A stretch of 63,879 bases of DNA, taken from assembly GCA_009704945.1 (NCBI GenBank), contig WLDG01000006.1, forward strand, positions 1 to 63,879. Direction: 5' to 3'. This DNA comes from Actinomycetota bacterium (GTDB taxonomy: Bacteria > Actinomycetota > Actinomycetes > Actinomycetales > Microbacteriaceae). Below the pieces are notes generated by a model, which saw only the letters and a program-made list of their open reading frames with translations, made no database searches and was not told the DNA's origin. The number at the start of each line of letters is the position of its first letter. Position 1 is the first letter of the stretch. The position numbers and the translations under genes were made by a program. Shown in pieces: positions 1 through 63,879 of this stretch.

Positions 1-819
1 CAGCATTGCCAGGTTGGTCTTACCGCAAGCCGATGGGAAAGCGGCAGCTAGGTGATACTGCTTTTTCTCAGGTGATGTCAGTCTGACCAGCAGCATGTGC
101 TCAGCAAGCCAGCCCTCCTCTTTTCCAAGCACAGATCCAATTCGAAGTGACATGGCTTTTTTGCCAAGTAGTGAGTTACCACCGTAACCAGATCCGTAAG
201 ACCAGATCTCTTTGGTCTCTGGGTAGTGAACAACGTAAACATTCTCTGGATTACATGGCCAAGCAACATCTTGAACGATGTTTCCCTGGCGACTAATTAG
301 TGGCATGCCGACCGAGTGAACAGCTGGCACCCAGTCCGCTCCTTTTTCTATTTCAACTAAGACTTTGGAGGAAACCCTGGTCATGATGTGCATTGAGGCA
401 ACCACATAAGGGGAATCTGTTATTTCAACGCCGTATCTGGCCAGTGGAGAACCAACCACACCCATTGAGAAGGGAATCACATACATAGTTCTTCCGCGCA
501 TGGAGCCATGGAAGTGTTCTCTCAGCATCACTCGCATGACAGAAGGCTCCATCCAGTTGTTGGTGGGGCCAGCATCTGCTTCAGATTCAGAACATATAAA
601 GGTGCGCTCTTCTACGCGAGCTACATCCTTCGGGTTGGTTCTTGCTAGAAAGCTATTTGGTCTAAGTTCAGGATTGAGGGGGATCAGTGTGCCTTTGCGA
701 ACAAGTAGGTTCTTGATTGCTTCTTGTTCATTGCCAGAGCCATCACACCACTGGATTCGATCAGGCTTAGTTAGCGCGGCTATATCAGCCACCCATTCTT
801 TGAGCTGGGATAGGGACAT
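1..819 (-). CDS. pckG: Phosphoenolpyruvate carboxykinase (GTP), C-terminal part outside window
   Basis: Gluconeogenic/anaplerotic enzyme interconverting oxaloacetate + GTP and PEP + CO2 + GDP in the cytosol. The 273 codons visible cover the N-terminal half of a family of about 600 residues; the gene runs off the left edge. The start ATG at 819 opens [22 protein letters not shown], typical for the family N-terminus. Further down are the substrate-site stretch [14 protein letters not shown] and, just at the window edge, the kinase-like loop [13 protein letters not shown] whose Cys, Lys and Thr are conserved. No frameshift is seen. It is divergent from the gene at 1035, with about 215 bases between them. 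The family assignment is secure; the exact start could lie slightly upstream because the frame stays open there. Confidence 0.95.
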
Positions 820-1034
820 CGGGAAACCCCTGTCTGCTTTTTTGAAGTCTAGAGCCGGGCTAGTCCCTAGCCCCAACCCCAAATACGCAACTTGTTGAAA
901 ACTCAACCAATCCTGGGCTGTGAAATTCCGGGGGTTGCTCAAATGTCATTCCGACCGGCCAAAGCGTTGTAAATTCAAGAGAAATATCTGGATGATATTG
1001 GGACTGAACTTCACAAACGCCAGCCGGGGGAATT

Positions 1035-2468
1035 TTGGATCAATCGGAGAAGCCCTGCGTAGCTTGCGCTGAGGAAATCAAGAAAGATGCTGTCCTGTGT
1101 CGCTTTTGCAATACACGACAAGATGACCCCCAGTTTGCTAAGCCAGAAGTCAGCGAAAGGCTTCCGAAGCGTAAGCCTCCAAAACTACTAGTTCCTATTG
1201 CGGCGCTCGCAGTTGTTGCTGTTTCAGCAACGGCCATTCTCACAATGACAAACAGTGAAAGCGCAACAACAGAGATGGATGAAGTTGCTACCAAGCTTTT
1301 GGAAAACAGCGTCCCAGCTCCAATTTATGCTGAGAATTCGGATCACGGATATTTTTTGGAAGATAACAGAATTCCTAGACTTGAAACTTGTGAGCAGTGG
1401 GAAGACTTTTGGTTTCTAGAAGGTCCAGCGGTTGGATTCGCAGCGGCAGCTGTTTATCAAGAAATTGAAATTGCTGTTTCAACTCAGATCTACACCAAGA
1501 ATCAACATCTAGATTCAAATCTAGACGGAGTGATTTGCTTCTATGAGGAGCAGGCCAGCCCCGTTAATCCGAATGCGATTGAGGGAGTTTGGTTCACAGC
1601 TTTTGAGTCCGTCAGAGAAGGTTTGATTTCAAACATTGGTGAGCCTCACCCATTGGATTTTGCAGCGTCTCCCAGCACCGATCCCAATCATGCCGAAGTG
1701 ATTCGTAACGGCGTTGAATACGCTCTCAAGGTGTGGGCACCATTCATTGACTCTGATAGGCCGCTTGCCATGACAGTGGTTCACCCAAACGACAAGAAAT
1801 GGTTCTTAGAACGCTGGGCCAAATTAGGCAGAGACAACACTGGAGAGTTCTGGTGGAATCTAGCAGTATCAGGTGGCGGTGGAGCAGTTGGTGTAACAGC
1901 TACCGGCATCCCCAACATGTATTTCATGGCATCGGCTAGCTACCCACCACCAACCGAATCTGTTGATTACTACGTGCACGAAGTGGCCCACTTCTTTGAG
2001 TCACTCACGGTGCAAGGTGTTAGCACCCCGGATGCTCCGTGTTGGATGATTGAGGGACCTGCAACCTTTATTGGTTTTGCCATGGCTTATCCCGATGATC
2101 AGGGACGAAGCGTTTCACAGCTCACCTTCGAGAGAACCACCAGAGCTGCTGGACTGGTGAGCTACTACAACAACGGAGAAGGCCTAACTGATGGAACCCT
2201 CAGGCAAGACATCCTAAATTTCCCTCGCAATGACGACAGGTGCCAACACTCTGGGCCCCAGCTGGGTTACAACCTCGGATTATTCGTGGCAGAGCGGCTA
2301 ATCGCAGACTTTGAATTCCAGGCATTTGTTGATATCTCAGTTGCTCGTGCCGGCAGATCACTGCCAGAAACCTTCGAGCTTGTTCTCAAGAAAGATTATG
2401 TGGAGTGGGTCGACAACACCCTTCTTCCCTATCTGCAAGAAGAACTCCCTAAGCTCGCCCGCGGCTAA
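1035..2468 (+). CDS. Membrane-anchored zinc-ribbon protein with HExxH metalloprotease-like motif
   Basis: A 477-residue protein of unknown function. It has an N-terminal zinc ribbon of UPF0547 type (Cys8-x2-Cys11 and Cys22-x2-Cys25), one membrane helix at about 51-72, then a large presumably extracellular part. Around residues 158-170 is an Excalibur-like calcium motif (Asp160, Asn162, Asp164, Gly165, Cys168). VHEVAHFFE at 314-322 carries HExxH, which suggests a zinc metallopeptidase fold, but I cannot identify the third ligand. The start is TTG with a purine-rich GGGGGAA upstream at 1026-1032. It stands alone on its strand and converges on the ion-channel gene 15 bases downstream. Peptidase activity is inference from the motif only. 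Confidence 0.72.
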   Translation: MDQSEKPCVACAEEIKKDAVLCRFCNTRQDDPQFAKPEVSERLPKRKPPKLLVPIAALAVVAVSATAILTMTNSESATTEMDEVATKLLENSVPAPIYAENSDHGYFLEDNRIPRLETCEQWEDFWFLEGPAVGFAAAAVYQEIEIAVSTQIYTKNQHLDSNLDGVICFYEEQASPVNPNAIEGVWFTAFESVREGLISNIGEPHPLDFAASPSTDPNHAEVIRNGVEYALKVWAPFIDSDRPLAMTVVHPNDKKWFLERWAKLGRDNTGEFWWNLAVSGGGGAVGVTATGIPNMYFMASASYPPPTESVDYYVHEVAHFFESLTVQGVSTPDAPCWMIEGPATFIGFAMAYPDDQGRSVSQLTFERTTRAAGLVSYYNNGEGLTDGTLRQDILNFPRNDDRCQHSGPQLGYNLGLFVAERLIADFEFQAFVDISVARAGRSLPETFELVLKKDYVEWVDNTLLPYLQEELPKLARG

Positions 2469-2483
2469 CTTGAACTAGTTCTA

Positions 2484-3383
2484 TTACTTCTGCTCTAGTA
2501 GCTTCTTTAGTCTAGAAATCTCCTGCTGCAGAGCTTTGATTTCTTCTAGGGTAACAACACCATCGGCACTGATCTCATCAACGTTTTGACTGACTAGATC
2601 TAATCCCTCTGGAGCTTTCTCCTTAGCCTTAGCTTCTTCTCTTGCCTCGTCCATGGCATTTAGAACAATTCCAATTAGCAGGTTCAAGACAGTGAAGACG
2701 ATGATGAAGACATAGGAGAGCAGGAATGGGATAGCTAACCCATTAACAGCAATTGCTTCTTCCAAGTAAATGGGGAAGTTTTCAAGTGTTAAGAGAATCA
2801 CCAAGCTCATCACCGATGCCCCAATGGTTCCCCAGGCAACTGGCAACTCAGCACCAAACAAGTAAGTGCCAACCATTCCGTAGAGGAACAAAAGCAAGCA
2901 GATAAGGGCAAACATGCTCAGAAGTGGCCGCATCGACTTCACAATCGATGCACTCAAGATTCTCACCTCAGGCAAGAACCTAAAGATTCTGATCAATCTA
3001 AAAATACGCAGTAGACGCAAGATGGTGGTCTGACCGGCAAAGATTGGAGTGGCGGCAATAATCAAAAAGTCAAAGATGTTCCAGCCGCTTCTGAAGAACA
3101 TCCATGGCTTCTTGCCATAGGAAATCATTCGAACAATCAGCTCAACCACAAATATTCCAAGACAGACATAGTCGAGTGTCAGAACGAGCTGTCGGGTTTC
3201 TGGATCAATGTTGGGGAAAGTCAATATGGCTAAGCAGACCGCGTTCACCACGATCACCAGAGCAATCAGCATCTCAAAGGTGTCGCTATGGATAACCCTG
3301 GCTATTGGCTTAATGCGGTAATCAGCCAGCTTCTGAACCTCGCCATAAACCTTCACATAGTCTTTGCTACTTAGCTTTGTCAT
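2484..3383 (-). CDS. NavBac-type voltage-gated ion channel with unusual pore motif
   Basis: Single-repeat six-helix cation channel of the bacterial voltage-gated sodium channel family, about 299 residues, which would work as a homotetramer in the cytoplasmic membrane. S1-S3 occupy roughly residues 37-116. The S4 sensor (about 120-137) has five arginines every third position in LRLLRIFRLIRIFRF. S5, pore loop and S6 follow (about 152-245), then an acidic linker and a leucine-heptad C-terminal coiled coil (about 268-299). The selectivity-filter stretch reads TLENFPI (Thr199) where characterised channels have TLESW or close variants. An ATG at 3383 is preferred over GTG at 3392 because AGGTGG sits five bases upstream of it. 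Ion preference cannot be told from sequence. Confidence 0.88.
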   Translation of the reverse strand: MTKLSSKDYVKVYGEVQKLADYRIKPIARVIHSDTFEMLIALVIVVNAVCLAILTFPNIDPETRQLVLTLDYVCLGIFVVELIVRMISYGKKPWMFFRSGWNIFDFLIIAATPIFAGQTTILRLLRIFRLIRIFRFLPEVRILSASIVKSMRPLLSMFALICLLLFLYGMVGTYLFGAELPVAWGTIGASVMSLVILLTLENFPIYLEEAIAVNGLAIPFLLSYVFIIVFTVLNLLIGIVLNAMDEAREEAKAKEKAPEGLDLVSQNVDEISADGVVTLEEIKALQQEISRLKKLLEQK

Positions 3384-3495
3384 ATCCCCCACCTAGGTCT
3401 CAACAAAGCTTAATTTGAACCAGGCTAAGAAAAGTCCCTTGGTTACTTAGAGTTGGAGGCGTATTGAGCCTCAATCTGAGATGCAACATCGCCAG

Positions 3496-4095
3496 CTAAC
3501 TTGCTTTGAGAATGGGCAAAGAGATCAGATCATCCTTCCGCAGCTGCTTGCCTTTGTAGGAACCAATGCCTGCAGCATTGAGGACTTGCATTCCCTTTTC
3601 GAGACTGCCACCAAATTCATGTAGCCAAGCGGGAACAGCGTCAGGTTGAAATTGAAGCTGCAAAGTATCTTTTCCTTCTTTGCCGCCGTGTTGCGGGGAG
3701 AGCCCTTCCTTTGGAAGCGTTAGTTCACTCTTGGGGATTACCCAGCAGTTAGCAGCATCTGCGGAAAGGCCCAAACAAAGTACGTAGTCATACTCTTGGT
3801 CTCTAATCTGCTCAAACCAAAAGCTGGCGTCTTCCTTGCGTCTGGTGCAGAACTTAACTTCGATTCGATGTCCGTTGATTACCCGGTCATGGTCAGATCC
3901 GCCCAGTGGCCGAAGGACATTAAAGTCGTTGGCTCGAAATAGTTCGCTGACGAACTTGGCGCCATAGGCGCCGATGGTTGCACTTGGCATTGTGAGCAGC
4001 CAGTTAAACGGGTTGTTCTCACCAAAAGTCAGAGGCTTTGGTGCTACCTCTCTAAAAGACTCGGAAATCTTTCCGAGTAGTTCAAATTGATTCAA
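3496..4095 (-). CDS. Type II restriction endonuclease, PD-(D/E)XK fold
   Basis: A 199-residue protein beginning two bases after the methyltransferase stop, from a TTG codon preceded by AAAGG. It has a PD-(D/E)XK nuclease signature: GGSDHDR with Asp68/Asp70, then IEVKFCTRR with Glu79-Val-Lys81. It continues with FWFEQIRDQEYDYVLCLGLS and WVIPK, a string I recognise from small type II restriction enzymes. It would cut unmethylated foreign DNA at the site protected by the adjacent methyltransferase. The recognition sequence cannot be read from the protein. It is the last gene of the minus-strand arm of the island. The pairing with a methylase makes the assignment strong although the specificity subfamily is unknown. 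Confidence 0.85.
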   Translation of the reverse strand: MNQFELLGKISESFREVAPKPLTFGENNPFNWLLTMPSATIGAYGAKFVSELFRANDFNVLRPLGGSDHDRVINGHRIEVKFCTRRKEDASFWFEQIRDQEYDYVLCLGLSADAANCWVIPKSELTLPKEGLSPQHGGKEGKDTLQLQFQPDAVPAWLHEFGGSLEKGMQVLNAAGIGSYKGKQLRKDDLISLPILKAS

Positions 4096-4097
4096 AA

Positions 4098-4964
4098 TCA
4101 GCCTTTCAAAATCTTTTCAAAAATAGTTTTGTGTTCGGAGGAAATAGCTTCCAGACGTTTTTTAATCACTTCAAATGCGTCCGGGTTTTGGTCCACTAGA
4201 AGAAAGTGTCGACCTAGCTTTTTGGCTACCGCTCCAGTGGTTCCAGACCCAGCAAAGAAATCAACCACCAGGTCGCCGGGTCGGCTACTTGCTGTGATGA
4301 TCCTTCTGAGGATGCCCTCTGGTTTTTGAGTGGCATAACCGGTTTTTTCTTTACCGGTTGGGGAAACAATGGTGTGCCACCAAACGTCTGTCGGGAGCTT
4401 TCCGCGCTCTGCCTTCTCTTGTGTCACTAGGCCTGGCGCCATGTAGGGTTCACGGTCTACCTCTTCAGAATTAAAGAAGTAGTTGGGGGATTTGGAGTAA
4501 ACCAAAATGTTGTCGTGCTTAGCTGGCCACTTCTTGGTTGAGCGTGCTCCGTAGTCGTAGGCCCAAATTATTTCGTTGACGAAGTTGTCTCTGCCAAACA
4601 GGCCATCGAGCATCACCTTGGCATAGTGAACTTCCCTGAAATCAAGGTGAAGATACAAGGTTCCGGTTTCATGCAGAATCCGGTGTGCCTCTTCGAGCCT
4701 GGGTGCCAAAAACTCCCAGTAATTGGTGAATGAGTCATTGTAGGAAGTTACTGATTCACGGATTGATTCATAACTTTGCCCCTTGAATCCCTTGCGATCT
4801 CCGCTGTCAGAGCGGACGGTGCGCATGGACTCACGCTTCTGAGTCTTCCCTGTATTAAAGGGTGGATCAATGTAGACCAGCTGAACAGAGCCGGAAGGGA
4901 TATTTTTCAGCACTTCTAAGTTGTCGGCTAAATAAACATAGTCATTCATGGAGTTATCAATCAC
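4098..4964 (-). CDS. Site-specific DNA methyltransferase, beta-class (probably adenine-N6)
   Basis: AdoMet-dependent DNA amino-methyltransferase of 288 residues. Motif IV DPPF lies at residues 33-36, near the N-terminus, and motif I FAGSGT at about 237-242, near the C-terminus. That order defines the beta class, which includes N6-adenine and some N4-cytosine enzymes; DPPF and the overall look favour adenine. The central part from about 60 to 200 carries the target-recognition region. It pairs with the endonuclease two bases downstream as a type II restriction-modification unit. The start is GTG at 4964, or ATG at 4949; neither has a clear Shine-Dalgarno sequence. Seventy bases separate it from the HTH gene upstream, so it may also have its own promoter. 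Confidence 0.9.
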   Translation of the reverse strand: MIDNSMNDYVYLADNLEVLKNIPSGSVQLVYIDPPFNTGKTQKRESMRTVRSDSGDRKGFKGQSYESIRESVTSYNDSFTNYWEFLAPRLEEAHRILHETGTLYLHLDFREVHYAKVMLDGLFGRDNFVNEIIWAYDYGARSTKKWPAKHDNILVYSKSPNYFFNSEEVDREPYMAPGLVTQEKAERGKLPTDVWWHTIVSPTGKEKTGYATQKPEGILRRIITASSRPGDLVVDFFAGSGTTGAVAKKLGRHFLLVDQNPDAFEVIKKRLEAISSEHKTIFEKILKG

Positions 4965-5033
4965 CTGCTCAGCTTATTGACAGTTTGAATTGCCCCGGAC
5001 AATCGAGGCGCTATTGATGGCATCCGCAGCTTC

Positions 5034-5588
5034 CTAACTGAAACGGTTTTCTAAACTGATTGGGTTGAAGACCATTGACTTGCCAGACACAGGCTTTAGG
5101 TAGCCGTAGCGGCAAAGTCGGAAGCGAATCGCGCCGTGAGTGACACCAAGTAGCTTCGAAAGGCGTGCAATGCTTACGCCCTCAATTTTGTGGGCGTGGT
5201 TTAGCAAGGCAGTGAACTCTTCGGCCTCTTTGCGGTAGCTCTTTCCCTTACCTCTTACCTTCTGGGCAATCGGCATCAGCAGACGCAGTCGGTCTAGGGT
5301 GGAATCTGATGGAACTGTGTATGTTTTCTTCGGCTTGACTGGACGCTCTGGGGGCAGGGGCAGAGGTGCGTGCGATGGCGCAGGGGATCCTCCCAAAACA
5401 CCCGACATCTTTTTGTGAACCTGCCTCACCCCCTCCCGGCTCATGGAAATTGCGTCGCCAACTGCTGTTTGGGTCCAGCCAAGTTCCACTAGCTGGAAGA
5501 TAAGCAAATCCCGGTCAAACTTTGAGCTGCCCAGCAGCTGCGCTGCTAACCAACTGGGTAACACCTGGCGGTGTTTGATTACTGACAT
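5034..5588 (-). CDS. Protein with two helix-turn-helix motifs, putative DNA-binding
   Basis: A 184-residue protein with no family I can name. Two helix-turn-helix-like segments are visible: residues about 38-60 (WTQTAVGDAISMSREGVRQV) and about 138-162 (SIARLSKLLGVTHGAIRFRL). They are joined by a proline-rich linker (about 69-88) and a basic stretch with Lys/Arg (about 109-121). It starts 11 bases after the preceding gene, with GGAG upstream of the ATG, so it is probably translated from the same transcript. Position between the unknown pair and the restriction-modification genes suggests a local regulator, possibly acting on the inverted repeats at 7411-7454; this is inference. It is longer than classical restriction-modification controller proteins. 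Confidence 0.68.
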   Translation of the reverse strand: MSVIKHRQVLPSWLAAQLLGSSKFDRDLLIFQLVELGWTQTAVGDAISMSREGVRQVHKKMSGVLGGSPAPSHAPLPLPPERPVKPKKTYTVPSDSTLDRLRLLMPIAQKVRGKGKSYRKEAEEFTALLNHAHKIEGVSIARLSKLLGVTHGAIRFRLCRYGYLKPVSGKSMVFNPISLENRFS

Positions 5589-5599
5589 ATTTCTTTCTC

Positions 5600-6466
5600 C
5601 TATCTGTGTTCGCTGCTAAGTGCGCTGGGCCACAGCTTCTCAACCAGGTGAGAGCTGATTAATTGGAATTCTGCTCGATTGACAATTTCTGGTGAGCAGA
5701 GGGTCTTTGCTAGCTCACCAGCTGTTGTAAATTGCTTGCCGTTCCAAATTCTTAGGTTTTCTGCCGAACCAAACAGGGGCACGTCTACCTGGAAGAGCAC
5801 CATCGGATACCCGCGATGATTCGTCAGAGCTGCAAATCTTGGCAAGTAACCAATTTCGTCATCCCAGTCATCGGCATTGATACCCAGATAATCCTTGCGC
5901 TTAGATTCTGTGAAGATTTGCTTTGCACTCCACAGTCGCTTTTGCGCTTGAAGATCCAGTTTGTGAACAAAACCTGACTGCGTTTCAAGTAAAAGCACTT
6001 CTTGCTGAGTAAATTTAGCTTGGCCAGAAAGCAAATAAAAATTCTCGGAATTAGCATCGTGATGGCTGTAGGTAACCATTAGGTCATCGAACGCATATAC
6101 CAGCGCCTGCTTCAGGCTCATCTGACTGGGTCGGTTAACGAGCTTGTGCCAGCTGGGGACGTTTATGCCACCGTATAGCTTAGGCTCGAACCACCCTAAA
6201 GATTTGGGAATGTGGTGTCGATCACTTACTTCAATTACCAACACTTCGTTGAAGTGCGAAAGTTGGATTAGGAATGTCTCGGTAGCCACACGGGTGACGG
6301 ATAAAAAGGATCGGTTCTCTGGCCACTGCTTTATGTTGCTTGGAATTCCAACCAGGCAAGTTACAGGACTTAACAGGCTAGAGGACATGGCACTTTGTGC
6401 CATTACTTCAGCGAGCTCAGAGGTATCAAAGCCACTAAATCTAAGACCAAGACTTAAGTTCTCCAT
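5600..6466 (-). CDS. Unknown protein, paralogue of its upstream neighbour (island protein B)
   Basis: A 288-residue soluble protein I do not recognise; no signal peptide, membrane helix or catalytic motif is evident. It shares three features in the same order with the 303-residue protein encoded just upstream. The first is HKLVNRPSQMSLKQALVYAF at about 107-126, matching KKLV..P...SL..A in the neighbour. The second is LPR at 208-210. The third is WNGKQF at 241-246 followed by LWPSAL at 278-283. The pair therefore looks like an ancient tandem duplication. Its ATG overlaps the neighbour's stop (TAATG), implying translational coupling and matched amounts, as in a heteromeric complex. Function is open; the surrounding nucleases and methyltransferase suggest defence. 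Confidence 0.65.
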   Translation of the reverse strand: MENLSLGLRFSGFDTSELAEVMAQSAMSSSLLSPVTCLVGIPSNIKQWPENRSFLSVTRVATETFLIQLSHFNEVLVIEVSDRHHIPKSLGWFEPKLYGGINVPSWHKLVNRPSQMSLKQALVYAFDDLMVTYSHHDANSENFYLLSGQAKFTQQEVLLLETQSGFVHKLDLQAQKRLWSAKQIFTESKRKDYLGINADDWDDEIGYLPRFAALTNHRGYPMVLFQVDVPLFGSAENLRIWNGKQFTTAGELAKTLCSPEIVNRAEFQLISSHLVEKLWPSALSSEHR

Positions 6467-7377
6467 TACTCTTCCCCCTCAACCTCGACCGTGGGTAGAC
6501 CGAGTTTCACCAGAGCGTCAGGCCATAGGTCGGAAACAAATACCGGCGGTAATTCCTGTGGTCCACCAGGTTGCAGAGGCTTACATTTGTTCTTGATCGA
6601 ATCAGTAATGTGGAGCTCGTTACAGGCAACAAAGTTTTGCCCATTCCAAACCAGCACAAGCGGTTCATTACCGCTGTTATCCAGAACGAATAGATTTCTT
6701 GGCAGCCCCATGTAACAGGTCGTTGCAAAAAACATGATTTTCTTGCGATCAAGAATGGCAGCCAACCTAAATAGTTGCTTGACCGCTTCTCTAGATTCTT
6801 TTTTTGAGAATTCATCGTCAAAAGAAGAGTGCTTGAAGAACTTGCTACTAGCCGGCAGCAAATTGATTCTGTTTGAGTTTGCTGCTAGAAAGCGAGTCCA
6901 AGTTTTCGCAAGAGATTCGGAGACTTCACCGTTCTTATCCGCAATCAGAATCTGGCTGACCTCCATTTGATCGGCAACTAATAGCAGGTCCTCTACCGCA
7001 GAAAGCATCGCAATTGCGAGGCTTCGAGCATCTGGCTCATGTACCAACTTTTTTGGCCCGGAGCTAAATGAACCAGCGATCTCTTCTGCTGGCCCATACC
7101 AGTCGTTGAAAATGAAGAAATTCACCTTGGAGCCCAGGCTCTGTTTGGATGTGATCGGCGGTAGGGGAATCTCTAGGACCCAGTCCTCACCAGGCAACCG
7201 AGATACCAGCAGCGCAGGCATATCTTTGGGGTCTGCCTTGGCTGAAGGGTCCTCGAACAGCAAAGTCACCGTCTGGTGGGAAAGTAGGTGTTTGTGGAGA
7301 AGCTCCGCCACAGCCTCCAATCCAGAAGCCAGCCCAGGCTGAAGTAGAGGGTAAACACTTACTGATTTCTTTTGCAT
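6466..7377 (-). CDS. Unknown protein, first gene of minus-strand island arm (island protein A)
   Basis: A 303-residue protein without recognisable family. It contains KKLVHEPDARSLAIAMLSAV at 109-128, LPR at 225-227, WNGQNF at 244-249 and LWPDAL at 284-289, all of which have counterparts in the protein encoded immediately downstream. No membrane segment or enzyme signature is visible; the C-terminus is acidic. It is the promoter-proximal gene of a five-gene minus-strand run ending in a restriction-modification pair. About 110 bases separate it from the divergent gene at 7486, and that gap carries a TTGACA-like box and nested inverted repeats. What it does cannot be said from sequence; conserved pairing with its paralogue would be the first thing to look for in other genomes. 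Confidence 0.65.
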   Translation of the reverse strand: MQKKSVSVYPLLQPGLASGLEAVAELLHKHLLSHQTVTLLFEDPSAKADPKDMPALLVSRLPGEDWVLEIPLPPITSKQSLGSKVNFFIFNDWYGPAEEIAGSFSSGPKKLVHEPDARSLAIAMLSAVEDLLLVADQMEVSQILIADKNGEVSESLAKTWTRFLAANSNRINLLPASSKFFKHSSFDDEFSKKESREAVKQLFRLAAILDRKKIMFFATTCYMGLPRNLFVLDNSGNEPLVLVWNGQNFVACNELHITDSIKNKCKPLQPGGPQELPPVFVSDLWPDALVKLGLPTVEVEGEE

Positions 7378-7410
7378 TTTGCTCCATTTCCGAATAACTT
7401 GTGCTAGATT

Positions 7411-7454
7411 ACTTCTTGGGTAGACGTCTTGTCAAGACCCTCGAGTCAAGAAGT
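7411..7454. promoter_or_regulatory. Nested inverted repeats in divergent island promoter region
   Basis: Four copies of a TCTTG half-site lie in a near-symmetric array. Two are forward (7414-7418, 7427-7431) and two are reverse as CAAGA (7433-7437, 7447-7451). The outer arms extend to ACTTCTTG/CAAGAAGT and the inner pair forms TCTTG-T-CAAGA. On the minus strand a perfect TTGACA (-35-like) lies inside the inner repeat at 7435-7430. On the plus strand TATGAT at 7454-7459 is a plausible -10. A protein bound here would therefore touch promoters of both arms. The binder is unknown. Confidence 0.55.
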
Positions 7455-7485
7455 ATGATTTCTTTTACGAAAAGAAGGAGCACAA

Positions 7486-8238
7486 ATGTCAGAACGAAGA
7501 CTAGAAACCCTCGCTGGCCAGTTTCGCCTTGATTTTCTTGGCTACTTGGGCCCTGACAATCCTGCTGTTGGCCGGGGACAATTTGTGATCAGTGCGGAGT
7601 TCAAGGCGAGCAAGAAAGCGATTGAGGCTGAAATTCTTGTCACAGGATTCGTTCGTGATCCTGAGAACCAGTCTGAGTTTCAAACTTACTTACTACCATT
7701 GCTGAGCTTTGAGCTGCCTGTTTGGCCCCGCGAAGGTTCCTCTGAAAGATTCACCGACTACGCGAGCAAGTTGAATGAATCAGCTTTCATGGCTGAGAAA
7801 GAGTTGGAACAACTTTTCCGTCCCCTTTATGAACTTGCCATGGCATCTCAAAGAGCCGGCGGTCTGCGCGCTGTCCGAATTGGGACTTCTGAACTTGGAA
7901 ACGATCGCAAAGGCCCCAGGGAGTCAGACATCAGAGGACTGCGTCAGGATCGAAGATTTGAAATTGCACGAGCTCATTTGCAGGCTCACCAAGCTGTCCA
8001 GGAACAGCTCGTCGCGGGCACCTCACTTAAGGTCGGTCGACAGGCAAGTATCACAATCGAAGAACTTCGCTTCGCAAATCTTTATTCTCTGGCAAGAGCG
8101 ATTGGAGTCAAGGAAATTGCTCCGCGAATTCTTTCGGACGATGTTCGAGAAGTTGGATTTCAGCAAAAGATAGATCCCACGTCAGAGTTCACAGTGTTAG
8201 TTGCCCGACTCAAGAGGGCCGGCGTTATCCCTGAATAG
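7486..8238 (+). CDS. Unknown protein, first gene of plus-strand island arm
   Basis: A 250-residue soluble protein I do not recognise. It starts at ATG with a strong GAAGGAG seven bases upstream. The first 80 residues look beta-rich, the middle (about 95-125) is a helical segment, and about 145-185 is rich in Arg, Gln and acidic residues. The last 60 residues (SITIEELRFANLYSLARAIG onward) could form a small helical bundle. No catalytic motif or membrane helix is seen. It opens the plus-strand arm, followed after 46 bases by a NYN-domain gene and then a nuclease-like gene. Because the two downstream products look like nucleases, this protein may be a sensor or adaptor, but that is speculation. 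Confidence 0.6.
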   Translation: MSERRLETLAGQFRLDFLGYLGPDNPAVGRGQFVISAEFKASKKAIEAEILVTGFVRDPENQSEFQTYLLPLLSFELPVWPREGSSERFTDYASKLNESAFMAEKELEQLFRPLYELAMASQRAGGLRAVRIGTSELGNDRKGPRESDIRGLRQDRRFEIARAHLQAHQAVQEQLVAGTSLKVGRQASITIEELRFANLYSLARAIGVKEIAPRILSDDVREVGFQQKIDPTSEFTVLVARLKRAGVIPE

Positions 8239-8284
8239 AGATCCGTCCCAAAACTACCTTGTTTGACCAATAGGAGGTGTCAAC

Positions 8285-8761
8285 ATGAATCAAAAAAGTA
8301 AGGCCGCACTCAAGCCCAGCAGAAGCGTGCATCTAATTGATATTGAAAACATATGTGGGGCCTCGAACCCCACAACGGAACAGGTTGTGCAGGCTCGCGA
8401 GTCATATCTCTCACTCGTGAAGCCAGGCTCTCTCGACCAGTTTTTCATCCGAGTGAGTTCACGTTCAAACTTGGCCGCTGCATCCTTTGGCTGGCCCAAT
8501 GCCAGAGTTCAATGCAAAGAAGGGCATGACGGGGCTGACATTCTCATTGCGAGGGATCTCCTTGACAACAAGTTTGAACAGACCTTCAAAACGATTTACC
8601 TTGCAAGCGGTGACGGAGGCTTGGCTCCTTTTGCCAAGCATGTTGTCAGTCGCGGTGGCACCGTTGCAGTCATTTCGTTGCCACAAGCTCTAAGCATGCA
8701 AATGCGCTTCACTGGTGCAAAAGTGCTTTACCTCAATGCGGGAAATGGCCTAGTGCCGTAA
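8285..8761 (+). CDS. NYN (PIN-like) domain protein, putative ribonuclease
   Basis: A 158-residue single-domain protein of the NYN/PIN-like nuclease fold. The acidic metal-binding positions are visible: VHLIDIENI with Asp19 and Asn22, GHDGADILIARDL with Asp82/Asp85 and Asp91, and YLASGDGGLAPFA with Asp110. Proteins of this fold cleave RNA, often tRNA or mRNA, in toxin or RNA-processing roles. The ATG has one of the best Shine-Dalgarno sequences in the island, AGGAGGTG. It lies between an unknown gene and a coiled-coil PD-(D/E)XK gene, so it is probably part of one transcript and a functional unit with them. Its target is not predictable. The fold assignment is strong, the biological role open. 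Confidence 0.82.
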   Translation: MNQKSKAALKPSRSVHLIDIENICGASNPTTEQVVQARESYLSLVKPGSLDQFFIRVSSRSNLAAASFGWPNARVQCKEGHDGADILIARDLLDNKFEQTFKTIYLASGDGGLAPFAKHVVSRGGTVAVISLPQALSMQMRFTGAKVLYLNAGNGLVP

Positions 8762-8853
8762 GCAATTTTCAAAGTGGAGTTACGTCCGCTGCAAACGCAC
8801 GTGACCTGGACACAAGCAACCAAAAGTTTTACCCCAACTAAGAAAGTAGAAAA

Positions 8854-9972
8854 ATGCTAAGTTACAAAATAGATGGTTCGACAATTCGAATCACAGACTT
8901 TGAATTCACCAATCCGGTCCTGGTCAAGTACCTAAGCTCAATCCCCGGGGAAGATCAGGCTAGTTTTCTAAATGAGGCTCTTGAGTTTGGACTGAACACT
9001 TTGGCTACCGTGTCTAGCCAGGCAGAAGTTAGGGAAATTGAGTCAGCACTCAAGAAAGTTCGGGAAGAACTAGAGAAAACCCAGGGTTCCGTTGTTCAGG
9101 AGATGCAAAAGACTTTCAATAATCAGCTTGACGAAGGAAACAAACTGTCTTTGATATCAGTGTTCAAAGAGAAGATACTCAGGGAAATTGTTGATGAACT
9201 GAGTCCAGATTCAGAAGGTAGCCCCTTTGCGTCAATCAAGAAGGACCTCGAGAAGGTCATTGAACAACTACAGGCGAAAAAGGGAGCCAAGTCTGTCGAG
9301 TCCAGAACAGCCGCCAAGGGAACAGCTTTTGAGTTGGACGTGGATGCGCTTGTTAAAAGTGAAAGCATGCGCCATGGTGACTTAGCAGAGTTCGTCGGCG
9401 CCGACGGCGGCGGCTCCACGCAAGTTGGCGACACCATGGTCACTTTCGCCGAGGCTTACAACTCCTCCGGCTCTGAGTTCAAAGTTATCTGGGAGGCGAA
9501 GACTCAAAAGAAACCTTTCAAATCCGAAAAGGGTTTTCTGTCTGTGTCAGCTGTCTCCCAAGAGTTAAATGCTGCGATGGAGCACCGCCAAGCAGATTGC
9601 GCCATTTTTGTCGCAGATTCAGATGGATTAGACAACCAACCGGAATGGCAGGAGTTTCACGGGAACAAGCTGATGCTTGTTCTTGATCGAGATGAGCCAG
9701 ACCAAAGATTGGTGAGATTGGCATATCTATGGAGCAAATCAGTTGCAGCTAGAAAACGAACGTCTGAAAACTCTCTAAATTTGGGGAAAGTTGAAAGCCT
9801 GCTCACGAGTTTGCAGACTGAAGCAAAATCCATTACTGCTTTGAAAAAGCACCACACAATGATCGAATCCGGACTCAACTATTCAAAAGCTTGGGTGGAA
9901 GAGCACGGACAAAAATTCGATCAACTATATGAAGATCTCCATGCAGAGCTACTTGCTCAAGAAGAAAGCTGA
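8854..9972 (+). CDS. Coiled-coil protein with PD-(D/E)XK nuclease-like domain
   Basis: A 372-residue protein. Residues about 1-55 form a small N-terminal part and about 57-145 are strongly charged and helical, likely coiled coil. Residues about 150-260 resemble a PD-(D/E)XK nuclease domain of the DUF2130/RmuC-like sort: Glu160 in GTAFE, Gly192-Asp193 after GGGSTQ, then Glu214-Ala-Lys216 in VIWEAKTQKK. The C-terminal 100 residues are again helical. DUF2130-type proteins are thought to act on DNA, but their roles are poorly known. It follows the NYN gene by 92 bases, with only a weak AGAAAG before its ATG. In this island it is a good candidate for a DNA-cutting effector or a repair nuclease. 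Confidence 0.68.
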   Translation: MLSYKIDGSTIRITDFEFTNPVLVKYLSSIPGEDQASFLNEALEFGLNTLATVSSQAEVREIESALKKVREELEKTQGSVVQEMQKTFNNQLDEGNKLSLISVFKEKILREIVDELSPDSEGSPFASIKKDLEKVIEQLQAKKGAKSVESRTAAKGTAFELDVDALVKSESMRHGDLAEFVGADGGGSTQVGDTMVTFAEAYNSSGSEFKVIWEAKTQKKPFKSEKGFLSVSAVSQELNAAMEHRQADCAIFVADSDGLDNQPEWQEFHGNKLMLVLDRDEPDQRLVRLAYLWSKSVAARKRTSENSLNLGKVESLLTSLQTEAKSITALKKHHTMIESGLNYSKAWVEEHGQKFDQLYEDLHAELLAQEES

Positions 9973-10053
9973 GTCTCTCCTTGAGGTGCAAGTCTCGAGG
10001 CAGAGAAATAAATTGCTCTACGGGCGATAATTAGCAATGACCTGTCGAGTTTC

Positions 10054-12348
10054 CTAAACGGCCACAAGCGGTTGCTGCCAAGCTCTTCTTACATCGCTTA
10101 GCGGAAGCTTGGCAATGCCTTGAATGTCAATTGCTTGAGATTCCTTATCGGTGACGCCAATTCTCAGAACCGGCACTCCCCTTGCTTCGCAGAGCGCTTG
10201 GAACTTCACATCGTCCTCTCGACCCACTGTCACGATTGCTCTTGACTGAGATTCAGAGAACAGCGCTGCTGTTTGGTCTAATCCGTCTCGCTCCATGAGT
10301 TCTGTGATCCAGATTCGGCAGCCAATGTTGAATCTCAGACTTGCTTCAATAACAGCAACAGCGAGACCTCCTTCAGAGAGATCATGAGCTGCTTCGATAA
10401 GTCCCTGGATGGATGCTCCATGAATCAGCTCGGCTAGGTCTCTTTCTTTTTTGAGATCCAGCCTTGGTGGTTTTCCACCCAGGTGATCATGGATGTCCTT
10501 AGCCCAGGCAGAGCCGTCTAGTTCGTCATAGGTTGTGCCAAGCAAATAAATGTTGTTGCCATCGTCTTGCCAGCCAGAAGGAATTCTTCTTGCCACGTTG
10601 TCAATCACACCCAGCACTCCAACCACTGGGGTTGGGTAGATGGCTTGGTCACCGGTTTGGTTATAGAAGGAAACGTTTCCACCGGTGACTGGGATTCCCA
10701 GTTCCTGGCAGGCATCAGCAAGCCCTGCTGTTGCCTGCTTGAACTGCCACATCACTTCTGGGTTTTCAGGAGAGCCAAAGTTTAAACAGTTGGTTACTGC
10801 TCTTGGCACTGCTCCAGTCACTGAAACATTTCGGTAGCTTTCGGCAAGAGCAAGCCTTGCTCCCTCATACGGGTCTAGGTAGCAGTACTTGCCATTGGCA
10901 TCGGTTGCGAGCGCTACACCAAGTCCTGTTTCTTCATTGATTCGGATCATGCCGGCATCATCTGGCATGGCAAGGGCTGTGTTGCCCATGACGTATTTGT
11001 CATACTGCGATGTCACCCAAGACTTATCTGCCTGGTTAGGGGAGGCAATCAGCTGCATGATTTGAGTCGCCAGCTCTGTTTCGTTTTCTGCTCGCTTTAG
11101 TTTCTTGGAGCTGTCACTGTTTAGGCTGTCTTGGTATTTGGGGTATTCGACGGGTCTGTTATAGACAGGGCCATCGTGGGCAACGGTCCTAGGTGGCACG
11201 TTGACGATTTCTTCTTTGCCCCAGTTGATATAGAGCCTGTCTTCACCAATTACTTCGCCAAGAACCGAGTACTCAACTTCCCACTTCTCAACGATCTTTT
11301 TGAAATCCTTTAGTTTCTTCTTTGGAACAATCGCGCACATTCTCTCCTGTGATTCGCTCATCAGGATTTCTTCTGGTGTTAGGTTCTCATCTCTAAGAAG
11401 TACGTTCTTGAGTTGTATTCTCATGCCCATGCCACCGTTTGAGGCAAGCTCTGATGTGGCGCAGGATATGCCAGCACCACCAAGGTCTTGAATACCGGCA
11501 ACTGAGCCGGATTGGAAAAGCTCTAGGCAGCACTCAATCAAAACTTTTTCGGCAAATGGATCTCCCACCTGCACAGCAGGTCGCTTAGTTGGTCCGGTTG
11601 AATCAAAGCTTTCAGAGGCGAGGACGCTCACGCCACCAATGCCATCTGCTCCGGTTCTTGCACCAAACAGAATTACTAGATCTCCCTTGTTGGAGGCTTT
11701 AGCGAGTTTGAGATCTTCGTGCTTGAGAGCTCCAATGCCAAGGGCATTGACAAGCGGGTTTCCCTGATAAACCGAATCGAATACTGTTTCTCCGCCAATG
11801 TTTGGCAGTCCCAGGCAGTTGCCATAGAAGGAGATTCCGGAGGTTACGCCGTTGAGAACTCTGGCGGTGTCGGGGTGATTGGCAGAACCAAATCTGAGTT
11901 GGTCCATAACTGCTACTGGTCTTGCCCCCATTGCCAAGATGTCTCTGACAATTCCTCCCACTCCGGTGGCAGCGCCTTGGAAGGGTTCAATGTAGGAAGG
12001 GTGGTTGTGGCTTTCAACTTTGAAGGTGACAGCTAGTCCTTCACCGATATCAACAACACCTGCGTTTTCACCTATGCCAACCATCAGGTGCTTCTTCATT
12101 TCAGGCGTTACTCTTTCACCAAACTGGCGCAGGTAGATCTTGGAGGACTTGTAGCTGCAGTGCTCGCTCCACATCACCGAATACATAGCTAGCTCAGAGG
12201 AGGTTGGCCTTCTGCCCAGGATCTCTCTGATTTTTTGGTATTCGTCCTCTTTGAGACCCAGCTCTTTCCAAGGTTGTTCTTTTTCTGGGGTTTGGGATGC
12301 GTTTAGAACAGTGTCAACACCCGATGGTTTCTTCTTTTTCCAAAACAT
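10054..12348 (-). CDS. purL: Phosphoribosylformylglycinamidine synthase II
   Basis: Large subunit of FGAM synthase, converting FGAR + ATP + ammonia to FGAM in step four of purine synthesis. At 764 residues it is the short Gram-positive/actinobacterial form that needs separate PurS and PurQ. Recognisable signatures are [10 protein letters not shown] near residue 60-70, [25 protein letters not shown] with the metal and ATP-binding positions, and [12 protein letters not shown] in the second AIRS-like half. It starts at an ATG sharing one base with the purQ stop (TGATG). It is the last gene of the purS-purQ-purL operon and converges on the island gene ending at 9972. The first 20 residues are a charged extension relative to many homologues. 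Confidence 0.97.
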
Positions 12349-13043
12349 CAGCTTCTCACTAGCTGCGTGATGACGCTTTGGAAGAATTTGAGACCATCGG
12401 TCCCGCTTCGCATGGCTTCTGGTCTGTCAGGGCCAAAGCCTGGTTCAACTGCGTGTTCTGGGTGAGGCATAAGGCCAACTACGTTGCCGCGTTCATTGGT
12501 GAGTCCTGCAATGTCGTTCATGGAACCGTTTGGGTTTACTTCTAGGTATCTAAAGACAACTCTGTTTTCTTCTTCCAGCATCTTGATGGTGTCGGGGGTT
12601 GCGATATAGCCACCTTCACCGTTCTTGAGGGGAATGGTGATCTCTTGGTCTTTTTCAAATAGCGAGGTCCAGGCTGTTTGGTTATTTTCAACTCTGAGCT
12701 TTTGATCGCGGCAAATGAAGTGCTGGTGTTCGTTTCTGATTAGGCCGCCTGGCAGTAGATGTGCTTCAACTAAAACCTGGAAGCCATTGCAGATACCAAG
12801 AACAGGTAAGCCTTTTTCTGCCAGCTTGATAACTTCTTTGGTGGCGGGAGCTTGCGCTGCGATTGCTCCGCATCTGAGGTAGTCGCCGTAGGAAAAGCCA
12901 CCTGGCAGAACTACGGCATCAACTTTCTTTAGAGAGTTATCGGCATGCCAAAGCGGCACCGGTGTTCCGCCAGCTAGCTTGATTGCTCTTTGAGCATCCC
13001 GGTCATCCAAGGAACCTGGGTAGGTGATGACGCCGATTCTCAT
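12348..13043 (-). CDS. purQ: Phosphoribosylformylglycinamidine synthase I (glutaminase subunit)
   Basis: Class I glutamine amidotransferase subunit that frees ammonia from glutamine for PurL. The 231 residues carry [16 protein letters not shown] near the N-terminus and the nucleophile elbow GICNGFQVL with the catalytic Cys at about residue 87. [10 protein letters not shown] near the C-terminus supplies the His and Glu of the triad. The start overlaps the purS stop by four bases (ATGA) and the stop shares a base with the purL start, so the three subunits are translationally coupled in the order S-Q-L. Length and motifs are standard and nothing is broken. Confidence 0.97.
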
Positions 13044-13285
13044 TCGACTACTACCGCTACAACGTCTTCGATTACATCGTTAGACAGAAAGCTCTTGGCT
13101 AGCTCTTTGGCTTCTGCAATGTCTTTTTCGGTTACTTCTCTGTTGAAGTGAAGTTCAATTCTTTTTCCGATTCTCACGGCGCTGATGTCTTTGTGGCCAG
13201 AGCGGTGAAGGGCGTTTGCTACGGCTTTTCCTTGGGGATCGAGCAGGTCCTGCTTAGGCATGATCTCAACAATGATCTTTGGCAC
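13040..13285 (-). CDS. purS: Phosphoribosylformylglycinamidine synthase subunit
   Basis: Small 81-residue subunit that bridges PurL and PurQ and helps form the ammonia channel. The sequence [20 protein letters not shown] is typical of PurS, including the DPQGKA turn and the later VRIGKRIEL strand. It is the first gene of purSQL, transcribed leftwards. The 131-base gap to hutG contains a short hairpin-forming CTGGC-TTTT-GCCAG at 13303-13316 in the likely leader; I see no known purine riboswitch there. The assignment rests on length, motif and its invariable position before purQ. Confidence 0.95.
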
Positions 13286-13416
13286 TTTTCCCCTTCGGTT
13301 GGCTGGCTTTTGCCAGTTTCGGGTTGGATAAAGCCGCGGCGGTGAGGCGGTTTGGCATCAGTTTAGCGGCTTCAAACACAGCCAAAAGTTGCCACTACCA
13401 GCTCTCAGAAAGCTTG

Positions 13417-14277
13417 TTAGCGCATCTGGTAGCCGGCCAGGATTTCCAGAATCAGCAGTGCTCCGAGCTTGATGGTTCTTTGATCCGCGGAATCAGAGGT
13501 TGCATCAATCTCAGTAATGTCAATGCCCCGCACGGATTTGTGGCTGGCGAGAATGCGAACTGCTTGCCTCAGCTCAAATGCGCTGAGGCCACCGGGTGCT
13601 GAAGCTGGGCAGCCTGGGACAACTGAGCGATCGCAAACATCAACATCAATGTCAACGAAGATTTTGCCCTCTGCCCCTTTGAGGGCTTTCTTGCAGGCTT
13701 TCTCAATTCCAATCTCGGCAATCTCGGATCTGGAAATCACGTTCACACCAATTGACTTTGCATAGATTGCGTATTCGGGGGAATTTGAGAAGTCATTGAT
13801 GCCAAGCTGATAAATATTTGCTGGGTTAAATCCTGCATCAATCAGTCTTCTAATTGGCGATCCGTTCGATACACCGTCTCTTAGGTCGTGGTGGGCATCA
13901 AGAGTTATCAGTCTGGCAGTTGCTAGGTCTTTGCCTACTAAGCCAAGAGTTGCGGCATAGGTGATTGAGTTGTCGCCGCCGAGAGCGATTACTAGTTTCT
14001 TGTGAAGAGCTTTGAGTTTTTCAATGGTCTTTTCTTCATTGTCATCTGGGTTTTCTATTTCTCCCAGGTCTTCAATAGAAAGCTTTCCAAGATCTGACTT
14101 GGTGGTGTAGCTGAAGGTTGAGTAGCCCTTGAGCGCTTCTCTGATTGCTTTTGGGGTTTTATCAGCGCCGGTTTTTGAGATTGCTGTTTTGAAGGCAGGA
14201 ATATCGATGATTGCGATATCTGATATTTCATGACTGATTAGGGATGCGGCTCTTGGCCACTTTGGATCATCAGCCAT
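13417..14277 (-). CDS. hutG: Ureohydrolase family protein, probable formimidoylglutamase
   Basis: Arginase/agmatinase-fold Mn enzyme of 286 residues. Given the divergent hutU-hutI-hutH genes, it most likely hydrolyses N-formimidoyl-glutamate to glutamate and formamide, the last step of histidine degradation. Metal motifs are DAHHDLRD (Asp127, His129, Asp131) and DIDVDVCDRSVVPG. The first motif, normally GGDHS, reads GGDNS, so the usual metal-ligand His is Asn103. The loop from 60 to 95 is rich in acidic and lysine residues. No hutF or ftcD is in the window, so the formamide-producing route is inferred from context. Agmatinase-like activity cannot be excluded. Confidence 0.82.
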   Translation of the reverse strand: MADDPKWPRAASLISHEISDIAIIDIPAFKTAISKTGADKTPKAIREALKGYSTFSYTTKSDLGKLSIEDLGEIENPDDNEEKTIEKLKALHKKLVIALGGDNSITYAATLGLVGKDLATARLITLDAHHDLRDGVSNGSPIRRLIDAGFNPANIYQLGINDFSNSPEYAIYAKSIGVNVISRSEIAEIGIEKACKKALKGAEGKIFVDIDVDVCDRSVVPGCPASAPGGLSAFELRQAVRILASHKSVRGIDITEIDATSDSADQRTIKLGALLILEILAGYQMR

Positions 14278-14341
14278 GGCAATAAGTCTTTCGTTTGGTC
14301 TAGCTAACGCTAGCGAAGAAAGCTCTAACTAGGCCAGCTGC

Positions 14342-14355
14342 CCCTAGTTCTAGGG
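14342..14355. promoter_or_regulatory. Inverted repeat between hutG and hutU
   Basis: CCCTAG-TT-CTAGGG lies in the 124-base divergent gap. It is about 65 bases upstream of hutG and 47 bases upstream of hutU, a position that suits an operator for a hut regulator. hutU has no Shine-Dalgarno sequence, and TACTCT at 14390-14395 would place +1 at or next to its ATG, suggesting leaderless mRNA. No regulator gene is adjacent. Confidence 0.3.
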
Positions 14356-14401
14356 CTTAGCGGGCTGAAAAGAAGTCTTTGGAAATTGCTACTCTTTAGC
14401 T

Positions 14402-16063
14402 ATGACCGCAACGACGCGAACCCTCAAAGCAGCCACCGGCAACCAACTAACCGCCCAGGGCTGGCAGCAAGAAGCAGCCATCAGAATGCTGCACAACAAC
14501 CTTGATCCTTCGGTTGCCGAGCACCCAGAAGAACTAATTGTTTATGGCGGTAATGGCAAGGCAGCTCGTAACTGGACCAGCTTTGATGCCCTGGTCAAAA
14601 CTCTTACCAATCTAAAAAACGATGAGACCATGCTGGTTCAATCCGGAAAACCAGTTGGTGTTTTCCAAACTCACGAGTGGGCACCAAGAGTACTTCTAGC
14701 CAACTCCAACCTGGTTGGTGATTGGGCTAACTGGCCGGAGTTTAGAAGACTCGAAAAGTTGGGTCTGACGATGTATGGGCAGATGACTGCCGGATCTTGG
14801 ATCTACATCGGCACCCAGGGAATTCTGCAGGGAACCTATGAAACCTTTGCTGCGGTTGCTGCCAAGAAGTTTGGTGGCACGCTCGCCGGAACACTAACTC
14901 TGACTGGTGGTTGCGGTGGCATGGGTGGTGCTCAGCCACTGGCTGTCACTATGAACGAGGGCACCTGTTTGATTGTGGACATCGATGAGTCAAGACTGCG
15001 CAAGCGTCTAGAGACTCGTTACCTCGATGAACTAGCCGACAACCTAGATGATGCAATTGAGAGAGTCACTCGCTATCGCAGCGAGAAGAAGGCAATCTCG
15101 GTTGGTGTTGTAGGAAATGCCGCCACTGTCTTTGACAAGCTTCTCCACTCAGATGTACCAATCGATATCGTGACTGACCAGACCTCAGCTCATGATCCGC
15201 TGTATTACATCCCAGAAGGTGTTGATCTTGAGGATGCTCGCGAATACGCAGAGAAGAATCCAAAGGAATTCACTGAGCGCGCAGAAGCTGCCATGGCCAA
15301 GCAGGTTGCTGCAATGGTTGGCTTTATGAACAAGGGTGCTGAAGTCTTCGACTACGGAAACTCAATTCGCGATGAAGCACGCAAGGGCGGCTTCAATGAT
15401 GCGTTCAAGTTCCCTGGTTTCATTCCTGCCTACATTCGTCCACTGTTTTGTGAGGGTAAGGGTCCATTTAGATGGGTTGCACTCTCTGGTGATCCAAAAG
15501 ATATCTACAGAACAGACCAGGCAGTACTGGAACTCTTTCCAGAAAACGAACACCTTCGTCGCTGGATCAACATGGCTCAGAAGAGAGTTGAGTTCCAGGG
15601 TCTTCCTGCTCGCATTTGCTGGTTGGGTTATGGCGAGCGAGACAAAGCAGGAGTTGCCTTCAATGAACTTGTTCGCAAGGGAGAAGTCTCAGCGCCAATC
15701 GTGATTGGAAGAGACCACCTGGACTGCGGTTCGGTGGCATCACCATATAGAGAGTCAGAAGCCATGCTCGATGGGTCTGATGCAATTGCTGACTGGCCGC
15801 TGCTTAACGCCATGGTGAATATCGCAAGCGGTGCTTCCTGGGTTTCCATCCACCACGGTGGTGGAGTTGGCATTGGTAGGTCTATTCACGCGGGCCAAGT
15901 ATCAGTGGCAGATGGAACAGATCTTGCCGAGCAAAAGCTCAGAAGAGTTTTGACTAACGACCCTGGCATGGGAGTTATTCGCCACGTTGATGCCGGTTAC
16001 GAAGAAGCTAAGGGAGTGGCTCGTCACAAGCACGTGCACGTCCCAATGCTGGACACCGAGTGA
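14402..16063 (+). CDS. hutU: Urocanate hydratase
   Basis: Second enzyme of histidine degradation: hydrates urocanate to 4-imidazolone-5-propionate using tightly bound NAD+. Its 553 residues match the family's usual length (about 550-560). Family stretches seen include [47 protein letters not shown] for NAD binding, and [13 protein letters not shown] and [15 protein letters not shown] near the C-terminus. The ATG lacks an upstream purine-rich box, consistent with a leaderless message. The stop overlaps the hutI start by four bases (GTGA), so hutU-hutI-hutH form a tightly coupled operon, divergent from hutG. Confidence 0.97.
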
Positions 16064-17220
16064 GCACACTCTATAAAGGCATTAGCTCACTAGCTCTAAC
16101 TGGTGAGAGCTTTGGCGACGTCTTGGTTGTTGAAAATGCGGCGCTCGCAGTTGCTGACGGCAAGGTTTTATATGCCGGGCCTGCTAGCAAAGCACCGGCT
16201 TGTGATCAGGAGATTGATCTTGGCGGTAGAAGTGTCATTCCTGGCTTTGTTGACTCGCACGCCCATTTGATCTTTGCGGGTGAGCGAAGCGAAGAGTTTG
16301 CGTCTCGCATCACAGGCAAGCCTTATGCAGCAGGTGGCATTAGGACAACCGTTCGCGCAACCAGAGCTGCCAGTGATGAAGAGCTAAGGGCAAATGCAGA
16401 AAAACTGATCGCTGAGTTTTATGCATCCGGCATTACGCAGTTTGAAATCAAGAGCGGTTATGGGCTGGATGTTGAAACAGAGTTGCGCTCACTAAAGATT
16501 GCTGCCGAACATACTCAGCACACCACTTTCCTGGGCGCACACGTTGTTCCCGAGGGAGTTCAGCGAGCCGACTACATCAAATCCGTTACAGGCGAAATGC
16601 TGCAGGCGGTTCGCCCCTATGCGAAGTGGATTGATGTTTTCTGTGACCAGGGTGCTTTTAGCGTTGAGGAAACAAAGCAGATTCTGGAAGCGGGTATTGC
16701 AGCTGGGCTGAAGCCACGACTGCATGCCAATCAAATTGCCAACCTTGGCGTTATTCCTCTGGCAGTTGAGCTGAACTGCGCATCGGTTGATCACGCAACT
16801 CATTTGACTGCTGAAGACATAGCTGTGCTATCTGGTTCCAATACTGTTGTAACACTTTTGCCGGGAGCTGAGTTCTCAACTAAGAGTCCATACCCGGATG
16901 CTCGAAGACTTGCCAGTGCCGGTATTACTTTGGCAATTGCCACTGATTGCAATCCAGGATCCAGCTACACAACCTCGATGCCGTTTTGTATTGCGGTTGC
17001 GGTTCGCGAGATGGGGCTAACACCTGAGCAGGCACTATGGGCAGCTACGCGCGGTGGAGCAAAAGCACTTCGAACTGAAGGTGGAAGTTTAGAAGTTGGA
17101 GCGAGTGCAGACTTTGTTGTCTTGGACGCGCCATCGCATGTGTTTTTGTCTTACAGACCTGGTGTTCAACTTGTTTCACAGACTTACATCGCCGGTCGGC
17201 GAGTATTTGAAAGGCAGTAA
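16060..17220 (+). CDS. hutI: Imidazolonepropionase
   Basis: Third enzyme of the hut pathway: an amidohydrolase-superfamily metal enzyme opening the imidazolone ring to give N-formimidoyl-glutamate. At 386 residues it is slightly shorter than common 400-residue homologues. The metal-binding HAH is seen in [17 protein letters not shown], and further motifs are [22 protein letters not shown] and [16 protein letters not shown]. It starts at GTG inside the hutU stop and ends directly before the hutH ATG with no gap. Without hutF in the window, the pathway appears to go through the four-step route ending in HutG. Confidence 0.96.
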
Positions 17221-18720
17221 ATGAAAAAGGTAGTGCTATCAACCAGTGGTCTAACCGCTCCGGAAGTTCTGGCGGTTGCTAGAGGTAATGCGATGGTGGA
17301 GATTGCTCCCCCTGCACTTGAAGCCATGGCCAAGACCCGCGCTCACATCGAGAAGCTTGCCAACTCAGAAGAGCCTGTTTATGGCATCTCCACAGGCTTT
17401 GGTGCACTGGCTCAAAGGCACATCCCTAAGGAAGACAGGGTTCAGCTGCAGAAATCTCTGATTCGCTCGCATGCCGCTGGCATGGGAGATCCGGTTGAGC
17501 GAGAAGTTGTAAGGGCCATGATGCTGCTTCGCCTTCGCACCATGTGTTCAGGACAAACCGGTGTTAGGCCGGTAGTGGCAGAAACATATGCAGAGATTTT
17601 GAATGCTGGCATTACTCCAAGAGTTTTGGAATACGGGTCGCTTGGTTGCTCGGGTGATTTGGCACCGCTTGCTCACTGCGCCATGGTTTTGATGGGCGAG
17701 GGAAGAGCGTTTGGTGCTGATGGAAATGAGCGACCTGTCATTGAACTTTTGAAGGAAGCAAACATTGCTCCTGTGCAGCTGGAGGAAAAAGAAGGTCTTG
17801 CGCTAATCAATGGCACCGACGGCATGCTTGGCATGCTGCTAATGGCAATCAGTGATTTTGAGCATCTGCTAGATCAATCTGACATCATCGCTGCAATGAG
17901 CGTTGAGGGTCAGCTGGGAACAGATCAGGTGTTCCGCGCAGAACTGCATGAAAATCTTCGACCACACCCAGGCCAAGCAACCAGCGCCAAGAACATGTTC
18001 TATGCGCTGCAGGGAAGTGAGATTGTTAAATCACATCGGCATGGCGATGGGGTTGTGCAAGATGCTTATTCTTTGCGCTGCGCTCCGCAAGTTAATGGTG
18101 CAGCTCGTGACACTGTGACTCACGCAGAACTTGTTGCATCTCGCGAACTGCAAGCAATTATTGATAATCCAGTTGTTTTAGATTCCGGTGAGGTTACGTC
18201 CAACGGAAACTTCCACGGAGCACCGGTTGCTTACGTTTTGGACTTTCTAGCTATTGCGGCAGCTGATGTTGCATCAATCTCCGAGCGCAGAACAGATCGC
18301 TTCTTGGATGTTGCACGGAACAGAAAGTTGCCAGCGTTTTTGGCAAATGATCCCGGTGTTGATTCTGGTTTGATGATTGCTCAATACACGCAGGCCGCAC
18401 TTGTTTCAGAGAACAAAAGACTTGCATCACCTGCCAGCGTTGATTCAATTCCATCTAGTGCCATGCAAGAAGATCATGTCTCAATGGGTTGGCACGCAGG
18501 TCGCAAGCTCAGAAGAGCACTTGATAATCTGCGCCGAGTAATTGCAATCGAATTGATTGCAGCTGCCAGGGCGGTTGAGATGCGGGCACCACTCAAGCCA
18601 TCACCTGTCACTGGCGAGCTGATTGGAATTCTGCGTGAGCGGGTGCCTGGAGTTGGACCAGATAGGGATTTGTCGCCTGAACTAGAGGCTGCCTACGAGC
18701 TACTTCTCCCCAAACCCTAA
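17221..18720 (+). CDS. hutH: Histidine ammonia-lyase
   Basis: First enzyme of histidine catabolism, deaminating histidine to urocanate through a self-formed MIO electrophile. The 499 residues have family signatures YGISTGFGALA near 54-64, LIRSHAAGMG near 80-89 and GSLGCSGDLAPLAHC at 139-153. The cyclising tripeptide is Cys143-Ser144-Gly145 rather than the textbook Ala-Ser-Gly; from memory this variant also occurs in other actinobacterial enzymes, and the essential Ser-Gly is retained. It is the last gene of the hut operon. The stop is followed by AAAAC-N6-GTTTT, too weak for a confident terminator call. Confidence 0.97.
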   Translation: MKKVVLSTSGLTAPEVLAVARGNAMVEIAPPALEAMAKTRAHIEKLANSEEPVYGISTGFGALAQRHIPKEDRVQLQKSLIRSHAAGMGDPVEREVVRAMMLLRLRTMCSGQTGVRPVVAETYAEILNAGITPRVLEYGSLGCSGDLAPLAHCAMVLMGEGRAFGADGNERPVIELLKEANIAPVQLEEKEGLALINGTDGMLGMLLMAISDFEHLLDQSDIIAAMSVEGQLGTDQVFRAELHENLRPHPGQATSAKNMFYALQGSEIVKSHRHGDGVVQDAYSLRCAPQVNGAARDTVTHAELVASRELQAIIDNPVVLDSGEVTSNGNFHGAPVAYVLDFLAIAAADVASISERRTDRFLDVARNRKLPAFLANDPGVDSGLMIAQYTQAALVSENKRLASPASVDSIPSSAMQEDHVSMGWHAGRKLRRALDNLRRVIAIELIAAARAVEMRAPLKPSPVTGELIGILRERVPGVGPDRDLSPELEAAYELLLPKP

Positions 18721-18750
18721 AACCCCCGAGTTTTCAACAGATTTAGGTCT

Positions 18751-18785
18751 TTGCCAAGTGGTATCACTTTGATACCATTAGGGTC
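18751..18785 (+). promoter_or_regulatory. Promoter/operator of toxin-antitoxin pair
   Basis: A perfect 8-base inverted repeat TGGTATCA-CTT-TGATACCA spans 18759-18777. It lies between a -35-like TTGCCA (18751-18756) and a -10-like TACCAT (18773-18778), which are 16 bases apart and the second overlaps the repeat. +1 would fall at or beside the ATG at 18786, so the mRNA may be leaderless. This arrangement is typical for autorepression by a ribbon-helix-helix antitoxin. Confidence 0.6.
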
Positions 18786-18992
18786 ATGGCCATGACACTA
18801 CGACTAAAGCCTGAAATTGATCAGGCACTGACTGAATTCGCTAATTCCCAAGGAATCTCGAAGGCGCAAGCAGCTGTCAATGCCATCGAGAACTACCTTG
18901 AACAGCAGAGCACCGACGCTGTTACTCGCAAGGCATTCGATCTCGTTCTTGAGCGCGACGCAGAGCTTCTTCGTCGTCTCTCAGACGCGTGA
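18786..18992 (+). CDS. Ribbon-helix-helix antitoxin
   Basis: A 68-residue protein with a short N-terminal strand (TLRLKPEIDQAL) and two helices (SKAQAAVNAIENYLEQQ), the ribbon-helix-helix pattern of antitoxin DNA-binding domains. The acidic/leucine-rich C-terminal tail could bind and neutralise the toxin. Its stop overlaps the start of the Doc-like toxin gene by four bases, the usual antitoxin-first coupling. It probably represses its own promoter through the inverted repeat at 18759-18777. Doc toxins are classically paired with Phd antitoxins, so the RHH partner is a less common but known pairing in actinobacteria. A second in-frame ATG six bases in could also be used. Confidence 0.85.
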   Translation: MAMTLRLKPEIDQALTEFANSQGISKAQAAVNAIENYLEQQSTDAVTRKAFDLVLERDAELLRRLSDA

Positions 18993-19357
18993 CTCGCTAT
19001 CTGACCCTGGGGTCTTTTGTAAGAGAAACTGCTCGCATCGGCTTCGTTGTAAAAGACCTGGGTCTTCTTGATTCAGCATTGGCAAGGCCGCGCACCTCAT
19101 TGTTCGGTGAGGATGCGTATCCTTCACTGCAGCTTAAGGCCGCTGCAATGCTTGAATCAATCATTTTGAATCATCCCATGATTGATGAAAACAAAAGGTC
19201 ATCCTGGTTTGCACTAAACGCGTTTGTGTTACTGAACGGTTTTGTAATCTACGCAACTCAAGACGAAGCATTTGATTTTGTTTTGGGTGTTGCAACGAAA
19301 AAACTTGATTTAAATCAATCTGCTAGCTGGATTGCTAAGCATCTAAAACAAATTTAG
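18989..19357 (+). CDS. Doc/Fic-family toxin
   Basis: A 122-residue Fic-fold protein like Doc (death on curing), which phosphorylates EF-Tu; classical Fic proteins AMPylate targets. The active-site loop reads [13 protein letters not shown], with His62, Asp66, Asn68, Lys69 and Arg70 of the HxFx(D/E)xNKR signature. The position normally Gly (Fic) or Ala (Doc) is Glu67, and the Phe position is Met64. Length fits Doc (about 126). It sits between the hut operon and convergent gcvP, whose stop overlaps this gene's end by four bases. Whether the altered loop is active is unknown; no truncation is seen. The GTG start overlaps the antitoxin stop. Confidence 0.83.
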
Positions 19358-22182
19358 TTCTTTGCAAAACTCTCAATTGGTGGACAGGTGCAAGTGAGAT
19401 TGCGATCTCCAAACACTCCGTCAATTCTTCTAACTGGTGGCCAGTACTTGCTTCGGCGCTGGCTCTCAGTTGGGAAGACAGCCACTTCACGCGAGTAAGG
19501 GTGATTCCACTCATCGGTTAGGTGACTTGCGGTGTGAGGAGCGTTGACCAGTGGGTTGTCATCCTTTGGCCACTCACCTTCTTGAACCCTTCTTGCTTCG
19601 TCGCGAATAGCAAGCATCGCATCAATGAAACGATCTAGTTCCTGCTTGGGTTCGCTTTCAGTTGGTTCAATCATCAGTGTTCCGGCAACTGGGAAGCTCA
19701 TGGTTGGTGCGTGGAAGCCGTAGTCAACTAGTCGCTTAGCGATGTCATCGTTTCCAATGCCTGCTTCTTTTTGAAGTGGTCGAATGTCGATGATTGCTTC
19801 GTGAGCAACCAGCCCGTGATTTCCTGTGTAGAGAAGTGGATAGGCATCCGACAGTTTCTTGGCAACATAGTTGGCGCTCAGAACTGCAACTGCGGTAGCA
19901 GCTCTCAGTCCTTCTGGTCCCATTAGGTGGATGTAAGCCCAAGAAATCGGCAAGATGCTTGGTGATCCAAATGGTGCAGCAGAAACCGGTCCATAGTTAG
20001 GCAGTTCAGTCTGAGCCATTGAGTGTCCTGGCAAGAACTCGCGCAGGTGCTCTTTGGCAACCACCGGTCCAACACCTGGTCCGCCACCACCGTGCGGGAT
20101 ACAGAAGGTCTTGTGCAGATTGAGGTGCGAAACATCGCCACCGAATTCACCGAACTTTGCATAGCCAACTACTGCGTTGGTGTTGGCACCATCGATGTAA
20201 ACCTGACCACCGGCATCGTGAACCATCTTGCAAATCTCAACTACTGCCTCTTCATATACGCCATGCGTGGAAGGGTAGGTAATCATCAGTGCAGATAGCG
20301 AGTCTTTGTATTCTGCAATCTTCTGCTTTAGATCTAGAACATCGACGTTGCCATCGCTGTCACAGGCGACAACCACAACTTCCATTCCTGCCAGAACTGC
20401 TGAGGCAGCGTTGGTGCCATGAGCAGATGATGGAATTAGGCATATGTTGCGATTCTTTTCGCCGCGTGAGTGGTGATAACCGCGAATTGCTAGCAGTCCT
20501 GCGAGTTCTCCTTGGCTACCAGCGTTTGGCTGCAGAGAAACTGCTTCGTAGCCGGTGATGTCGCTCAGCCAAGAAGTGAGCTCTTCAATTAGTTCTAGAT
20601 ATCCTTGGGTGTCTTCAGCTGGTGCGAATGGGTGCAAAGATGCAAACTCTGGCCAGGTAACTGCTTCCATTTCTGTCACTGAGTTCAGCTTCATGGTGCA
20701 GGATCCCAGTGGAATCATTCCGCGGTCAAGTGCGTAGTCAAAGTCAGAGAGCTTCTTTAGGTAGCGAAGCATTGCTGTCTCTGAGTGGTAGGTGTTGAAA
20801 ACTGGGTGAGTTAGGTACTCACTCTTGCGGTGAGAGAGCAAGCGGTCTTCTGCATCCGATGCTTTAGGTGCTCTTGCGCCAAATGCAGCGGCTAGCTCTG
20901 CTAGGTGATACCAGGTGGTTGATTCGTCAATTGAGATACCAAGAGTCTTGGAATCAACCATCAATAGTGTTAGATCTTTGTCTCTAGCAGCATCAAAGTA
21001 TTTCTCTGCATCGATGTTGGTGATGCGAATGGTGTCAAAGAACTTGTCGTTTTGCAGGTGGTAGCCAACTTCGTAGAGAACCTTGGCAAGAGCTGTGGTC
21101 TTCTGATGAATCTCAGAAGCGATTGCCTTCAGACCTTTTGGGCCGTGGTAGACGGCATACATTCCCGCCATTACTGCTAGTAATACCTGCGCGGTACAGA
21201 TGTTGGATGTTGCCTTCTCGCGTCTGATGTGCTGTTCTCTGGTTTGCAGAGTTAGGCGGTAGGCAGGAGATCCTTCGGCGTCAACCGAAACACCAACCAG
21301 TCTTCCTGGCATGGTGCGCTCAAGCTTGTCTCTAACTGCCAGGTAGCCAGCGTGCGGACCACCAAAGCCCATCGGAACACCAAAGCGTTGGGTGGTTCCG
21401 CAGACAATGTCTGCACCCTTTTCCCCTGGCGGTGTGATCAGGGCAAGTGCCATTAGGTCGGCAGCTGCGATTGCCAGACCACCAAACTCGTGAACCTTGG
21501 CGAATAGGTTTTCAAACTCAATGATTCTTCCCGAGGCTCCCGGATACTGAATCACAGCACCGAAGCACTCCTCAGCTAGTTGTTCAGGTTTTGCAGCGTC
21601 GAAGTATTTGATGGTGACGCCAACTGGCTCTGCTCTGTGCTCAAGCAGTTGTTTGGTTTGTGGGAAGAGGTCGTTATCGACAAAGAAGACTTTGCTTTCG
21701 GTTTCTGCGCTTCTGAGCGCAACCATCATGGCCTCAACCACCGCGGTTGACTCATCAAGCATGGATGCGTTGGCAGTCTTCATTCCAGTTAGGTCGGTGA
21801 CCATGGTCTGGAAGTTGATGATTGCTTCGAGTCGGCCCTGGCTGATTTCTGGCTGGTATGGGGTGTAGGCGGTATACCAACTTGGGTTTTCCAAAACGTT
21901 GCGCTTGATAACACCTGGGGTTCTGGTGCCGTAGTAGCCAAGTCCAATAAAGCTTTGAGTGATTCTGTTTTGAGAGCCGATCTCTCTTAGTCGATCCAGC
22001 GCTTCTTCTTCACTGACTGGGTCAGGCAGAGTTGAGCCACCTTTGAATTTGATGGATTCCGGCAGCGCCTTGTCCATCAGCTCGGTTAGGTCTTTGAGGC
22101 CCAGATAGGAGAGCATTTCTTTCTGCTCGGCAGCATTAGGACCAATGTGGCGGAAGCGAAACTGATGGTGATCGGCTAGCAA
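19354..22182 (-). CDS. gcvP: Glycine dehydrogenase (decarboxylating), P protein
   Basis: PLP enzyme of the glycine cleavage system, 942 residues, the fused alpha-beta form usual in actinobacteria. It decarboxylates glycine and passes the aminomethyl group to GcvH. Visible signatures include [39 protein letters not shown]-type helices, and the PLP-lysine region [21 protein letters not shown]. The start is TTG, one base past the gcvH stop, giving [15 protein letters not shown] at the N-terminus. It is the last gene of the purD-purC-gcvT-gcvH-gcvP run and converges with the Doc-like toxin gene with a four-base overlap of the ends. Confidence 0.97.
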
Positions 22183-22554
22183 TTACTCTCCAACTAAGGC
22201 GTCGTACTCGGTAGATGAAAGAAGCTCTGGTAACTGGGTATAACGGATTTTAATCAGCCAACCTTCCCCAAACGGGTCACTATTAATCGCGTCGGGGGCA
22301 GAAGTTAGAGAATTGTTGATTTCAACCACTTCACCGTCCATTGGGGCATAAAGCTCACCCACGCTCTTGGTGGATTCGATCTCGCCACAAATCTTCATAT
22401 AAGTGGTGGAGGAACCGACCTTCGGCAGGTCCACATAGACAATCTCACCCAGTGCATCAGCTGCATACTTGGTGATGCCAACGGTGGCAGTGTCGCCCTC
22501 TAGCTTGATCCACTCGTGTTCCTTGGTGTATTGAAGGTGGGTTGGGTTAGCCAT
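22183..22554 (-). CDS. gcvH: Glycine cleavage system H protein
   Basis: Lipoyl carrier of the glycine cleavage system, 123 residues. The lipoylated lysine is in [20 protein letters not shown] at about residue 64, with the preceding [17 protein letters not shown] strand pair typical of H protein. It shuttles the aminomethyl group between GcvP, GcvT and a dihydrolipoamide dehydrogenase that is not in this window. The gene overlaps the end of gcvT by eight bases and ends directly before gcvP, so the three proteins are coordinately made. Length is normal (about 125-130). Confidence 0.97.
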
Positions 22555-23629
22555 TTTGTCTCCTATAGAACGGCAGGTTTACTACTTCATAGCCGACCCT
22601 GGTGCCCCGGACATCAGCCTCTAACTTGCTACCAGTCTCTAGCTCTGCCGAGAGGTAAGCAAATCCGATGGGGTAGCCAAGGGTGGGCGATAGCACTCCC
22701 GAGGTAATTTCCCCGATTGGGCTATCGCTGCCCGGCAAAAATACTGGGTAGCCAGCTCTGGCAGCTCTCTTGCCTTCGCCAACCAGGCCATAGAGCTTTG
22801 GACCTGTGTGTGGCTGCTCGAGAGCTGCTTTACCAACAAAGTCGCCTCGTTCAAGATTCACTGAGCGGCCAAGGTTGGCTGAGAACGGCGTTGTTTCAAG
22901 TGTTAGTTCGTGCCCATATAGAGGCATCCCTGCTTCTAATCGCAGAGTGTCTCGAGCTGCAAGCCCACAGGGCGTGAGATCCTCTCCGCCTGCCTTGATC
23001 AGTTCTTGCCAGAGTTTCACTGCATCTTTTGACTGAGCCAAGATTTCAAAACCATCTTCACCGGTGTAGCCGGTTCTAGCGATCAAAGAAATCATTCCTG
23101 CAACTTCGGCGCTCGCAATTGAGTAATACTTCAAAGGCGCAACATCGATGTTGGATAGCTTTTGCAAGATGGCAGCCGACTTGGGTCCTTGCAATGCAAC
23201 CAGGGCAGTGTCGTCAGAGTTGTCGGTGACTTCAACATCAAAGTTTTTTGCTCGCTCTGACAATTCTTTAGCAACCACTGCACGGTTAGCAGCATTAGCT
23301 ATGACTAGATAATCGACATCGGCGAGTCGATAGATAATGACGTCATCGAGTGACTTGCCATTTTCATTGCAGAGAATTGAATACTTAGCTCTGCCAGGGG
23401 CAATCTTGGAAACCTCTGTCACAAAGGCATAATCCAGAAACTTGGCAGCATCGTCACCCACCACCGAGAACTCTGACATGTGAGAGATATCGAACAGACC
23501 GGCAGAGTTTCTGACTGCGTGGTGTTCGGCTAGATCTGAACCGTATCGGACCGGCATGTCCCAGCCACCAAAGTCAGTGAAGGTGGCGCCCAGGGCATGG
23601 TGCTCGTCATAGAGCGGGGTTCTTAGCAT
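22547..23629 (-). CDS. gcvT: Glycine cleavage system T protein (aminomethyltransferase)
   Basis: Transfers the methylene carbon from aminomethyl-lipoyl GcvH to tetrahydrofolate, giving 5,10-methylene-THF and ammonia. The 360 residues show N-terminal [21 protein letters not shown] with the folate-site residues, [12 protein letters not shown] and [20 protein letters not shown], all typical of GcvT. The ATG at 23629 has GAGTGGGGGA upstream. Only 15 bases separate it from the purC stop, leaving no room for a glycine riboswitch, so regulation probably comes from the upstream pur promoter. Confidence 0.97.
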
Positions 23630-23644
23630 TCCCCCACTCTATTG

Positions 23645-24493
23645 CTAGTGAGAGGTGAGTTTTTTCCGCAGCTCTTGATAGCGCTGGGCTGTTAATTCAA
23701 CGATTTCAGGGCTCAGAGTGGGCGGTTCGCCTTTTTGATCCCACTGCTCCGACAACCAGTTTCTAACCATCTGCTTGTCAAAACTCTGATCTCTAACTCC
23801 GGCCTCCCACTGCGCTTTGTCCCAATAGCGAGAGCTATCTGGGGTTAGCACTTCGTCGGCAAGGGTTAGTTGGTTGGTCGCGGGGTCATTGCCAAACTCA
23901 AACTTAGTGTCAGCAAGAATCAATCCGGATTTCTCTGCCACCCCGGCGGCATAGGCATAGATCTTCAGCGAGGCAGCTTTCAGCTGCTCGGCAATCTCTA
24001 AACCGACGAGGTCGATTACTTTTTCGAAACTGATGTTCTCATCCTTTTCCCCCTGCGGGGCTTTGTAAGCAGGGGTGAAAATTGGCTGTGGTAATCGATC
24101 GCCGAACTTAAGTCCAGCGGGGAGTCCAATCCCACAAATTGATCCTGTTTGCTGGTATTCCTTCCAGCCGGAACCAGAAATATATCCTCGAACCACACAC
24201 TCAACTGGATACATCTCAAGCTTCTTCACCACAACCGCTCGATCTGCTAACTCTGCTGGCGGAGAGAGTTCATCGGTGCGGTGGTTGGGAAAATCAATTT
24301 GGTCTAGCCACCAGTTTGTGATTTGTGTTAGCTCAACTCCCTTGCCAGGAATTGTCGGAGAGAGAATGTGGTCAAACGCACTAATTCGATCCGTAGCAAC
24401 TACCAGTGCAAGATGAGACAACTTGGCATCAGTGGGTTGATAAAGTTCACGAACTTTTCCTGAGTAAATGTGTTGGTAGCCAGGAATTTCCAT
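23645..24493 (-). CDS. purC: SAICAR synthetase
   Basis: Phosphoribosylaminoimidazole-succinocarboxamide synthase, 282 residues: joins aspartate to CAIR with ATP. Motifs include HIYSGKVRELY (N-terminal nucleotide-binding hairpin), VATDRISAFDHIL, ECVVRGYISGSGWKEY and LADTKFEFG. The length agrees with the longer PurC form of about 290 residues. The ATG shares one base with the purD stop (TAATG). The C-terminal 50 residues form a charged helical tail. The gene lies between purD and gcvT on one strand. Confidence 0.97.
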   Translation of the reverse strand: MEIPGYQHIYSGKVRELYQPTDAKLSHLALVVATDRISAFDHILSPTIPGKGVELTQITNWWLDQIDFPNHRTDELSPPAELADRAVVVKKLEMYPVECVVRGYISGSGWKEYQQTGSICGIGLPAGLKFGDRLPQPIFTPAYKAPQGEKDENISFEKVIDLVGLEIAEQLKAASLKIYAYAAGVAEKSGLILADTKFEFGNDPATNQLTLADEVLTPDSSRYWDKAQWEAGVRDQSFDKQMVRNWLSEQWDQKGEPPTLSPEIVELTAQRYQELRKKLTSH

Positions 24494-25710
24494 TAGCTGA
24501 CCTTTAGAGCAATATCGTTGCGGAAGTGTCCGCCCTGCAGTTGAATCCTGCTAATTCCTTCGTAGGCAAGAGTTCTTGCCTCTTGAAAACTTTCTCCGCA
24601 ACCGATTACCGATAACACTCGGCCCACTGGGCTTGCCTTACAGACCTCAACGTCATCGATGCTCTCGGCTGATTCAATGCCGGTTACTTCTCGTACTTCA
24701 GCGGTTGATGTTGGATAGCCCTCGGACGCCAGGACAACCGTCACTGCTTTCTTTTTTGAAAATTCAGGGGATAGTCCAACTGAGAGCTTGCCTGTCGCAG
24801 CTCTATATAAGAGGTCAGCCAAGTTTGAAGTTAATCTTCGCAAAACAACCTGTGTTTCTGGATCACCAAATCTTGCATTGAATTCAATCACTCTGGTTCC
24901 ACGCTCTGTGACAATAAGTCCGCAGTAGAGAAGACCAACAAACTTTGCGTTTCTTCTTGCGAGCTCACGAATAGTTGGAAGGGCAACTTTCTCAGTTACG
25001 TCTTCAACAAAGCCTTCTGGCAACCAAGGAACTGGTGAATACGCTCCCATGCCACCAGTGTTGGGTCCTTCATCATTATCAAATGCTCTTTTGTAATCCT
25101 GCGCAGGCGATAAAGGAACAACTGTTTCTCCATCAGACAAGAAAAACAGACTCACTTCTTGTCCCGCTAGGAACTCTTCAATCAACACACCACCTGCGAT
25201 GTAGTTCTTGGCGTGGGCTATGGCAGCGTCTTTATCTTTGGTGACAATCACACCCTTGCCCGCAGCTAGGCCATCTGCCTTGACAACATAGGGAGCACCA
25301 AACTGATCTAGTGCTGATTCGACTTCTTCGATGGTTGTGCACTGTCTAGCCATGCCAGTCGGAACATCGGCTGCCGCCATCACCTCTTTAGCAAAAGCCT
25401 TGGATCCTTCTAACTGAGCTGCTTTCTGATCAGGTCCAAATACTGCAATTCCCTGTTCTCGAAGAGCATCCGAAACACCATTAACCAGTGGTGCTTCTGG
25501 TCCAATTACAACCAAACCAACTCTTTCTTCAAGAGCCACCTTGGTGACAGCTAGCCGATCGTTTATATCGACTTCTCTAACTTCGACTTCTTTGGCAATC
25601 CAGTCATTTCCTGGAGCACAAACCAGATCTGCTGCGGGCGTGCCGGTTCGGATGAGAGCTTTGACTATCGCATGCTCTCGAGCGCCTGAACCAACTACCA
25701 GGATTCTCAT
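24493..25710 (-). CDS. purD: Phosphoribosylamine-glycine ligase (GARS)
   Basis: ATP-grasp enzyme, 405 residues, that attaches glycine to phosphoribosylamine in the second step of purine synthesis. Motifs seen are the N-terminal MRILVVGSGAREHA, PYVVKADGLAAGKGVIV of the ATP-grasp lid, NTGGMGAYSP, and FNARFGDPETQVVLRRL with metal-binding residues. It is the first gene of purD-purC-gcvTHP. It is divergent from a sterol-carrier-like gene 44 bases away, an adjacency common in actinobacteria. Use of glycine here and breakdown of glycine by GcvTHP in the same operon give a plain metabolic link. Confidence 0.97.
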   Translation of the reverse strand: MRILVVGSGAREHAIVKALIRTGTPAADLVCAPGNDWIAKEVEVREVDINDRLAVTKVALEERVGLVVIGPEAPLVNGVSDALREQGIAVFGPDQKAAQLEGSKAFAKEVMAAADVPTGMARQCTTIEEVESALDQFGAPYVVKADGLAAGKGVIVTKDKDAAIAHAKNYIAGGVLIEEFLAGQEVSLFFLSDGETVVPLSPAQDYKRAFDNDEGPNTGGMGAYSPVPWLPEGFVEDVTEKVALPTIRELARRNAKFVGLLYCGLIVTERGTRVIEFNARFGDPETQVVLRRLTSNLADLLYRAATGKLSVGLSPEFSKKKAVTVVLASEGYPTSTAEVREVTGIESAESIDDVEVCKASPVGRVLSVIGCGESFQEARTLAYEGISRIQLQGGHFRNDIALKVS

Positions 25711-25754
25711 TGAGGCGAGTTTAGCGTTTAGCCCTGAGGGGCAATAATGGCCGT

Positions 25755-26099
25755 GTGAGTAAGAAGAAGATCCCCGCTGAGATTGGTGAAGCAGCTCTGG
25801 CTAGTCCAGAAACTAATTTGGCTTTAGCCGTTAGGTATCTTCTGCAGCTAATTGAAAAGCGCTCACCTGGTCGCTCAGTTGAGCTCAGGGTTCCGCCCTA
25901 TGGGGCTATTCAGTGCATTGAAGGGCTAAACCATCGAAGGGGCACGCCACCAAACGTGGTGGAGATATCCCCGCAGGTATTTGTTTCGATTTGTCTAGGA
26001 AAGACAACTTGGCAACAAGAAGTTGCAAATGGAAAAGTTCTGGCTAGTGGTGAACAGGCTAAAGAGTTAGCTGATCTTTTCCCGCTACGCCGCGATTAG
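25755..26099 (+). CDS. Sterol carrier family (SCP-like) protein
   Basis: A 114-residue protein found next to purD in many actinobacteria and annotated there as sterol carrier family protein; the true ligand is unknown. The core reads VELRVPPYGAIQCIEGLNHRRGTPPNVVEISPQVFVSICLG, an alpha-beta SCP2-like pattern, followed by WQQEVANGKVLASGEQAKEL, typical for the family end. The start is GTG. It is divergent from purD and its 3' end overlaps the convergent heme oxygenase gene by 15 bases. No signal peptide is present, so it is cytosolic. The family call is from recalled similarity and neighbourhood. Confidence 0.8.
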   Translation: MSKKKIPAEIGEAALASPETNLALAVRYLLQLIEKRSPGRSVELRVPPYGAIQCIEGLNHRRGTPPNVVEISPQVFVSICLGKTTWQQEVANGKVLASGEQAKELADLFPLRRD

Positions 26100-26708
26100 T
26101 TCGGAATCGCCAAGCTCAACAAATAGACGCTGGTTTAGCTTGAAGGCAGTTCTAACTTCAGCAACTAGTAGAAGAAGCTCATCATCTGTCATTACTAGGT
26201 CGTCAACCGCTGCTCGGTAGCCTTCCTTGAATGGCACCACTGCTTCAATCTTTGCGAAGTGGTAGAAACTTGTCTGCTCTTCGGTTAGGCCGTAGTGGCG
26301 ACGAACTAGTGCACCGATTGCTTGACCACCGGAAAGATCTCCGAGGTAGCGGGTGTAGTGGTGTGCAAGTAGACGAACGTCTTCGACTCCGCCCAGTGAT
26401 TCAATTCTTGCAACATACTCAGCGGTAGCAGGCAGCAGTGGAGTCTCACTCCAGTTTGCAACCCCTAGCTTGGCTAGGTCAGAAATCATTGAGTCAAGTC
26501 TTTTCAGTTCTGGTGCGAATGGCAGTGGCGCTGCATCTGGCAGTTTGCTTTCCATCGCCTGGTAGACGAACACCATCTGGTTTAGGTATCGGGTGTAGTC
26601 AGCAGCAGATAGCTCGCCAGCCATTAGGTCCTTGATAAAAGATGCATTCTCAGCACTCTTGTGGTCTGACATTGAGGACTCTCGCATCAGCTGGGAGATG
26701 GTGGTCAT
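26085..26708 (-). CDS. Heme oxygenase (biliverdin-producing)
   Basis: All-helical heme-degrading enzyme of 207 residues, releasing iron, CO and biliverdin. The proximal ligand is probably His16 in SDHKSAENASF (family pattern H-x2-AE). The distal helix glycines are in YLGDLSGGQAIGALVRRHYG at about 130-149. It resembles HmuO-type enzymes of actinobacteria. The ATG has AAGGA upstream, and a DtxR-like box lies 13-31 bases before the start, indicating iron repression. The 3' end overlaps the convergent sterol-carrier-like gene. No heme uptake genes are nearby, so the heme source may be internal turnover or a distant transporter. Confidence 0.94.
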   Translation of the reverse strand: MTTISQLMRESSMSDHKSAENASFIKDLMAGELSAADYTRYLNQMVFVYQAMESKLPDAAPLPFAPELKRLDSMISDLAKLGVANWSETPLLPATAEYVARIESLGGVEDVRLLAHHYTRYLGDLSGGQAIGALVRRHYGLTEEQTSFYHFAKIEAVVPFKEGYRAAVDDLVMTDDELLLLVAEVRTAFKLNQRLFVELGDSELIAA

Positions 26709-26720
26709 TTGGATCCTTAC

Positions 26721-26739
26721 TAAGGTCTGCCTTACCTGT
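26721..26739. promoter_or_regulatory. DtxR/IdeR-like iron box upstream of heme oxygenase
   Basis: The 19 bases read TAAGGTCTGCCTTACCTGT. The core AGGT-N7-ACCT at 26723-26737 has the spacing of the DtxR/IdeR consensus TTAGGTTAGCCTAACCTAA as I remember it, and 13 of 19 positions agree by hand count. It lies 13 bases upstream of the heme oxygenase ATG, where a bound repressor would block transcription when iron is plentiful. hmuO of corynebacteria is controlled this way. Confidence 0.55.
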
Positions 26740-26797
26740 TCAGACTAGGACAGTTTCTAGGGTCTCGCAAGCCCCGAAACTACTGGATAATTAGGGC

Positions 26798-27061
26798 ATG
26801 GCCAGCGAAGAAATTGAGATTAGAAGAGCCCCAAAAATCCTGCCCTTCATGCTGACTTTCGCCGCGCTAGGAATGCTGGTTGCAGTTCTACTCCTTTTTA
26901 TTACCCCACCTAATGCAGAGCTGCCAGAAAACTTTTTTGGGCTAACGCTCATTTCATTTGGTTCGCTGGGGCTTGGTCTGGGTGCAGCGTTTGCAATTAC
27001 CTATGATCTGATTTCTTCCCGCCGCGCTAAACGCGCACTAGCCAATCGGGTGACCGAGTGA
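26798..27061 (+). CDS. Small two-helix membrane protein upstream of purF
   Basis: An 87-residue integral membrane protein of unknown function with two predicted helices (about 14-35 and 46-69), a short extracellular loop around NAELPENF and a basic cytosolic tail RRAKRALANR. It resembles small DUF2530-like proteins seen near purF in Microbacteriaceae, but I am not certain of the family. Its stop overlaps the GTG start of purF by four bases, implying translational coupling, so its amount follows PurF. A role in purine metabolism is not shown. The ATG is close to a TAATTAGGG stretch and lacks a good Shine-Dalgarno box. Confidence 0.65.
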   Translation: MASEEIEIRRAPKILPFMLTFAALGMLVAVLLLFITPPNAELPENFFGLTLISFGSLGLGLGAAFAITYDLISSRRAKRALANRVTE

Positions 27062-28560
27062 TTCGCGGGGATGGCAAGTTAAATCACGACCTGCTACCAG
27101 GCGAAAAAGGACCACAAGATCAATGTGGTGTGTTCGGGGTTTGGGCACCAGGCGAAGAGGTAGCAAAACTTTCCTTCTTCGGTCTTTATGCGCTGCAACA
27201 TCGTGGACAAGAGTCTGCCGGTATCGCAACCGCTGATGGCGAAAAGATTTTAGTTTTCAAAGACATGGGACTGGTTTCCCAGGTCTTCAACGAAGCAGCG
27301 CTTGAGTCGCTGCAAGGTCACATTGCAGTTGGTCACACTCGCTACTCCACCACAGGCTCATCGCACTGGCGCAATGCTCAACCAACTCTTGGTAGAACTG
27401 CCTATGGCACTGTCGCGCTTGGTCACAACGGAAACCTAACTAATACTTCTGAGCTAATGGAACTGCTCGAAAAGAGATATCCAAATCACGAGGGCGATCT
27501 TCGTTCTGGTAACACAACTGACACCGCGGTGCTGACAGCGCTGTTGGCAGGAAATGCTGACAGCTCACTGGAAGCAACTGCACTAGAACTTCTGCCTCTG
27601 GTCAAGGGTGCCTACTGTCTGGTGTTCATGGATGAATCAACGCTTTATGCAGCGCGTGATCCGCAGGGTGTTAGACCCTTGGTTTTGGGAAGACTGGAGC
27701 GCGGCTGGGTGGTGGCCAGTGAGTCGGCTGCACTAGACATCGTCGGAGCTTCTTTTGTTCGAGAAATTGAACCGGGAGAGCTAATTGCAATTGATGAAAA
27801 TGGTCTTCGCTCAACCAAGTTTGCCCAAACTAAGCGAGCTGGTTGTGTCTTTGAATATGTCTATCTAGCAAGACCCGACACTGCAATTAACGGCCAGGTG
27901 GTTTATGAAGCAAGGGTAGAGATGGGAAGAACCCTGGCGAAGGAGTATCCCGTAGAGGCAGATTTAGTGATGCCAACTCCTGAATCAGGAACTCCGGCAG
28001 CTATTGGCTTTAGCGAACAAAGTGGTATTCCGTTTGGCCATGGTCTTGTGAAGAACGCCTATGTCGGCAGAACCTTCATTCAACCTTCCCAAACTATTCG
28101 CCAACTTGGTATTCGACTAAAGCTCAACCCACTCAGAGAAGCAATTGCTGGAAAGCGATTAATTGTTGTCGACGATTCGATTGTTCGCGGTAATACTCAG
28201 CGAGCACTCGTGAAGATGTTGAAGGAAGCGGGAGCTGCTGAAGTTCACGTTCGAATTTCTTCTCCACCAATTACTTGGCCCTGCTTCTATGGTGTTGATT
28301 TTGCATCCAGGGCAGAACTCATTGCATCGGGTCTAGGAGTTGAAGAAGTTCGACAATCGATAGGTGCTGATTCACTTGGTTATCTTTCAAAAGAAGGAAT
28401 GATTGCTGCCACTAAACAATCAGAAGAAACTCTCTGCACCGCCTGCTTCAGTGGGCAATATCCAATTGAACTTCCTGCAGCTGATCGCTTAGGTAAGAAC
28501 CTGTTGGAGCGCGGAGTTGCCTCCATCAAAGAAGAAGGCCACGTTCACATCAATGACTGA
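27058..28560 (+). CDS. purF: Amidophosphoribosyltransferase
   Basis: Committed step of purine synthesis: PRPP + glutamine to phosphoribosylamine. The 500 residues start with a 22-residue leader ahead of Cys23 (DQCGVFGVW). That Cys becomes the N-terminal nucleophile after propeptide removal. Other signatures are ALQHRGQESAGIA, GHTRYSTTGSS, GHNGNLTN, and the PRPP loop IVVDDSIVRGNTQRALV. Late cysteines in ETLCTACFSGQYP resemble the Fe-S ligand region of the Bacillus-type enzyme. The GTG start is inside the upstream small gene, and the stop overlaps purM by eight bases. Confidence 0.97.
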   Translation: MIRGDGKLNHDLLPGEKGPQDQCGVFGVWAPGEEVAKLSFFGLYALQHRGQESAGIATADGEKILVFKDMGLVSQVFNEAALESLQGHIAVGHTRYSTTGSSHWRNAQPTLGRTAYGTVALGHNGNLTNTSELMELLEKRYPNHEGDLRSGNTTDTAVLTALLAGNADSSLEATALELLPLVKGAYCLVFMDESTLYAARDPQGVRPLVLGRLERGWVVASESAALDIVGASFVREIEPGELIAIDENGLRSTKFAQTKRAGCVFEYVYLARPDTAINGQVVYEARVEMGRTLAKEYPVEADLVMPTPESGTPAAIGFSEQSGIPFGHGLVKNAYVGRTFIQPSQTIRQLGIRLKLNPLREAIAGKRLIVVDDSIVRGNTQRALVKMLKEAGAAEVHVRISSPPITWPCFYGVDFASRAELIASGLGVEEVRQSIGADSLGYLSKEGMIAATKQSEETLCTACFSGQYPIELPAADRLGKNLLERGVASIKEEGHVHIND

Positions 28561-29647
28561 TCCCTACGCATCCTCTGGAGTTGACACGGCCGCTGGTGAT
28601 AGAGCGGTTGAGCTAATGAAGAAAGCTGTTGGTGCAACGCACGGCAGTCTGGTGCTCACTGGTGTTGGTGGTTTCGCAGGATTAGTTGATGCAGCTTTTC
28701 TAAAAAACTATCGGCACCCAGTTTTAGCAACTTCAACAGATGGCGTTGGCACCAAAGTTTTGATTGCTCAGGCAATCGATAAGCACGACAGCATTGGTCA
28801 AGACCTGGTTGGCATGGTGGTTGATGACATCGTGGTGTGTGGAGCCAAGAGCCTGTTCATGACCGATTACATCGCGTGTGGCAAGGTTGAGCCCACTCGA
28901 ATTGCTCAGATTGTTGAAGGAATTGCCAAGGCCTGCCAAGAAGTGGATGTGGCTTTGGTTGGCGGCGAAACTGCTGAGCACCCAGGAGTCATGCAGGATC
29001 ACGAGTATGACCTGGCAGGTGCAGCGGTGGGTGTAGTTGAAAAGGACCAGCTGCTCAGCCGCGAAAGAGTAGAGGTGGGCGATGTTGTAATCGCCATGCA
29101 GTCTTCAGGGCTGCATGCCAATGGCTACTCGCTAGTTCGCAAGATTGTTAGCGATGCTGGACTTGACTACAAATCTAAGCTGGCTGATTTTTCTCGCCCC
29201 TTGGGTGAAGAACTGCTCGAACCAACCAGGCTTTATTCCAAGGTGGTTGGAGATTTGCTAACTGAATTTCCAGGTGAGTTTTCTTCGCTCAGCCACATCA
29301 CCGGTGGCGGCATTGCAGCAAACCTTTCTCGTATTCTTCCCGAGACAGTTTCATTGGACATTGACAGATCAACCTGGTCACCACAACCTGTCTTCAGAGT
29401 TTTAGCAAATTTAGCCGGCCACAACCTGATTGATCTTGAGGGAACCTGGAATCTAGGAATTGGTTTCGCTGCTGTTGTGAGAAAAGCATCGGCTGAGAAA
29501 ATAATTGCCAAATCAACTGCGATGGGAATTCCAGCCTGGCAAGTTGGTGTAATTGAATCGACTGCTTGCGATGACAAAGGATATGTCACAGAAGCAAAAG
29601 GTGTGCGCGGGGGAGCAGTTAGGTTGGTAGGCAACTATGCGCAATAA
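28553..29647 (+). CDS. purM: Phosphoribosylformylglycinamidine cyclo-ligase (AIR synthetase)
   Basis: Converts FGAM to AIR with ATP. The start is set at ATG 28553, giving MTDPYASSGVDTAAGDRAVE, which matches the family N-terminus; an upstream in-frame ATG at 28517 would add 12 unlikely residues from the purF overlap. At 364 residues it has the expected length. Motifs are ATSTDGVGTKVLIA, GQDLVGMVVDDIVVCGA, GGETAEHPGVM and HITGGGIAANLSRILP. It overlaps purF by eight bases and the next gene by eleven, so purF-purM and the small secreted protein share a transcript. Confidence 0.97.
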   Translation: MTDPYASSGVDTAAGDRAVELMKKAVGATHGSLVLTGVGGFAGLVDAAFLKNYRHPVLATSTDGVGTKVLIAQAIDKHDSIGQDLVGMVVDDIVVCGAKSLFMTDYIACGKVEPTRIAQIVEGIAKACQEVDVALVGGETAEHPGVMQDHEYDLAGAAVGVVEKDQLLSRERVEVGDVVIAMQSSGLHANGYSLVRKIVSDAGLDYKSKLADFSRPLGEELLEPTRLYSKVVGDLLTEFPGEFSSLSHITGGGIAANLSRILPETVSLDIDRSTWSPQPVFRVLANLAGHNLIDLEGTWNLGIGFAAVVRKASAEKIIAKSTAMGIPAWQVGVIESTACDDKGYVTEAKGVRGGAVRLVGNYAQ

Positions 29648-30008
29648 ATCTGCCGTCGTCATTGGTGCGATTGGATTACTAACAACATCCGGAGCCCTGA
29701 TGCTTGGCATCGCACTTGGCGCTAATACAGCAACTGTCAGTGTCGTCAGAGAAACTCCAAACCAGCTTTGCTTCAAGGACACCGCTACTGATCAGTTCAG
29801 TGAGTTGCACGTCGAAACTAAATTGAAGGCCTGTCAGGTGGTTGGGATGACCAAGCAGGCAGCTATCGATTACCTGGAGGCCGCAGATATCACAGTCCGA
29901 ATTGCATCAGAGGATGGCGAAGGGTTCGCGCTAACCGAGGACTATAGCGACAGCAGAGTGAACCTGGATGTTTTGGTCGGAATTGTGGTTGGCGCTAGCG
30001 CCTGGTAA
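29637..30008 (+). CDS. Signal-anchored small protein with I78-inhibitor-like domain
   Basis: A 123-residue protein with an N-terminal hydrophobic segment (about 8-30) ending near an alanine-rich site, so membrane-anchored or secreted. The C-terminal half GMTKQAAIDYLEAADITVRI and LTEDYSDSRVNLDVLVGIVV follows the layout of I78-type (potato inhibitor I-like) protease inhibitors, with a loop and an RVN strand. Two cysteines (about 45 and 66) could pair. It is tightly joined to purM yet has no obvious purine role. Its stop lies one base from the end of the convergent DUF3073 gene. The family call is tentative. Confidence 0.55.
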   Translation: MRNKSAVVIGAIGLLTTSGALMLGIALGANTATVSVVRETPNQLCFKDTATDQFSELHVETKLKACQVVGMTKQAAIDYLEAADITVRIASEDGEGFALTEDYSDSRVNLDVLVGIVVGASAW

Positions 30009-30227
30009 CTACTTGTCGTCGTCCAGTTCAACTACTCGATCATCATCTGATGGTGCGTAGTCGTCTTCTTCGGTGTCATCTGCCCAGCGGTCAACGTATT
30101 CTTCGTTTTCGCTTCCGGCTTTTGCGCTGAGCTCAGCTTCCAGAGCAGAGTAATCGGTGTTCGGGCTGAAGTATTTAAGTTCGCGCGCGACTTTAGTGTT
30201 CTTTGCTTTTTGACGGCCACGCCCCAT
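30009..30227 (-). CDS. DUF3073 family protein
   Basis: A 72-residue actinobacterial protein of unknown function. The basic start GRGRQKAKNTKVARELKYFSP is the hallmark of DUF3073, followed by DYSALEAEL and a strongly acidic tail (DDTEEDDYAPSDDDRVVEL). It is usually found next to purM, as here. The ATG has GGGGCTCGCC upstream and lies close to a TAGATAATA stretch around 30292-30300. The alternating basic and acidic halves suggest binding to a nucleic acid or to a basic partner, which is only a guess. No membrane segment. Confidence 0.9.
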   Translation of the reverse strand: MGRGRQKAKNTKVARELKYFSPNTDYSALEAELSAKAGSENEEYVDRWADDTEEDDYAPSDDDRVVELDDDK

Positions 30228-30307
30228 GGCGAGCCCCCTTATTCTCTTGCAATCTTGGGCCTATGCCCCGGTTACAGGATCGAAACCTGCCTAGATAATA
30301 GCAAACG

Positions 30308-30652
30308 CTAGAGAGCCCACATCACAAGCCTCATTGCCAGGATCGGCATGAGAATGTTGATGGCAAGGGTCAAAGACATCTGGGCAAGCCTGCCTCGGTG
30401 GTAATACTCGAAGGCATCCTTGGCAACACCGGCAAAGGTAGACAGTCCACCTGCCAACCCAATCGAGGCGATCAGGATCATGTCAAAGGTCCAATTGTGG
30501 GTATAGATATATCCCGCTATTGCTCCGGCCAAGATGTTCACTGCAAAAAGACCGAAGGGCAAAACTCCCTGCCAGCGAATAATCAACCAGCGCAATACTG
30601 CTCCAACACCACCGGCTCCACCAATGGCGAGAGTAATCATCAGATCGCTCAT
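30308..30652 (-). CDS. crcB: Fluoride ion channel FluC/CrcB, subunit 1
   Basis: A 114-residue four-helix membrane protein of the Fluc family, exporting fluoride that enters as HF. Family features are GGAGGVGAVLRWLI at residues about 11-24 and FGLFAVNILAGAIAGY with the key Asn, then GLAGGLSTFAGVAKDAFEYY with the Phe-box region. Its start overlaps the stop of the second crcB copy by four bases, so the two are translationally coupled and probably form a heterodimer with opposite membrane orientations. I see no fluoride riboswitch upstream. Confidence 0.93.
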   Translation of the reverse strand: MSDLMITLAIGGAGGVGAVLRWLIIRWQGVLPFGLFAVNILAGAIAGYIYTHNWTFDMILIASIGLAGGLSTFAGVAKDAFEYYHRGRLAQMSLTLAINILMPILAMRLVMWAL

Positions 30653-31032
30653 TTGGCCGCCTTTTTCTTCGCGGCTCTTCTGCCCTGATGCCAGCCAGCG
30701 GCAAAGGCGATCACAGCACCGAACAGCATCACTGCAATATCAGAGGTGAGGTCTTCGGCGACGATAAAGATTGTGATGGCACTCATGGTGGTAAAGCCAC
30801 CAGCCAAGCCAGTGCCAAAGAAACCTTGGCGATACTCAGACTGGAATAGCGGGTGACGGATTACGAGTCCAAGGAAATAAGAGCCAAGCAGATTGATAAA
30901 TCCGAGCGAAATTATCTCGCTAGTTGGGTATGCATAAAAAGAAGCAACCCAATCATGAACAACATGACGCAGCATGGAGCCAATCGCGCCACCGAAAAAC
31001 ACCAGGCCAGCCACTCTCCAGTTGGCTAACAC
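30649..31032 (-). CDS. crcB: Fluoride ion channel FluC/CrcB, subunit 2
   Basis: The 127-residue partner of the downstream FluC protein. It carries FFGGAIGSMLRHVVHDW, ISLGFINLLGSYFLGLV with the pore Asn, and FFGTGLAGGFTTMSAITIF with the family Phe/Thr positions. The basic C-terminus HQGRRAAKKKAAK suggests a cytosolic tail. In many Gram-positive bacteria two small FluC genes occur side by side where neither works alone. The divergent gene at 31097 starts 64 bases away. Confidence 0.93.
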   Translation of the reverse strand: MLANWRVAGLVFFGGAIGSMLRHVVHDWVASFYAYPTSEIISLGFINLLGSYFLGLVIRHPLFQSEYRQGFFGTGLAGGFTTMSAITIFIVAEDLTSDIAVMLFGAVIAFAAGWHQGRRAAKKKAAK

Positions 31033-31096
31033 TCTCTCAGGCTAGCGGTTTTGGAAGATATTTCCAGCTACTTTTCCTGTTTGCTAGCCTTTCAGA

Positions 31097-31444
31097 ATGT
31101 TTGATTCACAGAACAACTTGATTGCCGGCAACTTGTATCAGAACAACTTCAGCCAGGAAGAAAACCAGAAATTTACTTCGCAGTTTGATGTAATCACCCA
31201 ACAGATGATTGCTTGTCTGGATCAGAACCTGCCAGCCAATTCTGAGCAGATGCAACAGGCTGTGAAGCAGCACTATGAATTCATACTTAGATTCTGGACA
31301 CCAGATCGTGAGAGTTATAAATCACTGGCCATGAATTACATCCTGCCAACGCCATACAAAGAAACCTATGAAGGTTATCGCGAAGGGCTTGGCCAATACA
31401 TCTACAACGCTGTTGTTGACTTTGCTGACCGCGAGCTTAAGTAA
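31097..31444 (+). CDS. Stand-alone TipAS-like antibiotic-recognition domain protein
   Basis: A 115-residue helical protein resembling the TipAS drug-binding domain, which in Streptomyces TipA binds thiopeptide antibiotics. Matching features are NLYQNNFSQEE at the start, FILRFWTPDRESYKSLA with the conserved Trp-Thr, and YREGLGQYIYNAVVDFAD near the end. The MerR DNA-binding half is absent and the frame is intact, so it is a free domain rather than a fragment. It could sequester drug or bind another ligand. It is divergent from the crcB pair and overlaps the 3' end of the convergent DMT transporter by eight bases. Confidence 0.78.
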   Translation: MFDSQNNLIAGNLYQNNFSQEENQKFTSQFDVITQQMIACLDQNLPANSEQMQQAVKQHYEFILRFWTPDRESYKSLAMNYILPTPYKETYEGYREGLGQYIYNAVVDFADRELK

Positions 31445-32297
31445 GCGCCAGTAGAGCACAAGCTCCGATAGCCAGAGCAATTCCAAAGTTCTGACTTAGC
31501 GCAATTCTCTCTTTCAAGAAGATTCTTGCAAGCAGGATGGTGCCAACCGGATATAGAGAGGTAAGTACTGCTGCCACCGCTAGCGCTCCCTCACGAGTAG
31601 AGATGATGAAGAAGACGTTTCCTGTCACATCACCCAACCCAGCTAGCAAAACCAGCCAGATAGTCCCAGCACTAAAAACCGTCTTTTCAATCACAGTTTT
31701 ACTCTTGCCAGCAAAAAACAGCATTAGTAGTCCAGCTAGCAAAATGCTGATGCCAACCACTCTCATCACAACCAGCACACCAAGACCAGAATCTGCAGGA
31801 GCAAGATCTAGGAAGATGAATATTCCTGCAAAGCCAAGGCCAGCAACTATTGAAAAGAGAGTTGCTCGAAGGCTTGGCAACCTAACATCTGACCCAGGGA
31901 CAAATGCAACCAAAACTACCGCCACCAAAATCAACCCAAGGGCAACTAGAGCCAATTCACTCAACTGTTGACCCGTGGAGATATCGAGCACCACTGGCAC
32001 CAAAGCAGACAACACTGCCGTCAATGGTGAGGTGATGGAAATTGGTCCAAGAGCAAGTGCCGCATATAAAAATGTAATTGCCACTGCCGAACAGATTCCA
32101 GCAAAAATTCCAATTTGAATCACGTTAGGTTCAAAACTTGCACCCATTGGAATGCTGAAAAGCAGTGCCAGGAAAAGCCCAAATATAAATGCAACTGTGG
32201 TGACAGTTAGCGGTCTTACTTTTTTTGAAGCAAGTGCTCCAACAAAGTCCGCATAACCATAAGAAAAAGCGGATAGCAATCCAAACAGTATGGTCAC
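31437..32297 (-). CDS. DMT/EamA family transporter
   Basis: Ten-helix drug/metabolite exporter of the EamA type, about 286 residues in two five-helix halves; the substrate is unknown. GTG at 32297 (VTILFGLLSAFSYGYADFVGA) is preferred because GGGAGG sits six bases upstream. An upstream in-frame ATG at 32327 lies inside the tRNA-Phe gene and is unlikely. The second half includes ALAVAAVLTSLYPVGTILLAR, a common EamA ending with the conserved SLYP. It begins 15 bases past the tRNA-Phe end on the same strand and may be co-transcribed with the tRNAs. Confidence 0.9.
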   Translation of the reverse strand: MTILFGLLSAFSYGYADFVGALASKKVRPLTVTTVAFIFGLFLALLFSIPMGASFEPNVIQIGIFAGICSAVAITFLYAALALGPISITSPLTAVLSALVPVVLDISTGQQLSELALVALGLILVAVVLVAFVPGSDVRLPSLRATLFSIVAGLGFAGIFIFLDLAPADSGLGVLVVMRVVGISILLAGLLMLFFAGKSKTVIEKTVFSAGTIWLVLLAGLGDVTGNVFFIISTREGALAVAAVLTSLYPVGTILLARIFLKERIALSQNFGIALAIGACALLALT

Positions 32298-32311
32298 TAT
32301 CCACCTCCCGG

Positions 32312-32384
32312 TGGCTCCGACCGGCATCGATCCGGTGACCTAACGATTTTCAGTCGTTCGCTCTACCAACTGAGCTACAGAGCC
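32312..32384 (-). tRNA. tRNA-Phe (GAA)
   Basis: 73 bases fold as a full cloverleaf. The acceptor GGCTCTG pairs with CGGAGCC and the D-arm AGCTCAGTTGGTAGAGC is standard. The anticodon loop is ACTGAAAAT with anticodon GAA, and the T-arm is CCGGATCGATGCCGG. Discriminator is A and CCA is not encoded (ACCG follows). It is third in a minus-strand series Glu-Asp-Phe. Confidence 0.96.
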
Positions 32385-32386
32385 TT

Positions 32387-32421
32387 GGGGTTTTATCCCC
32401 AACCAAGTCGCTAAAAGCGAC
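32387..32421 (-). other. Two small hairpins between tRNA-Asp and tRNA-Phe
   Basis: GGGG-N6-CCCC (32387-32400) and GTCGC-N5-GCGAC (32407-32421) fill the spacer between two tRNA genes. They lack a terminal U-run in either direction, so they look more like processing spacers of a polycistronic tRNA transcript than terminators. Confidence 0.35.
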
Positions 32422-32423
32422 CG

Positions 32424-32497
32424 CGACCCTGACGGGACTTGAACCCGCGACCTCCGCCGTGACAGGGCGGCGCGCTAACCAACTGCGCTACAGGGCC
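32424..32497 (-). tRNA. tRNA-Asp (GTC)
   Basis: 74 bases. Acceptor GGCCCTG pairs with CAGGGTC (one G-T pair) and the D-arm is AGCGCAGTTGGTTAGCGC. The anticodon stem-loop CCGCCCTGTCACGGCGG has anticodon GTC, and the T-arm is CGCGGGTTCAAGTCCCG. Discriminator G; CCA is not encoded. G at the discriminator and GTC anticodon are classic Asp identity elements. Confidence 0.96.
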
Positions 32498-32516
32498 AAT
32501 ACTGCTGGCCTTATCG

Positions 32517-32589
32517 TGACCCCAACGGGATTCGAACCCGTGCTACCGCCGTGAAAGGGCGGCGTCCTAGGCCACTAGACGATGGGGCC
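32517..32589 (-). tRNA. tRNA-Glu (TTC)
   Basis: 73 bases. Acceptor GGCCCCA pairs with TGGGGTC and the D-arm is CGTCTAGTGGCCTAGGACG. The anticodon arm CCGCCCTTTCACGGCGG has anticodon TTC, and the T-arm is CACGGGTTCGAATCCCGTT. Discriminator A; no encoded CCA. It is first in the minus-strand tRNA series; its promoter must lie in 32590-32700, which is shared with the divergent NlpC/P60 gene. Confidence 0.96.
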
Positions 32590-32702
32590 TAAGGCTGGCA
32601 CCGAGGGTCAAGACTACCCGTCGCTCGGCAAGTTGTGCAACACATAGCCAACTCTCAGGCAATACTTTAATGTTTCTACGATATTTGAAGGGGAGGTTGA
32701 CC

Positions 32703-33899
32703 ATGCGCGCACGGCTAATAGCCATTTTTACGGCCCTGAGCATCCTCGTCACATCCCTTCTATTAACCCCAGCCTGGGCTGTCCCTAACTACCCATCAGC
32801 GGCTGAGGTGGCAGCAGCCAAGCGCAGCGTCACCGAAAAGCGCAAGATGATCACCCGCATCGAGGGAATCCTCAACACTCTTGAATCAGAAGCTCGCGCA
32901 CTAGAAGAAGTTGCTCTTGAAAAGAGCGAGCAATACATTCGTGCACTCAGACGTGCTGATGACATGCGAGCCAAAGTAAAGAGTTTGCAAGATCAAGCTA
33001 AAAGCTCAGCAACCCAGGCTGAATCGGCAAGAGTGCAACTGGGGCAATTGGTTGCTCAAATGTTTAGAGACCGTTCTGCTAACGACATAACACTTGAACT
33101 GTTTTTTAATCCCGAGAGCGCCGAAGATTTGCTATTTGAAATGAGCATGCAAGAAATCATTGCTCAAAGAACAGAATCGATTTATCAAGCAGCTCTTGAT
33201 CAGCAGGCGCAGGCTCAAGCTTTAGAGCTGGAACTCGAAGAAGCCAAAAAGCAACTTGAAGTGGTAGAGGCAGAAGCCAAGCAACTTTTTGACGAAGCTC
33301 AAGCAGCAGCTGATGCAGTAATTGCTAAGGTCAGATCAACTGAGCGCGAACGCGCCACCATGATGAGTCAGCTGGCAAGTTTGCAGGACAACGCTGAAGA
33401 TTTAGAACGTCAAAGAAGAGAAGGTCTAGCAGCCGAGCGCAGACAGAATGCAGTTAGAACCGCTCCGACCGCTCCAGAGCTTTACACAGTCGGCCCACCA
33501 AACAAAGAGCTTGTTGAAATTGCTATCAACTTTGCTCGAGAGCAGTTGGGCGAAAGATATGTTCTAGGTGGTGCGGGTCCAAACGTTTGGGACTGCAGTG
33601 GTATCACCATGAAGAGCTACGCTGCTGCAGGTGTTTATATCGGTTGGCACTCAGCCACAGCTCAATACAACGTGATGGCAGCTCAAAGAAAGCTAGTTCC
33701 TTTCCAGGATGCTCAACGTGGTGATCTGATCTGGTGGTCTGAAGAAGAAGCTTTCTCTGGAGACAAATACCACGTCGCTATTTACCTGGGTGACGGGATG
33801 ATGCTGGAAGCGCCAAACCCAGCCAGAACGGTTCGAATTGTGCCAGTTCGCTTTGGTGAGCTTTGGCCTTATGCAGGCCGTCCAACTGCTTCTCGTTAG
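32703..33899 (+). CDS. Secreted NlpC/P60 peptidoglycan hydrolase with coiled coil
   Basis: Exported cell-wall endopeptidase, 398 residues, similar in plan to RipA/CwlO-type enzymes. An N-terminal signal peptide (RARLIAIFTALSILVTSLLL) ends near AWA. A long coiled coil (about 40-240) and a short Pro/Ala linker follow, then the NlpC/P60 domain. The catalytic Cys is in NVWDCSGITMKSY and the His in DKYHVAIYLGDGMML. The start at ATG 32703, with GGGGAGG upstream, is chosen over 32670 because the signal peptide then begins directly. It probably splits septal peptidoglycan, with the coiled coil acting as inhibitory or FtsEX-responsive part, as known for relatives. Confidence 0.93.
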   Translation: MRARLIAIFTALSILVTSLLLTPAWAVPNYPSAAEVAAAKRSVTEKRKMITRIEGILNTLESEARALEEVALEKSEQYIRALRRADDMRAKVKSLQDQAKSSATQAESARVQLGQLVAQMFRDRSANDITLELFFNPESAEDLLFEMSMQEIIAQRTESIYQAALDQQAQAQALELELEEAKKQLEVVEAEAKQLFDEAQAAADAVIAKVRSTERERATMMSQLASLQDNAEDLERQRREGLAAERRQNAVRTAPTAPELYTVGPPNKELVEIAINFAREQLGERYVLGGAGPNVWDCSGITMKSYAAAGVYIGWHSATAQYNVMAAQRKLVPFQDAQRGDLIWWSEEEAFSGDKYHVAIYLGDGMMLEAPNPARTVRIVPVRFGELWPYAGRPTASR

Positions 33900-34285
33900 T
33901 ACTCGCCAACTTTTTCGTAGAGCTTGGCAATAATCCACCACTTGCCATCAATCTTCACAAGGTTCAGGTAGTCCTGCATGATGCCACCAAACATCTGCAG
34001 CTGAACCTTGGCCCAGGCCATGCTGTCTGATATCTGGTCTATTTCAAGAATTTGATCTTTTCTTGGATTACCTAATTCTTTTGGCGATTGACGATTAGCA
34101 ACCTGGTCGCGATAAACGGCGTAGGGTCTTAGCACCAGCTCTCCGCCCTGAGCGGAGTAGAGACAGCAATCTTTGTGGAAGACAGAGTCAAACAGGTTCA
34201 TATCTTGCGCGTGAATAACCTCGAAGTAGTCATCCAGCAGTTTGATTAGACCGGTGTCAATTGAAGAGGTCTCTGGCGCTTGCAT
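33896..34285 (-). CDS. NTF2-like / putative lumazine-binding fold protein
   Basis: A 129-residue protein of the NTF2/SnoaL-like alpha-beta cone fold. The N-terminal helices LIKLLDDYFEVIHAQDMNLFDSVFH and the ending MQDYLNLVKIDGKWWIIAKLY fit the putative lumazine-binding subgroup. No catalytic residues can be assigned, and such proteins bind small hydrophobic ligands or do small isomerase/hydrolase chemistry. The stop of the upstream ppa gene touches its start, so it is in an operon with pyrophosphatase. Its 3' end overlaps the convergent NlpC/P60 stop by four bases. Confidence 0.75.
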   Translation of the reverse strand: MQAPETSSIDTGLIKLLDDYFEVIHAQDMNLFDSVFHKDCCLYSAQGGELVLRPYAVYRDQVANRQSPKELGNPRKDQILEIDQISDSMAWAKVQLQMFGGIMQDYLNLVKIDGKWWIIAKLYEKVGEY

Positions 34286-34764
34286 TACTTCTTATAGCTT
34301 TCGTAGCCGGCTGCCAGAACCTTCTCAGCTGCTGCTTTGTTCTGCCAGCCACCAAGCTTTACCCACTTACCCGGCTCAAGATCTTTGTAGCGCTCGAAGA
34401 AGTGCTCAATTTCATTCTTAACCTGCTGCGGAACATCTTGGATGTCCTGGATGTGCATGTAGCGAGGGTCTTTCACCTGCACACACAAAATCTTTTCGTC
34501 TTGACCGCCATCATCTTCCATCAAAAGCATGCCAACTGGTCGAACCTTGATGTGGACGCCTGGGTAAACCGGGTACTCAAGTAGTACCAGAGCATCCAGT
34601 GGGTCGCCGTCGCCGCCCAGGGTTCCCTCAAATGCTCCGTAGTCAACCGGGTAGACAAAGGGGGTGAACAGCACTCGGTCGAGCCAAACCTTGCCAGTCT
34701 CATGGTCAATTTCATACTTATTGCGGCTTCCGCGAGGAATTTCAATAACGACTTCGTAAGACAA
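34285..34764 (-). CDS. ppa: Inorganic pyrophosphatase (family I)
   Basis: Soluble Mg-dependent pyrophosphatase, 159 residues, driving biosynthetic reactions by removing PPi. Family motifs are VVIEIPRGSRNKYE, LDRVLFTPFVYPVDYG and the signature GDGDPLDALVLLEYPVYPG with three metal-binding Asp. KVKDPRY-like VQVKDPRYMHI is also present. The length is typical for the actinobacterial enzyme (about 160). ATG at 34764 has GGAG upstream. It is divergent from tilS with 45 bases between them, an arrangement conserved in actinobacteria. Confidence 0.97.
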   Translation of the reverse strand: MSYEVVIEIPRGSRNKYEIDHETGKVWLDRVLFTPFVYPVDYGAFEGTLGGDGDPLDALVLLEYPVYPGVHIKVRPVGMLLMEDDGGQDEKILCVQVKDPRYMHIQDIQDVPQQVKNEIEHFFERYKDLEPGKWVKLGGWQNKAAAEKVLAAGYESYKK

Positions 34765-34809
34765 GGCTTCTCCTAATTAGGCTTTCAACAAGATTAGCGA
34801 ATAGAAGCC

Positions 34810-35823
34810 ATGCCAGTCAGACCAAGACTCACCCCAGCCATCGCCCAGACCAGACGGGCGGTTAGAGAGGTATTGGCTGAGCTAGCACCTAAGAAGGTAT
34901 TGCTGGCGGTTTCTGGCGGTGCTGATTCGCTAGCGCTGAGCGCGGCTGTGGTGTTTGAGGCTAAAAAACTCAAGGTTGAGATTGCTGCGGCTGTGATTGA
35001 TCACGCTCTGCAACCAAATAGTAAAGCGATTGCCAACCAAGCTGCTGAGCGACTGAGAGCGATTGGCGTGCAAGAAGTGGTGGTCGAGAGGGTAGTAGTA
35101 AGGCAAACCGGTGAAGGCCTTGAAGCAGCAGCTAGAACTGCCAGATATAAAGCATTAGAGAAAATTCGACTTAAGCAAAAAGCAGAATGGATTGTGCTCG
35201 GTCACAACCTAGATGATCAAGCAGAGACAGTTCTGCTGGGGCTTGCGCGTGGATCTGGTCTTAGATCGATTGCTGGGATGAGCGCGATTGATGCTGAGCG
35301 AAGACTGCTCAGACCGCTACTTGATCTGCCAAGGCAAACTTTGCGTCAGGCCTGCGCCGATGCCGGCATTAGCTTCTGGGATGATCCGCATAATGAAGAC
35401 AGCAAATTTGCCAGAGTGCGAGTTAGAAAGTTAGCTGGTGAGCTGGAAAAGAATCTTGGACCAGGCTTTGCTGGGGCTCTGAGTAGAACCGCTGAAAGCG
35501 CTGCGGAGGCGGATGAAGTTGTTACCGATTTGGCAACCAAGTGCGTGAAGAAGGCACTGGTGAAAACCGGCGCTCGCCAGGTTAGTTATCAGGTGGCAAC
35601 GCTGTCGAAGGCTAAGGCTGCGGTTAGAAGAAAAGCACTACATATAATCTGTCAGTCTGCCGGGGCTAAAAACATCTCTAGAACCCAGATCTTGGCACTG
35701 GATGAGCTACTCACCAATTGGCACGGGCAGAAAAAGAGCAGCCTTTCTGGCATTACAGTAGAGCGAGTGGCAAACCAGCTGGTTGTCAAAAGCACCAAAC
35801 CACTAACCCCAGGAGCCTGCTAG
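34810..35823 (+). CDS. tilS: tRNA(Ile)-lysidine synthase
   Basis: Modifies C34 of tRNA-Ile(CAU) to lysidine so it reads AUA. The 337 residues contain the N-type ATP-pyrophosphatase P-loop [17 protein letters not shown], then [30 protein letters not shown] and [12 protein letters not shown], all typical. The C-terminal region is short and lacks the large second domain of the E. coli protein, as usual for actinobacteria. Its TAG shares a base with the GTG of hpt. It opens a long plus-strand series through clpC. Confidence 0.95.
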
Positions 35824-36368
35824 TGCAGTTGAATCACCCTGACATTCAAGAGGTATTAGTAACCGCTGAACAAATCCAGGTTCGGGTTGCTGAATTGGCT
35901 AGTGAAATCTCTGATTACTACCGCGATAAGAATGTGCTGCTGTTAGGCGTTCTCAAGGGAGCGGTTCCATTCATGGCAGATCTTTCTAGAGCGATGGACA
36001 TTCCTATCCAGCAAGACTGGATGGCAGTTTCTTCCTACGGCTCTGGCACCGTTTCTTCTGGAGTGGTGAGGATCTTGAAGGATTTGGACGCTGATATAAA
36101 GGACAGAGATGTCTTGATAGTTGAGGACATCCTGGACTCTGGGCTGACCCTGTCCTGGCTAACTTCTAACTTGAGAGCTCGCGGTGCTGCCAGCGTTGAG
36201 ATTGTGACCCTTCTCAGGAAACCGGAAGCTGCAAAGGTAAAGATAGCTGTCCGATGGGTGGGCTTTGATATCCCAAACGCATTTGTGGTCGGCTACGGGC
36301 TTGACTTCAATGAGAACTACCGATCACTTGATGGAGTTGGAATTCTTTCTCCATCCGTATATAGCTAA
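35823..36368 (+). CDS. hpt: Hypoxanthine phosphoribosyltransferase
   Basis: Purine salvage enzyme joining hypoxanthine or guanine to PRPP. GTG at 35823 is chosen, giving [19 protein letters not shown] with AGGAG seven to eleven bases upstream; longer readings overlap tilS and are not family-like. The resulting 181 residues match the family. The PRPP motif is [17 protein letters not shown] and the catalytic flexible loop has [11 protein letters not shown]. The ending [11 protein letters not shown] is typical. It is coupled to tilS and followed after nine bases by ftsH. Confidence 0.96.
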
Positions 36369-36377
36369 AGGTTTTGA

Positions 36378-38360
36378 ATGACTGAAAAGAAGCAAGAGAA
36401 CCAGACCAAGCTCAAGAAGTTCCTGCGCGGACCTTGGCTTTGGATTGGCGCTGCTCTGATTGTTGTGTTTGTTGGTTCATCGCTGATGAACACCGAGCAG
36501 TTCACCAAGGTTGACACCCAGGTTGGTCTAGAGATGATCTCTTCTGGTCAAGCCGAGAAGGTGACCATCTTTGATGGTGATCAAAGAGTAGATGTTGTTC
36601 TTCGCAATCCAGATGCTGAATTTGGCAAGCAGGTTCAGTTCTACTTTGTTTCTGGTCGAGCTTCTGCGGTTGCAGAAATCGTTGCTGAATCAAACATTTC
36701 TCAAGGCTGGAGCGATGAAGTTCCAAACACGCCTTGGATTTTGGCGCTGCTTGGATCACTTCTTCCATTCATCATCATTCTGGCTCTGTTCTGGTTCTTG
36801 ATGAGCTCGATGGCCGGTGGTGGCCGCGGGGTAATGCAATTTGGTAAGTCCAGAGCAAAACTGGTCAATAAAGAAATGAGCAAGATCACATTTGCTGATG
36901 TTGCTGGCATTGACGAGGCAATCGAAGAACTAAATGAAATTAAAGAGTTTTTGAAGAGCCCTAAGAAGTTCCAGGACATGGGAGCAAAGATCCCGCACGG
37001 TGTTTTGCTTTATGGTCCTCCGGGAACCGGTAAGACTCTGATTGCTAAGGCAGTTGCTGGAGAAGCTGGAGTTCCCTTCTTCTCGATCTCCGGTTCTGAT
37101 TTTGTTGAAATGTTTGTCGGTGTTGGTGCATCGCGTGTTAGAGATTTGTTCGAACAGGCTAAGCAATCAGCGCCAGCCATCATCTTTGTTGATGAGATTG
37201 ATGCAGTTGGTCGTCACCGTGGAACTGGTATTGGTGGCGGTAATGATGAGCGGGAGCAAACCCTAAATCAGTTGCTAGTTGAAATGGATGGCTTTGATAC
37301 CTCTACCAACGTCATTTTGATTGCCGCTACTAACCGTCCTGATGTTCTAGATCCAGCGCTGCTTCGTCCAGGTCGCTTCGACCGACAGGTTGGCGTCAGC
37401 GCACCAGATCTAAAAGGACGCGAGCAGATTCTGGCAGTGCATGCCAAGAACAAGCCGCTGGCCGAAAAGGTTGACCTGGCTTTGGTTGCTAGGCGCACCC
37501 CCGGCTTTACCGGTGCCGATCTTGCGAATGTTCTCAACGAGGCAGCGCTGCTAGCTGCACGACTAGATAAAAAGAAGATTGACGACGAAACCATTGACGA
37601 GGCAATCGATCGAGTAATCGGTGGTCCGCAGCGCAAGAGCGCAGTCATGAAAGACCACGAGCGGCTAGTTACCGCCTATCACGAAGCTGGTCACGCACTG
37701 GTTGCTGGAGCTGCCAACTACTCAGATCCAGTTACCAAGATCACAATTTTGCCGCGTGGAAGAGCACTCGGTTACACCATGGTTATGCCGCTAGAGGACC
37801 GCTACTCGATTAGCCGTAATCAGCTGCTGGATCAGATTGCCTATGCACTGGGTGGCCGCATCGCAGAAGAAATTGTTTTTAAAGATCCCACCACTGGTGC
37901 ATCCAACGACTTTGAGAAGGCAACTTCGATTGCAAGAACCATGGTCACCAAATATGGAATGAGCGCGAAGGTCGGATCAATTTCGCTCGGTAGTGGAAAC
38001 GCTGAACCATTCCTCGGTCGCGAACTTGCTACCACGCGTGATTGGTCAAACGAGATGGCACAGATTGTCGACAACGAGGTTCGTGCCATCTTGGATCAGG
38101 CAATGGACGAGGCTTACAAAGCCCTCAGCACCAACCGTGCTGTTCTTGACCAGCTGGCCAAGGAACTACTTGAAAAAGAAACTCTGAACCAAGATCAGAT
38201 TGCAGTTATTTTCAAAAAGGTAAAGAAGCTGCCAAAGCGTGCTACCTGGCGCTCATCCACCAAGCGTGCAGTTTCAGCACGCGGCCCGATTGCGGTTCCA
38301 AAGCGCAAAGAGGTAACTGAAAAGCGAAAGAGCAAGGATGCAGACCGACCGAATTCGTGA
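36378..38360 (+). CDS. ftsH: ATP-dependent zinc metalloprotease FtsH
   Basis: Membrane-bound AAA+ protease of 660 residues that degrades unfolded and short-lived membrane and cytosolic proteins. Two membrane helices flank an extracellular part (about 18-37 and 120-142). The AAA+ module has Walker A GPPGTGKT, Walker [12 protein letters not shown] and the pore [15 protein letters not shown], plus the second-region [21 protein letters not shown]. The zinc-binding HEAGH is in [13 protein letters not shown]. The C-terminal 40 residues are very basic and low-complexity. folE begins inside its last 23 bases. Confidence 0.97.
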
Positions 38361-38895
38361 TGCGGTCCGCGAGCTTCTGATTGCAATTGGTGAAAATCCA
38401 GATAGACCAGAGCTAAGTCAGACTCCGCAGAAGGTAGCTGAGGCATATGCCAGCTTCTTTCGTGGCATTGGACAAGATCCGCACGCTGCTCTTTCACAAA
38501 CCATGCCTGCGCAAAATACCGAACTGGTGATGCTGAAAGACATAGAACTGGTTTCGATTTGTGAGCATCACCTGCTTCCCTTTACTGGTTTTGCACACAT
38601 CGCCTATTTGCCAAGCGAAAACATTGTTGGTTTAGGCAGACTGGCTAACCTGGTGGAGATTCTCTCCGCTCGTCCGCAGTTGCAGGAAAATCTCACTAAT
38701 CAAATTGCGGATGCGATTGAAAAAGCACTCACACCCAAGGGTGTGCTGGTTGTCATCGAAGCGAAACACCAGTGCGTGGCATCGCGTGGCGCTCGTCAGC
38801 CGGAGGTCAACACCATCACTCTTGCTAGTCGCGGAGCCTATAACGACGTTGCGCAGCGCCAGGAGGCGATGGCGCTACTTTCGGTTTCAGCATGA
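38338..38895 (+). CDS. folE: GTP cyclohydrolase I
   Basis: First enzyme of folate synthesis, GTP to 7,8-dihydroneopterin triphosphate, a zinc-dependent decamer. The 185 residues carry [22 protein letters not shown] with the zinc-binding Cys and His, and [15 protein letters not shown] with the second Cys. The ATG lies within the end of ftsH and is preceded by AAAGAGCAAGG. It starts a folE-folP-folB-folK series with four-base overlaps. The length is near the family's common 180-220. Confidence 0.97.
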
Positions 38896-39722
38896 GCTGG
38901 CAGAAACCCAAAGTGATGGGAGTGATTAATGTCACTCCAGATTCTTTCAGCGACGGCGGTCAATTCCTCTCACTTGAGAATGCTCTAGAGCAAGCAAAAC
39001 TTTTGGTTTCGCAAGGCGCAGAAATTCTTGATGTTGGTGGTGAATCAACCAGACCAGGAGCCGGTCGAATAACCATTCAGGAAGAGCAGGCGAGAGTCTT
39101 GCCTGTTATAAACGCAATCAAGAAAGAACTTTCGGTGTTGGTCTCGATTGACACCTTGAATTCAGAGACTGCTCGAAGAGCCATTGAAGCTGGAGCGGAC
39201 ATAGTGAATGACGTCTCTGGTGGCCTAGCTGATCCTGCAATGTCTTTAGCTATTGCACCAACCAACTGTCTTTACGTCCTTGGACACTGGCGCGGATTTT
39301 CCGATGTCATGGATGAGCGAGCCCAGTATTCCGATGTTGCAAGAGAAGTGGTCGCTGAACTGGCTGAGCAGGTTTCAATGGCGGTGGCCAGTGGGATATC
39401 GCGCGATCGAATCATTGTTGATCCTGGTTTGGGTTTTGCCAAAGACATGCAACAGAACTGGGATCTAGTGGCAAGGCTGGATGAGCTCAAGAAACTAGAG
39501 CTGCCTATCCTGGTTGGCGCATCCCGCAAACGATTTATTGCCCATGCTCTCGATAAAGAGAACCCACAATCAGTTGACCACGCCAGAAGAGATGTCGCGA
39601 CCGCTGTCCTGACAGCACTGCTGCTTCAGCGCAAGCTCTGGGGGGTAAGGGTGCACAACGTGCAGACCACCGTTGATGCGATTAGCGTGGTAGCGGCGCT
39701 AAAGGAAGCAGAAGACAAGTGA
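38892..39722 (+). CDS. folP: Dihydropteroate synthase
   Basis: Condenses 7,8-dihydropterin pyrophosphate with p-aminobenzoate; the sulfonamide target. The 276-residue TIM barrel begins with KVMGVINVTPDSFSDGG, the first signature, followed by ILDVGGESTRPGA, SIDTLNSETARRAIEAGADI, and VDPGLGFAKDMQQN. All substrate-binding positions look standard. It overlaps folE by four bases at the start and folB by four at the end. LVGASRKRF near 210-220 is the late phosphate-binding motif. Confidence 0.97.
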   Translation: MSWQKPKVMGVINVTPDSFSDGGQFLSLENALEQAKLLVSQGAEILDVGGESTRPGAGRITIQEEQARVLPVINAIKKELSVLVSIDTLNSETARRAIEAGADIVNDVSGGLADPAMSLAIAPTNCLYVLGHWRGFSDVMDERAQYSDVAREVVAELAEQVSMAVASGISRDRIIVDPGLGFAKDMQQNWDLVARLDELKKLELPILVGASRKRFIAHALDKENPQSVDHARRDVATAVLTALLLQRKLWGVRVHNVQTTVDAISVVAALKEAEDK

Positions 39723-40081
39723 TTTATAAGGTGCGGATTGATGGCTTGAAAGTCTTCGCCTATCACGGAGTGCTGCAACACGAAAAAGACTACGGCCAGG
39801 ATTTCTTCATCGATGCGCACCTCGATGTTGAAGCCGGTAACGAAGACAGCATTTCATCAACCGTTTCCTATGCCAGCGTTGCCGATGAGATTGTCAGAGT
39901 TGCAACACAGAATAAATTTGACCTAATCGAGACCTTGGCTAATGAAGTTAGCAAGGCAGTGCTCGCGCTTGATCCAAGAGTCTTGCGAGCGACCATAACG
40001 ATTCATAAACCTTCAGCACCAATCGGACATGAGATCAGAGATGTTTCGGTCACGATTTCTGGAGCTCGTGGTGAAAGCTAG
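39719..40081 (+). CDS. folB: Dihydroneopterin aldolase
   Basis: Cleaves dihydroneopterin to 6-hydroxymethyl-dihydropterin and glycolaldehyde. The 120 residues contain FAYHGVLQHEKDYGQDFFIDAHLDV, matching the family's conserved start with the catalytic region. VSYASVADEIVRV and LIETLANEV also match, with the pterin-binding Glu. GTG at 39719 overlaps folP. The end overlaps folK. Standard length. Confidence 0.95.
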   Translation: MIYKVRIDGLKVFAYHGVLQHEKDYGQDFFIDAHLDVEAGNEDSISSTVSYASVADEIVRVATQNKFDLIETLANEVSKAVLALDPRVLRATITIHKPSAPIGHEIRDVSVTISGARGES

Positions 40082-40544
40082 AGCCGTCCTGGCACTGGGC
40101 AGCAACTTGGGCAATCGAGAAGAAAATCTCAACCAAGCCCTCGAGCAAATAAAAAACTTTTCGGATAGTGAATTACTAGCGGTTTCATCATTTCACGAGA
40201 CCGTCGCGCTAACTGAAGCTGGTGAAGATGAGACCAAGCCAAGCTATCTAAATGCCGTCGCAATTCTTGAGACTGGTTTGACGGTTGAAAAACTTTTCTT
40301 GAAGACTTCAGATCTAGAACAGCAGTTGGGCCGAGTCCGCGAAACTAAGTGGCAAGACCGAACCATTGACGTTGATTTAATTTCTTTTGGTGAGTTGGAG
40401 CTGGTGACTCAGCAGTTAACCATTCCGCATCCAAGAGCGCACGAAAGATTATTTGTACTAAAACCATGGCTTGAAGTCGAACCTTCGGCACAGCTGGTTG
40501 GCTTTGGAGCGATTCAAGATTTGGTTTCGAGGTTAGAAAAATGA
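40071..40544 (+). CDS. folK: HPPK (hydroxymethyl-dihydropterin pyrophosphokinase)
   Basis: Transfers pyrophosphate from ATP to 6-hydroxymethyl-dihydropterin. GTG at 40071 (VKARAVLALGSNLGNREENL) is chosen because the family begins just before LALGSNLG. This gives 157 residues and an 11-base overlap with folB. Further motifs are QQLGRVRETKWQDRTIDVDLI with the metal-binding Asp pair and IPHPRAHERLFVLKPW. A longer reading from 40029 is not supported. It overlaps the next gene by four bases. Confidence 0.95.
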   Translation: MKARAVLALGSNLGNREENLNQALEQIKNFSDSELLAVSSFHETVALTEAGEDETKPSYLNAVAILETGLTVEKLFLKTSDLEQQLGRVRETKWQDRTIDVDLISFGELELVTQQLTIPHPRAHERLFVLKPWLEVEPSAQLVGFGAIQDLVSRLEK

Positions 40545-41014
40545 GATCACTGCCACCAACTCAACTTCTACTCTTTCTAGCAATCGGTTTAGTGGCGGGA
40601 TTAAGTTCATCGCAGCTAGCAACCGGGTTGGGTTACAGCTTCTTAGTTAGCCCCAACTCATTGCTACTTGTTTTGCCACTGATTGCGATAGCTATTTACA
40701 TTGCGAGCTATCCGATATACCGCTACCGGAAAAAAGCTGAAAAGTTTGAACCTGGACCGAGGCCAACCAGACCCAACCCCTTCTTTGCTTTTCGCGTTTT
40801 AGTCGTGGCTAGAGCGGTGGCTTTGACCGGTTCTTTGTTTGCGGGCTGGCATTTAGGGCAGCTGATGTGGTTGATTAGTTTCAGCGTTGCACCAGTTGGA
40901 CTAGTAGTTCCAACACTGCTGGGACTGCTGGGCAGCGCGAGTATGCTCGGTGGCGGATTGCTGGCTGAATTCAACTGCCGAGCTCCGAAAGATCCTGGTG
41001 AGGGGGCAGAGTGA
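40541..41014 (+). CDS. DUF3180 family membrane protein
   Basis: A 157-residue integral membrane protein with four predicted helices: about 8-28, 39-58, 85-105 and 110-140. An arginine/proline-rich cytosolic loop lies between the second and third (RYRKKAEKFEPGPRPTRPNPFFAFRVL). This layout and its place directly after folK match the actinobacterial DUF3180 family. Its function is unknown. It overlaps folK and the next gene by four bases each, so it is produced with folate and pantothenate enzymes. Confidence 0.88.
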   Translation: MRSLPPTQLLLFLAIGLVAGLSSSQLATGLGYSFLVSPNSLLLVLPLIAIAIYIASYPIYRYRKKAEKFEPGPRPTRPNPFFAFRVLVVARAVALTGSLFAGWHLGQLMWLISFSVAPVGLVVPTLLGLLGSASMLGGGLLAEFNCRAPKDPGEGAE

Positions 41015-41700
41015 AGATAGGCGTTATTGGCAATGAGCCAGCCGGTCCGGTTCTGGCCAAGGCTTGGGCTAATGCAGGTCACGATTTAGTCGGAGTTTAT
41101 GTTGAGACACCAGCGGCAATCGATCGCGTTGAAGCTCTGTTGCCAGATGTTCCAATTGCTCCAATGGCAGCAGTTGTTGAAGCTGCAGAACTAATCATTC
41201 TTGCCATTCCACCAGCCGACATCGATCTAACCGTGGCGGGCCTTGCTGATATGCAACTGTTTGGTCCGAGAAAAATTGTTTTGCATCTTTCCCCGCATCG
41301 CGGTTACGGAGTTCTAGCAGACGCAGCGCAGCAGGGAGCGATTCCAATCGCGATGCATCCGCTGATGCACTTCACTGGCACATCGATGGACATCACAGTG
41401 ATGAAGGGCGCAACCTTTGTCGTTTCCACTCCTGATACCTATCGAGCGATAGCCCAGGCACTCGTGATTGAGATTGGTGCAGAGCCGTTTGAACTCACAG
41501 AGTTTCAAAGAGCTGCCTATGCTGAAGCATTTGAGGTTGCTAGAGATTTCTCCTCATTAGTTGTTCAGCAGGCGATGGGAATTCTTGCTGAGTCAGAGGT
41601 TTCACACCCAGCACAACTAATTGGACCGGTGGTTCGCAGTGCGGTGGACGATGCGCTCGCGACACCGATTCAACCAATAGATCCGCGAGATGCTCAGTGA
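41011..41700 (+). CDS. Rossmann-fold / DUF2520 dehydrogenase-like protein
   Basis: A 229-residue protein with an N-terminal NAD(P)-binding Rossmann fold (KIGVIGNEPAGPVLAKAWANAGH) and a C-terminal helical domain of the DUF2520 type (ELTEFQRAAYAEAFEVARDF). The middle has AMHPLMHFTGTSMDI, a segment seen in this family near panC. In actinobacteria such genes regularly precede panC; a ketopantoate-reductase-like role has been suggested for the neighbourhood but is not established. The first glycine motif GxxxxG is weak for NAD binding (GNEPAG). GTG start, four-base overlaps on both sides. Confidence 0.82.
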   Translation: MKIGVIGNEPAGPVLAKAWANAGHDLVGVYVETPAAIDRVEALLPDVPIAPMAAVVEAAELIILAIPPADIDLTVAGLADMQLFGPRKIVLHLSPHRGYGVLADAAQQGAIPIAMHPLMHFTGTSMDITVMKGATFVVSTPDTYRAIAQALVIEIGAEPFELTEFQRAAYAEAFEVARDFSSLVVQQAMGILAESEVSHPAQLIGPVVRSAVDDALATPIQPIDPRDAQ

Positions 41701-42545
41701 TTCTTTGTCACACCGTGAAAGAATTAGCTCAGGCGGTTAGCCAAGCTAAGGCGGAGGGAAACTCAATCGGCTTTATCCCAACCATGGGTGCATTGCACGA
41801 AGGTCATCTCTCATTAGTTCGCGCGGCTCAGGCCAATCAAAACTTCACAATTGTTTCGGTATTTGTCAATCCATTGCAGTTTGGTGAGAAAGATGATTTC
41901 AATTCCTATCCCAGAACTCTTGGAGTTGATGCCAGGCTGCTAACTGATGCTGGAGTTGATGTTTTGTTTGCACCAAACCTGGCAGAAGTTTTTCCCGCAG
42001 ATTTGGATTTGGCGGAGCCGGTGCCGGGATCTATTGCGGAAAAGTTCGAGGGCGAGTTTCGACCCGGACACTTTGCTGGGATGCTGAAGGTCGTAAGTCG
42101 ACTGTTTGATTTGGTGGCGCCTGACTATGCATACTTCGGAGAAAAAGATGCTCAGCAGCTAGCACTAGTGAAACAAATGGTGAGCGAACAAATCACAGCT
42201 GGCAGACGAGAGCCCATGCGGGTGGTGAGTTGCCCAACTATTCGCGATGAGCACGGGCTTGCTTTATCGAGCCGTAACTCCAGACTCTCGGAAGCTGAAA
42301 TATTAATTTCACGAAGTCTGCAGCAGGCTCTTCTAGCGGGAGCCAGCGCAGGGAAGAAGCGAGAGCAGATCCTCTCAGCTGCCAAGGCACAGCTGTCTGC
42401 CGAGGCTAGACTTGAGTACCTGGAGCTTGTGGATCCACAAAGCTTTGAGGTAGTTGAACAACTTCCTGCGGGCGGCGGTTTATTGATAATCGCTGCTTGG
42501 GTGGGAGATGTGAGACTGATCGATAACTTATTGATTGGCGGATAG
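41697..42545 (+). CDS. panC: Pantothenate synthetase
   Basis: Joins pantoate and beta-alanine with ATP through pantoyl-adenylate. The 282 residues show GFIPTMGALHEGHLSLVRAA with the HxGH nucleotide signature, VSVFVNPLQFGEKDD, and YFGEKDAQQLALVKQM. The KMSKS-like region is RDEHGLALSSRNSRLS. Typical length. It overlaps the preceding gene by four bases and lysS follows within two bases. panB and panD are not in the window. Confidence 0.97.
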   Translation: MILCHTVKELAQAVSQAKAEGNSIGFIPTMGALHEGHLSLVRAAQANQNFTIVSVFVNPLQFGEKDDFNSYPRTLGVDARLLTDAGVDVLFAPNLAEVFPADLDLAEPVPGSIAEKFEGEFRPGHFAGMLKVVSRLFDLVAPDYAYFGEKDAQQLALVKQMVSEQITAGRREPMRVVSCPTIRDEHGLALSSRNSRLSEAEILISRSLQQALLAGASAGKKREQILSAAKAQLSAEARLEYLELVDPQSFEVVEQLPAGGGLLIIAAWVGDVRLIDNLLIGG

Positions 42546-42546
42546 C

Positions 42547-44025
42547 GTGAGCGAAGATTACGAATCCGAGCTACCGGAACAAATTGCCTTCCGCATGGCA
42601 AAGCGCGAAAAGCTCAATGAACTATCTGATGCCTATCCCGTAGCGCTGCCAATCACTCACACTATTGAAGCCGTAAAGGCTCACTATCCAAATCTGGAAG
42701 CAGACATAACTACTGGTGACCAGGTGGCACTGGCTGGCCGAATTATGTTTTTGCGCAACACTGGCAAGCTTTGCTTCGCGACTTTGCAATCTGGTACCGG
42801 CGAGCGCATCCAAGCCATGCTTTCTTTAGACAAGGTCGGCGAAGAACAATTGGAGCTCTGGAAAGAGCTCGTTGATTTAGGTGATCACGTTTTTGTGGCC
42901 GGTGAGATTATCACCAGCAAACGCGGAGAGCTTTCTGTTCTCGCGAGCGAGTGGAAAATGGCAGCGAAGACTCTGCGTCCGATGCCGAACTTGCATAACG
43001 AACTTGAAGAAGAGTTTCGAGTTCGTCACCGCTATATAGATCTAATTGTTCGTGATCGCGCTAGAGAAGTTGTGAAGATTCGCTCTGAAGTGATGCAGTC
43101 GCTCAGAAGCACATTTGCAAATCAGGCCTACACTGAGATTGAAACCCCGATGCTGCAGGTCATGCACGGTGGAGCATCTGCCAGACCGTTCAAGACTCAC
43201 TCCAATGCTTTTGATACAGAGCTTTATCTTCGTATTGCACCTGAGCTTTTCCTAAAGCGCGCAGTGGTTGGTGGATTGGAAAGAGTATTCGAAATCAATC
43301 GCAACTTCCGCAACGAGGGTGCTGATAGAACTCACTCACCTGAGTTTGCGATGCTGGAAGCATACGAGGCTTATGGCGATTACAACTCGATGATGGTTCT
43401 GACCCAGCAGCTAATTCAAAATGCTGCGATGGACGTTCTTGGAACACACCAGGTTGTTTTGGAAGATGGAGAAATCAATGACCTGGGTGGTCAATGGGAT
43501 CGAATTTCTTTGTTCGGCTCACTCTCTGCCGCGGTTGGTGAAGAAGTGACTTCAGAAACTCCAATTGCAAACCTCAAGAAAATTGCTGACAAAGTTGAAA
43601 TTGAAATCGATCACCCGCTGCACGGTAAGTATGTCGAAGAGCTTTGGGAGCACTTTGTTAAGCCAACTCTGAGCAAACCAACCTTTGTAATGGACTTCCC
43701 AGTTGACACCTCTCCGCTAACTCGTGATCACCGAAGCCAAAAAGGCGTGGTTGAGAAGTGGGATCTTTATGTCAGAGGTTTTGAGCAGGCCACCGGTTAC
43801 TCAGAGCTAGTTGATCCGGTTGTTCAGCGTGAGAGATTTACCAAGCAGGCTGAGCTTGCGGCAAAGGGTGATCCAGAAGCAATGCGACTAGACGAGGAAT
43901 TCCTCAAGGCTTTGGAATTCGGCATGCCACCGAGCGGCGGCATGGGAATGGGCATTGATCGATTGTTGATGTCCCTAACCGGTCTTGGAATTAGGGAAAC
44001 AATTTTGTTCCCGCTGGTTAAGTAG
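42547..44025 (+). CDS. lysS: Lysyl-tRNA synthetase (class II)
   Basis: Charges tRNA-Lys, 492 residues from GTG at 42547 (VSEDYESELPEQIAFRMAKREKL), just after the panC stop with GGCGGA upstream. A TTG four codons earlier is possible but would overlap panC. The N-terminal OB fold (about 55-150) binds the anticodon. Class II motifs are seen: motif 2 in FEINRNFRNEGADRTHSPEF and motif 3 in GGMGMGIDRLLMSLTG. The ending RETILFPLVK is typical for LysRS. Nothing is truncated. Confidence 0.97.
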   Translation: MSEDYESELPEQIAFRMAKREKLNELSDAYPVALPITHTIEAVKAHYPNLEADITTGDQVALAGRIMFLRNTGKLCFATLQSGTGERIQAMLSLDKVGEEQLELWKELVDLGDHVFVAGEIITSKRGELSVLASEWKMAAKTLRPMPNLHNELEEEFRVRHRYIDLIVRDRAREVVKIRSEVMQSLRSTFANQAYTEIETPMLQVMHGGASARPFKTHSNAFDTELYLRIAPELFLKRAVVGGLERVFEINRNFRNEGADRTHSPEFAMLEAYEAYGDYNSMMVLTQQLIQNAAMDVLGTHQVVLEDGEINDLGGQWDRISLFGSLSAAVGEEVTSETPIANLKKIADKVEIEIDHPLHGKYVEELWEHFVKPTLSKPTFVMDFPVDTSPLTRDHRSQKGVVEKWDLYVRGFEQATGYSELVDPVVQRERFTKQAELAAKGDPEAMRLDEEFLKALEFGMPPSGGMGMGIDRLLMSLTGLGIRETILFPLVK

Positions 44026-44029
44026 TGAT

Positions 44030-44212
44030 ATGACCAACAACCTGCTGCTAGATGCGCTGATCTCATTGATTCCACCTGCTTTGGTGGGGGTCCTGTTCTG
44101 GGTCATGCTGCGCTCAATCTTGAGGGCAGACCAGAAAGAACGCGACACCTACGCCCAGATTGAGGCGGAAGAGCGGGCTAAGCGCACTAACGCCTTGGGC
44201 GAACAGCCCTAG
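44030..44212 (+). CDS. Small single-helix membrane protein between lysS and clpC
   Basis: A 60-residue protein with one hydrophobic helix (about 8-29, ISLIPPALVGVLFWVMLRSIL) followed by a charged helical tail (RADQKERDTYAQIEAEERAKR). Small proteins of this kind often occur between lysS and clpC in Microbacteriaceae. The ATG at 44030 lies four bases after the lysS stop. Function unknown; the tail could form a short coiled coil. It is too short for family assignment. Confidence 0.65.
   Translation: MTNNLLLDALISLIPPALVGVLFWVMLRSILRADQKERDTYAQIEAEERAKRTNALGEQP
44187..44205 (-). promoter_or_regulatory. ClgR-like box upstream of clpC
   Basis: On the minus strand 44204-44191 reads GTTCGC-CCAAG-GCG, fitting the GTTCGC-N5-GCG pattern that I recall for ClgR, the actinobacterial activator of clp genes. 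It lies 63-76 bases upstream of the clpC start, overlapping the end of the small upstream gene. The pattern is short, so chance cannot be excluded. Confidence 0.45.
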
Positions 44213-44266
44213 TTTCTTACCCCTCTCGGATTTAGCATCTTCATAAGAAGTTTGGGAGGTGCCAAC

Positions 44267-46723
44267 TTGTTCGAAAAATTTACCGACAAGGCCCGCAGAG
44301 TAGTCGTGCTCGCTCAAGAAGAAGCGAAGCTACTGAATCACAACTACATCGGAACCGAGCACATTTTGCTTGGTCTGATTCACGAGGGTGAAGGTGTTGC
44401 GGCCAAGGCGCTAGAAGCGCTTGGAATCAACTTGGAGCAGGTTCGCGAACAGGTTCAGGACATCATTGGGCAAGGCCAACAGGCACCGAGTGGGCACATT
44501 CCATTTACCCCAAGAGCTAAGAAAGTTTTAGAGCTGTCATTGCGCGAAGCGCTGCAGCTTGGTCACAGCTACATCGGAACTGAACACCTTCTTCTTGGTC
44601 TTATTCGAGAAGGCGAAGGCGTAGCTGCGCAGGTTCTAACCAAGCTTGGAGCTGACACCAACAAAGTTCGCCAGCAAGTAATTCAACTTTTGTCTGGCTA
44701 CCAGGGCAAAGAAACTGTTTCGGTTGGCGGAGAAGTAAATCCACAACCAAAAGGCTCACAGGTTCTAGATCAGTACGGTCGTAACCTAACGCAAGCTGCC
44801 GCTGAAGGAAAACTTGATCCAGTGGTTGGCCGAGAGCGTGAAATCGAGAGAGTCATGCAAATTCTTTCTCGCCGCACCAAGAACAATCCAATTTTGATTG
44901 GAGAGCCTGGTGTTGGAAAGACTGCAGTTGTCGAAGGACTTGCGCAGGCAATTGTCTCTGGCAACGTTCCAGAAACTCTTCGCGGCAAGCAGCTTTACAC
45001 GCTAGACATGGGATCTCTTATTGCAGGATCTCGTTACCGTGGTGATTTCGAAGAAAGACTTAAGAAGGTCACCAAAGAAATTCGCACGCGCGGCGACATC
45101 ATCACTTTTATTGATGAGATTCACACGCTGGTGGGTGCCGGTGCTGCTGAAGGCGCAATCGATGCAGCATCTATCTTGAAGCCAATGTTGGCCAGAGGCG
45201 AACTGCAGACCATAGGTGCTACAACTCTCGATGAATACCGCAAACACTTTGAAAAAGATGCCGCACTGGTTCGCAGATTCCAATCAGTTCAGGTAGCAGA
45301 ACCAACTCCTGCTATGGCAATAAACATCTTGAAGGGTCTGCGCGATCGCTACGAGGCTCACCACAAGGTTTCCATTACGGACGGCGCAATTGTTGCCGCT
45401 GTCTCAATGAGCGATCGTTATGTGACAGACCGCTTCCTGCCAGACAAGGCGATTGACCTGATTGACGAAGCTGGCGCCAGAATGCGCTTGAGCTTCCTAT
45501 CCTCACCACCTGAGTTGAAGGAAATGGAAGACAAGGTTGCGGCAGTAAAAGCGGCGAAGGAACAAGCCATTGCTGATCAAGATTTTGAACTAGCTGCGTC
45601 GAAGCGCGACGAGGAAAAGAAGCTAACTGCAGAAAAAATCAAGTTGGAGAAGCAATTCCGCGAAGGCAACGTCAAAGAAACTGGAATTGTTGACGAAGGT
45701 TTGATTGCCGAAGTGCTTGCCCAGGCTACTGGTATTCCAGTGTTCAAGCTGAGCGAAGAAGAAGGTGCGAAGCTGGTCTTCATGGAGCAGGAGCTTCACA
45801 AGCGTGTGATTGGTCAGGAAGCTGCCATCGCTGCTCTGTCGAAGTCAATTCGTCGTCAGCGCGCTGGTCTAAAGGATCCAAAGCGTCCATCTGGTTCATT
45901 CATTTTTGCTGGACCAACCGGTGTTGGAAAGACCGAGCTAGCCAAGGCGCTGGCAGAGTTCTTGTTTGATGATGAAGACGCTCTAATCGCATTAGACATG
46001 AGCGAATACAGTGAGAAGCACACAGTTTCAAGATTGTTCGGTGCTCCTCCAGGATTTGTCGGTTACGACGAGGGCGGTCAGCTGACTGAAAAGGTTCGCC
46101 GTAAGCCATTCTCGGTTGTGTTGTTTGACGAGATTGAAAAAGCTCACCCAGACATCTTTAACTCTCTGCTTCAGATTCTGGAAGAGGGGCGACTAACCGA
46201 TGGTCAGGGTCGAGTGGTTGACTTCAAGAACACAATCATCATCATGACCACCAACCTGGGAACTCGCGAGATTTCTCGCGGTGCACTCGGTTTCAGCTTG
46301 GAAGGCGACAGCCAAAACGACTACGACCAGATGAAGTCCCGAGTGAACGAAGAGCTCAAGAAGAACTTCAAACCTGAGTTCCTAAACCGTGTTGATGAAA
46401 CCATCGTCTTCCCGCAGCTAACGCGCGAAGAGCTTATGCAGATTATTGACCTATTCATCAAGCGTCTGCAGCTTCGTCTAGATGAGCGTGACCTGAAACT
46501 AGTACTAACCTCCAGCGCCAAGGATCGACTGATTGAGCTTGGTTACGAGCCGTCACTTGGTGCGAGACCACTTCGCCGAACTGTTCAACGCGAAATCGAA
46601 GATGAGATTTCTGAGCGCATCTTGACTGGCACCATCCAGAGCGCTCAAGACATCAAGGTTGACTTCGTTGATGGCAAGTTTGTATTTGAGGCAAAGACTC
46701 GCGAACCTGAGGTGGTCAAGTAA
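44267..46723 (+). CDS. clpC: ATP-dependent Clp protease ATP-binding subunit ClpC
   Basis: Hsp100 unfoldase, 818 residues, feeding substrates to ClpP. TTG at 44267 is taken as start because it gives [20 protein letters not shown], the canonical ClpC N-terminus, with GGGAGG seven bases upstream. A TTG five codons earlier is unlikely since it lies before that box. Two Clp-N repeats (about 1-145) are followed by AAA+ domain 1 ([10 protein letters not shown]). A UVR-like coiled-coil insert (about 415-460, [17 protein letters not shown]) and AAA+ domain 2 ([14 protein letters not shown]) come next. The second domain ends in the sensor-2 GARPLRR. Confidence 0.97.
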
Positions 46724-46726
46724 CTC

Positions 46727-47233
46727 TTGGCTGAGATCCAGCGCTACAAGGTAATCGAATCTCACAAAGGATTCGAGGTGAGAGATTACGAGCCTCACAC
46801 GCTGGTTACAAAACCAATGCAAGGAACCATGGGGTCCGCTAGCTATAGCGCGTTTGGTTATCTCGCAGGTTACATCGGTGGCGAGAATGAAAATCGTCAG
46901 CAGATCGCGATGACAGCGCCGGTGCTTCAGAAAAAGAGTGCTAGTGGCTTTGATGTTTCTTTTGTAATGCCACACGATTTAGTCAATGCCCCTAAGCCAA
47001 TTCGTTCTGGCATGAGTGTTGAGAGAGTCGAAGGCGGTCTAATGGCCGCCAAGCGTTTCAGTGGTGCAGCGACCGACCGGCTGTTTGAAAGCAAAGCTCA
47101 GGCTCTTATCAAAGAGCTCGAAGCAGCCGGTTTTCAAGCCGTCGGGGATGTTCAATACGCCAGATATAACGGTCCTTGGACCCCACCGGTTCTGCGCCGT
47201 AATGAAGTACTGGTAGCAATCAAGCGCATCTGA
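46727..47233 (+). CDS. SOUL family heme-binding protein
   Basis: A 168-residue SOUL/HBP-type beta-barrel protein. Matching features are KVIESHKGFEVRDYEPHTLV at the start, QIAMTAPVLQ (the conserved MTAPV), FVMPHDLV, and ending ARYNGPWTPPVLRRNEVLV. Relatives bind heme or tetrapyrroles; the role in bacteria is not settled. The start is TTG three bases after the clpC stop, so it is likely in the clpC transcript. Together with heme oxygenase and cytochrome c maturation genes elsewhere in the window it adds to the heme-related set, though they are not clustered. Confidence 0.92.
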   Translation: MAEIQRYKVIESHKGFEVRDYEPHTLVTKPMQGTMGSASYSAFGYLAGYIGGENENRQQIAMTAPVLQKKSASGFDVSFVMPHDLVNAPKPIRSGMSVERVEGGLMAAKRFSGAATDRLFESKAQALIKELEAAGFQAVGDVQYARYNGPWTPPVLRRNEVLVAIKRI

Positions 47234-47248
47234 GGCAATAATTAGCGG

Positions 47249-47743
47249 ATGCTTTCGGTTCGTTCCGCCAACACTTCAGATGTTGCAAAGATCAGACAAC
47301 TGGCCAACCCATTGGTTGAGCAGCGCGTTCTGCTTGGAAAAGAACCGGTAGAACTCTATGAATCCATTCAAGAGTTTGTGGTAGCCGAACTTGATGGTGA
47401 AGTTGTTGGCTTCGGGGCGCTACACGTGATGTGGGAAGACCTTGCGGAGGTAAGAACCTTGGCTGTTTCATCTTCTGCACAGCGCAGGGGAGTAGGGGCT
47501 GCAATTCTGCGCGAGTTGCTGGAGCGAGCAAGGGTACTCGGTATTCATCGGGTGTTCTGCCTCACTTTCGAGACCAAGTTTTTTGCCTCGCACGGATTTG
47601 AAGAGATTTCAGATGTTCCGGTAGATGCAGCTACCTATGCCGAGTTGGTCCGATCTCACGATGAAGGTGTAGCGGAATTCCTTGATTTGGCGAGAGTTAA
47701 GCAGAACACGCTGGGTAACACCAGGATGTTGAAAAAGCTCTAG
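47249..47743 (+). CDS. argA: N-acetylglutamate synthase-like GNAT acetyltransferase
   Basis: A 164-residue GNAT enzyme closely resembling the short actinobacterial ArgA (mycobacterial type). That enzyme makes N-acetylglutamate, the first step of arginine synthesis. Matching stretches are FVVAELDGEVVGFGALHVMWEDLAEVRTLAV, the acetyl-CoA loop SSAQRRGVGAAILREL, RVFCLTFETKFFASHGF, and the late GVAEFLDLARVKQNTLGNTRML. Compared with classical ArgA it lacks the N-terminal kinase-like domain, as is normal for this type. No other arg gene is nearby. Confidence 0.87.
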   Translation: MLSVRSANTSDVAKIRQLANPLVEQRVLLGKEPVELYESIQEFVVAELDGEVVGFGALHVMWEDLAEVRTLAVSSSAQRRGVGAAILRELLERARVLGIHRVFCLTFETKFFASHGFEEISDVPVDAATYAELVRSHDEGVAEFLDLARVKQNTLGNTRMLKKL

Positions 47744-47756
47744 CTAGATTAACTGT

Positions 47757-48368
47757 GTGCCAACTCAGCAACAGATCTTTCGTCGTAGACGAGCCCTCGC
47801 AGTCGTAGCGCTAGCGCTACTTGTCAGCATCATCTGGGGTATTCCACAACTCTTTAGCGGCCAGTCCGCCAACGAGATAATCGACACTGGCGATGCGCAA
47901 GTGGATGTTTCAAGTGTCGAGGATTGCGCGCCAGGGGTAGTTGCGGTTGAAGTAATGGTTGGAAGAATCAATGAAGTCAATGCCGATGGCACACAAAACC
48001 GAGAAACCTTGAACAATTTTGACTCCGGTACCTTCCCTGCCCTTTGGTATCAAATCACAAACCGAGGAACTATCGATTGTTCTTTCAATGTTGGACCCAG
48101 AGTCACCTTCTTCACCATATCTTCCGGTGATCAAACATATTGGTCATCTAAGGATTGCAACCGAGAAGGGCTGCAGGACAGCATGATTGTTCTGAAATCT
48201 GGTCAAACCGTCGAAGCCATAGCCAGTGAGTGGGAGCGTTCCTATTCGTCTGCAAATGGCTGTGGTTTAGAAGGTAACGATGTGGTGCCGGCAGCTGGCG
48301 CGACTTACAAAATTCGAGTTGAAGTCAATGGCGTTCTTTCTGAAGAAAAACGCTTTGTTTTGAATTAG
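47757..48368 (+). CDS. Membrane-anchored or secreted protein of unknown function
   Basis: A 203-residue protein with a basic N-terminus (FRRRRAL) and a single hydrophobic segment at about 13-34, acting as signal anchor. The rest is outside the membrane and looks beta-rich, with five cysteines (Cys57, Cys108, Cys133, and two near the end), suggesting disulfides. Stretches such as WYQITNRGTIDCSFNVGPRVTFF and TYKIRVEVNGVLSEEKRF suggest an immunoglobulin-like or DUF4232-like domain, which I cannot confirm. The start is GTG at 47757 shortly after the argA stop. No lipobox is present. Confidence 0.6.
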   Translation: MPTQQQIFRRRRALAVVALALLVSIIWGIPQLFSGQSANEIIDTGDAQVDVSSVEDCAPGVVAVEVMVGRINEVNADGTQNRETLNNFDSGTFPALWYQITNRGTIDCSFNVGPRVTFFTISSGDQTYWSSKDCNREGLQDSMIVLKSGQTVEAIASEWERSYSSANGCGLEGNDVVPAAGATYKIRVEVNGVLSEEKRFVLN

Positions 48369-48411
48369 TTAAAGTCGCAAATAAACTCATCGAACTAGTC
48401 GAGGAGGAAAC

Positions 48412-49134
48412 CTGAGAAAGCATTCTCAAGAGTTCTGGCTGGTTCTCATGGTGTCTCTTGGCGCCAGCGCTATTTACTCCATGCTGAGCCTGTTACGAAA
48501 ACTAACTAGCGAAGAAGGTCTTGCCGGTTCGACGGCGACAATCAATCGGCCAATGGCTGAGGTCGAATGGCTAGATTTCATTTCCCAACTAGCTGGTTTG
48601 ACTCTGAGTTTGGTGCCGGTGCTACTGGCACTGTATCTCTTATCGCTAGATCGAATCTCAATTGGGGTTTTGCCAAAGGCCAAAGACTTTCTCTGGGGTT
48701 TGGGACTTCCTGTCTTGATTGGCATTCCAGGCATCGCTCTATATGTTTGGGCAGTGCAGGCTGGAATCACAGCAAAGATCATCCCAAGCACTCTTGGTGA
48801 TTACTGGTGGACACCACTAATTCTTTTCTTATCCGCTCTTCGAGCTGGCTTGCAAGAGGAGATCATCGCAGTTGCTTTCTTTGCCAAGAAGCTTCAGCTG
48901 ATCCGACCGGAAATCACCATCGTTGCAGTGGTGCTTCTCTCCAGCCTCTTTAGAGCTAGCTACCATCTCTACCAAGGCTTCTCAGCATTCATTGGCAACT
49001 TCATCATGGGGCTAGTGTTCGCATACTTGTTCTTCCGAGTGAAGCGGGTCGCACCACTGATAATTGCTCATACCACCATGAACACAGCAGTCTTTCTTGG
49101 CTATCCCCTTATCGCACCACTACTTCCAATCTAG
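48412..49134 (+). CDS. CPBP family intramembrane protein, probable CTG start
   Basis: Membrane protein of the CPBP (CAAX protease / bacteriocin-processing, Abi) family with about six or seven helices. Family motifs are GLQEEIIAVAFF (first Glu-Glu), FRASYHLYQGF (second, with His) and IIAHTTMNTAVF (third, with His and Asn). The usual Arg after EExxx is missing, replaced by Ala/Phe. The first ATG is at 48448, but it has no ribosome-binding site. GAGGAGGAAA (48401-48410) instead precedes CTG at 48412, giving LRKHSQEFWLVLMVSLGAS, which completes the first membrane helix. I therefore place the start at CTG. Substrate unknown; the downstream genes are proC and an ArsR regulator. Confidence 0.78.
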   Translation: MRKHSQEFWLVLMVSLGASAIYSMLSLLRKLTSEEGLAGSTATINRPMAEVEWLDFISQLAGLTLSLVPVLLALYLLSLDRISIGVLPKAKDFLWGLGLPVLIGIPGIALYVWAVQAGITAKIIPSTLGDYWWTPLILFLSALRAGLQEEIIAVAFFAKKLQLIRPEITIVAVVLLSSLFRASYHLYQGFSAFIGNFIMGLVFAYLFFRVKRVAPLIIAHTTMNTAVFLGYPLIAPLLPI

Positions 49135-49143
49135 GATTCATAC

Positions 49144-49974
49144 GTGGAAAAGCTAAGAATCTGTTTTGTTGGCACAGGCTCAATGGGGTCTGCTATTTTG
49201 CATGGCCTGCTAGCGAGTGGCTATGAAAAGAAACTGATTTCAGCAACTACCAAATCTGAAGCTAGCTCTTTCAAGCTTCGAGAGCTTGGCATTAGCGCAC
49301 TCGCAACTGATACTTCGCCAGATGCCAATCAACTACTCGTGGCAGATGCTCAACTAATTGTTCTTGGCGTGAAGCCCTATCAAATCAATCAGGTTCTGAA
49401 CCAGATCAGTGAAGAAGTAAACAGGGAAGCCGTTGTCATTTCAATGGCAGCTGGAATCGAACTGGCTACCATTTCCCAGAGCTTGCCCAACCATAAGAAT
49501 CTAGTTAGAACCATGCCCAATACTCCGGCTTTAGTTGGCAAAGGAGTCACCGGTTTAGTCGGTGCTGCAAGCGCTTCGAAAGATGCCATAGAAGCAGCGA
49601 GCAATTTGTTTAGAACTGTAGGTGAAGTGGTTGAAGTGAGTGAGTCTCAGATCAACGCGCTCAGTGCCATTTCCGGTTCGGGACCAGCCTGGATTATGTA
49701 CATTGTGGAGCAATGGGAGAAAGTAGCTATCAATCAAGGATTCACTGCTGAACAAGCAGCGACGCTTGTCCGGTCAACCCTGGTTGGTTCAGCGGAACTG
49801 CTGGCAAGCAGCGATGAAGACCCAGCTGTTTTGAGAAAAAACGTTACCTCTCCGGGTGGAACCACGGAAAAACTCATCGCCACCTTGGAGGAAGCCGAAC
49901 TTTCTAAGCTGTTCGAATCATCCTTAGAGGCGGCTGTGAAAAGAGCCCGTGAAATTGCCGCCAGTAACGATTAG
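49144..49974 (+). CDS. proC: Pyrroline-5-carboxylate reductase
   Basis: Last step of proline synthesis, using NADPH, 276 residues. The N-terminal Rossmann motif is ICFVGTGSMGSAILHGLL. Further signatures are VLGVKPYQINQVL, LVRTMPNTPALVGKGVTGL and the C-terminal KNVTSPGGTTEKLIATLE, which is diagnostic for ProC. GTG start. It begins the proC-ArsR-2TM-bS22 stretch that corresponds in order to the mycobacterial proC region. Confidence 0.97.
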   Translation: MEKLRICFVGTGSMGSAILHGLLASGYEKKLISATTKSEASSFKLRELGISALATDTSPDANQLLVADAQLIVLGVKPYQINQVLNQISEEVNREAVVISMAAGIELATISQSLPNHKNLVRTMPNTPALVGKGVTGLVGAASASKDAIEAASNLFRTVGEVVEVSESQINALSAISGSGPAWIMYIVEQWEKVAINQGFTAEQAATLVRSTLVGSAELLASSDEDPAVLRKNVTSPGGTTEKLIATLEEAELSKLFESSLEAAVKRAREIAASND

Positions 49975-49983
49975 GCTTCTTGC

Positions 49984-50679
49984 ATGGCCGATATCTTTGA
50001 AGTAATTGCAGACCCAACCCGTCGTCAGATTCTTGAAGCACTCCTAGCAGCTCAGGCTGGCGGAGGAGAACTTCAGGTCAATGACTTAGTCAAAAAGACC
50101 AAACTGGGACAGCCAGCTGTTTCCAAGCATCTGAAAATTCTGCGTGATGCCAATTTGGTGGCAGCTCGCGAAGATGGCCAAAAGCGTTTCTACACCGTAA
50201 CGCCGGAACCACTGGAGGAGATTGAGGATTGGGTTATCGACTTTCTCTCACTTGGCTTTGATGCGGAAGGCGAAGAGGATCTTTCAGGAGTTCTTGGTGA
50301 CGCCGGAGCAAAACTTGGCACTTGGTTAACAGAGCGAGCTAGCTGGTTGACTGCTCAGGTTCAGGCCAAGGTCAAGGAACTTGATTTAGATGTTGATCCA
50401 AAGGATCTGGGCAGACAGCTCGGTCGAAGACTGGCAGATGCCAAAGTTCAAACAGAGCAAAGTGCCAGGGAGTTTGAAAAGCTTGCTCGCCAAACTCTGG
50501 ATGAAGTGGTGAAAGATGTCACCGCTGAGGCAAATAAAGTTGCCAAGACAGTTAAGTCTGAGACCAACAAAGTTGCCAAGACAGTCAAGACCCAGACCAA
50601 CAAAGTTGTGAAGGAAGTAAAGACTGAGGCCAAAAAAGTTGCCAAGGACGTGAAGAGCAAAGTTGGGGGTAAGAAATGA
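49984..50679 (+). CDS. ArsR-type regulator with lysine-rich 11-residue repeat tail
   Basis: A 231-residue protein. Residues 1-80 form an ArsR/SdpR-like winged helix (ADPTRRQILEALL, LGQPAVSKHLKILRDANLV, REDGQKRFYTVTPE). No metal-binding cysteines are seen. Residues 80-180 are helical. Residues 183-226 are four 11-residue repeats of the form (A/T)(N/K)KV(A/V)K-x-VK-x-x, strongly basic and amphipathic, ending in VGGKK. Such a tail resembles histone H1-like or nucleoid-protein tails and would bind DNA without sequence preference. The position after proC suggests equivalence to the mycobacterial HTH gene there. The target genes are unknown. Confidence 0.82.
   Translation: MADIFEVIADPTRRQILEALLAAQAGGGELQVNDLVKKTKLGQPAVSKHLKILRDANLVAAREDGQKRFYTVTPEPLEEIEDWVIDFLSLGFDAEGEEDLSGVLGDAGAKLGTWLTERASWLTAQVQAKVKELDLDVDPKDLGRQLGRRLADAKVQTEQSAREFEKLARQTLDEVVKDVTAEANKVAKTVKSETNKVAKTVKTQTNKVVKEVKTEAKKVAKDVKSKVGGKK
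50530..50661 (+). repeat. Four tandem 33-base in-frame repeats
   Basis: Four direct 33-base units within the ArsR-type gene, each with the core AAAGTTG followed by AAGG/AAGACAGT and AA(A/G). Units 1 and 2 are nearly identical, 3 and 4 more diverged, implying stepwise duplication. They encode the Lys/Val-rich 11-residue repeats. Confidence 0.75.
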
Positions 50680-50951
50680 GCGATGACGTTAGACAGTATG
50701 CGAAGAAGCAACTGAAAAAGAAGCAAGATTTCCGTCAGTACATGGGGGTTTATGCCCTTGTGTCAGCTCTAGTCACAGTCATTTGGTTCTTTACAACACC
50801 TGAAGGGCCCTTTTGGCCATTCTGGGTAATGTTTGGCATGGGGATTGCGGCTGTTGCAACCTGGATGGATGCCTACGGAATACTGGCGAAAAAGCCCATT
50901 ACAGAGGCCGATATTGATGCTGAGGTTGAGCGACTCAAGCGCAAAGGCTAG
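50676..50951 (+). CDS. 2TM-domain small membrane protein
   Basis: A 91-residue protein with a basic N-terminal helix (QYAKKQLKKKQDFRQYMGVY) and two membrane helices (about 24-42 and 47-66). It ends in an acidic/basic tail (ADIDAEVERLKRKG). It matches the 2TM domain pattern (PF13239-like), which is often linked to DNA-binding or histidine kinase proteins. It overlaps the ArsR gene by four bases, so a membrane partner for that regulator is an attractive but unproven idea. The bS22 gene follows 46 bases later. Confidence 0.78.
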   Translation: MSDDVRQYAKKQLKKKQDFRQYMGVYALVSALVTVIWFFTTPEGPFWPFWVMFGMGIAAVATWMDAYGILAKKPITEADIDAEVERLKRKG

Positions 50952-50997
50952 ACTTTCCCGAGTTGCCCAGTTGGGCGAAAAGCTTTGAGAGGTTTTT

Positions 50998-51096
50998 GTG
51001 GGTTCAATTATTAAGAAGCGCCGTAAGCGCATGTCGAAGAAGAAGCACCGCAAACTTCTTCGCAAGACTCGACACCAACGTCGAAACAAGAAGTAG
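50998..51096 (+). CDS. Small ribosomal protein bS22 (AURKAIP1/COX24 domain)
   Basis: A 32-residue, extremely basic protein: VGSIIKKRRKRMSKKKHRKL followed by LRKTRHQRRNKK. It is nearly the same as mycobacterial bS22, a small subunit protein seen in cryo-EM structures, and carries the AURKAIP1/COX24 signature KKRRKRMxKKKxRK. Start GTG at 50998 with AGAGG seven bases upstream. Neighbours agree with the mycobacterial proC-bS22-serB-like order. It is too short for ordinary gene finders but clearly real, and is followed by a good terminator. Confidence 0.93.
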   Translation: MGSIIKKRRKRMSKKKHRKLLRKTRHQRRNKK

Positions 51097-51100
51097 TCAG

Positions 51101-51125
51101 AACCCGTCCAAGTGGCGGGTTTTTA
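51101..51125 (+). terminator. Rho-independent terminator after bS22
   Basis: AACCCG(T)CC-AAGT-GGCGGGTT forms an 8-pair stem with one bulged T, followed by TTT(T)A. It begins five bases after the bS22 stop. Because the convergent HAD gene ends at 51123, the same hairpin may also close that transcript. Confidence 0.8.
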
Positions 51126-51827
51126 CTTATTCGGTATCTCCCGGCGGTGTTGTCTCAGGATTTCCCAACCAGCCGCCGCCGCATACTTTCTCAGCTGGGG
51201 GTCTGGGTTCACGGCAACCGGGTGACCGACTGCCGTTAGTAGGGGCAGGTCATTGGTTGAATCTGAATATCCATAAGACTGATCTAGGTCGATTCCGCGT
51301 TCTTTGGCGAGCTTCTCAACTGCATGAAGTTTCGCTTTTCCATGCAGAGGATCTCCAACCAGTTCACCAGTTAGAACTCCATCTTTGTGACCAACCAGAG
51401 TTCCAAGTGCACCATTTGCGCCCAGGTCATTAGCAATTGCTTCGACTAGTTCGACTGGGGCAGCTGACACGAGCCAGACCTCATGTCCTTCTTGCAGGTG
51501 GTATTTCACAAGCTCAACGCTTCTTGGCCAGAGCCTCGGTTTGATTTCGTCTCGGTAGACCTCATCAATTAGTCCGCGTAATTCTTCTACTGAGTGCCCC
51601 TTGGTAAGAGACAAAGCCTTGTCCTTGATGTTGGCCATCTTGGAATTCTTCTCTCCGCGCCTAATGAACCTCAGGTGTTCCCACATAAAGTGCCAGATGT
51701 CTCGTCGCTTGATGCTTCCACCTGAGAACGCAACTTTCCCAAACAGGATTGAAATTGAACCACGAACTAGCGTGTTATCGACATCGAAGAATGCAGCAAT
51801 CTTCGGGCTAGGGCTGGTCTCGGGCAC
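51123..51827 (-). CDS. HAD-IB family phosphatase (SerB-like)
   Basis: A 234-residue HAD-superfamily hydrolase of subfamily IB. Motif I is AAFFDVDNTLVRGS with nucleophile Asp and acid/base Asp. Motif II is VWLVSAAPVELVE, the Lys is in GKAKLHAVEKL, and motif IV is YGYSDSTNDLPLL. Mycobacterial equivalents beside proC are annotated serB1, but phosphoserine specificity is not shown, and related IB enzymes act on phospholipid-like or sugar phosphates. It converges on bS22 and its start is close to a divergent glutaredoxin-like gene, as in mycobacteria. The start is ATG at 51827. Confidence 0.9.
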   Translation of the reverse strand: MPETSPSPKIAAFFDVDNTLVRGSISILFGKVAFSGGSIKRRDIWHFMWEHLRFIRRGEKNSKMANIKDKALSLTKGHSVEELRGLIDEVYRDEIKPRLWPRSVELVKYHLQEGHEVWLVSAAPVELVEAIANDLGANGALGTLVGHKDGVLTGELVGDPLHGKAKLHAVEKLAKERGIDLDQSYGYSDSTNDLPLLTAVGHPVAVNPDPQLRKYAAAAGWEILRQHRREIPNK

Positions 51828-51869
51828 CGGCTAAGTCTATTGCCAATGTATTTCGCCTAATCTTGCTAC

Positions 51870-52139
51870 ATGGATTATGACGCAGAATTAACTCTCATTA
51901 CGCGGCAAGGTTGCCACCTCTGCGAAGAGGCGAGTAATGACTTGGCGCGATTAGTGGCTCGCTTTTCGGCACTCTATCCAGATAAGCCTTATGCAGTAGA
52001 GGTCTTGGATGTTGATTCTGATTCAGCTTTGCAAAGGAAATATTCTGAGGAGGTTCCTGTTCTGCTCCTAAATGGCAAACAGGTAAGTTTCTTCAAAATC
52101 GATGTTGATCGCGTTTTAGCTTTGATGGAAAAACTCTAA
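51870..52139 (+). CDS. Glutaredoxin-like (DUF836) thiol protein
   Basis: An 89-residue thioredoxin-fold protein with redox motif CHLC in TRQGCHLCEEASNDLARL, cis-Pro region EEVPVLLLNGKQV and a final helix. It matches the glutaredoxin family/DUF836 proteins found near the SerB-like gene in actinobacteria. It likely acts in thiol exchange, perhaps with mycothiol; the partner is unknown. ATG at 51870 has no Shine-Dalgarno sequence but TAATCT lies 10-15 bases upstream, compatible with a leaderless transcript. Confidence 0.9.
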   Translation: MDYDAELTLITRQGCHLCEEASNDLARLVARFSALYPDKPYAVEVLDVDSDSALQRKYSEEVPVLLLNGKQVSFFKIDVDRVLALMEKL

Positions 52140-52156
52140 AAAGTCTTTCCGAAATG

Positions 52157-52191
52157 TTGCATTATTGCTACATAGTATTTATACTACATCC
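52157..52191 (+). promoter_or_regulatory. Promoter with operator-like palindrome for the XRE gene
   Basis: TTGCAT (52157-52162) and TATACT (52180-52185) are 17 bases apart, a very good sigma-70 promoter. The inverted repeat TAGTAT-TT-ATACTA (52173-52186) covers the -10. +1 would fall at about the ATG at 52192, so the XRE mRNA is probably leaderless and self-repressed. Confidence 0.65.
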
Positions 52192-52425
52192 ATGGGTCGT
52201 AAACCGAAATCAGACGAAGACCGGGTAGCCAACCGGGTCGAGGATTTCCGCACCCAGGCTGGGTTGAGTCGGCAGGAATTAGCCGATCAGGTCGGCGTTC
52301 ACTATCAAACAATCGGATACATCGAACGCGGTGAGTATTCGCCTTCATTGGTGCTGGCGCTACAAATTGCAGATGTTTTAGGGGCCAGCGTCGAGGAGAT
52401 TTTCTGGCTTGAAGAGGAAAGCTAA
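52192..52425 (+). CDS. XRE-family transcriptional regulator
   Basis: A 77-residue helix-turn-helix protein like SinR/YozG types: FRTQAGLSRQELADQVGVHYQTIGYIERGEYSPSLVLALQIADVLG is the full HTH_3 domain. The C-terminus ASVEEIFWLEEES is the usual XRE ending. ATG at 52192 is chosen over TTG at 52165 because the promoter's -10 box lies between them. Its stop shares a base with the next ATG (TAATG), so it is translationally coupled to the membrane protein gene, a common regulator/membrane pair. It probably represses this cassette in response to an unknown cue. Confidence 0.92.
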   Translation: MGRKPKSDEDRVANRVEDFRTQAGLSRQELADQVGVHYQTIGYIERGEYSPSLVLALQIADVLGASVEEIFWLEEES

Positions 52426-53273
52426 TGAATGAACTACTAGTTGTTTTCTACATTTTGGTTACCTTGGCGGTTGCCTATTTATGGATATATCCAAAGTACA
52501 TAGGTAACAACATCAAGTTGATGGCTTGGGTCGATGTAGTTGTCACGTCCATTCCAATTGCTATTTCAGCAATCCTGTTCTGGTCTTCGGATCCAATCTT
52601 CCAGCTTTTCACTTTTGAACTGAATTGGTTTGTTTACACACTTGTTGTGCTACTGGCCATAGAACTTCCCATCTTCCTTCTTTACCTAAAAGCCCGAGGG
52701 CTCAGCAAGGCATACTGGCAGGCTTTCAAAGGAGATTTCTCAGGTGATACTCCATGGACTACCGCGTCTGTCAAGTCGGTCGAAAAGCAGTTAGACGACA
52801 CAAAGTGGGACGGACTTAGGACTTCAAGCGCAAAGCGGTTCCTTTTAGTTGCTTCGAATGTCGCCTTAGTTGGTGGAACTATCTTTTTGTTGCAGGTCGG
52901 GGATAACGCTTGGTCGGCTTATTCTCTGATTCACATACTGCTGGTGTTTGTTTTTTGGTTCTTACTGAGACAGTCTGTTCGACTTGTCTCGGAAGCACCT
53001 GACGAGGCACTTGATGAGATGCTGCTACAGAAGCGCAATCGAAGTTATGTGGTGGCCTACCGCTGGCTATCAGGAATTGCATTCGGTGCTGTGACAGCAC
53101 TGATGGTTTACTCGATTGTTGTCGACTTTCAAACTGACTCTGATGGGTTCAACTATCTGTTGTCTTTTACCTGGCCGCAGGTTCAGGCTCTCTTCTGGTT
53201 AGTTTTCGGTTACAGCTTCATGCTGCCATCAATGGCGATGCTTTCTCAGGAACTGAAAATGGAGAAGAAATGA
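52425..53273 (+). CDS. Polytopic membrane protein of unknown function
   Basis: A 282-residue protein with about seven or eight predicted helices: near 5-20, 33-48, 62-84, 137-155, 162-180, 206-226 and 240-270. A cytosolic loop at about 90-130 is charged (KGDFSGDTPWTTASVKSVEKQLDDTKWDG). I do not recognise a family. It follows the XRE gene directly and overlaps the DUF418 gene by four bases, so all three are made together. Transport, signalling or envelope roles are all possible. No conserved catalytic motif is visible. Confidence 0.68.
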   Translation: MNELLVVFYILVTLAVAYLWIYPKYIGNNIKLMAWVDVVVTSIPIAISAILFWSSDPIFQLFTFELNWFVYTLVVLLAIELPIFLLYLKARGLSKAYWQAFKGDFSGDTPWTTASVKSVEKQLDDTKWDGLRTSSAKRFLLVASNVALVGGTIFLLQVGDNAWSAYSLIHILLVFVFWFLLRQSVRLVSEAPDEALDEMLLQKRNRSYVVAYRWLSGIAFGAVTALMVYSIVVDFQTDSDGFNYLLSFTWPQVQALFWLVFGYSFMLPSMAMLSQELKMEKK

Positions 53274-54430
53274 CGACAAAATCAAGAGATAGCTTTCCGG
53301 ACATCTTGCGCGGCTTTGCTCTGCTTGGAATAGCTTTGGTCAACATTCCTTATTTGTCGCTCGATACCATCAATGCGGCCGAAGGAGCTGACCTAACTCA
53401 ACCTACAAACGCAGCGGCAGCCTTTATTGTGATGGCGCTGTTCCAGGCAAAGTTTTATCTGCTCTTTTCATTCCTGTTTGGTTATTCGGCTCACTACGTT
53501 CTGAAGGACGACAAGTCGAACAGGCGCCGGTGGGTAGCTAGATCAATTGGATTGGTGATTTTGGGAGTTATCCACTTCACTTTCCTATTCCACGGCGACA
53601 TCCTGTTTCTATATGGGTTGTTTGGCTTGATCTTGACGGCGCTGTATTTCCGCTCAGAGAAGGTGATTAGAGGTTGGACTAAGGGGATTTACATTGCAAT
53701 CTCAGTTTTGTTTGCTGCTCTCTCTGTCCTTACTTATGTGGGCGAAATGGCTCTAAGTGCTCAAGGAAAATCTTTGCCAGATGAAACCTTCACATCGAGG
53801 TTGGATGGTGCTCTCGAAACAGGCACATTCCTAGAAACTGTTGGACCAAGACTGGAGCTTTGGCTGTTGGCAGCGCCGAACGGGTTCTTGCTGCAAGGTC
53901 CGTTGGTTTTTGCAGCTTTCTTGGTCGGTGTCTTGGTGGCACGAAAGAACGGGCTAGTCACACCAAACCCAGCTCTAATGAAGAAACTCCTTGTCTGGGG
54001 GCTAGCGATCGGACTTCCGCTGCAATTTTTAGCTGCCTACATATTCATTGGTAACTCAACTGGACCAGACAGCCTGGGTCTCTACCTAGTTTCACTCTCA
54101 CTCAACTTCCTGACTGCCCCGCTACTCTCAGCAGCTTATGTAGTTCTGTTGTGGAAAGTGAGCAAGAAGTTGAAACTTGGTTTGATGGCGTCGGCAGGAC
54201 GGATGTCTTTGACTGTTTATCTCAGTCAGTCAGTTGTGTTCTCAACTCTGTTTTCGGCTTGGGGCTTTGGCTTGTTCGCGAAACTAGGGGTCTTGGAAGT
54301 TACGCTGATCGCTGCGTTCACTTGGCTAGCGCTTGCAGCTGCCTCGGTGGCGTATCTCAAGTTCAAGGACAAAGGACCCATGGAGTCCTTGCTCAGTGGA
54401 TTCTCTAAACTTTTTGAAAGGAAGCGATGA
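53270..54430 (+). CDS. DUF418 family membrane protein (YeiB-like)
   Basis: A 386-residue protein with about ten membrane helices. The N-terminal RDSFPDILRGFALLGIALVNIPYL is the family's most conserved feature, followed by QAKFYLLFSFLFGYSAHYVL and the FLFHGDILFLYGLFGLI loop. The C-terminal part AGRMSLTVYLSQSVVFSTLF is the DUF418 domain proper. Relatives resemble acyltransferase-3 membrane proteins and may transfer groups to envelope components, but the role is not known. It overlaps its neighbours by four bases on both sides. Confidence 0.9.
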   Translation: MTTKSRDSFPDILRGFALLGIALVNIPYLSLDTINAAEGADLTQPTNAAAAFIVMALFQAKFYLLFSFLFGYSAHYVLKDDKSNRRRWVARSIGLVILGVIHFTFLFHGDILFLYGLFGLILTALYFRSEKVIRGWTKGIYIAISVLFAALSVLTYVGEMALSAQGKSLPDETFTSRLDGALETGTFLETVGPRLELWLLAAPNGFLLQGPLVFAAFLVGVLVARKNGLVTPNPALMKKLLVWGLAIGLPLQFLAAYIFIGNSTGPDSLGLYLVSLSLNFLTAPLLSAAYVVLLWKVSKKLKLGLMASAGRMSLTVYLSQSVVFSTLFSAWGFGLFAKLGVLEVTLIAAFTWLALAAASVAYLKFKDKGPMESLLSGFSKLFERKR

Positions 54431-54900
54431 ATTACGAACAGCTAGGACTTCTGGGAATCTTCATTGCTGGGGCCATTCCATGGTTTGAGGCTATTGCGGT
54501 TATCCCATCCGGAATCATTTTTGGGTTGGATCCAATTCTCACTGTCATAGCGGCAGTGTCGGGCAACGCAATCACGATCTTCGTCTTTGCCTATGCAGGA
54601 TCACAAATCAGACAGTGGTTGATTAGTCGTCGTGAAGCAAAAGGCAAGGTTGGCGAATCAAAGAGATTTGCAAAAGCTCAAGCCGCGTTCGATAAGTATG
54701 GAATCTATGGAATGGCTCTGCTTGGACCCATTTTGATTGGGACCCAGTTCGCAGCAGCCATTTCCGTTGCCGCCGGAGTTAAGCCCTTCAAATCTGCGTC
54801 GCTAGTCACGGCAGGAATGGTGATTTGGTCAGTGTTAATCGCCTGGGTGCTGGTGGCTATTGGAGTTGATCAGTGGCTAGAGATTCAAAACTCTAACTAA
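54427..54900 (+). CDS. Small multidrug export (SMP)-like membrane protein
   Basis: A 157-residue membrane protein with four helices. The stretch GIFIAGAIPWFEAIAVIPSGIIFGLDP, with Pro-Trp-Phe-Glu in a re-entrant position, matches the putative small multidrug export family (PF06695 type), as does YGIYGMALLGPILIGTQFAAAISVAAG. Drug transport is not demonstrated for most members; the fold is related to DedA-like proteins. It closes the XRE-membrane cassette and its end overlaps the convergent aspS by four bases. Confidence 0.85.
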   Translation: MNYEQLGLLGIFIAGAIPWFEAIAVIPSGIIFGLDPILTVIAAVSGNAITIFVFAYAGSQIRQWLISRREAKGKVGESKRFAKAQAAFDKYGIYGMALLGPILIGTQFAAAISVAAGVKPFKSASLVTAGMVIWSVLIAWVLVAIGVDQWLEIQNSN

Positions 54901-56207
54901 GGCTGGAGCCTATTTGGTCCTCTGAACAAGAAGCTCGCTTCCCGAATGTTTGGCAGATCAAGTAGGAGCATGACCACTCTCGTCAGACCCATTCCAAATC
55001 CACCATGCGGTGGAGCGCCATAACGGAAGAAGTCGATGTAGAAAGAAAGCCCTTCGGGGTCTAGTCCTTTGTCTTTAGCTTGCGCCTCTAGAACTTCCAC
55101 TCTGTGCTCGCGCTGAGCACCGGTAGTGATCTCGGTGCCTTTCCAAATCAAGTCATAGCTGTTGGTTAGATTCGGATTGTCAGCTTTGCGCATGTGATAA
55201 AACGGGCGAATGTGTTTTGGATAATCGGTTAGAAAAACAAAGTCATGGCCAAGTTCTTCCTTGGCATACTGCGCAATTTTTCGCTCACCCTCTGGGTCCA
55301 TGTCTCCATCTGTTCTTGGAACTTTGTAACCGCGAGCCTCAACAATTTCGTGAGCTTGAGCAAGTGGAATTCTAGGAAATGGAGTCGTTGGAACCTGGAC
55401 GTCAATTCCGTAAAGGTTTTTGATTTCCTCGCCATGCTTTTCCTTCACAGCGGTAATTGCTTTGACCATCAACTGTTCTTGGAAACTCATCACATCTTCG
55501 TGTGACTCAATCCAGCTCATCTCCATGTCAACCGAAATAAATTCAGTGGCATGGCGAGAGGTGAAGGATGGATCAGCACGGAAAACCGGGCCGATTTCAA
55601 AAACCTTGCCAAGGCCTGCGCTCATGGCCATTTGCTTATAGAACTGTGGTGATTGCGCTAGGTAAGCGTGCGTTTCAAAGTATTCCAATTTGAAAAGCTC
55701 TGCATGTGATTCAGATGGAGACGCCATCAATTTCGGGGAGTGAATCTCAACAAAGTCATTGGCTAGCCAGTGCTCGCGCCAAGCCTGCTCGATGGTGGTT
55801 TGAACTCTCATCATCAAGTTCAGTTCTGGTCGGCGAATGTCTAGGAAGCGCCAGTCCAGACGTTTGTCAATTGATGTGTCTTCAGCAATTGGGCTATCAG
55901 GAAGTGATCGGGAGACAATCTCCATTGAGGTAAGAAGAATTTCAATGCCACCTAACTTCACACGCTCGTCGTGCTTTAGGTTGCCCTTGATTATTACAAA
56001 GCTGCCGTGGCTGAGAGAAGAGACCTCATCAGCTAGTTGGTCCTCATCTGCCGGTCTTGGGTATGTGACTTGCACCGAGCCAGACTCATCTCTAATGATG
56101 ATGAATTGAATGCGCTTTTGGTCTCTTAGAGTCTCCACCCAGCCAGCGATTGTTACTGGCCCATCCTGGGAAGCGGCAAGTTTGCCTATCGGTGAGCGAT
56201 TGAGCAT
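54897..56207 (-). CDS. aspS: Aspartyl-tRNA synthetase, archaeal type
   Basis: Class II enzyme charging tRNA-Asp. At 436 residues it lacks the large GAD insertion of ordinary bacterial AspRS (about 590) and looks like the archaeal/eukaryotic type. Evidence is the short OB fold with AGWVETLRDQKRIQFIIIRD, motif 2 in FEIGPVFRADPSFTSRHATEF, GTEITTGAQREHRVEVLEAQ, and motif 3 in GGFGMGLTRVVMLLLDLPNIRE. By hand alignment the position often linked to Asp/Asn discrimination after GWV is Glu, and the nearby KLGG retains Lys. Whether it also charges tRNA-Asn is unknown; no gatCAB is in the window. Divergent from a phosphatase gene. Confidence 0.93.
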   Translation of the reverse strand: MLNRSPIGKLAASQDGPVTIAGWVETLRDQKRIQFIIIRDESGSVQVTYPRPADEDQLADEVSSLSHGSFVIIKGNLKHDERVKLGGIEILLTSMEIVSRSLPDSPIAEDTSIDKRLDWRFLDIRRPELNLMMRVQTTIEQAWREHWLANDFVEIHSPKLMASPSESHAELFKLEYFETHAYLAQSPQFYKQMAMSAGLGKVFEIGPVFRADPSFTSRHATEFISVDMEMSWIESHEDVMSFQEQLMVKAITAVKEKHGEEIKNLYGIDVQVPTTPFPRIPLAQAHEIVEARGYKVPRTDGDMDPEGERKIAQYAKEELGHDFVFLTDYPKHIRPFYHMRKADNPNLTNSYDLIWKGTEITTGAQREHRVEVLEAQAKDKGLDPEGLSFYIDFFRYGAPPHGGFGMGLTRVVMLLLDLPNIREASFLFRGPNRLQP

Positions 56208-56246
56208 CTGAATCCTCTGAGAGTGAGCTGATAGCGGTGATTAGGA

Positions 56247-56267
56247 AAGTTTAGCGAAGGTAAACTT
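56247..56267. promoter_or_regulatory. Inverted repeat in aspS / phosphatase divergent promoter
   Basis: AAGTTTA-N7-TAAACTT is a perfect 7-base inverted repeat in a 65-base divergent gap. TAAACT (56261-56266) could be a -10 for the plus gene with +1 near its ATG at 56273. The mirrored arm could serve the aspS side. An operator or simply two facing -10 boxes are both possible. Confidence 0.35.
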
Positions 56268-56272
56268 AGGTT

Positions 56273-56896
56273 ATGCCCGCCCGCCTTCACTTCGTTCGTC
56301 ACGGTGAGGTATTTAACCCCAAAGGCCTGCTTTACGAGAGGCTAGACGGCTTTCCGCTGAGTGATCTCGGTCACAACATGGCTCAAGCGGCCGCGGATGA
56401 GCTTGCAAGCTTAGATAGACCAATTGGAAATCTATTTGTCTCGCCACTGGAGCGAACCAGACAATCAGCAGCTCCAATTGCAGAACGATTCCAGCTAAAT
56501 CCTCAAATCGAAGAGCGGATCATTGAACCGTGGAACAAGTGGCGCGGATATCCAATGGGGGCCAAAGGCCTTATCTCAAACCCTGCACTGGCAGTTCACT
56601 TAGTTAATCCGCTTCAACCTAGCTGGGGTGAACCTTACACGGAGATTGCACAGCGAATGAATGAAGCGGCTATCTCAGCCTGGGAAGTTGCCGGCGGAGC
56701 TGATGTTGTTTTTGTTTCTCACCAGTTGCCAATCTGGATGACATATTTGTCAGCTAGTGGTCTTCGTCTTCCACATAACCCGAGAAATCGTCGCTGCAGT
56801 CTTTCTTCGATTACTTCGTTTGAAGTTGCGGACGGCAGATTAGTTCCAGTTGATTACCGAGAACCAGGCATGAAGATTGCGCAGGGTCAGCGGTGA
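56273..56896 (+). CDS. Histidine phosphatase / phosphoglycerate mutase-like protein
   Basis: A 207-residue member of the histidine phosphatase superfamily. The catalytic RHG is in LHFVRHGEVFNPKG, the second Arg in VSPLERTRQSA, and the second His in VVFVSHQLPIWM. The central Glu position is near IIEPWNKWRG. In actinobacteria similar genes precede the cytochrome c maturation operon, as here, but their substrate is not established. The stop overlaps the thioredoxin lipoprotein start by four bases. No motif for fructose-bisphosphatase or cobalamin phosphatase stands out. Confidence 0.9.
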   Translation: MPARLHFVRHGEVFNPKGLLYERLDGFPLSDLGHNMAQAAADELASLDRPIGNLFVSPLERTRQSAAPIAERFQLNPQIEERIIEPWNKWRGYPMGAKGLISNPALAVHLVNPLQPSWGEPYTEIAQRMNEAAISAWEVAGGADVVFVSHQLPIWMTYLSASGLRLPHNPRNRRCSLSSITSFEVADGRLVPVDYREPGMKIAQGQR

Positions 56897-57465
56897 AAAA
56901 ACTAATTGGCCTAGCGCTTGTTACTTTGCTTTTGACTGGCTGCACCAGTGATCCCCTAGCTGAACAATTTCGAGCTGGCGACAACAAGAACTACATCGCC
57001 GGCGATGGAACAGTGACTGAGTTTGCAATTGACCAACGCGCCAACATTCAACCTTGGACTGGAATCACAGAAAGTGGAGTGCAGCTTAGTTCGGAATCAC
57101 TTGAGGGTTTTGTAGTTGTGATGAACTGGTGGTACGCAGCGTGCGCACCGTGTCGCGCGGAGGCACCTGATCTAGCGGCACTGAGCGAAGAGTTCGCAGA
57201 TCAAAATGTTCAATTCGTTGGCGTAAATGTTCGCGATACCGCGCAGACAGCGTTGGCGTTTGATCGAAACTTTGGAATCACCTTCCCATCCATTATGGAT
57301 GCCCAGACGGGCTCTGTTTCACTTGCGTTCACTGGAGTGGTTAGTCCTCAAGCTGTGCCAACAACATTGGTGATAACACCAGAGGGAAAGATTGCATCGC
57401 GCATCCTCGGCAGAATTGATAAGTCGATTCTGCGCGAGCTAATTCAGACTGTGATTGACGAATGA
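56893..57465 (+). CDS. TlpA/ResA-like thioredoxin lipoprotein
   Basis: A 190-residue exported thiol oxidoreductase. The N-terminus KKLIGLALVTLLLTGCTSDP is a lipoprotein signal with the lipid-attached Cys in LTGC. The thioredoxin fold has CAPC in NWWYAACAPCRAEAPDL and cis-Pro in PQAVPTTLVI. It probably keeps apocytochrome c cysteines reduced outside the membrane, receiving electrons from the CcdA protein encoded next. GTG start, four-base overlap with both neighbours. It belongs to system II cytochrome c maturation. Confidence 0.95.
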   Translation: MKKLIGLALVTLLLTGCTSDPLAEQFRAGDNKNYIAGDGTVTEFAIDQRANIQPWTGITESGVQLSSESLEGFVVVMNWWYAACAPCRAEAPDLAALSEEFADQNVQFVGVNVRDTAQTALAFDRNFGITFPSIMDAQTGSVSLAFTGVVSPQAVPTTLVITPEGKIASRILGRIDKSILRELIQTVIDE

Positions 57466-58175
57466 ACCCCGGCGACATAGTTCTGTCTGGCTCGATACTG
57501 GTCGCTATCCCAATTGCGCTTCTAGCGGGAATCATTACCTTTGTTTCGCCCTGTGTACTGCCGCTAGTGCCCGGCTACCTCGGTTTTGTTTCAGCAAATG
57601 TGAAATCGAAAGTGGTTCTAGGAACTGCCTTCTTTGTCTTGGGCTTTAGCGCAGTCTTTGTGACCTTAGGAGTCTTGGCCGGCTCAGCAGGCTTAGTCTT
57701 CTGGGTTCGTGAACCATTGGTTCAGCTGATACTGGGCCTATTAGTAGTTCTGTTTGGATTTGCAATGCTTGGTTCGGTTGGGTTTATGCAAAGAACAATC
57801 AAACTTCCAACTCCAAAAATTGGTCTAGCCGGTGCTCCACTGCTTGGTGTCGTATTTGCACTGGGTTGGACTCCTTGCATTGGGCCAACTCTGTCAGCAG
57901 TGTTGGTGCTGGCCAGCGATACCGGAGATCCGCTCAGAGGCGCCATTCTTGCCAGCTTCTACTCCTTGGGAATTGGCATTCCTTTCCTATTAATTGCAGC
58001 TGGGTTTGGTTTTGCCGCTAGGTCAGTAGAGTTCGTGAAACGCCACTTGCGAGCAATAAACATTTTTGGTGGCGTGGTGCTGATTTTGCTCGGACTTCTT
58101 ATCGCGAGTGGTTTGTGGTTGCAGTTTACGAATTGGCTGGGGGTGATTAATAGTGGATTCACCCTCCCGCTTTAG
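57462..58175 (+). CDS. ccdA: CcdA-type cytochrome c biogenesis protein
   Basis: A 237-residue six-helix membrane protein that carries reducing power across the membrane. The first helix has ITFVSPCVLPLVPGYLGFV with its redox Cys, and the fourth has FALGWTPCIGPTLSAVL with the second Cys. Both are essential in CcdA. A helix with GLLIASGLWLQFTNWLG ends the protein. It overlaps the thioredoxin lipoprotein gene and the ResB gene, so the maturation proteins are made in balance. Confidence 0.96.
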   Translation: MNPGDIVLSGSILVAIPIALLAGIITFVSPCVLPLVPGYLGFVSANVKSKVVLGTAFFVLGFSAVFVTLGVLAGSAGLVFWVREPLVQLILGLLVVLFGFAMLGSVGFMQRTIKLPTPKIGLAGAPLLGVVFALGWTPCIGPTLSAVLVLASDTGDPLRGAILASFYSLGIGIPFLLIAAGFGFAARSVEFVKRHLRAINIFGGVVLILLGLLIASGLWLQFTNWLGVINSGFTLPL

Positions 58176-59652
58176 TCCTGTCTTTTGGTTGCGTTGGTTC
58201 TGGCGTCAACTCACCTCGATGAGGACAGCACTATTTTTGCTCCTCCTGATGGCACTAGCCGCGGTCCCTGGCTCGGTTTATCCTCAGCGAAGCGCCGATC
58301 CCAATGGAGTGAGACTATATTTCAGCCAACAACCCGAGTTGGCTGCAGTTCTTGATTCACTGCAATTGTTTGATGTTTACACCTCCGTTTGGTTCTCAGC
58401 GATTTACATCTTGCTTTTTGTTTCTTTGGTTGGTTGTGTAATTCCAAGAACAAAAGTTCATTACAACGCGCTCCGAGCTAAACCGGTCAAGACTCCGGAA
58501 CTTCTAACGAGAATGCCAGTTCACCAAATCGGCAGCAAGCGCGTATCCCTTGAGGCTGCGCGGGAAGTTCTCAAGCAGCGCGGATTCCGAGTTGCAGTGC
58601 AGGGAAACTCGGTCTCAGCTGAAAAGGGCTACTTGAAGGAAACTGGAAACCTAGTTTTCCACTACTCGCTACTTGCCGTGCTGATTGCAGTTGGAGTTGG
58701 TGGCGGGTTCAGTTACAGTGGACAAAGAGTTTTAGTTGAGGGTGAAACCTTTGTTAATAACCTTGCAAGTTATGATGCTTTTTCACCTGGCCCGTTGTTC
58801 TTTGAAGAAGAACTGCAGCCCTACAGCTTGACGCTGAACAAATTCAATGTTTTGTATGACCTGCAGAACCCTGCCAACCTAGGTCAACCAATTGACTTCA
58901 TTGCCGAGGTAACTGTCTCCACCACTCAGGAAACCTCTGAAGGAATCGTCAGGGTTAACCACCCATTACCTGTGCCCGGAGCGAATGTCTATCTGACAGG
59001 AAATGGTTTTGCCCCGGTGATCACTGTTCGTGATGGTGAGGGAAATGTTGCCTACACCGGTCCGGTTGTTTATCTTCCACAAGATGGCAACATGACGTCG
59101 ATAGGCGTTATTAAAGTTCCAGATGCCAATCCCGAGCAAATCGGAATGATTAGTTTCTTCTATCCAACAGTTACTGAGCTGGAGAGTGGCGCTTACACAT
59201 CTATTTATCCGGACCCGATTGACCCGCTGCTAACCTTCAACGTCTATACCGGCGACTTGGGTCTAGATTCCGGGATTCCTCGAAATGTCTATGCCCTAGA
59301 TGTCAGTGACATGGAGTTGGTGGCTGGCCGCGATGCTCCCAATCCCGCGCTGGAATTGCGGATTGGCGAAAGTGCAGCATTGCCTAATGGCCTTGGAACG
59401 GTGAGCTTTGATGGGCTGTTAAGGTTTGCTTCTTTGGATGTTGCCTTCAATCCTGGTGGTATTTGGGTCTTGATCTTCTCGTTCATTGCTTTGTTTGCAG
59501 TTGTGATTTCCCTGAGCGTTGTTCGCAGGCGAGTCTGGGTGCGGATTGGGGATGAGAGAATTGAGTACGCAGGTCTGGCCAGGGGCGACGATGAACAGCT
59601 GGAGCAGATTGTTACTGAAATCAAGGAAGAAATAGAGGGTCGAAGCGCGTGA
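58153..59652 (+). CDS. resB: Cytochrome c biogenesis protein ResB (Ccs1)
   Basis: Heme-handling membrane subunit of system II, 499 residues. It has N-terminal helices (WRQLTSMRTALFLLLLMALA and SAIYILLFVSLVGCVIPRTKVHY), a large outside domain (about 200-410) and a last helix at about 425-455. PGSVYPQRSADPNGVRLYF is a common actinobacterial ResB segment. A conserved His is likely in VFHYSLLAVLIAVGVG (FHYS). GTG start at 58153 overlaps ccdA by 23 bases; later starts would lose the family N-terminus. Its partner is CcsA just downstream. Confidence 0.94.
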   Translation: MDSPSRFSPVFWLRWFWRQLTSMRTALFLLLLMALAAVPGSVYPQRSADPNGVRLYFSQQPELAAVLDSLQLFDVYTSVWFSAIYILLFVSLVGCVIPRTKVHYNALRAKPVKTPELLTRMPVHQIGSKRVSLEAAREVLKQRGFRVAVQGNSVSAEKGYLKETGNLVFHYSLLAVLIAVGVGGGFSYSGQRVLVEGETFVNNLASYDAFSPGPLFFEEELQPYSLTLNKFNVLYDLQNPANLGQPIDFIAEVTVSTTQETSEGIVRVNHPLPVPGANVYLTGNGFAPVITVRDGEGNVAYTGPVVYLPQDGNMTSIGVIKVPDANPEQIGMISFFYPTVTELESGAYTSIYPDPIDPLLTFNVYTGDLGLDSGIPRNVYALDVSDMELVAGRDAPNPALELRIGESAALPNGLGTVSFDGLLRFASLDVAFNPGGIWVLIFSFIALFAVVISLSVVRRRVWVRIGDERIEYAGLARGDDEQLEQIVTEIKEEIEGRSA

Positions 59653-60509
59653 ACATTGTTCTAAACGAAGAGCTGTCTCAGATCTCATTGCTGTTTGTTT
59701 CTGCGGCCATGGGTTTCCTATCTGTTGCCTTGCTCCTCTTTGCGTTTCAGCTAGCAAAGCTCAAAGACGACCCAACTGAGACACGTTTCGAAAAAGTTGG
59801 CTTTTGGGTTCTTGGAGTTGCAACCCTAGTTCTTGCCGTTGGCGTCTTTCTCCGTGGAATTGCTGCGAATCGCGTTCCATGGGCAAACATGTATGAGTTC
59901 GCCATCAGCAGCGCGTTGATGATTTTGACGATTTATCTGATGAGCTTGAAAGTTAAGGGCATTGGTTCAGTTGCAACGTTCGTAACCGGCTTCACACTAG
60001 TTACCCTGTTTGCTGCGGTAAGTCTCTTCTATGTAGAAGTAAAGACCATCATGCCTGCACTGCAGAGCTACTGGTTGGTTATTCACGTTGTGGTAGCAAT
60101 CATGGCTGTTGGGTTCTTTGCAATTGCAGCAGGCTTTCACATCTTCTATCTAATTAAGGATGCGGGCTGGGGTGGCGTGATTATGTCTCGCATGCCTGAT
60201 CTAAAGCAGCTGGAGCGCATCGCTTACCGATTCAACATGGTTGGTTTTGTCTCCTGGAGCTTCACTCTGATAGCGGGCGCTATTTGGGCAGAGCGTGCTT
60301 GGCACCGCTATTGGGGCTGGGACACTAAAGAAGTTTGGACTTTCATCATCTGGGTTGTCTATGCCGGTTATCTACACGCAATGGCAACCAGAGGTTGGTC
60401 AGGTAGAAGGGCAGCCTGGTTGGGTCTAATTGGTTTTGGAGCGGTTATCTTCAACTTTGTTATCGTGAACCTTTTCTTCAAAGGTCTTCACGTTTACTCA
60501 GGACTCTAG
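59649..60509 (+). CDS. ccsA: Cytochrome c synthase subunit CcsA (CcsB family)
   Basis: A 286-residue membrane protein with about eight helices that attaches heme to apocytochrome c with ResB. The tryptophan-rich heme-binding WWD-type motif appears as YWGWDTKEVWTFIIWVVYA, with the flanking His in AERAWHRYWG and YAGYLHA. RGIAANRVPWANMYEF is the usual early loop. GTG start with a four-base overlap on resB. The stop lies inside the 3' end of convergent menC, with a 12-base overlap of ends. Confidence 0.95.
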   Translation: MNIVLNEELSQISLLFVSAAMGFLSVALLLFAFQLAKLKDDPTETRFEKVGFWVLGVATLVLAVGVFLRGIAANRVPWANMYEFAISSALMILTIYLMSLKVKGIGSVATFVTGFTLVTLFAAVSLFYVEVKTIMPALQSYWLVIHVVVAIMAVGFFAIAAGFHIFYLIKDAGWGGVIMSRMPDLKQLERIAYRFNMVGFVSWSFTLIAGAIWAERAWHRYWGWDTKEVWTFIIWVVYAGYLHAMATRGWSGRRAAWLGLIGFGAVIFNFVIVNLFFKGLHVYSGL

Positions 60510-61469
60510 AAGACTCCAGCACCGATCAATTCTCTGGAGCCACCAATCTCTGCGATCTGGGGCAGCGGAGTATTTTTCAATTAGTTCTTCGTTGGGTTCC
60601 ACACTTCTAATTTCAATCTGCCCATCAATTGGCAGAAGCGGGTTATCTGTAACATCAGCTTCTAGCAGCGCTGCAGTTGCCAGCCCGCAATCATAATGAA
60701 GTTCGTCTAGCGCACCTGCAAGGTGCAAACCATGCGCTACTCCAATTGAGCTCTCGAGGGCAGAGCTCACAACTATTTCAAGACCAGACGCTTGGGCGAT
60801 GTGCAGTGCATTCCGGATTCCACCAAGTGGCTGAACCTTGATGACGGCAATGTCGGCAGCCCCTTCTCGCGCAACCACAAGCGGGTCAGATACTTTCCGG
60901 ATTGATTCATCTGCCGCAATCTTGAGTGCAATACCTGCATCGGCCAACTTCTGTCGAAGTTGTGTAAGTTCCGGGATTGTTGCAACGGGCTGCTCAAAGT
61001 ATTCGAGGTTGAAGTCGCTTAGCTTGCCAATAAGGTCCAGAGCTGTTTCAACATCAAAAGCACCATTGGCATCTAATCGGATTTTGGCTTCTGGATAGAG
61101 CTCTCTAACTTTTCTGAGACGCTGAATGTCTTCCTCTACTGTGCTGCCCTTTTCAGCAACCTTTACCTTCACTGTTGAAAACACTCCAAAGCTTGAAAGT
61201 ACAGCTTGCACTGATTCAGGCGAGACAGCGGGCAATGTTGCATTGACTGGGATGCTGGTTCGCTTTAGAGCTGGAAGCGGGTCATTCGCCCAGGCAAGTG
61301 CAGCCTTTAACCACTGAGCTGATTCTTGATCGCCATATTCAACAAAGGGCGAAAACTCAGACCAACGCTCGCCTTTGAAAATGGCGATTTCACGGGTCTG
61401 GATTTGTCTGAACTTATTGCGCAGGGGCAGCGACAAGATTGCTAAATCCGTGAATTTCGACTGCGCCAT
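60498..61469 (-). CDS. menC: o-Succinylbenzoate synthase
   Basis: Enolase-superfamily enzyme of menaquinone synthesis that dehydrates SHCHC to o-succinylbenzoate. The 323 residues fit the actinobacterial form. The barrel shows VKVKVAEKG with the first Lys pair, IRLDANGAFD with a metal-binding Asp, EYFEQPV with Glu, and KIAADESIRK with the third metal ligand. DIAVIKVQPLGG carries the second catalytic Lys. It is divergent from menB by 17 bases, and with menB, menE and menA forms a men cluster. Confidence 0.93.
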   Translation of the reverse strand: MAQSKFTDLAILSLPLRNKFRQIQTREIAIFKGERWSEFSPFVEYGDQESAQWLKAALAWANDPLPALKRTSIPVNATLPAVSPESVQAVLSSFGVFSTVKVKVAEKGSTVEEDIQRLRKVRELYPEAKIRLDANGAFDVETALDLIGKLSDFNLEYFEQPVATIPELTQLRQKLADAGIALKIAADESIRKVSDPLVVAREGAADIAVIKVQPLGGIRNALHIAQASGLEIVVSSALESSIGVAHGLHLAGALDELHYDCGLATAALLEADVTDNPLLPIDGQIEIRSVEPNEELIEKYSAAPDRRDWWLQRIDRCWSLLES

Positions 61470-61486
61470 TTGATTAGTCTAGGAGC

Positions 61487-62371
61487 ATGACTTTTCAGCC
61501 AGCTGCCCCATTTTACTCTGCTCTGTGGTCGACGGTGCCGGGCTTTGCTGGTCTTTCTGACATTACCTACCACCGCCACAAGTCTTTAGGTATTGTCCGG
61601 GTTGGATTCTCTAGACCAGAAGTCAGAAATGCTTTTAGACCTCAGACTGTTGATGAGCTTTATCGGGCACTGGATCACGCTCGAATGAGCGCCGATGTTG
61701 GAGTAGTACTTCTAACTGGGAACGGGCCTTCACCAAAGGATGGTGTTTGGGCTTTTTGTTCAGGCGGAGATCAGCGCGTTCGAGGCGACAGTGGTTATGA
61801 GTATGAACCGGGATCGGCCGGGCGACTGCACATTTTGGAAGTTCAAAGACTTATTCGCTTCATGCCAAAAGTAGTGATCGCATTGGTTTCTGGCTGGGCA
61901 GCCGGCGGAGGCCACTCTCTAAATGTTGTTTGTGATTTATCGGTGGCATCGGCCGAACATGCACGCTTCAAGCAAACGGATGCGGACGTTGGCTCGTTTG
62001 ACGCAGGTTATGGGTCAGCACTTCTTGCTCGACAAGTAGGGCAAAAGTTTGCTCGTGAGATTTTCTTCTTGGGTGAAGAGTATGACGCCAAGCGCGCTTA
62101 TGAAATGGGCGTTGTCAATCGGGTAGTCCCACACCTAGAGCTAGAGACAACCGGAATCGAAATGGCAGAGAAAATTTTGGCTAAGTCACCCACTGCAATT
62201 CGAATGTTGAAATACGCCTTCAACTTGCCAGACGATGGCATGGTCGGCCAACAGCTTTTTGCAGGTGAAGCAACTCGACTCGCTTACGGATCTGATGAAG
62301 CCAAAGAGGGACGCGATGCGTTTTTGCAAAAGAGAAATCCTGACTGGTCGAGTTTCCCCTGGCACTTCTAA
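61487..62371 (+). CDS. menB: 1,4-Dihydroxy-2-naphthoyl-CoA synthase
   Basis: Crotonase-fold enzyme closing the naphthoquinone ring in menaquinone synthesis, 294 residues. Family features are VGFSRPEVRNAFRPQTVDEL, WAFCSGGDQRVRGDSGY with the oxyanion-hole glycines, VSGWAAGGGHSLNVVCDLSVAS, and TDADVGSFDAGYGSALLARQVG with the bicarbonate-independent Asp seen in many actinobacterial enzymes. The ending RNPDWSSFPWHF is standard for MenB. It is directly followed by menE. Confidence 0.97.
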   Translation: MTFQPAAPFYSALWSTVPGFAGLSDITYHRHKSLGIVRVGFSRPEVRNAFRPQTVDELYRALDHARMSADVGVVLLTGNGPSPKDGVWAFCSGGDQRVRGDSGYEYEPGSAGRLHILEVQRLIRFMPKVVIALVSGWAAGGGHSLNVVCDLSVASAEHARFKQTDADVGSFDAGYGSALLARQVGQKFAREIFFLGEEYDAKRAYEMGVVNRVVPHLELETTGIEMAEKILAKSPTAIRMLKYAFNLPDDGMVGQQLFAGEATRLAYGSDEAKEGRDAFLQKRNPDWSSFPWHF

Positions 62372-63436
62372 ATGAAACCACTTCGGGTAGTTAGCGCTAA
62401 CGACACCTTTGCTGCTTTGCAGTTAATTGTGGAAGTTCTAGACGGAACCGTCGCCGGATTCATTTCTACCGATGAGCAACCCAGTGAAATGCCAAACACA
62501 GTTGAAGATGAGATTGCGCTAATCGTTGAAAGCTCCGGCTCAACAGGAACCCCCAAGCAAATCAAAATTGGCCTACCAGCCCTCAAGCACTCCGCGGAAG
62601 CCAGCATAGAAAGACTCGGCGGTCATGGTCAGTGGCTATTGGCGCTGCCAGCAAACTTCATTGCCGGTGCAAACGTTCTAGTTAGATCTATTCTTTCAGA
62701 TACTCAACCAGTGATTATGAATACTCGAGTTCCTTTTACTACCGAGGCTTTTGTTCGAGGAGCATCCCTCATGGAGGGACCCAGGCGCTACACATCGTTA
62801 GTCCCGGCTCAGCTGGCAAAACTTGTCGCTGATGCAGAGACCGATGCTTTTGTGTTTTCCATGCTTCGCAAATTTGACGCGATTTTGGTTGGCGGCCAAG
62901 CACCAAACTGGGCTGATGTTGAACACCTCAAAGCAAAAGGCATCAACGTCATTGTGAGCTATGGCATGACGGAAACTTGCGGTGGCTGCATTTATGACGG
63001 AGTCCCACTGCGAGACGTTAGCTTCGACCTGCAGGATGGCCATATATCAATCGCAGGCCCTGTTCTGGCGCTCGGTCTTGGCGAGAAATTTGTCACAAGC
63101 GATTTGGGTGAAGTGGTGGATGGAAAACTGCACGTAACCGGTCGAGCAGATCGAGTGGTGATCTCGGGCGGCTTGAAAGTTTCTTTAGAAAGAATTGAAC
63201 AGGCCGCTATAAGTTTCCCTGGTGTTGAAGCAGTAGCCGCTGTCGCACTTGATTCCAAGTGGGGACAGTCTGTTGGAATTGTTTACGTTGGCAGCCCAGA
63301 AGTTAGCTTCGAGGGACTTGCCGAGCAAATTTCGGTGGCCGCAAAGCCGGCCAAAGTCCTGCGTCTAAATCACCTTCCGCTGACCTCAACGGGAAAGGTT
63401 GATTTGCGGGAATGCTCGAAGCTGCTGGCAGATTAG
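62372..63436 (+). CDS. menE: o-Succinylbenzoate-CoA ligase (short form)
   Basis: AMP-forming acyl-CoA ligase that activates o-succinylbenzoate. At 354 residues it is shorter than the 450-490 of many bacteria but normal for actinobacterial MenE, which lacks much of the N-terminal subdomain. The P-loop is VESSGSTGTPKQIKIG, the adenine motif VSYGMTETCGG, and the hinge TGRADRVVISGGLKVSLERIE. The catalytic Lys lies near the C-terminus in TSTGKVDLRE. It starts right after the menB stop. Confidence 0.95.
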   Translation: MKPLRVVSANDTFAALQLIVEVLDGTVAGFISTDEQPSEMPNTVEDEIALIVESSGSTGTPKQIKIGLPALKHSAEASIERLGGHGQWLLALPANFIAGANVLVRSILSDTQPVIMNTRVPFTTEAFVRGASLMEGPRRYTSLVPAQLAKLVADAETDAFVFSMLRKFDAILVGGQAPNWADVEHLKAKGINVIVSYGMTETCGGCIYDGVPLRDVSFDLQDGHISIAGPVLALGLGEKFVTSDLGEVVDGKLHVTGRADRVVISGGLKVSLERIEQAAISFPGVEAVAAVALDSKWGQSVGIVYVGSPEVSFEGLAEQISVAAKPAKVLRLNHLPLTSTGKVDLRECSKLLAD

Positions 63437-63445
63437 TCTTTGCTG

Positions 63446-63879
63446 ATGGCCATCAAGACTTGGATAACTGGGGCAAGAGTTAGAACCTTGCCCTTAGCAA
63501 TTGCACCTATTCTCCTGGGTAGCGCAGTCGCATCCACGATTGATCGATTTGATTTAGTGCTTAGCTTGCTAGCTCTAGCGGTCGCACTTCTTCTGCAAAT
63601 AGGCGTGAACTACGCCAACGACTATTCCGATGGAATTAGAGGAACGGACAGTGAAAGAGTTGGCCCTACTCGAATCACTGGAGCAGGTCTTGCCAGACCT
63701 GCAGCCGTCAAGCGTGCAGCGTTCATAAGCTTTGGCTTAGCGGCTCTTGTCGGTCTAACCATTGTTCTATTGACCCAGCAGTGGTGGCTGATTGCAATCG
63801 GCTTAGCTGCAATAGTGGCTGCTTGGTTCTACACCGGTGGAAAACAACCATATGGTTACCACGGCCTTGGGGAACTTGC
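63446..63879 (+). CDS. menA: 1,4-Dihydroxy-2-naphthoate prenyltransferase, 5' part
   Basis: UbiA-family membrane enzyme that adds the isoprenoid tail in menaquinone synthesis; the gene runs off the right edge after about 144 codons. ATG at 63446 gives AIKTWITGARVRTLPLAIAPI, typical for MenA. The first Asp-rich prenyl-binding motif NYANDYSDGIRGTD is complete, followed by VGPTRITGAGLARP. Three helices are visible. It lies nine bases after menE, completing a menB-menE-menA series. Confidence 0.95.
   Translation, partial: MAIKTWITGARVRTLPLAIAPILLGSAVASTIDRFDLVLSLLALAVALLLQIGVNYANDYSDGIRGTDSERVGPTRITGAGLARPAAVKRAAFISFGLAALVGLTIVLLTQQWWLIAIGLAAIVAAWFYTGGKQPYGYHGLGEL

Follow-up and report, generated by a model that had tools for sequence, protein, structure and literature searches.

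The window analysed here, a contig of 63,879 nucleotides, comes from an Aquiluna-like member of the Microbacteriaceae with a genome of about 1.1 Mb; the habitat given for this bacterium is freshwater. Between positions 3496 and 9972, eight open reading frames (ORFs) lie in two divergent arms, with the coordinates and strands given in an earlier note on this DNA:

3496..4095, minus strand: restriction endonuclease (REase), PADLOC PDLC03515 (E 1e-35), with a PD-(D/E)XK motif read from the sequence
4098..4964, minus strand: DNA methyltransferase (MTase) of a type II restriction-modification (R-M) pair, N6_N4_Mtase (E 8e-49) and PADLOC PDLC03300 (E 3e-144)
5034..5588, minus strand: HTH, 184 aa, core gene with two helical DNA-binding units, model pLDDT 92.8
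5600..6466, minus strand: B, 288 aa, core gene, with a C-terminal G.P...W.G..F pattern common to A, model mean pLDDT 53
6466..7377, minus strand: A, 303 aa, core gene and paralogue of B, with no above-threshold family match
7378..7485, no strand: A-U250 intergenic region, 108 bp, with a 7-bp inverted repeat (7460) only
7486..8238, plus strand: U250, 250 aa, core gene divergent from A-B-HTH, best family match Cas5d (E 0.02, below threshold)
8285..8761, plus strand: NYN-domain putative RNase, modular, outside the core
8854..9972, plus strand: PDx, coiled-coil PD-(D/E)XK-like protein with the motif read from the sequence, DUF2130 at a sub-threshold 17.9 bits (cut-off 26.7), modular

Along the minus arm, neighbouring genes are spaced by -1 (A/B), 11 (B/HTH), 69 (HTH/MTase) and 2 bp (MTase/REase). 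The island is a mosaic, in which a type II R-M pair, an NYN RNase and a PD-(D/E)XK-like protein are joined to a four-gene core (U250, A, B and HTH). Most of its genes are of familiar kinds, and our best reading of the core, which one related genome also carries, is that of an undescribed defence-type module in which a phage-type DNA-binding protein of late-gene or packaging kind would serve as lure or sensor.

The island adjoins purL, and this site is hypervariable. A purL match was present in 20 relatives; flanks were fetched from 16 of these (13 of the flanks at least 5 kb long), none of the 16 carried a match to any of the eight genes, and in two of the 16 pckG lay directly before purL, with 843 and 836 bp between the genes. 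Positions 3400-10060 hold 7 promoter-like sites, against a shuffled mean of 4.8 (sd 2.1), and 11 terminator-like sites, against 8.3 (sd 2.7), so that both counts are close to chance level.

In their adjacency and their strong PADLOC matches, the MTase and REase genes are like other type II R-M systems with an N6/N4 MTase of beta order, and the beta class named in the earlier note is borne out by the motif order, with DPPF preceding FAGSGTTG as read from the sequence. The locus differs from such systems in having an unrelated core module ahead of the pair on the same strand. The pair is kept in a second Aquiluna genome, G010, where the REase homologue is 40% identical; a plasmid search with the REase found none. 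There, the R-M orthologues occupy a separate 8-kb contig, together with an integrase and an AspBHI/Mrr-like enzyme, and a search of that contig gave no HTH match. HTH is thus not tied to the R-M pair, and it is unlike an R-M controller (C protein) in that it does not accompany the orthologous pair.

The part of the island that recurs is the core. G010 keeps its order, with U250 divergent from A-B-HTH, so that core synteny extends across two genomes, and in G010 a nuclease-helicase gene, not the R-M pair, comes after HTH. The 18-kb contig that carries this second core encodes a PD-(D/E)XK/RNase H/SF1 helicase, an OLD/AbiEii-like ATPase, a Schlafen-group helicase and a SinI-type R-M system; searches of it gave no REase, MTase, NYN or PDx match. 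The Schlafen-group helicase also has a sub-threshold GIY-YIG match. In both carriers the core adjoins R-M or other defence-type genes. These two genomes are the only carriers that we found, and the link to defence genes therefore rests on two contexts.

The earlier note had read all eight genes as one defence system attached to the R-M unit and had suggested looking for their co-occurrence. The idea of a defence-type island, part of it undescribed, is supported, and the four-gene core does recur in G010; the single system does not stand, and the four cargo genes are absent from the G010 core contig. One eight-gene anti-phage system working together with the R-M unit would suit the tight gene order in two divergent arms, as well as genome G110, in which the NYN gene and the start of a partial MTase homologue are about 5 kb apart. 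We nevertheless regard such a system as very improbable, as the split in G010 for the most part speaks against it. The NYN domain, which exceeds its Pfam cut-off (25.6 against 24.2 bits), is matched in 8 of 219 family genomes, counting its own, and stands without the core in all four other contexts read. PDx was found in its own genome only among the same number of family genomes and in no viral contig searched, and its distant relatives are in five haloarchaeal plasmids (24-25% identity). Because the R-M orthologues of G010 and the NYN and PDx relatives occur apart from the core, the eight ORFs do not form one system; this supports a conserved unit of four genes, with the rest of the island modular.

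A and B are paralogous, as had been proposed (BLAST E 4e-7; profile-profile 94%, E 1e-7), and their likeness to the G010 genes points to homology of more than chance: E 4e-11 with a local alignment z of 23.7 for A, and E 2e-29 with z 54.4 for B. U250 is weaker. Its local alignment to the G010 copy (z 3.8) is outscored by the best of 300 shuffles (58 versus 55), and its global alignment has z 4.6, a score that 0 of 1000 shuffles reach; the copy is the best-scoring among the contig's 11 ORFs of at least 180 aa. It was found via synteny, as a single-sequence search with U250 hit its own genome only (1 of 22) and missed it. Among 396 genomes of the order, B matched its own and G707, and the latter, a 44-residue frame with two stops, was dropped. 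None of A, B and U250 matches a family already known, and PADLOC-DB 2.0.0 leaves the core unnamed, with 0 matches for A, B and HTH and only the weak Cas5d match for U250. Viral-contig scans with exact patterns from two-row alignments, which miss distant relatives, gave 48, 33 and 57 pattern stretches for A, B and U250 and 0 relatives. Plasmid searches with the window and G010 copies of B found none, as did a phage search with U250. Word searches of open papers, which are weak evidence of absence, turned up no description of the core or of a host copy of the phage HTH family.

HTH has the two helical DNA-binding units that had been claimed for it, and the N-terminal one is sigma70 region 4-like, sub-threshold for the window's own protein. 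It is near-absent from the cellular genomes searched and otherwise seen almost only in phages. A scan of viral contigs gave 86 relatives from 204 candidate stretches, and in 69 of the 80 loci kept there was a large terminase (TerL) match, each time downstream on the same strand (within 300 bp in 24 of the 80); the TerL match was absent in the other 11. Seven of 50,697 phage records matched, all Microbacterium phages and two of them the same phage, and the three annotated Microbacterium phage regions that were read have no terminase within 5 kb of the HTH relative. On the cellular side, a contig scan found one relative, the G010 contig, where an earlier scan with HTH alone as query had found nothing; among 396 phylum genomes HTH was in its own only, and a plasmid search with HTH found none. 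A sample of 398 family genomes gave its own and one weak match (G356, E 5e-10) and did not return G010, presumably undrawn, so that such samples can miss carriers. We did not take the G356 stretch, in which A, B and U250 have no match, for a further core.

HTH is 38-53% identical to the phage proteins and 49% identical to the G010 copy. It shares a two-domain layout and a near-identical recognition helix with the phage HTH protein encoded upstream of TerL (IMG/VR contigs; Microbacterium phages Cece, Pumpernickel and A3Wally), and differs from it in being part of a run with A and B, where searches gave neither a terminase nor a portal homologue. The recognition helix agrees with the phage consensus at 14 of 16 positions in the window and 15 of 16 in G010, whereas elsewhere (N-terminus, HTH1, linker) identity is 20-49%. 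On these alignments HTH is kin to the phage proteins and has kept their recognition helix. Among the phage proteins themselves this helix is the most constrained region (mean 91% to consensus, with 49-64% for the remaining three regions), and its preservation therefore does not have to imply a common DNA site. In an unrooted tree the window and G010 HTHs form one clade (96/95) amid phage rows; the bacterial rows are long branches, and the bootstrap is unsettled. HTH is probably a descendant, and in any case a relative, of this phage DNA-binding protein. For the direction of transfer we infer phage to host; a cellular origin with transfer to phages may apply instead.

The role of the phage protein was sought in the PHROGs at E 0.01. 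Among 48 members, 8 matched the small terminase (TerS) phrog_7067 (best E 8e-4), 40 a generic HTH PHROG, 23 a repressor PHROG and 3 a late activator, and 47 of the 48 matched sigma70 region 4; the window's own HTH had no PHROG match at this threshold. The phage relative may be a small terminase, but a transcription regulator would suit these matches as well. In a motif search of 73 regions (42 non-redundant) lying upstream of the HTH gene in phages, gapped words exceeded the shuffled control, but twelve of the regions look largely like the coding end of the gene before, and no motif was accepted.

These matches also bear on whether HTH is a mere local regulator of both arms, resembling a controller but of phage type, with the core a regulatory or stress cassette whose link to defence is accidental. 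Divergent arms are often controlled by one common regulator, and HTH ends the A-B-HTH run, 69 bp ahead of the MTase, with a sigma region 4-like N-terminal domain and many repressor matches in its family. We regard this as possible, if on the unlikely side: no such HTH accompanies the R-M pair on the 8-kb G010 contig, nor does the divergent region offer a clear dyad. The shared operator-like region described earlier exists as an intergenic region between the arms, but an operator at 7378-7485 was not confirmed, with no dyad longer than 7 bp and, as the longest word common with the equivalent G010 region, a 9-mer at the start codon, in a dyad and motif search that would miss a non-palindromic site.

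Satellites are known to use TerS, and in phages the HTH relatives precede TerL, so the core could instead be what is left of a satellite or prophage with its own small-terminase-like gene. This seems distinctly unlikely to us. Neither the window nor the 18-kb core contig of G010 gave an integrase, terminase or portal homologue to single phmmer queries, which may miss distant forms, and A, B and U250 are absent from viral contigs in the exact-pattern scans. All pairs from a repeat search, run without a chance control, were imperfect (one of them, 22 nt at 82%, lies within genes at 1330 and 10146), in which respect the earlier statement that there is no att site mostly holds.

An anti-phage module is the likeliest reading of the core. 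We give about an even chance to the reading that the island is a mosaic of defence type at the hypervariable purL site, with an anti-phage core built on a phage-derived HTH. A more specific version, in which the module is organized around a domesticated phage late-gene or packaging DNA-binding protein, with A, B, U250 and exchangeable nucleases, is tentative and, taken whole, rather unlikely. In both readings, HTH would during infection bind the same sites as the phage protein, and it could either compete with that protein, spoiling packaging or late expression, or serve as a sensor of infection. A and B might relay or license its action, and U250 might regulate or act. As proposed here, the core would be like phage-inducible chromosomal islands and satellites in being a host-resident element whose protein interferes with packaging; it differs from them in that integrase, terminase and portal homologues were not found. 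Blocking of a phage's small terminase by satellites is mentioned in PMC10884400.

If the core protects against phages, a packaging or late-gene protein of phage type would be at work in a chromosomal defence unit that belongs to no prophage or satellite recognised in this analysis. The case would then offer a concrete target in a phage protein family present in 86 viral contigs, of which host copies have kept the recognition helix. If the core is not protective, the island is still a mosaic, and its R-M, NYN and PD-(D/E)XK neighbours are not one system.

The N-terminal half of B resembles by eye, in helix-strand order and a GWxxP-type motif, the chaperone-like TY-Chap families of ADP-ribose conflict systems as presented in PMC9503650. 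The element order of the B model is similar to a TY-Chap-type fold by eye only, at pLDDT 53. There was no Pfam TY-Chap match for A or B, and a profile against four TY-Chap3 sequences gave E 0.053, with one of 100 shuffles better (0.048), so that we treat this kinship as no more than a lead. Searching PDB sequences with the profile of A and B returned three weak guanylate cyclase matches, the best at E 0.013.

The nuclease genes next to the core would be the part that varies between genomes. The NYN gene is like the NYN/LabA-type RNases of Microbacteriaceae islands in exceeding the cut-off and differs in lying outside the four-gene core. In G011, an NYN gene is divergent to a helicase 31% identical to that beside the G010 core, and we take the nuclease-helicases of this G010 and G011 type in Microbacteriaceae islands to be TM0106-like.

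The earlier note had read eight genes as a possible single defence system attached to a restriction-modification (R-M) unit. All eight are present where it placed them, with a tight minus arm (gaps of -1, 11, 69 and 2 bp); two left-hand neighbors are listed first.

1035-3392, a 477-residue protein whose zinc-ribbon match is sub-threshold, followed by an ion-channel gene (2484-3392)
3496-4095, minus strand, restriction endonuclease (REase)
4098-4964, minus strand, methyltransferase (MTase)
5034-5588, minus strand, helix-turn-helix protein (HTH)
5600-6466, minus strand, B, without family match
6466-7377, minus strand, A, without family match
7486-8238, plus strand, U250, without family match
8285-8761, plus strand, NYN protein (NYN)
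8854-9972, plus strand, PD-(D/E)XK protein (PDx)

The idea of a single system fares poorly in a comparison with G010, a draft genome assigned to the same genus as the window genome (85.8% complete, with 36 contigs totaling 1.14 Mb, the window being contig C33). On an 18,084-base G010 contig, a 277-residue U250 homolog, the weakest of the core homolog pairs, faces away from an A-B-HTH run that keeps the order seen in the window. There HTH is followed by a 1168-residue PD-(D/E)XK/RNase H/SF1 helicase in the place of the R-M pair, and the contig also encodes an OLD/AbiEii-like ATPase, a Schlafen-group helicase and a SinI-type R-M system; no match to the window REase, MTase, NYN or PDx was found on it. 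Orthologs of the R-M pair are on a different G010 contig (C1, 8 kb), at least ~3.7 kb from U250 as judged by contig ends, and cannot directly follow HTH. Given this synteny, the R-M pair on another contig, and NYN genes that occur without the core in the four other contexts read, we conclude that the core is U250, A, B and HTH, and that the R-M pair, NYN and PDx look modular. C1 also bears a phage-type integrase and an AspBHI-N/Mrr protein, and the integrase, R-M pair and AspBHI/Mrr-like enzyme together resemble a small mobile defense element.

Taken whole, the island is an ordinary kind of thing, located at a variable site beside purL. A purL match is present in 21 of 22 genus genomes, and we fetched its 3´ DNA from 16 of 20 relatives (all except G006, G016, G020 and the other core carrier, G010), with at least 5 kb spanned in 13. 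None of the 16 flanks matched any of the eight island genes (E 1e-5, pruned ORFs). These flanks, whose window counterpart is 1000-10050, are hypervariable, with few genes common to the 16. Two relatives, G015 and G017, have pckG (the left-end gene of the window) before purL, at spacings of 843 and 836 bp and with no frame longer than 90 residues in between; this gap is a near-empty version of the site, and holds a short frame of ~79 residues from its ATG, alike in both. The ion-channel gene is found in 2 of 22 genus genomes, and in the second of these it is far from purL; the left edge of the variable stretch is therefore probably close to position 1000, and the 477-residue protein and ion-channel gene seem to belong to it as well. 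There is no clear break in base composition across the window.

The core itself is seen in two genomes. A as query was found in 2 of 59 genomes, its own and G010, and B in 2 of 22 genus genomes. A and B are paralogs, and neither they nor U250 gave anything above threshold in four libraries (best E 0.02). The core is also unmatched in PADLOC-DB 2.0.0, one weak U250 hit aside, and no description surfaced in word searches of open papers. The structure model of B is poor (mean pLDDT 53). A TY-chaperone-like domain in A and B, hinted at by element order and a GWxxP-type motif, fared weakly in tests and is no more than a lead. Known from two examples, the core is a putative defense module.

The relatives of HTH are found almost entirely in phages. 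A two-row profile gave 86 relatives on viral contigs among 204 candidate stretches, and the 80 loci kept include near-duplicates. In 69 of the 80, HTH is followed on its own strand by a large terminase (TerL) match (phmmer, one TerL query; none in 11), at spacings from overlapping frames to 6.5 kb (at most 300 bp in 24), and PHROGs (phage protein families) bore out TerL and portal on one contig. Seven HTH matches among 50,697 phage records are all from Microbacterium phages, two being the same phage; the three annotated regions read show no terminase annotation within 5 kb of HTH. In the cellular genomes searched, the family is close to absent: its own genome and one weak hit among 398 family genomes, its own alone among 396 phylum genomes, and a single relative, the G010 contig, in a scan of genome contigs with exact patterns, which miss divergent copies. 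A second, weaker HTH match is present in 21 of the 80 viral loci (for example, L012:7840-8364): in 10 it precedes the main gene by ~2 kb, and in 11 it follows, mostly at 3-4 kb. The two members of one such pair share 30% identity. In another locus (L011:10778-13743; IMG/VR 3300034073_002585, 154 kb), HTH and TerL are separated by genes for a catalase-peroxidase-like protein (Pfam peroxidase, 729 aa) and a heme oxygenase (217 aa), cargo not expected next to packaging genes.

The two bacterial HTHs group as one clade (96/95) in an unrooted 71-row tree, on a long branch among phage rows, though the bootstrap had not settled and long branches leave the exact place unsure. Identity of the window protein to the phage consensus is 20% over residues 1-25, 41% in HTH1, 30% in the linker, 66-70% in the helix pair and HTH2, and 44% in the tail. 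Phage proteins follow the same gradient against their own consensus (50, 64, 49, 84-87 and 67%; 91% in the recognition helix), and the second recognition helix keeps 14 of 16 consensus residues in the window and 15 of 16 in G010. An AlphaFold2 model (48 rows, pLDDT 92.8) has two helical DNA-binding units. At E 0.01, 47 of 48 members have an N-terminal unit that matches sigma70 region 4 (the window's own falls below the cut-off), and few (8 of 48) match a small terminase (TerS) PHROG; sigma factors also predominate among the PDB matches. The phage protein is thus either TerS or a late-gene or other regulator, between which position alone cannot decide.

For the core we observe synteny, phage kinship of HTH, helix conservation and a mosaic context, and we infer functional steps as follows. 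The favored reading is an anti-phage module whose phage-type HTH protein would still recognize its site on phage DNA; late in infection, HTH would serve as a lure by competing with the phage protein, or as a sensor by marking the phage genome. In this reading A and B would provide the link, with U250 as control or effector. The main rival is that HTH simply regulates the divergent arms; the search for an operator turned up none to support this, nor one for the shared operator-like region that the earlier note had described.

The remaining genes are more familiar. The MTase has a strong N6_N4_Mtase match, and as read from the sequence its DPPF precedes FAGSGTTG, which is the beta order; M.RsrI and MboIIA are its top PDB matches. 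The REase has no matches in Pfam, NCBIfam or PDB, a clear type II match in PADLOC, and a match to a PHROG of unknown function (E 1.5e-12). NYN scores 1.4 bits above the Pfam cut-off and is matched in 8 of 219 family genomes, its own included; the core is absent from all four contexts read, and in that of G110 a partial MTase homolog begins ~5 kb off, at the edge of the stretch. In G011 (L149:4765-8939), a NYN gene 52% identical to that of the window, ~15 kb 3´ of purL, forms a divergent pair with a nuclease-helicase that shares 31% identity with the one adjoining the G010 core, and this pair may be a separate unit of its own.

PDx has only sub-threshold family matches in profile libraries, and in the 219 genomes is found in its own alone. 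Distant relatives are on five haloarchaeal plasmids (24-25% identity over 78-92% of its length), one of them annotated as a restriction endonuclease. AAA, VWA and MBL-fold genes adjoin them in two of the three plasmid contexts read (VWA and MBL domains were checked in one), possibly forming a conflict system of its own.
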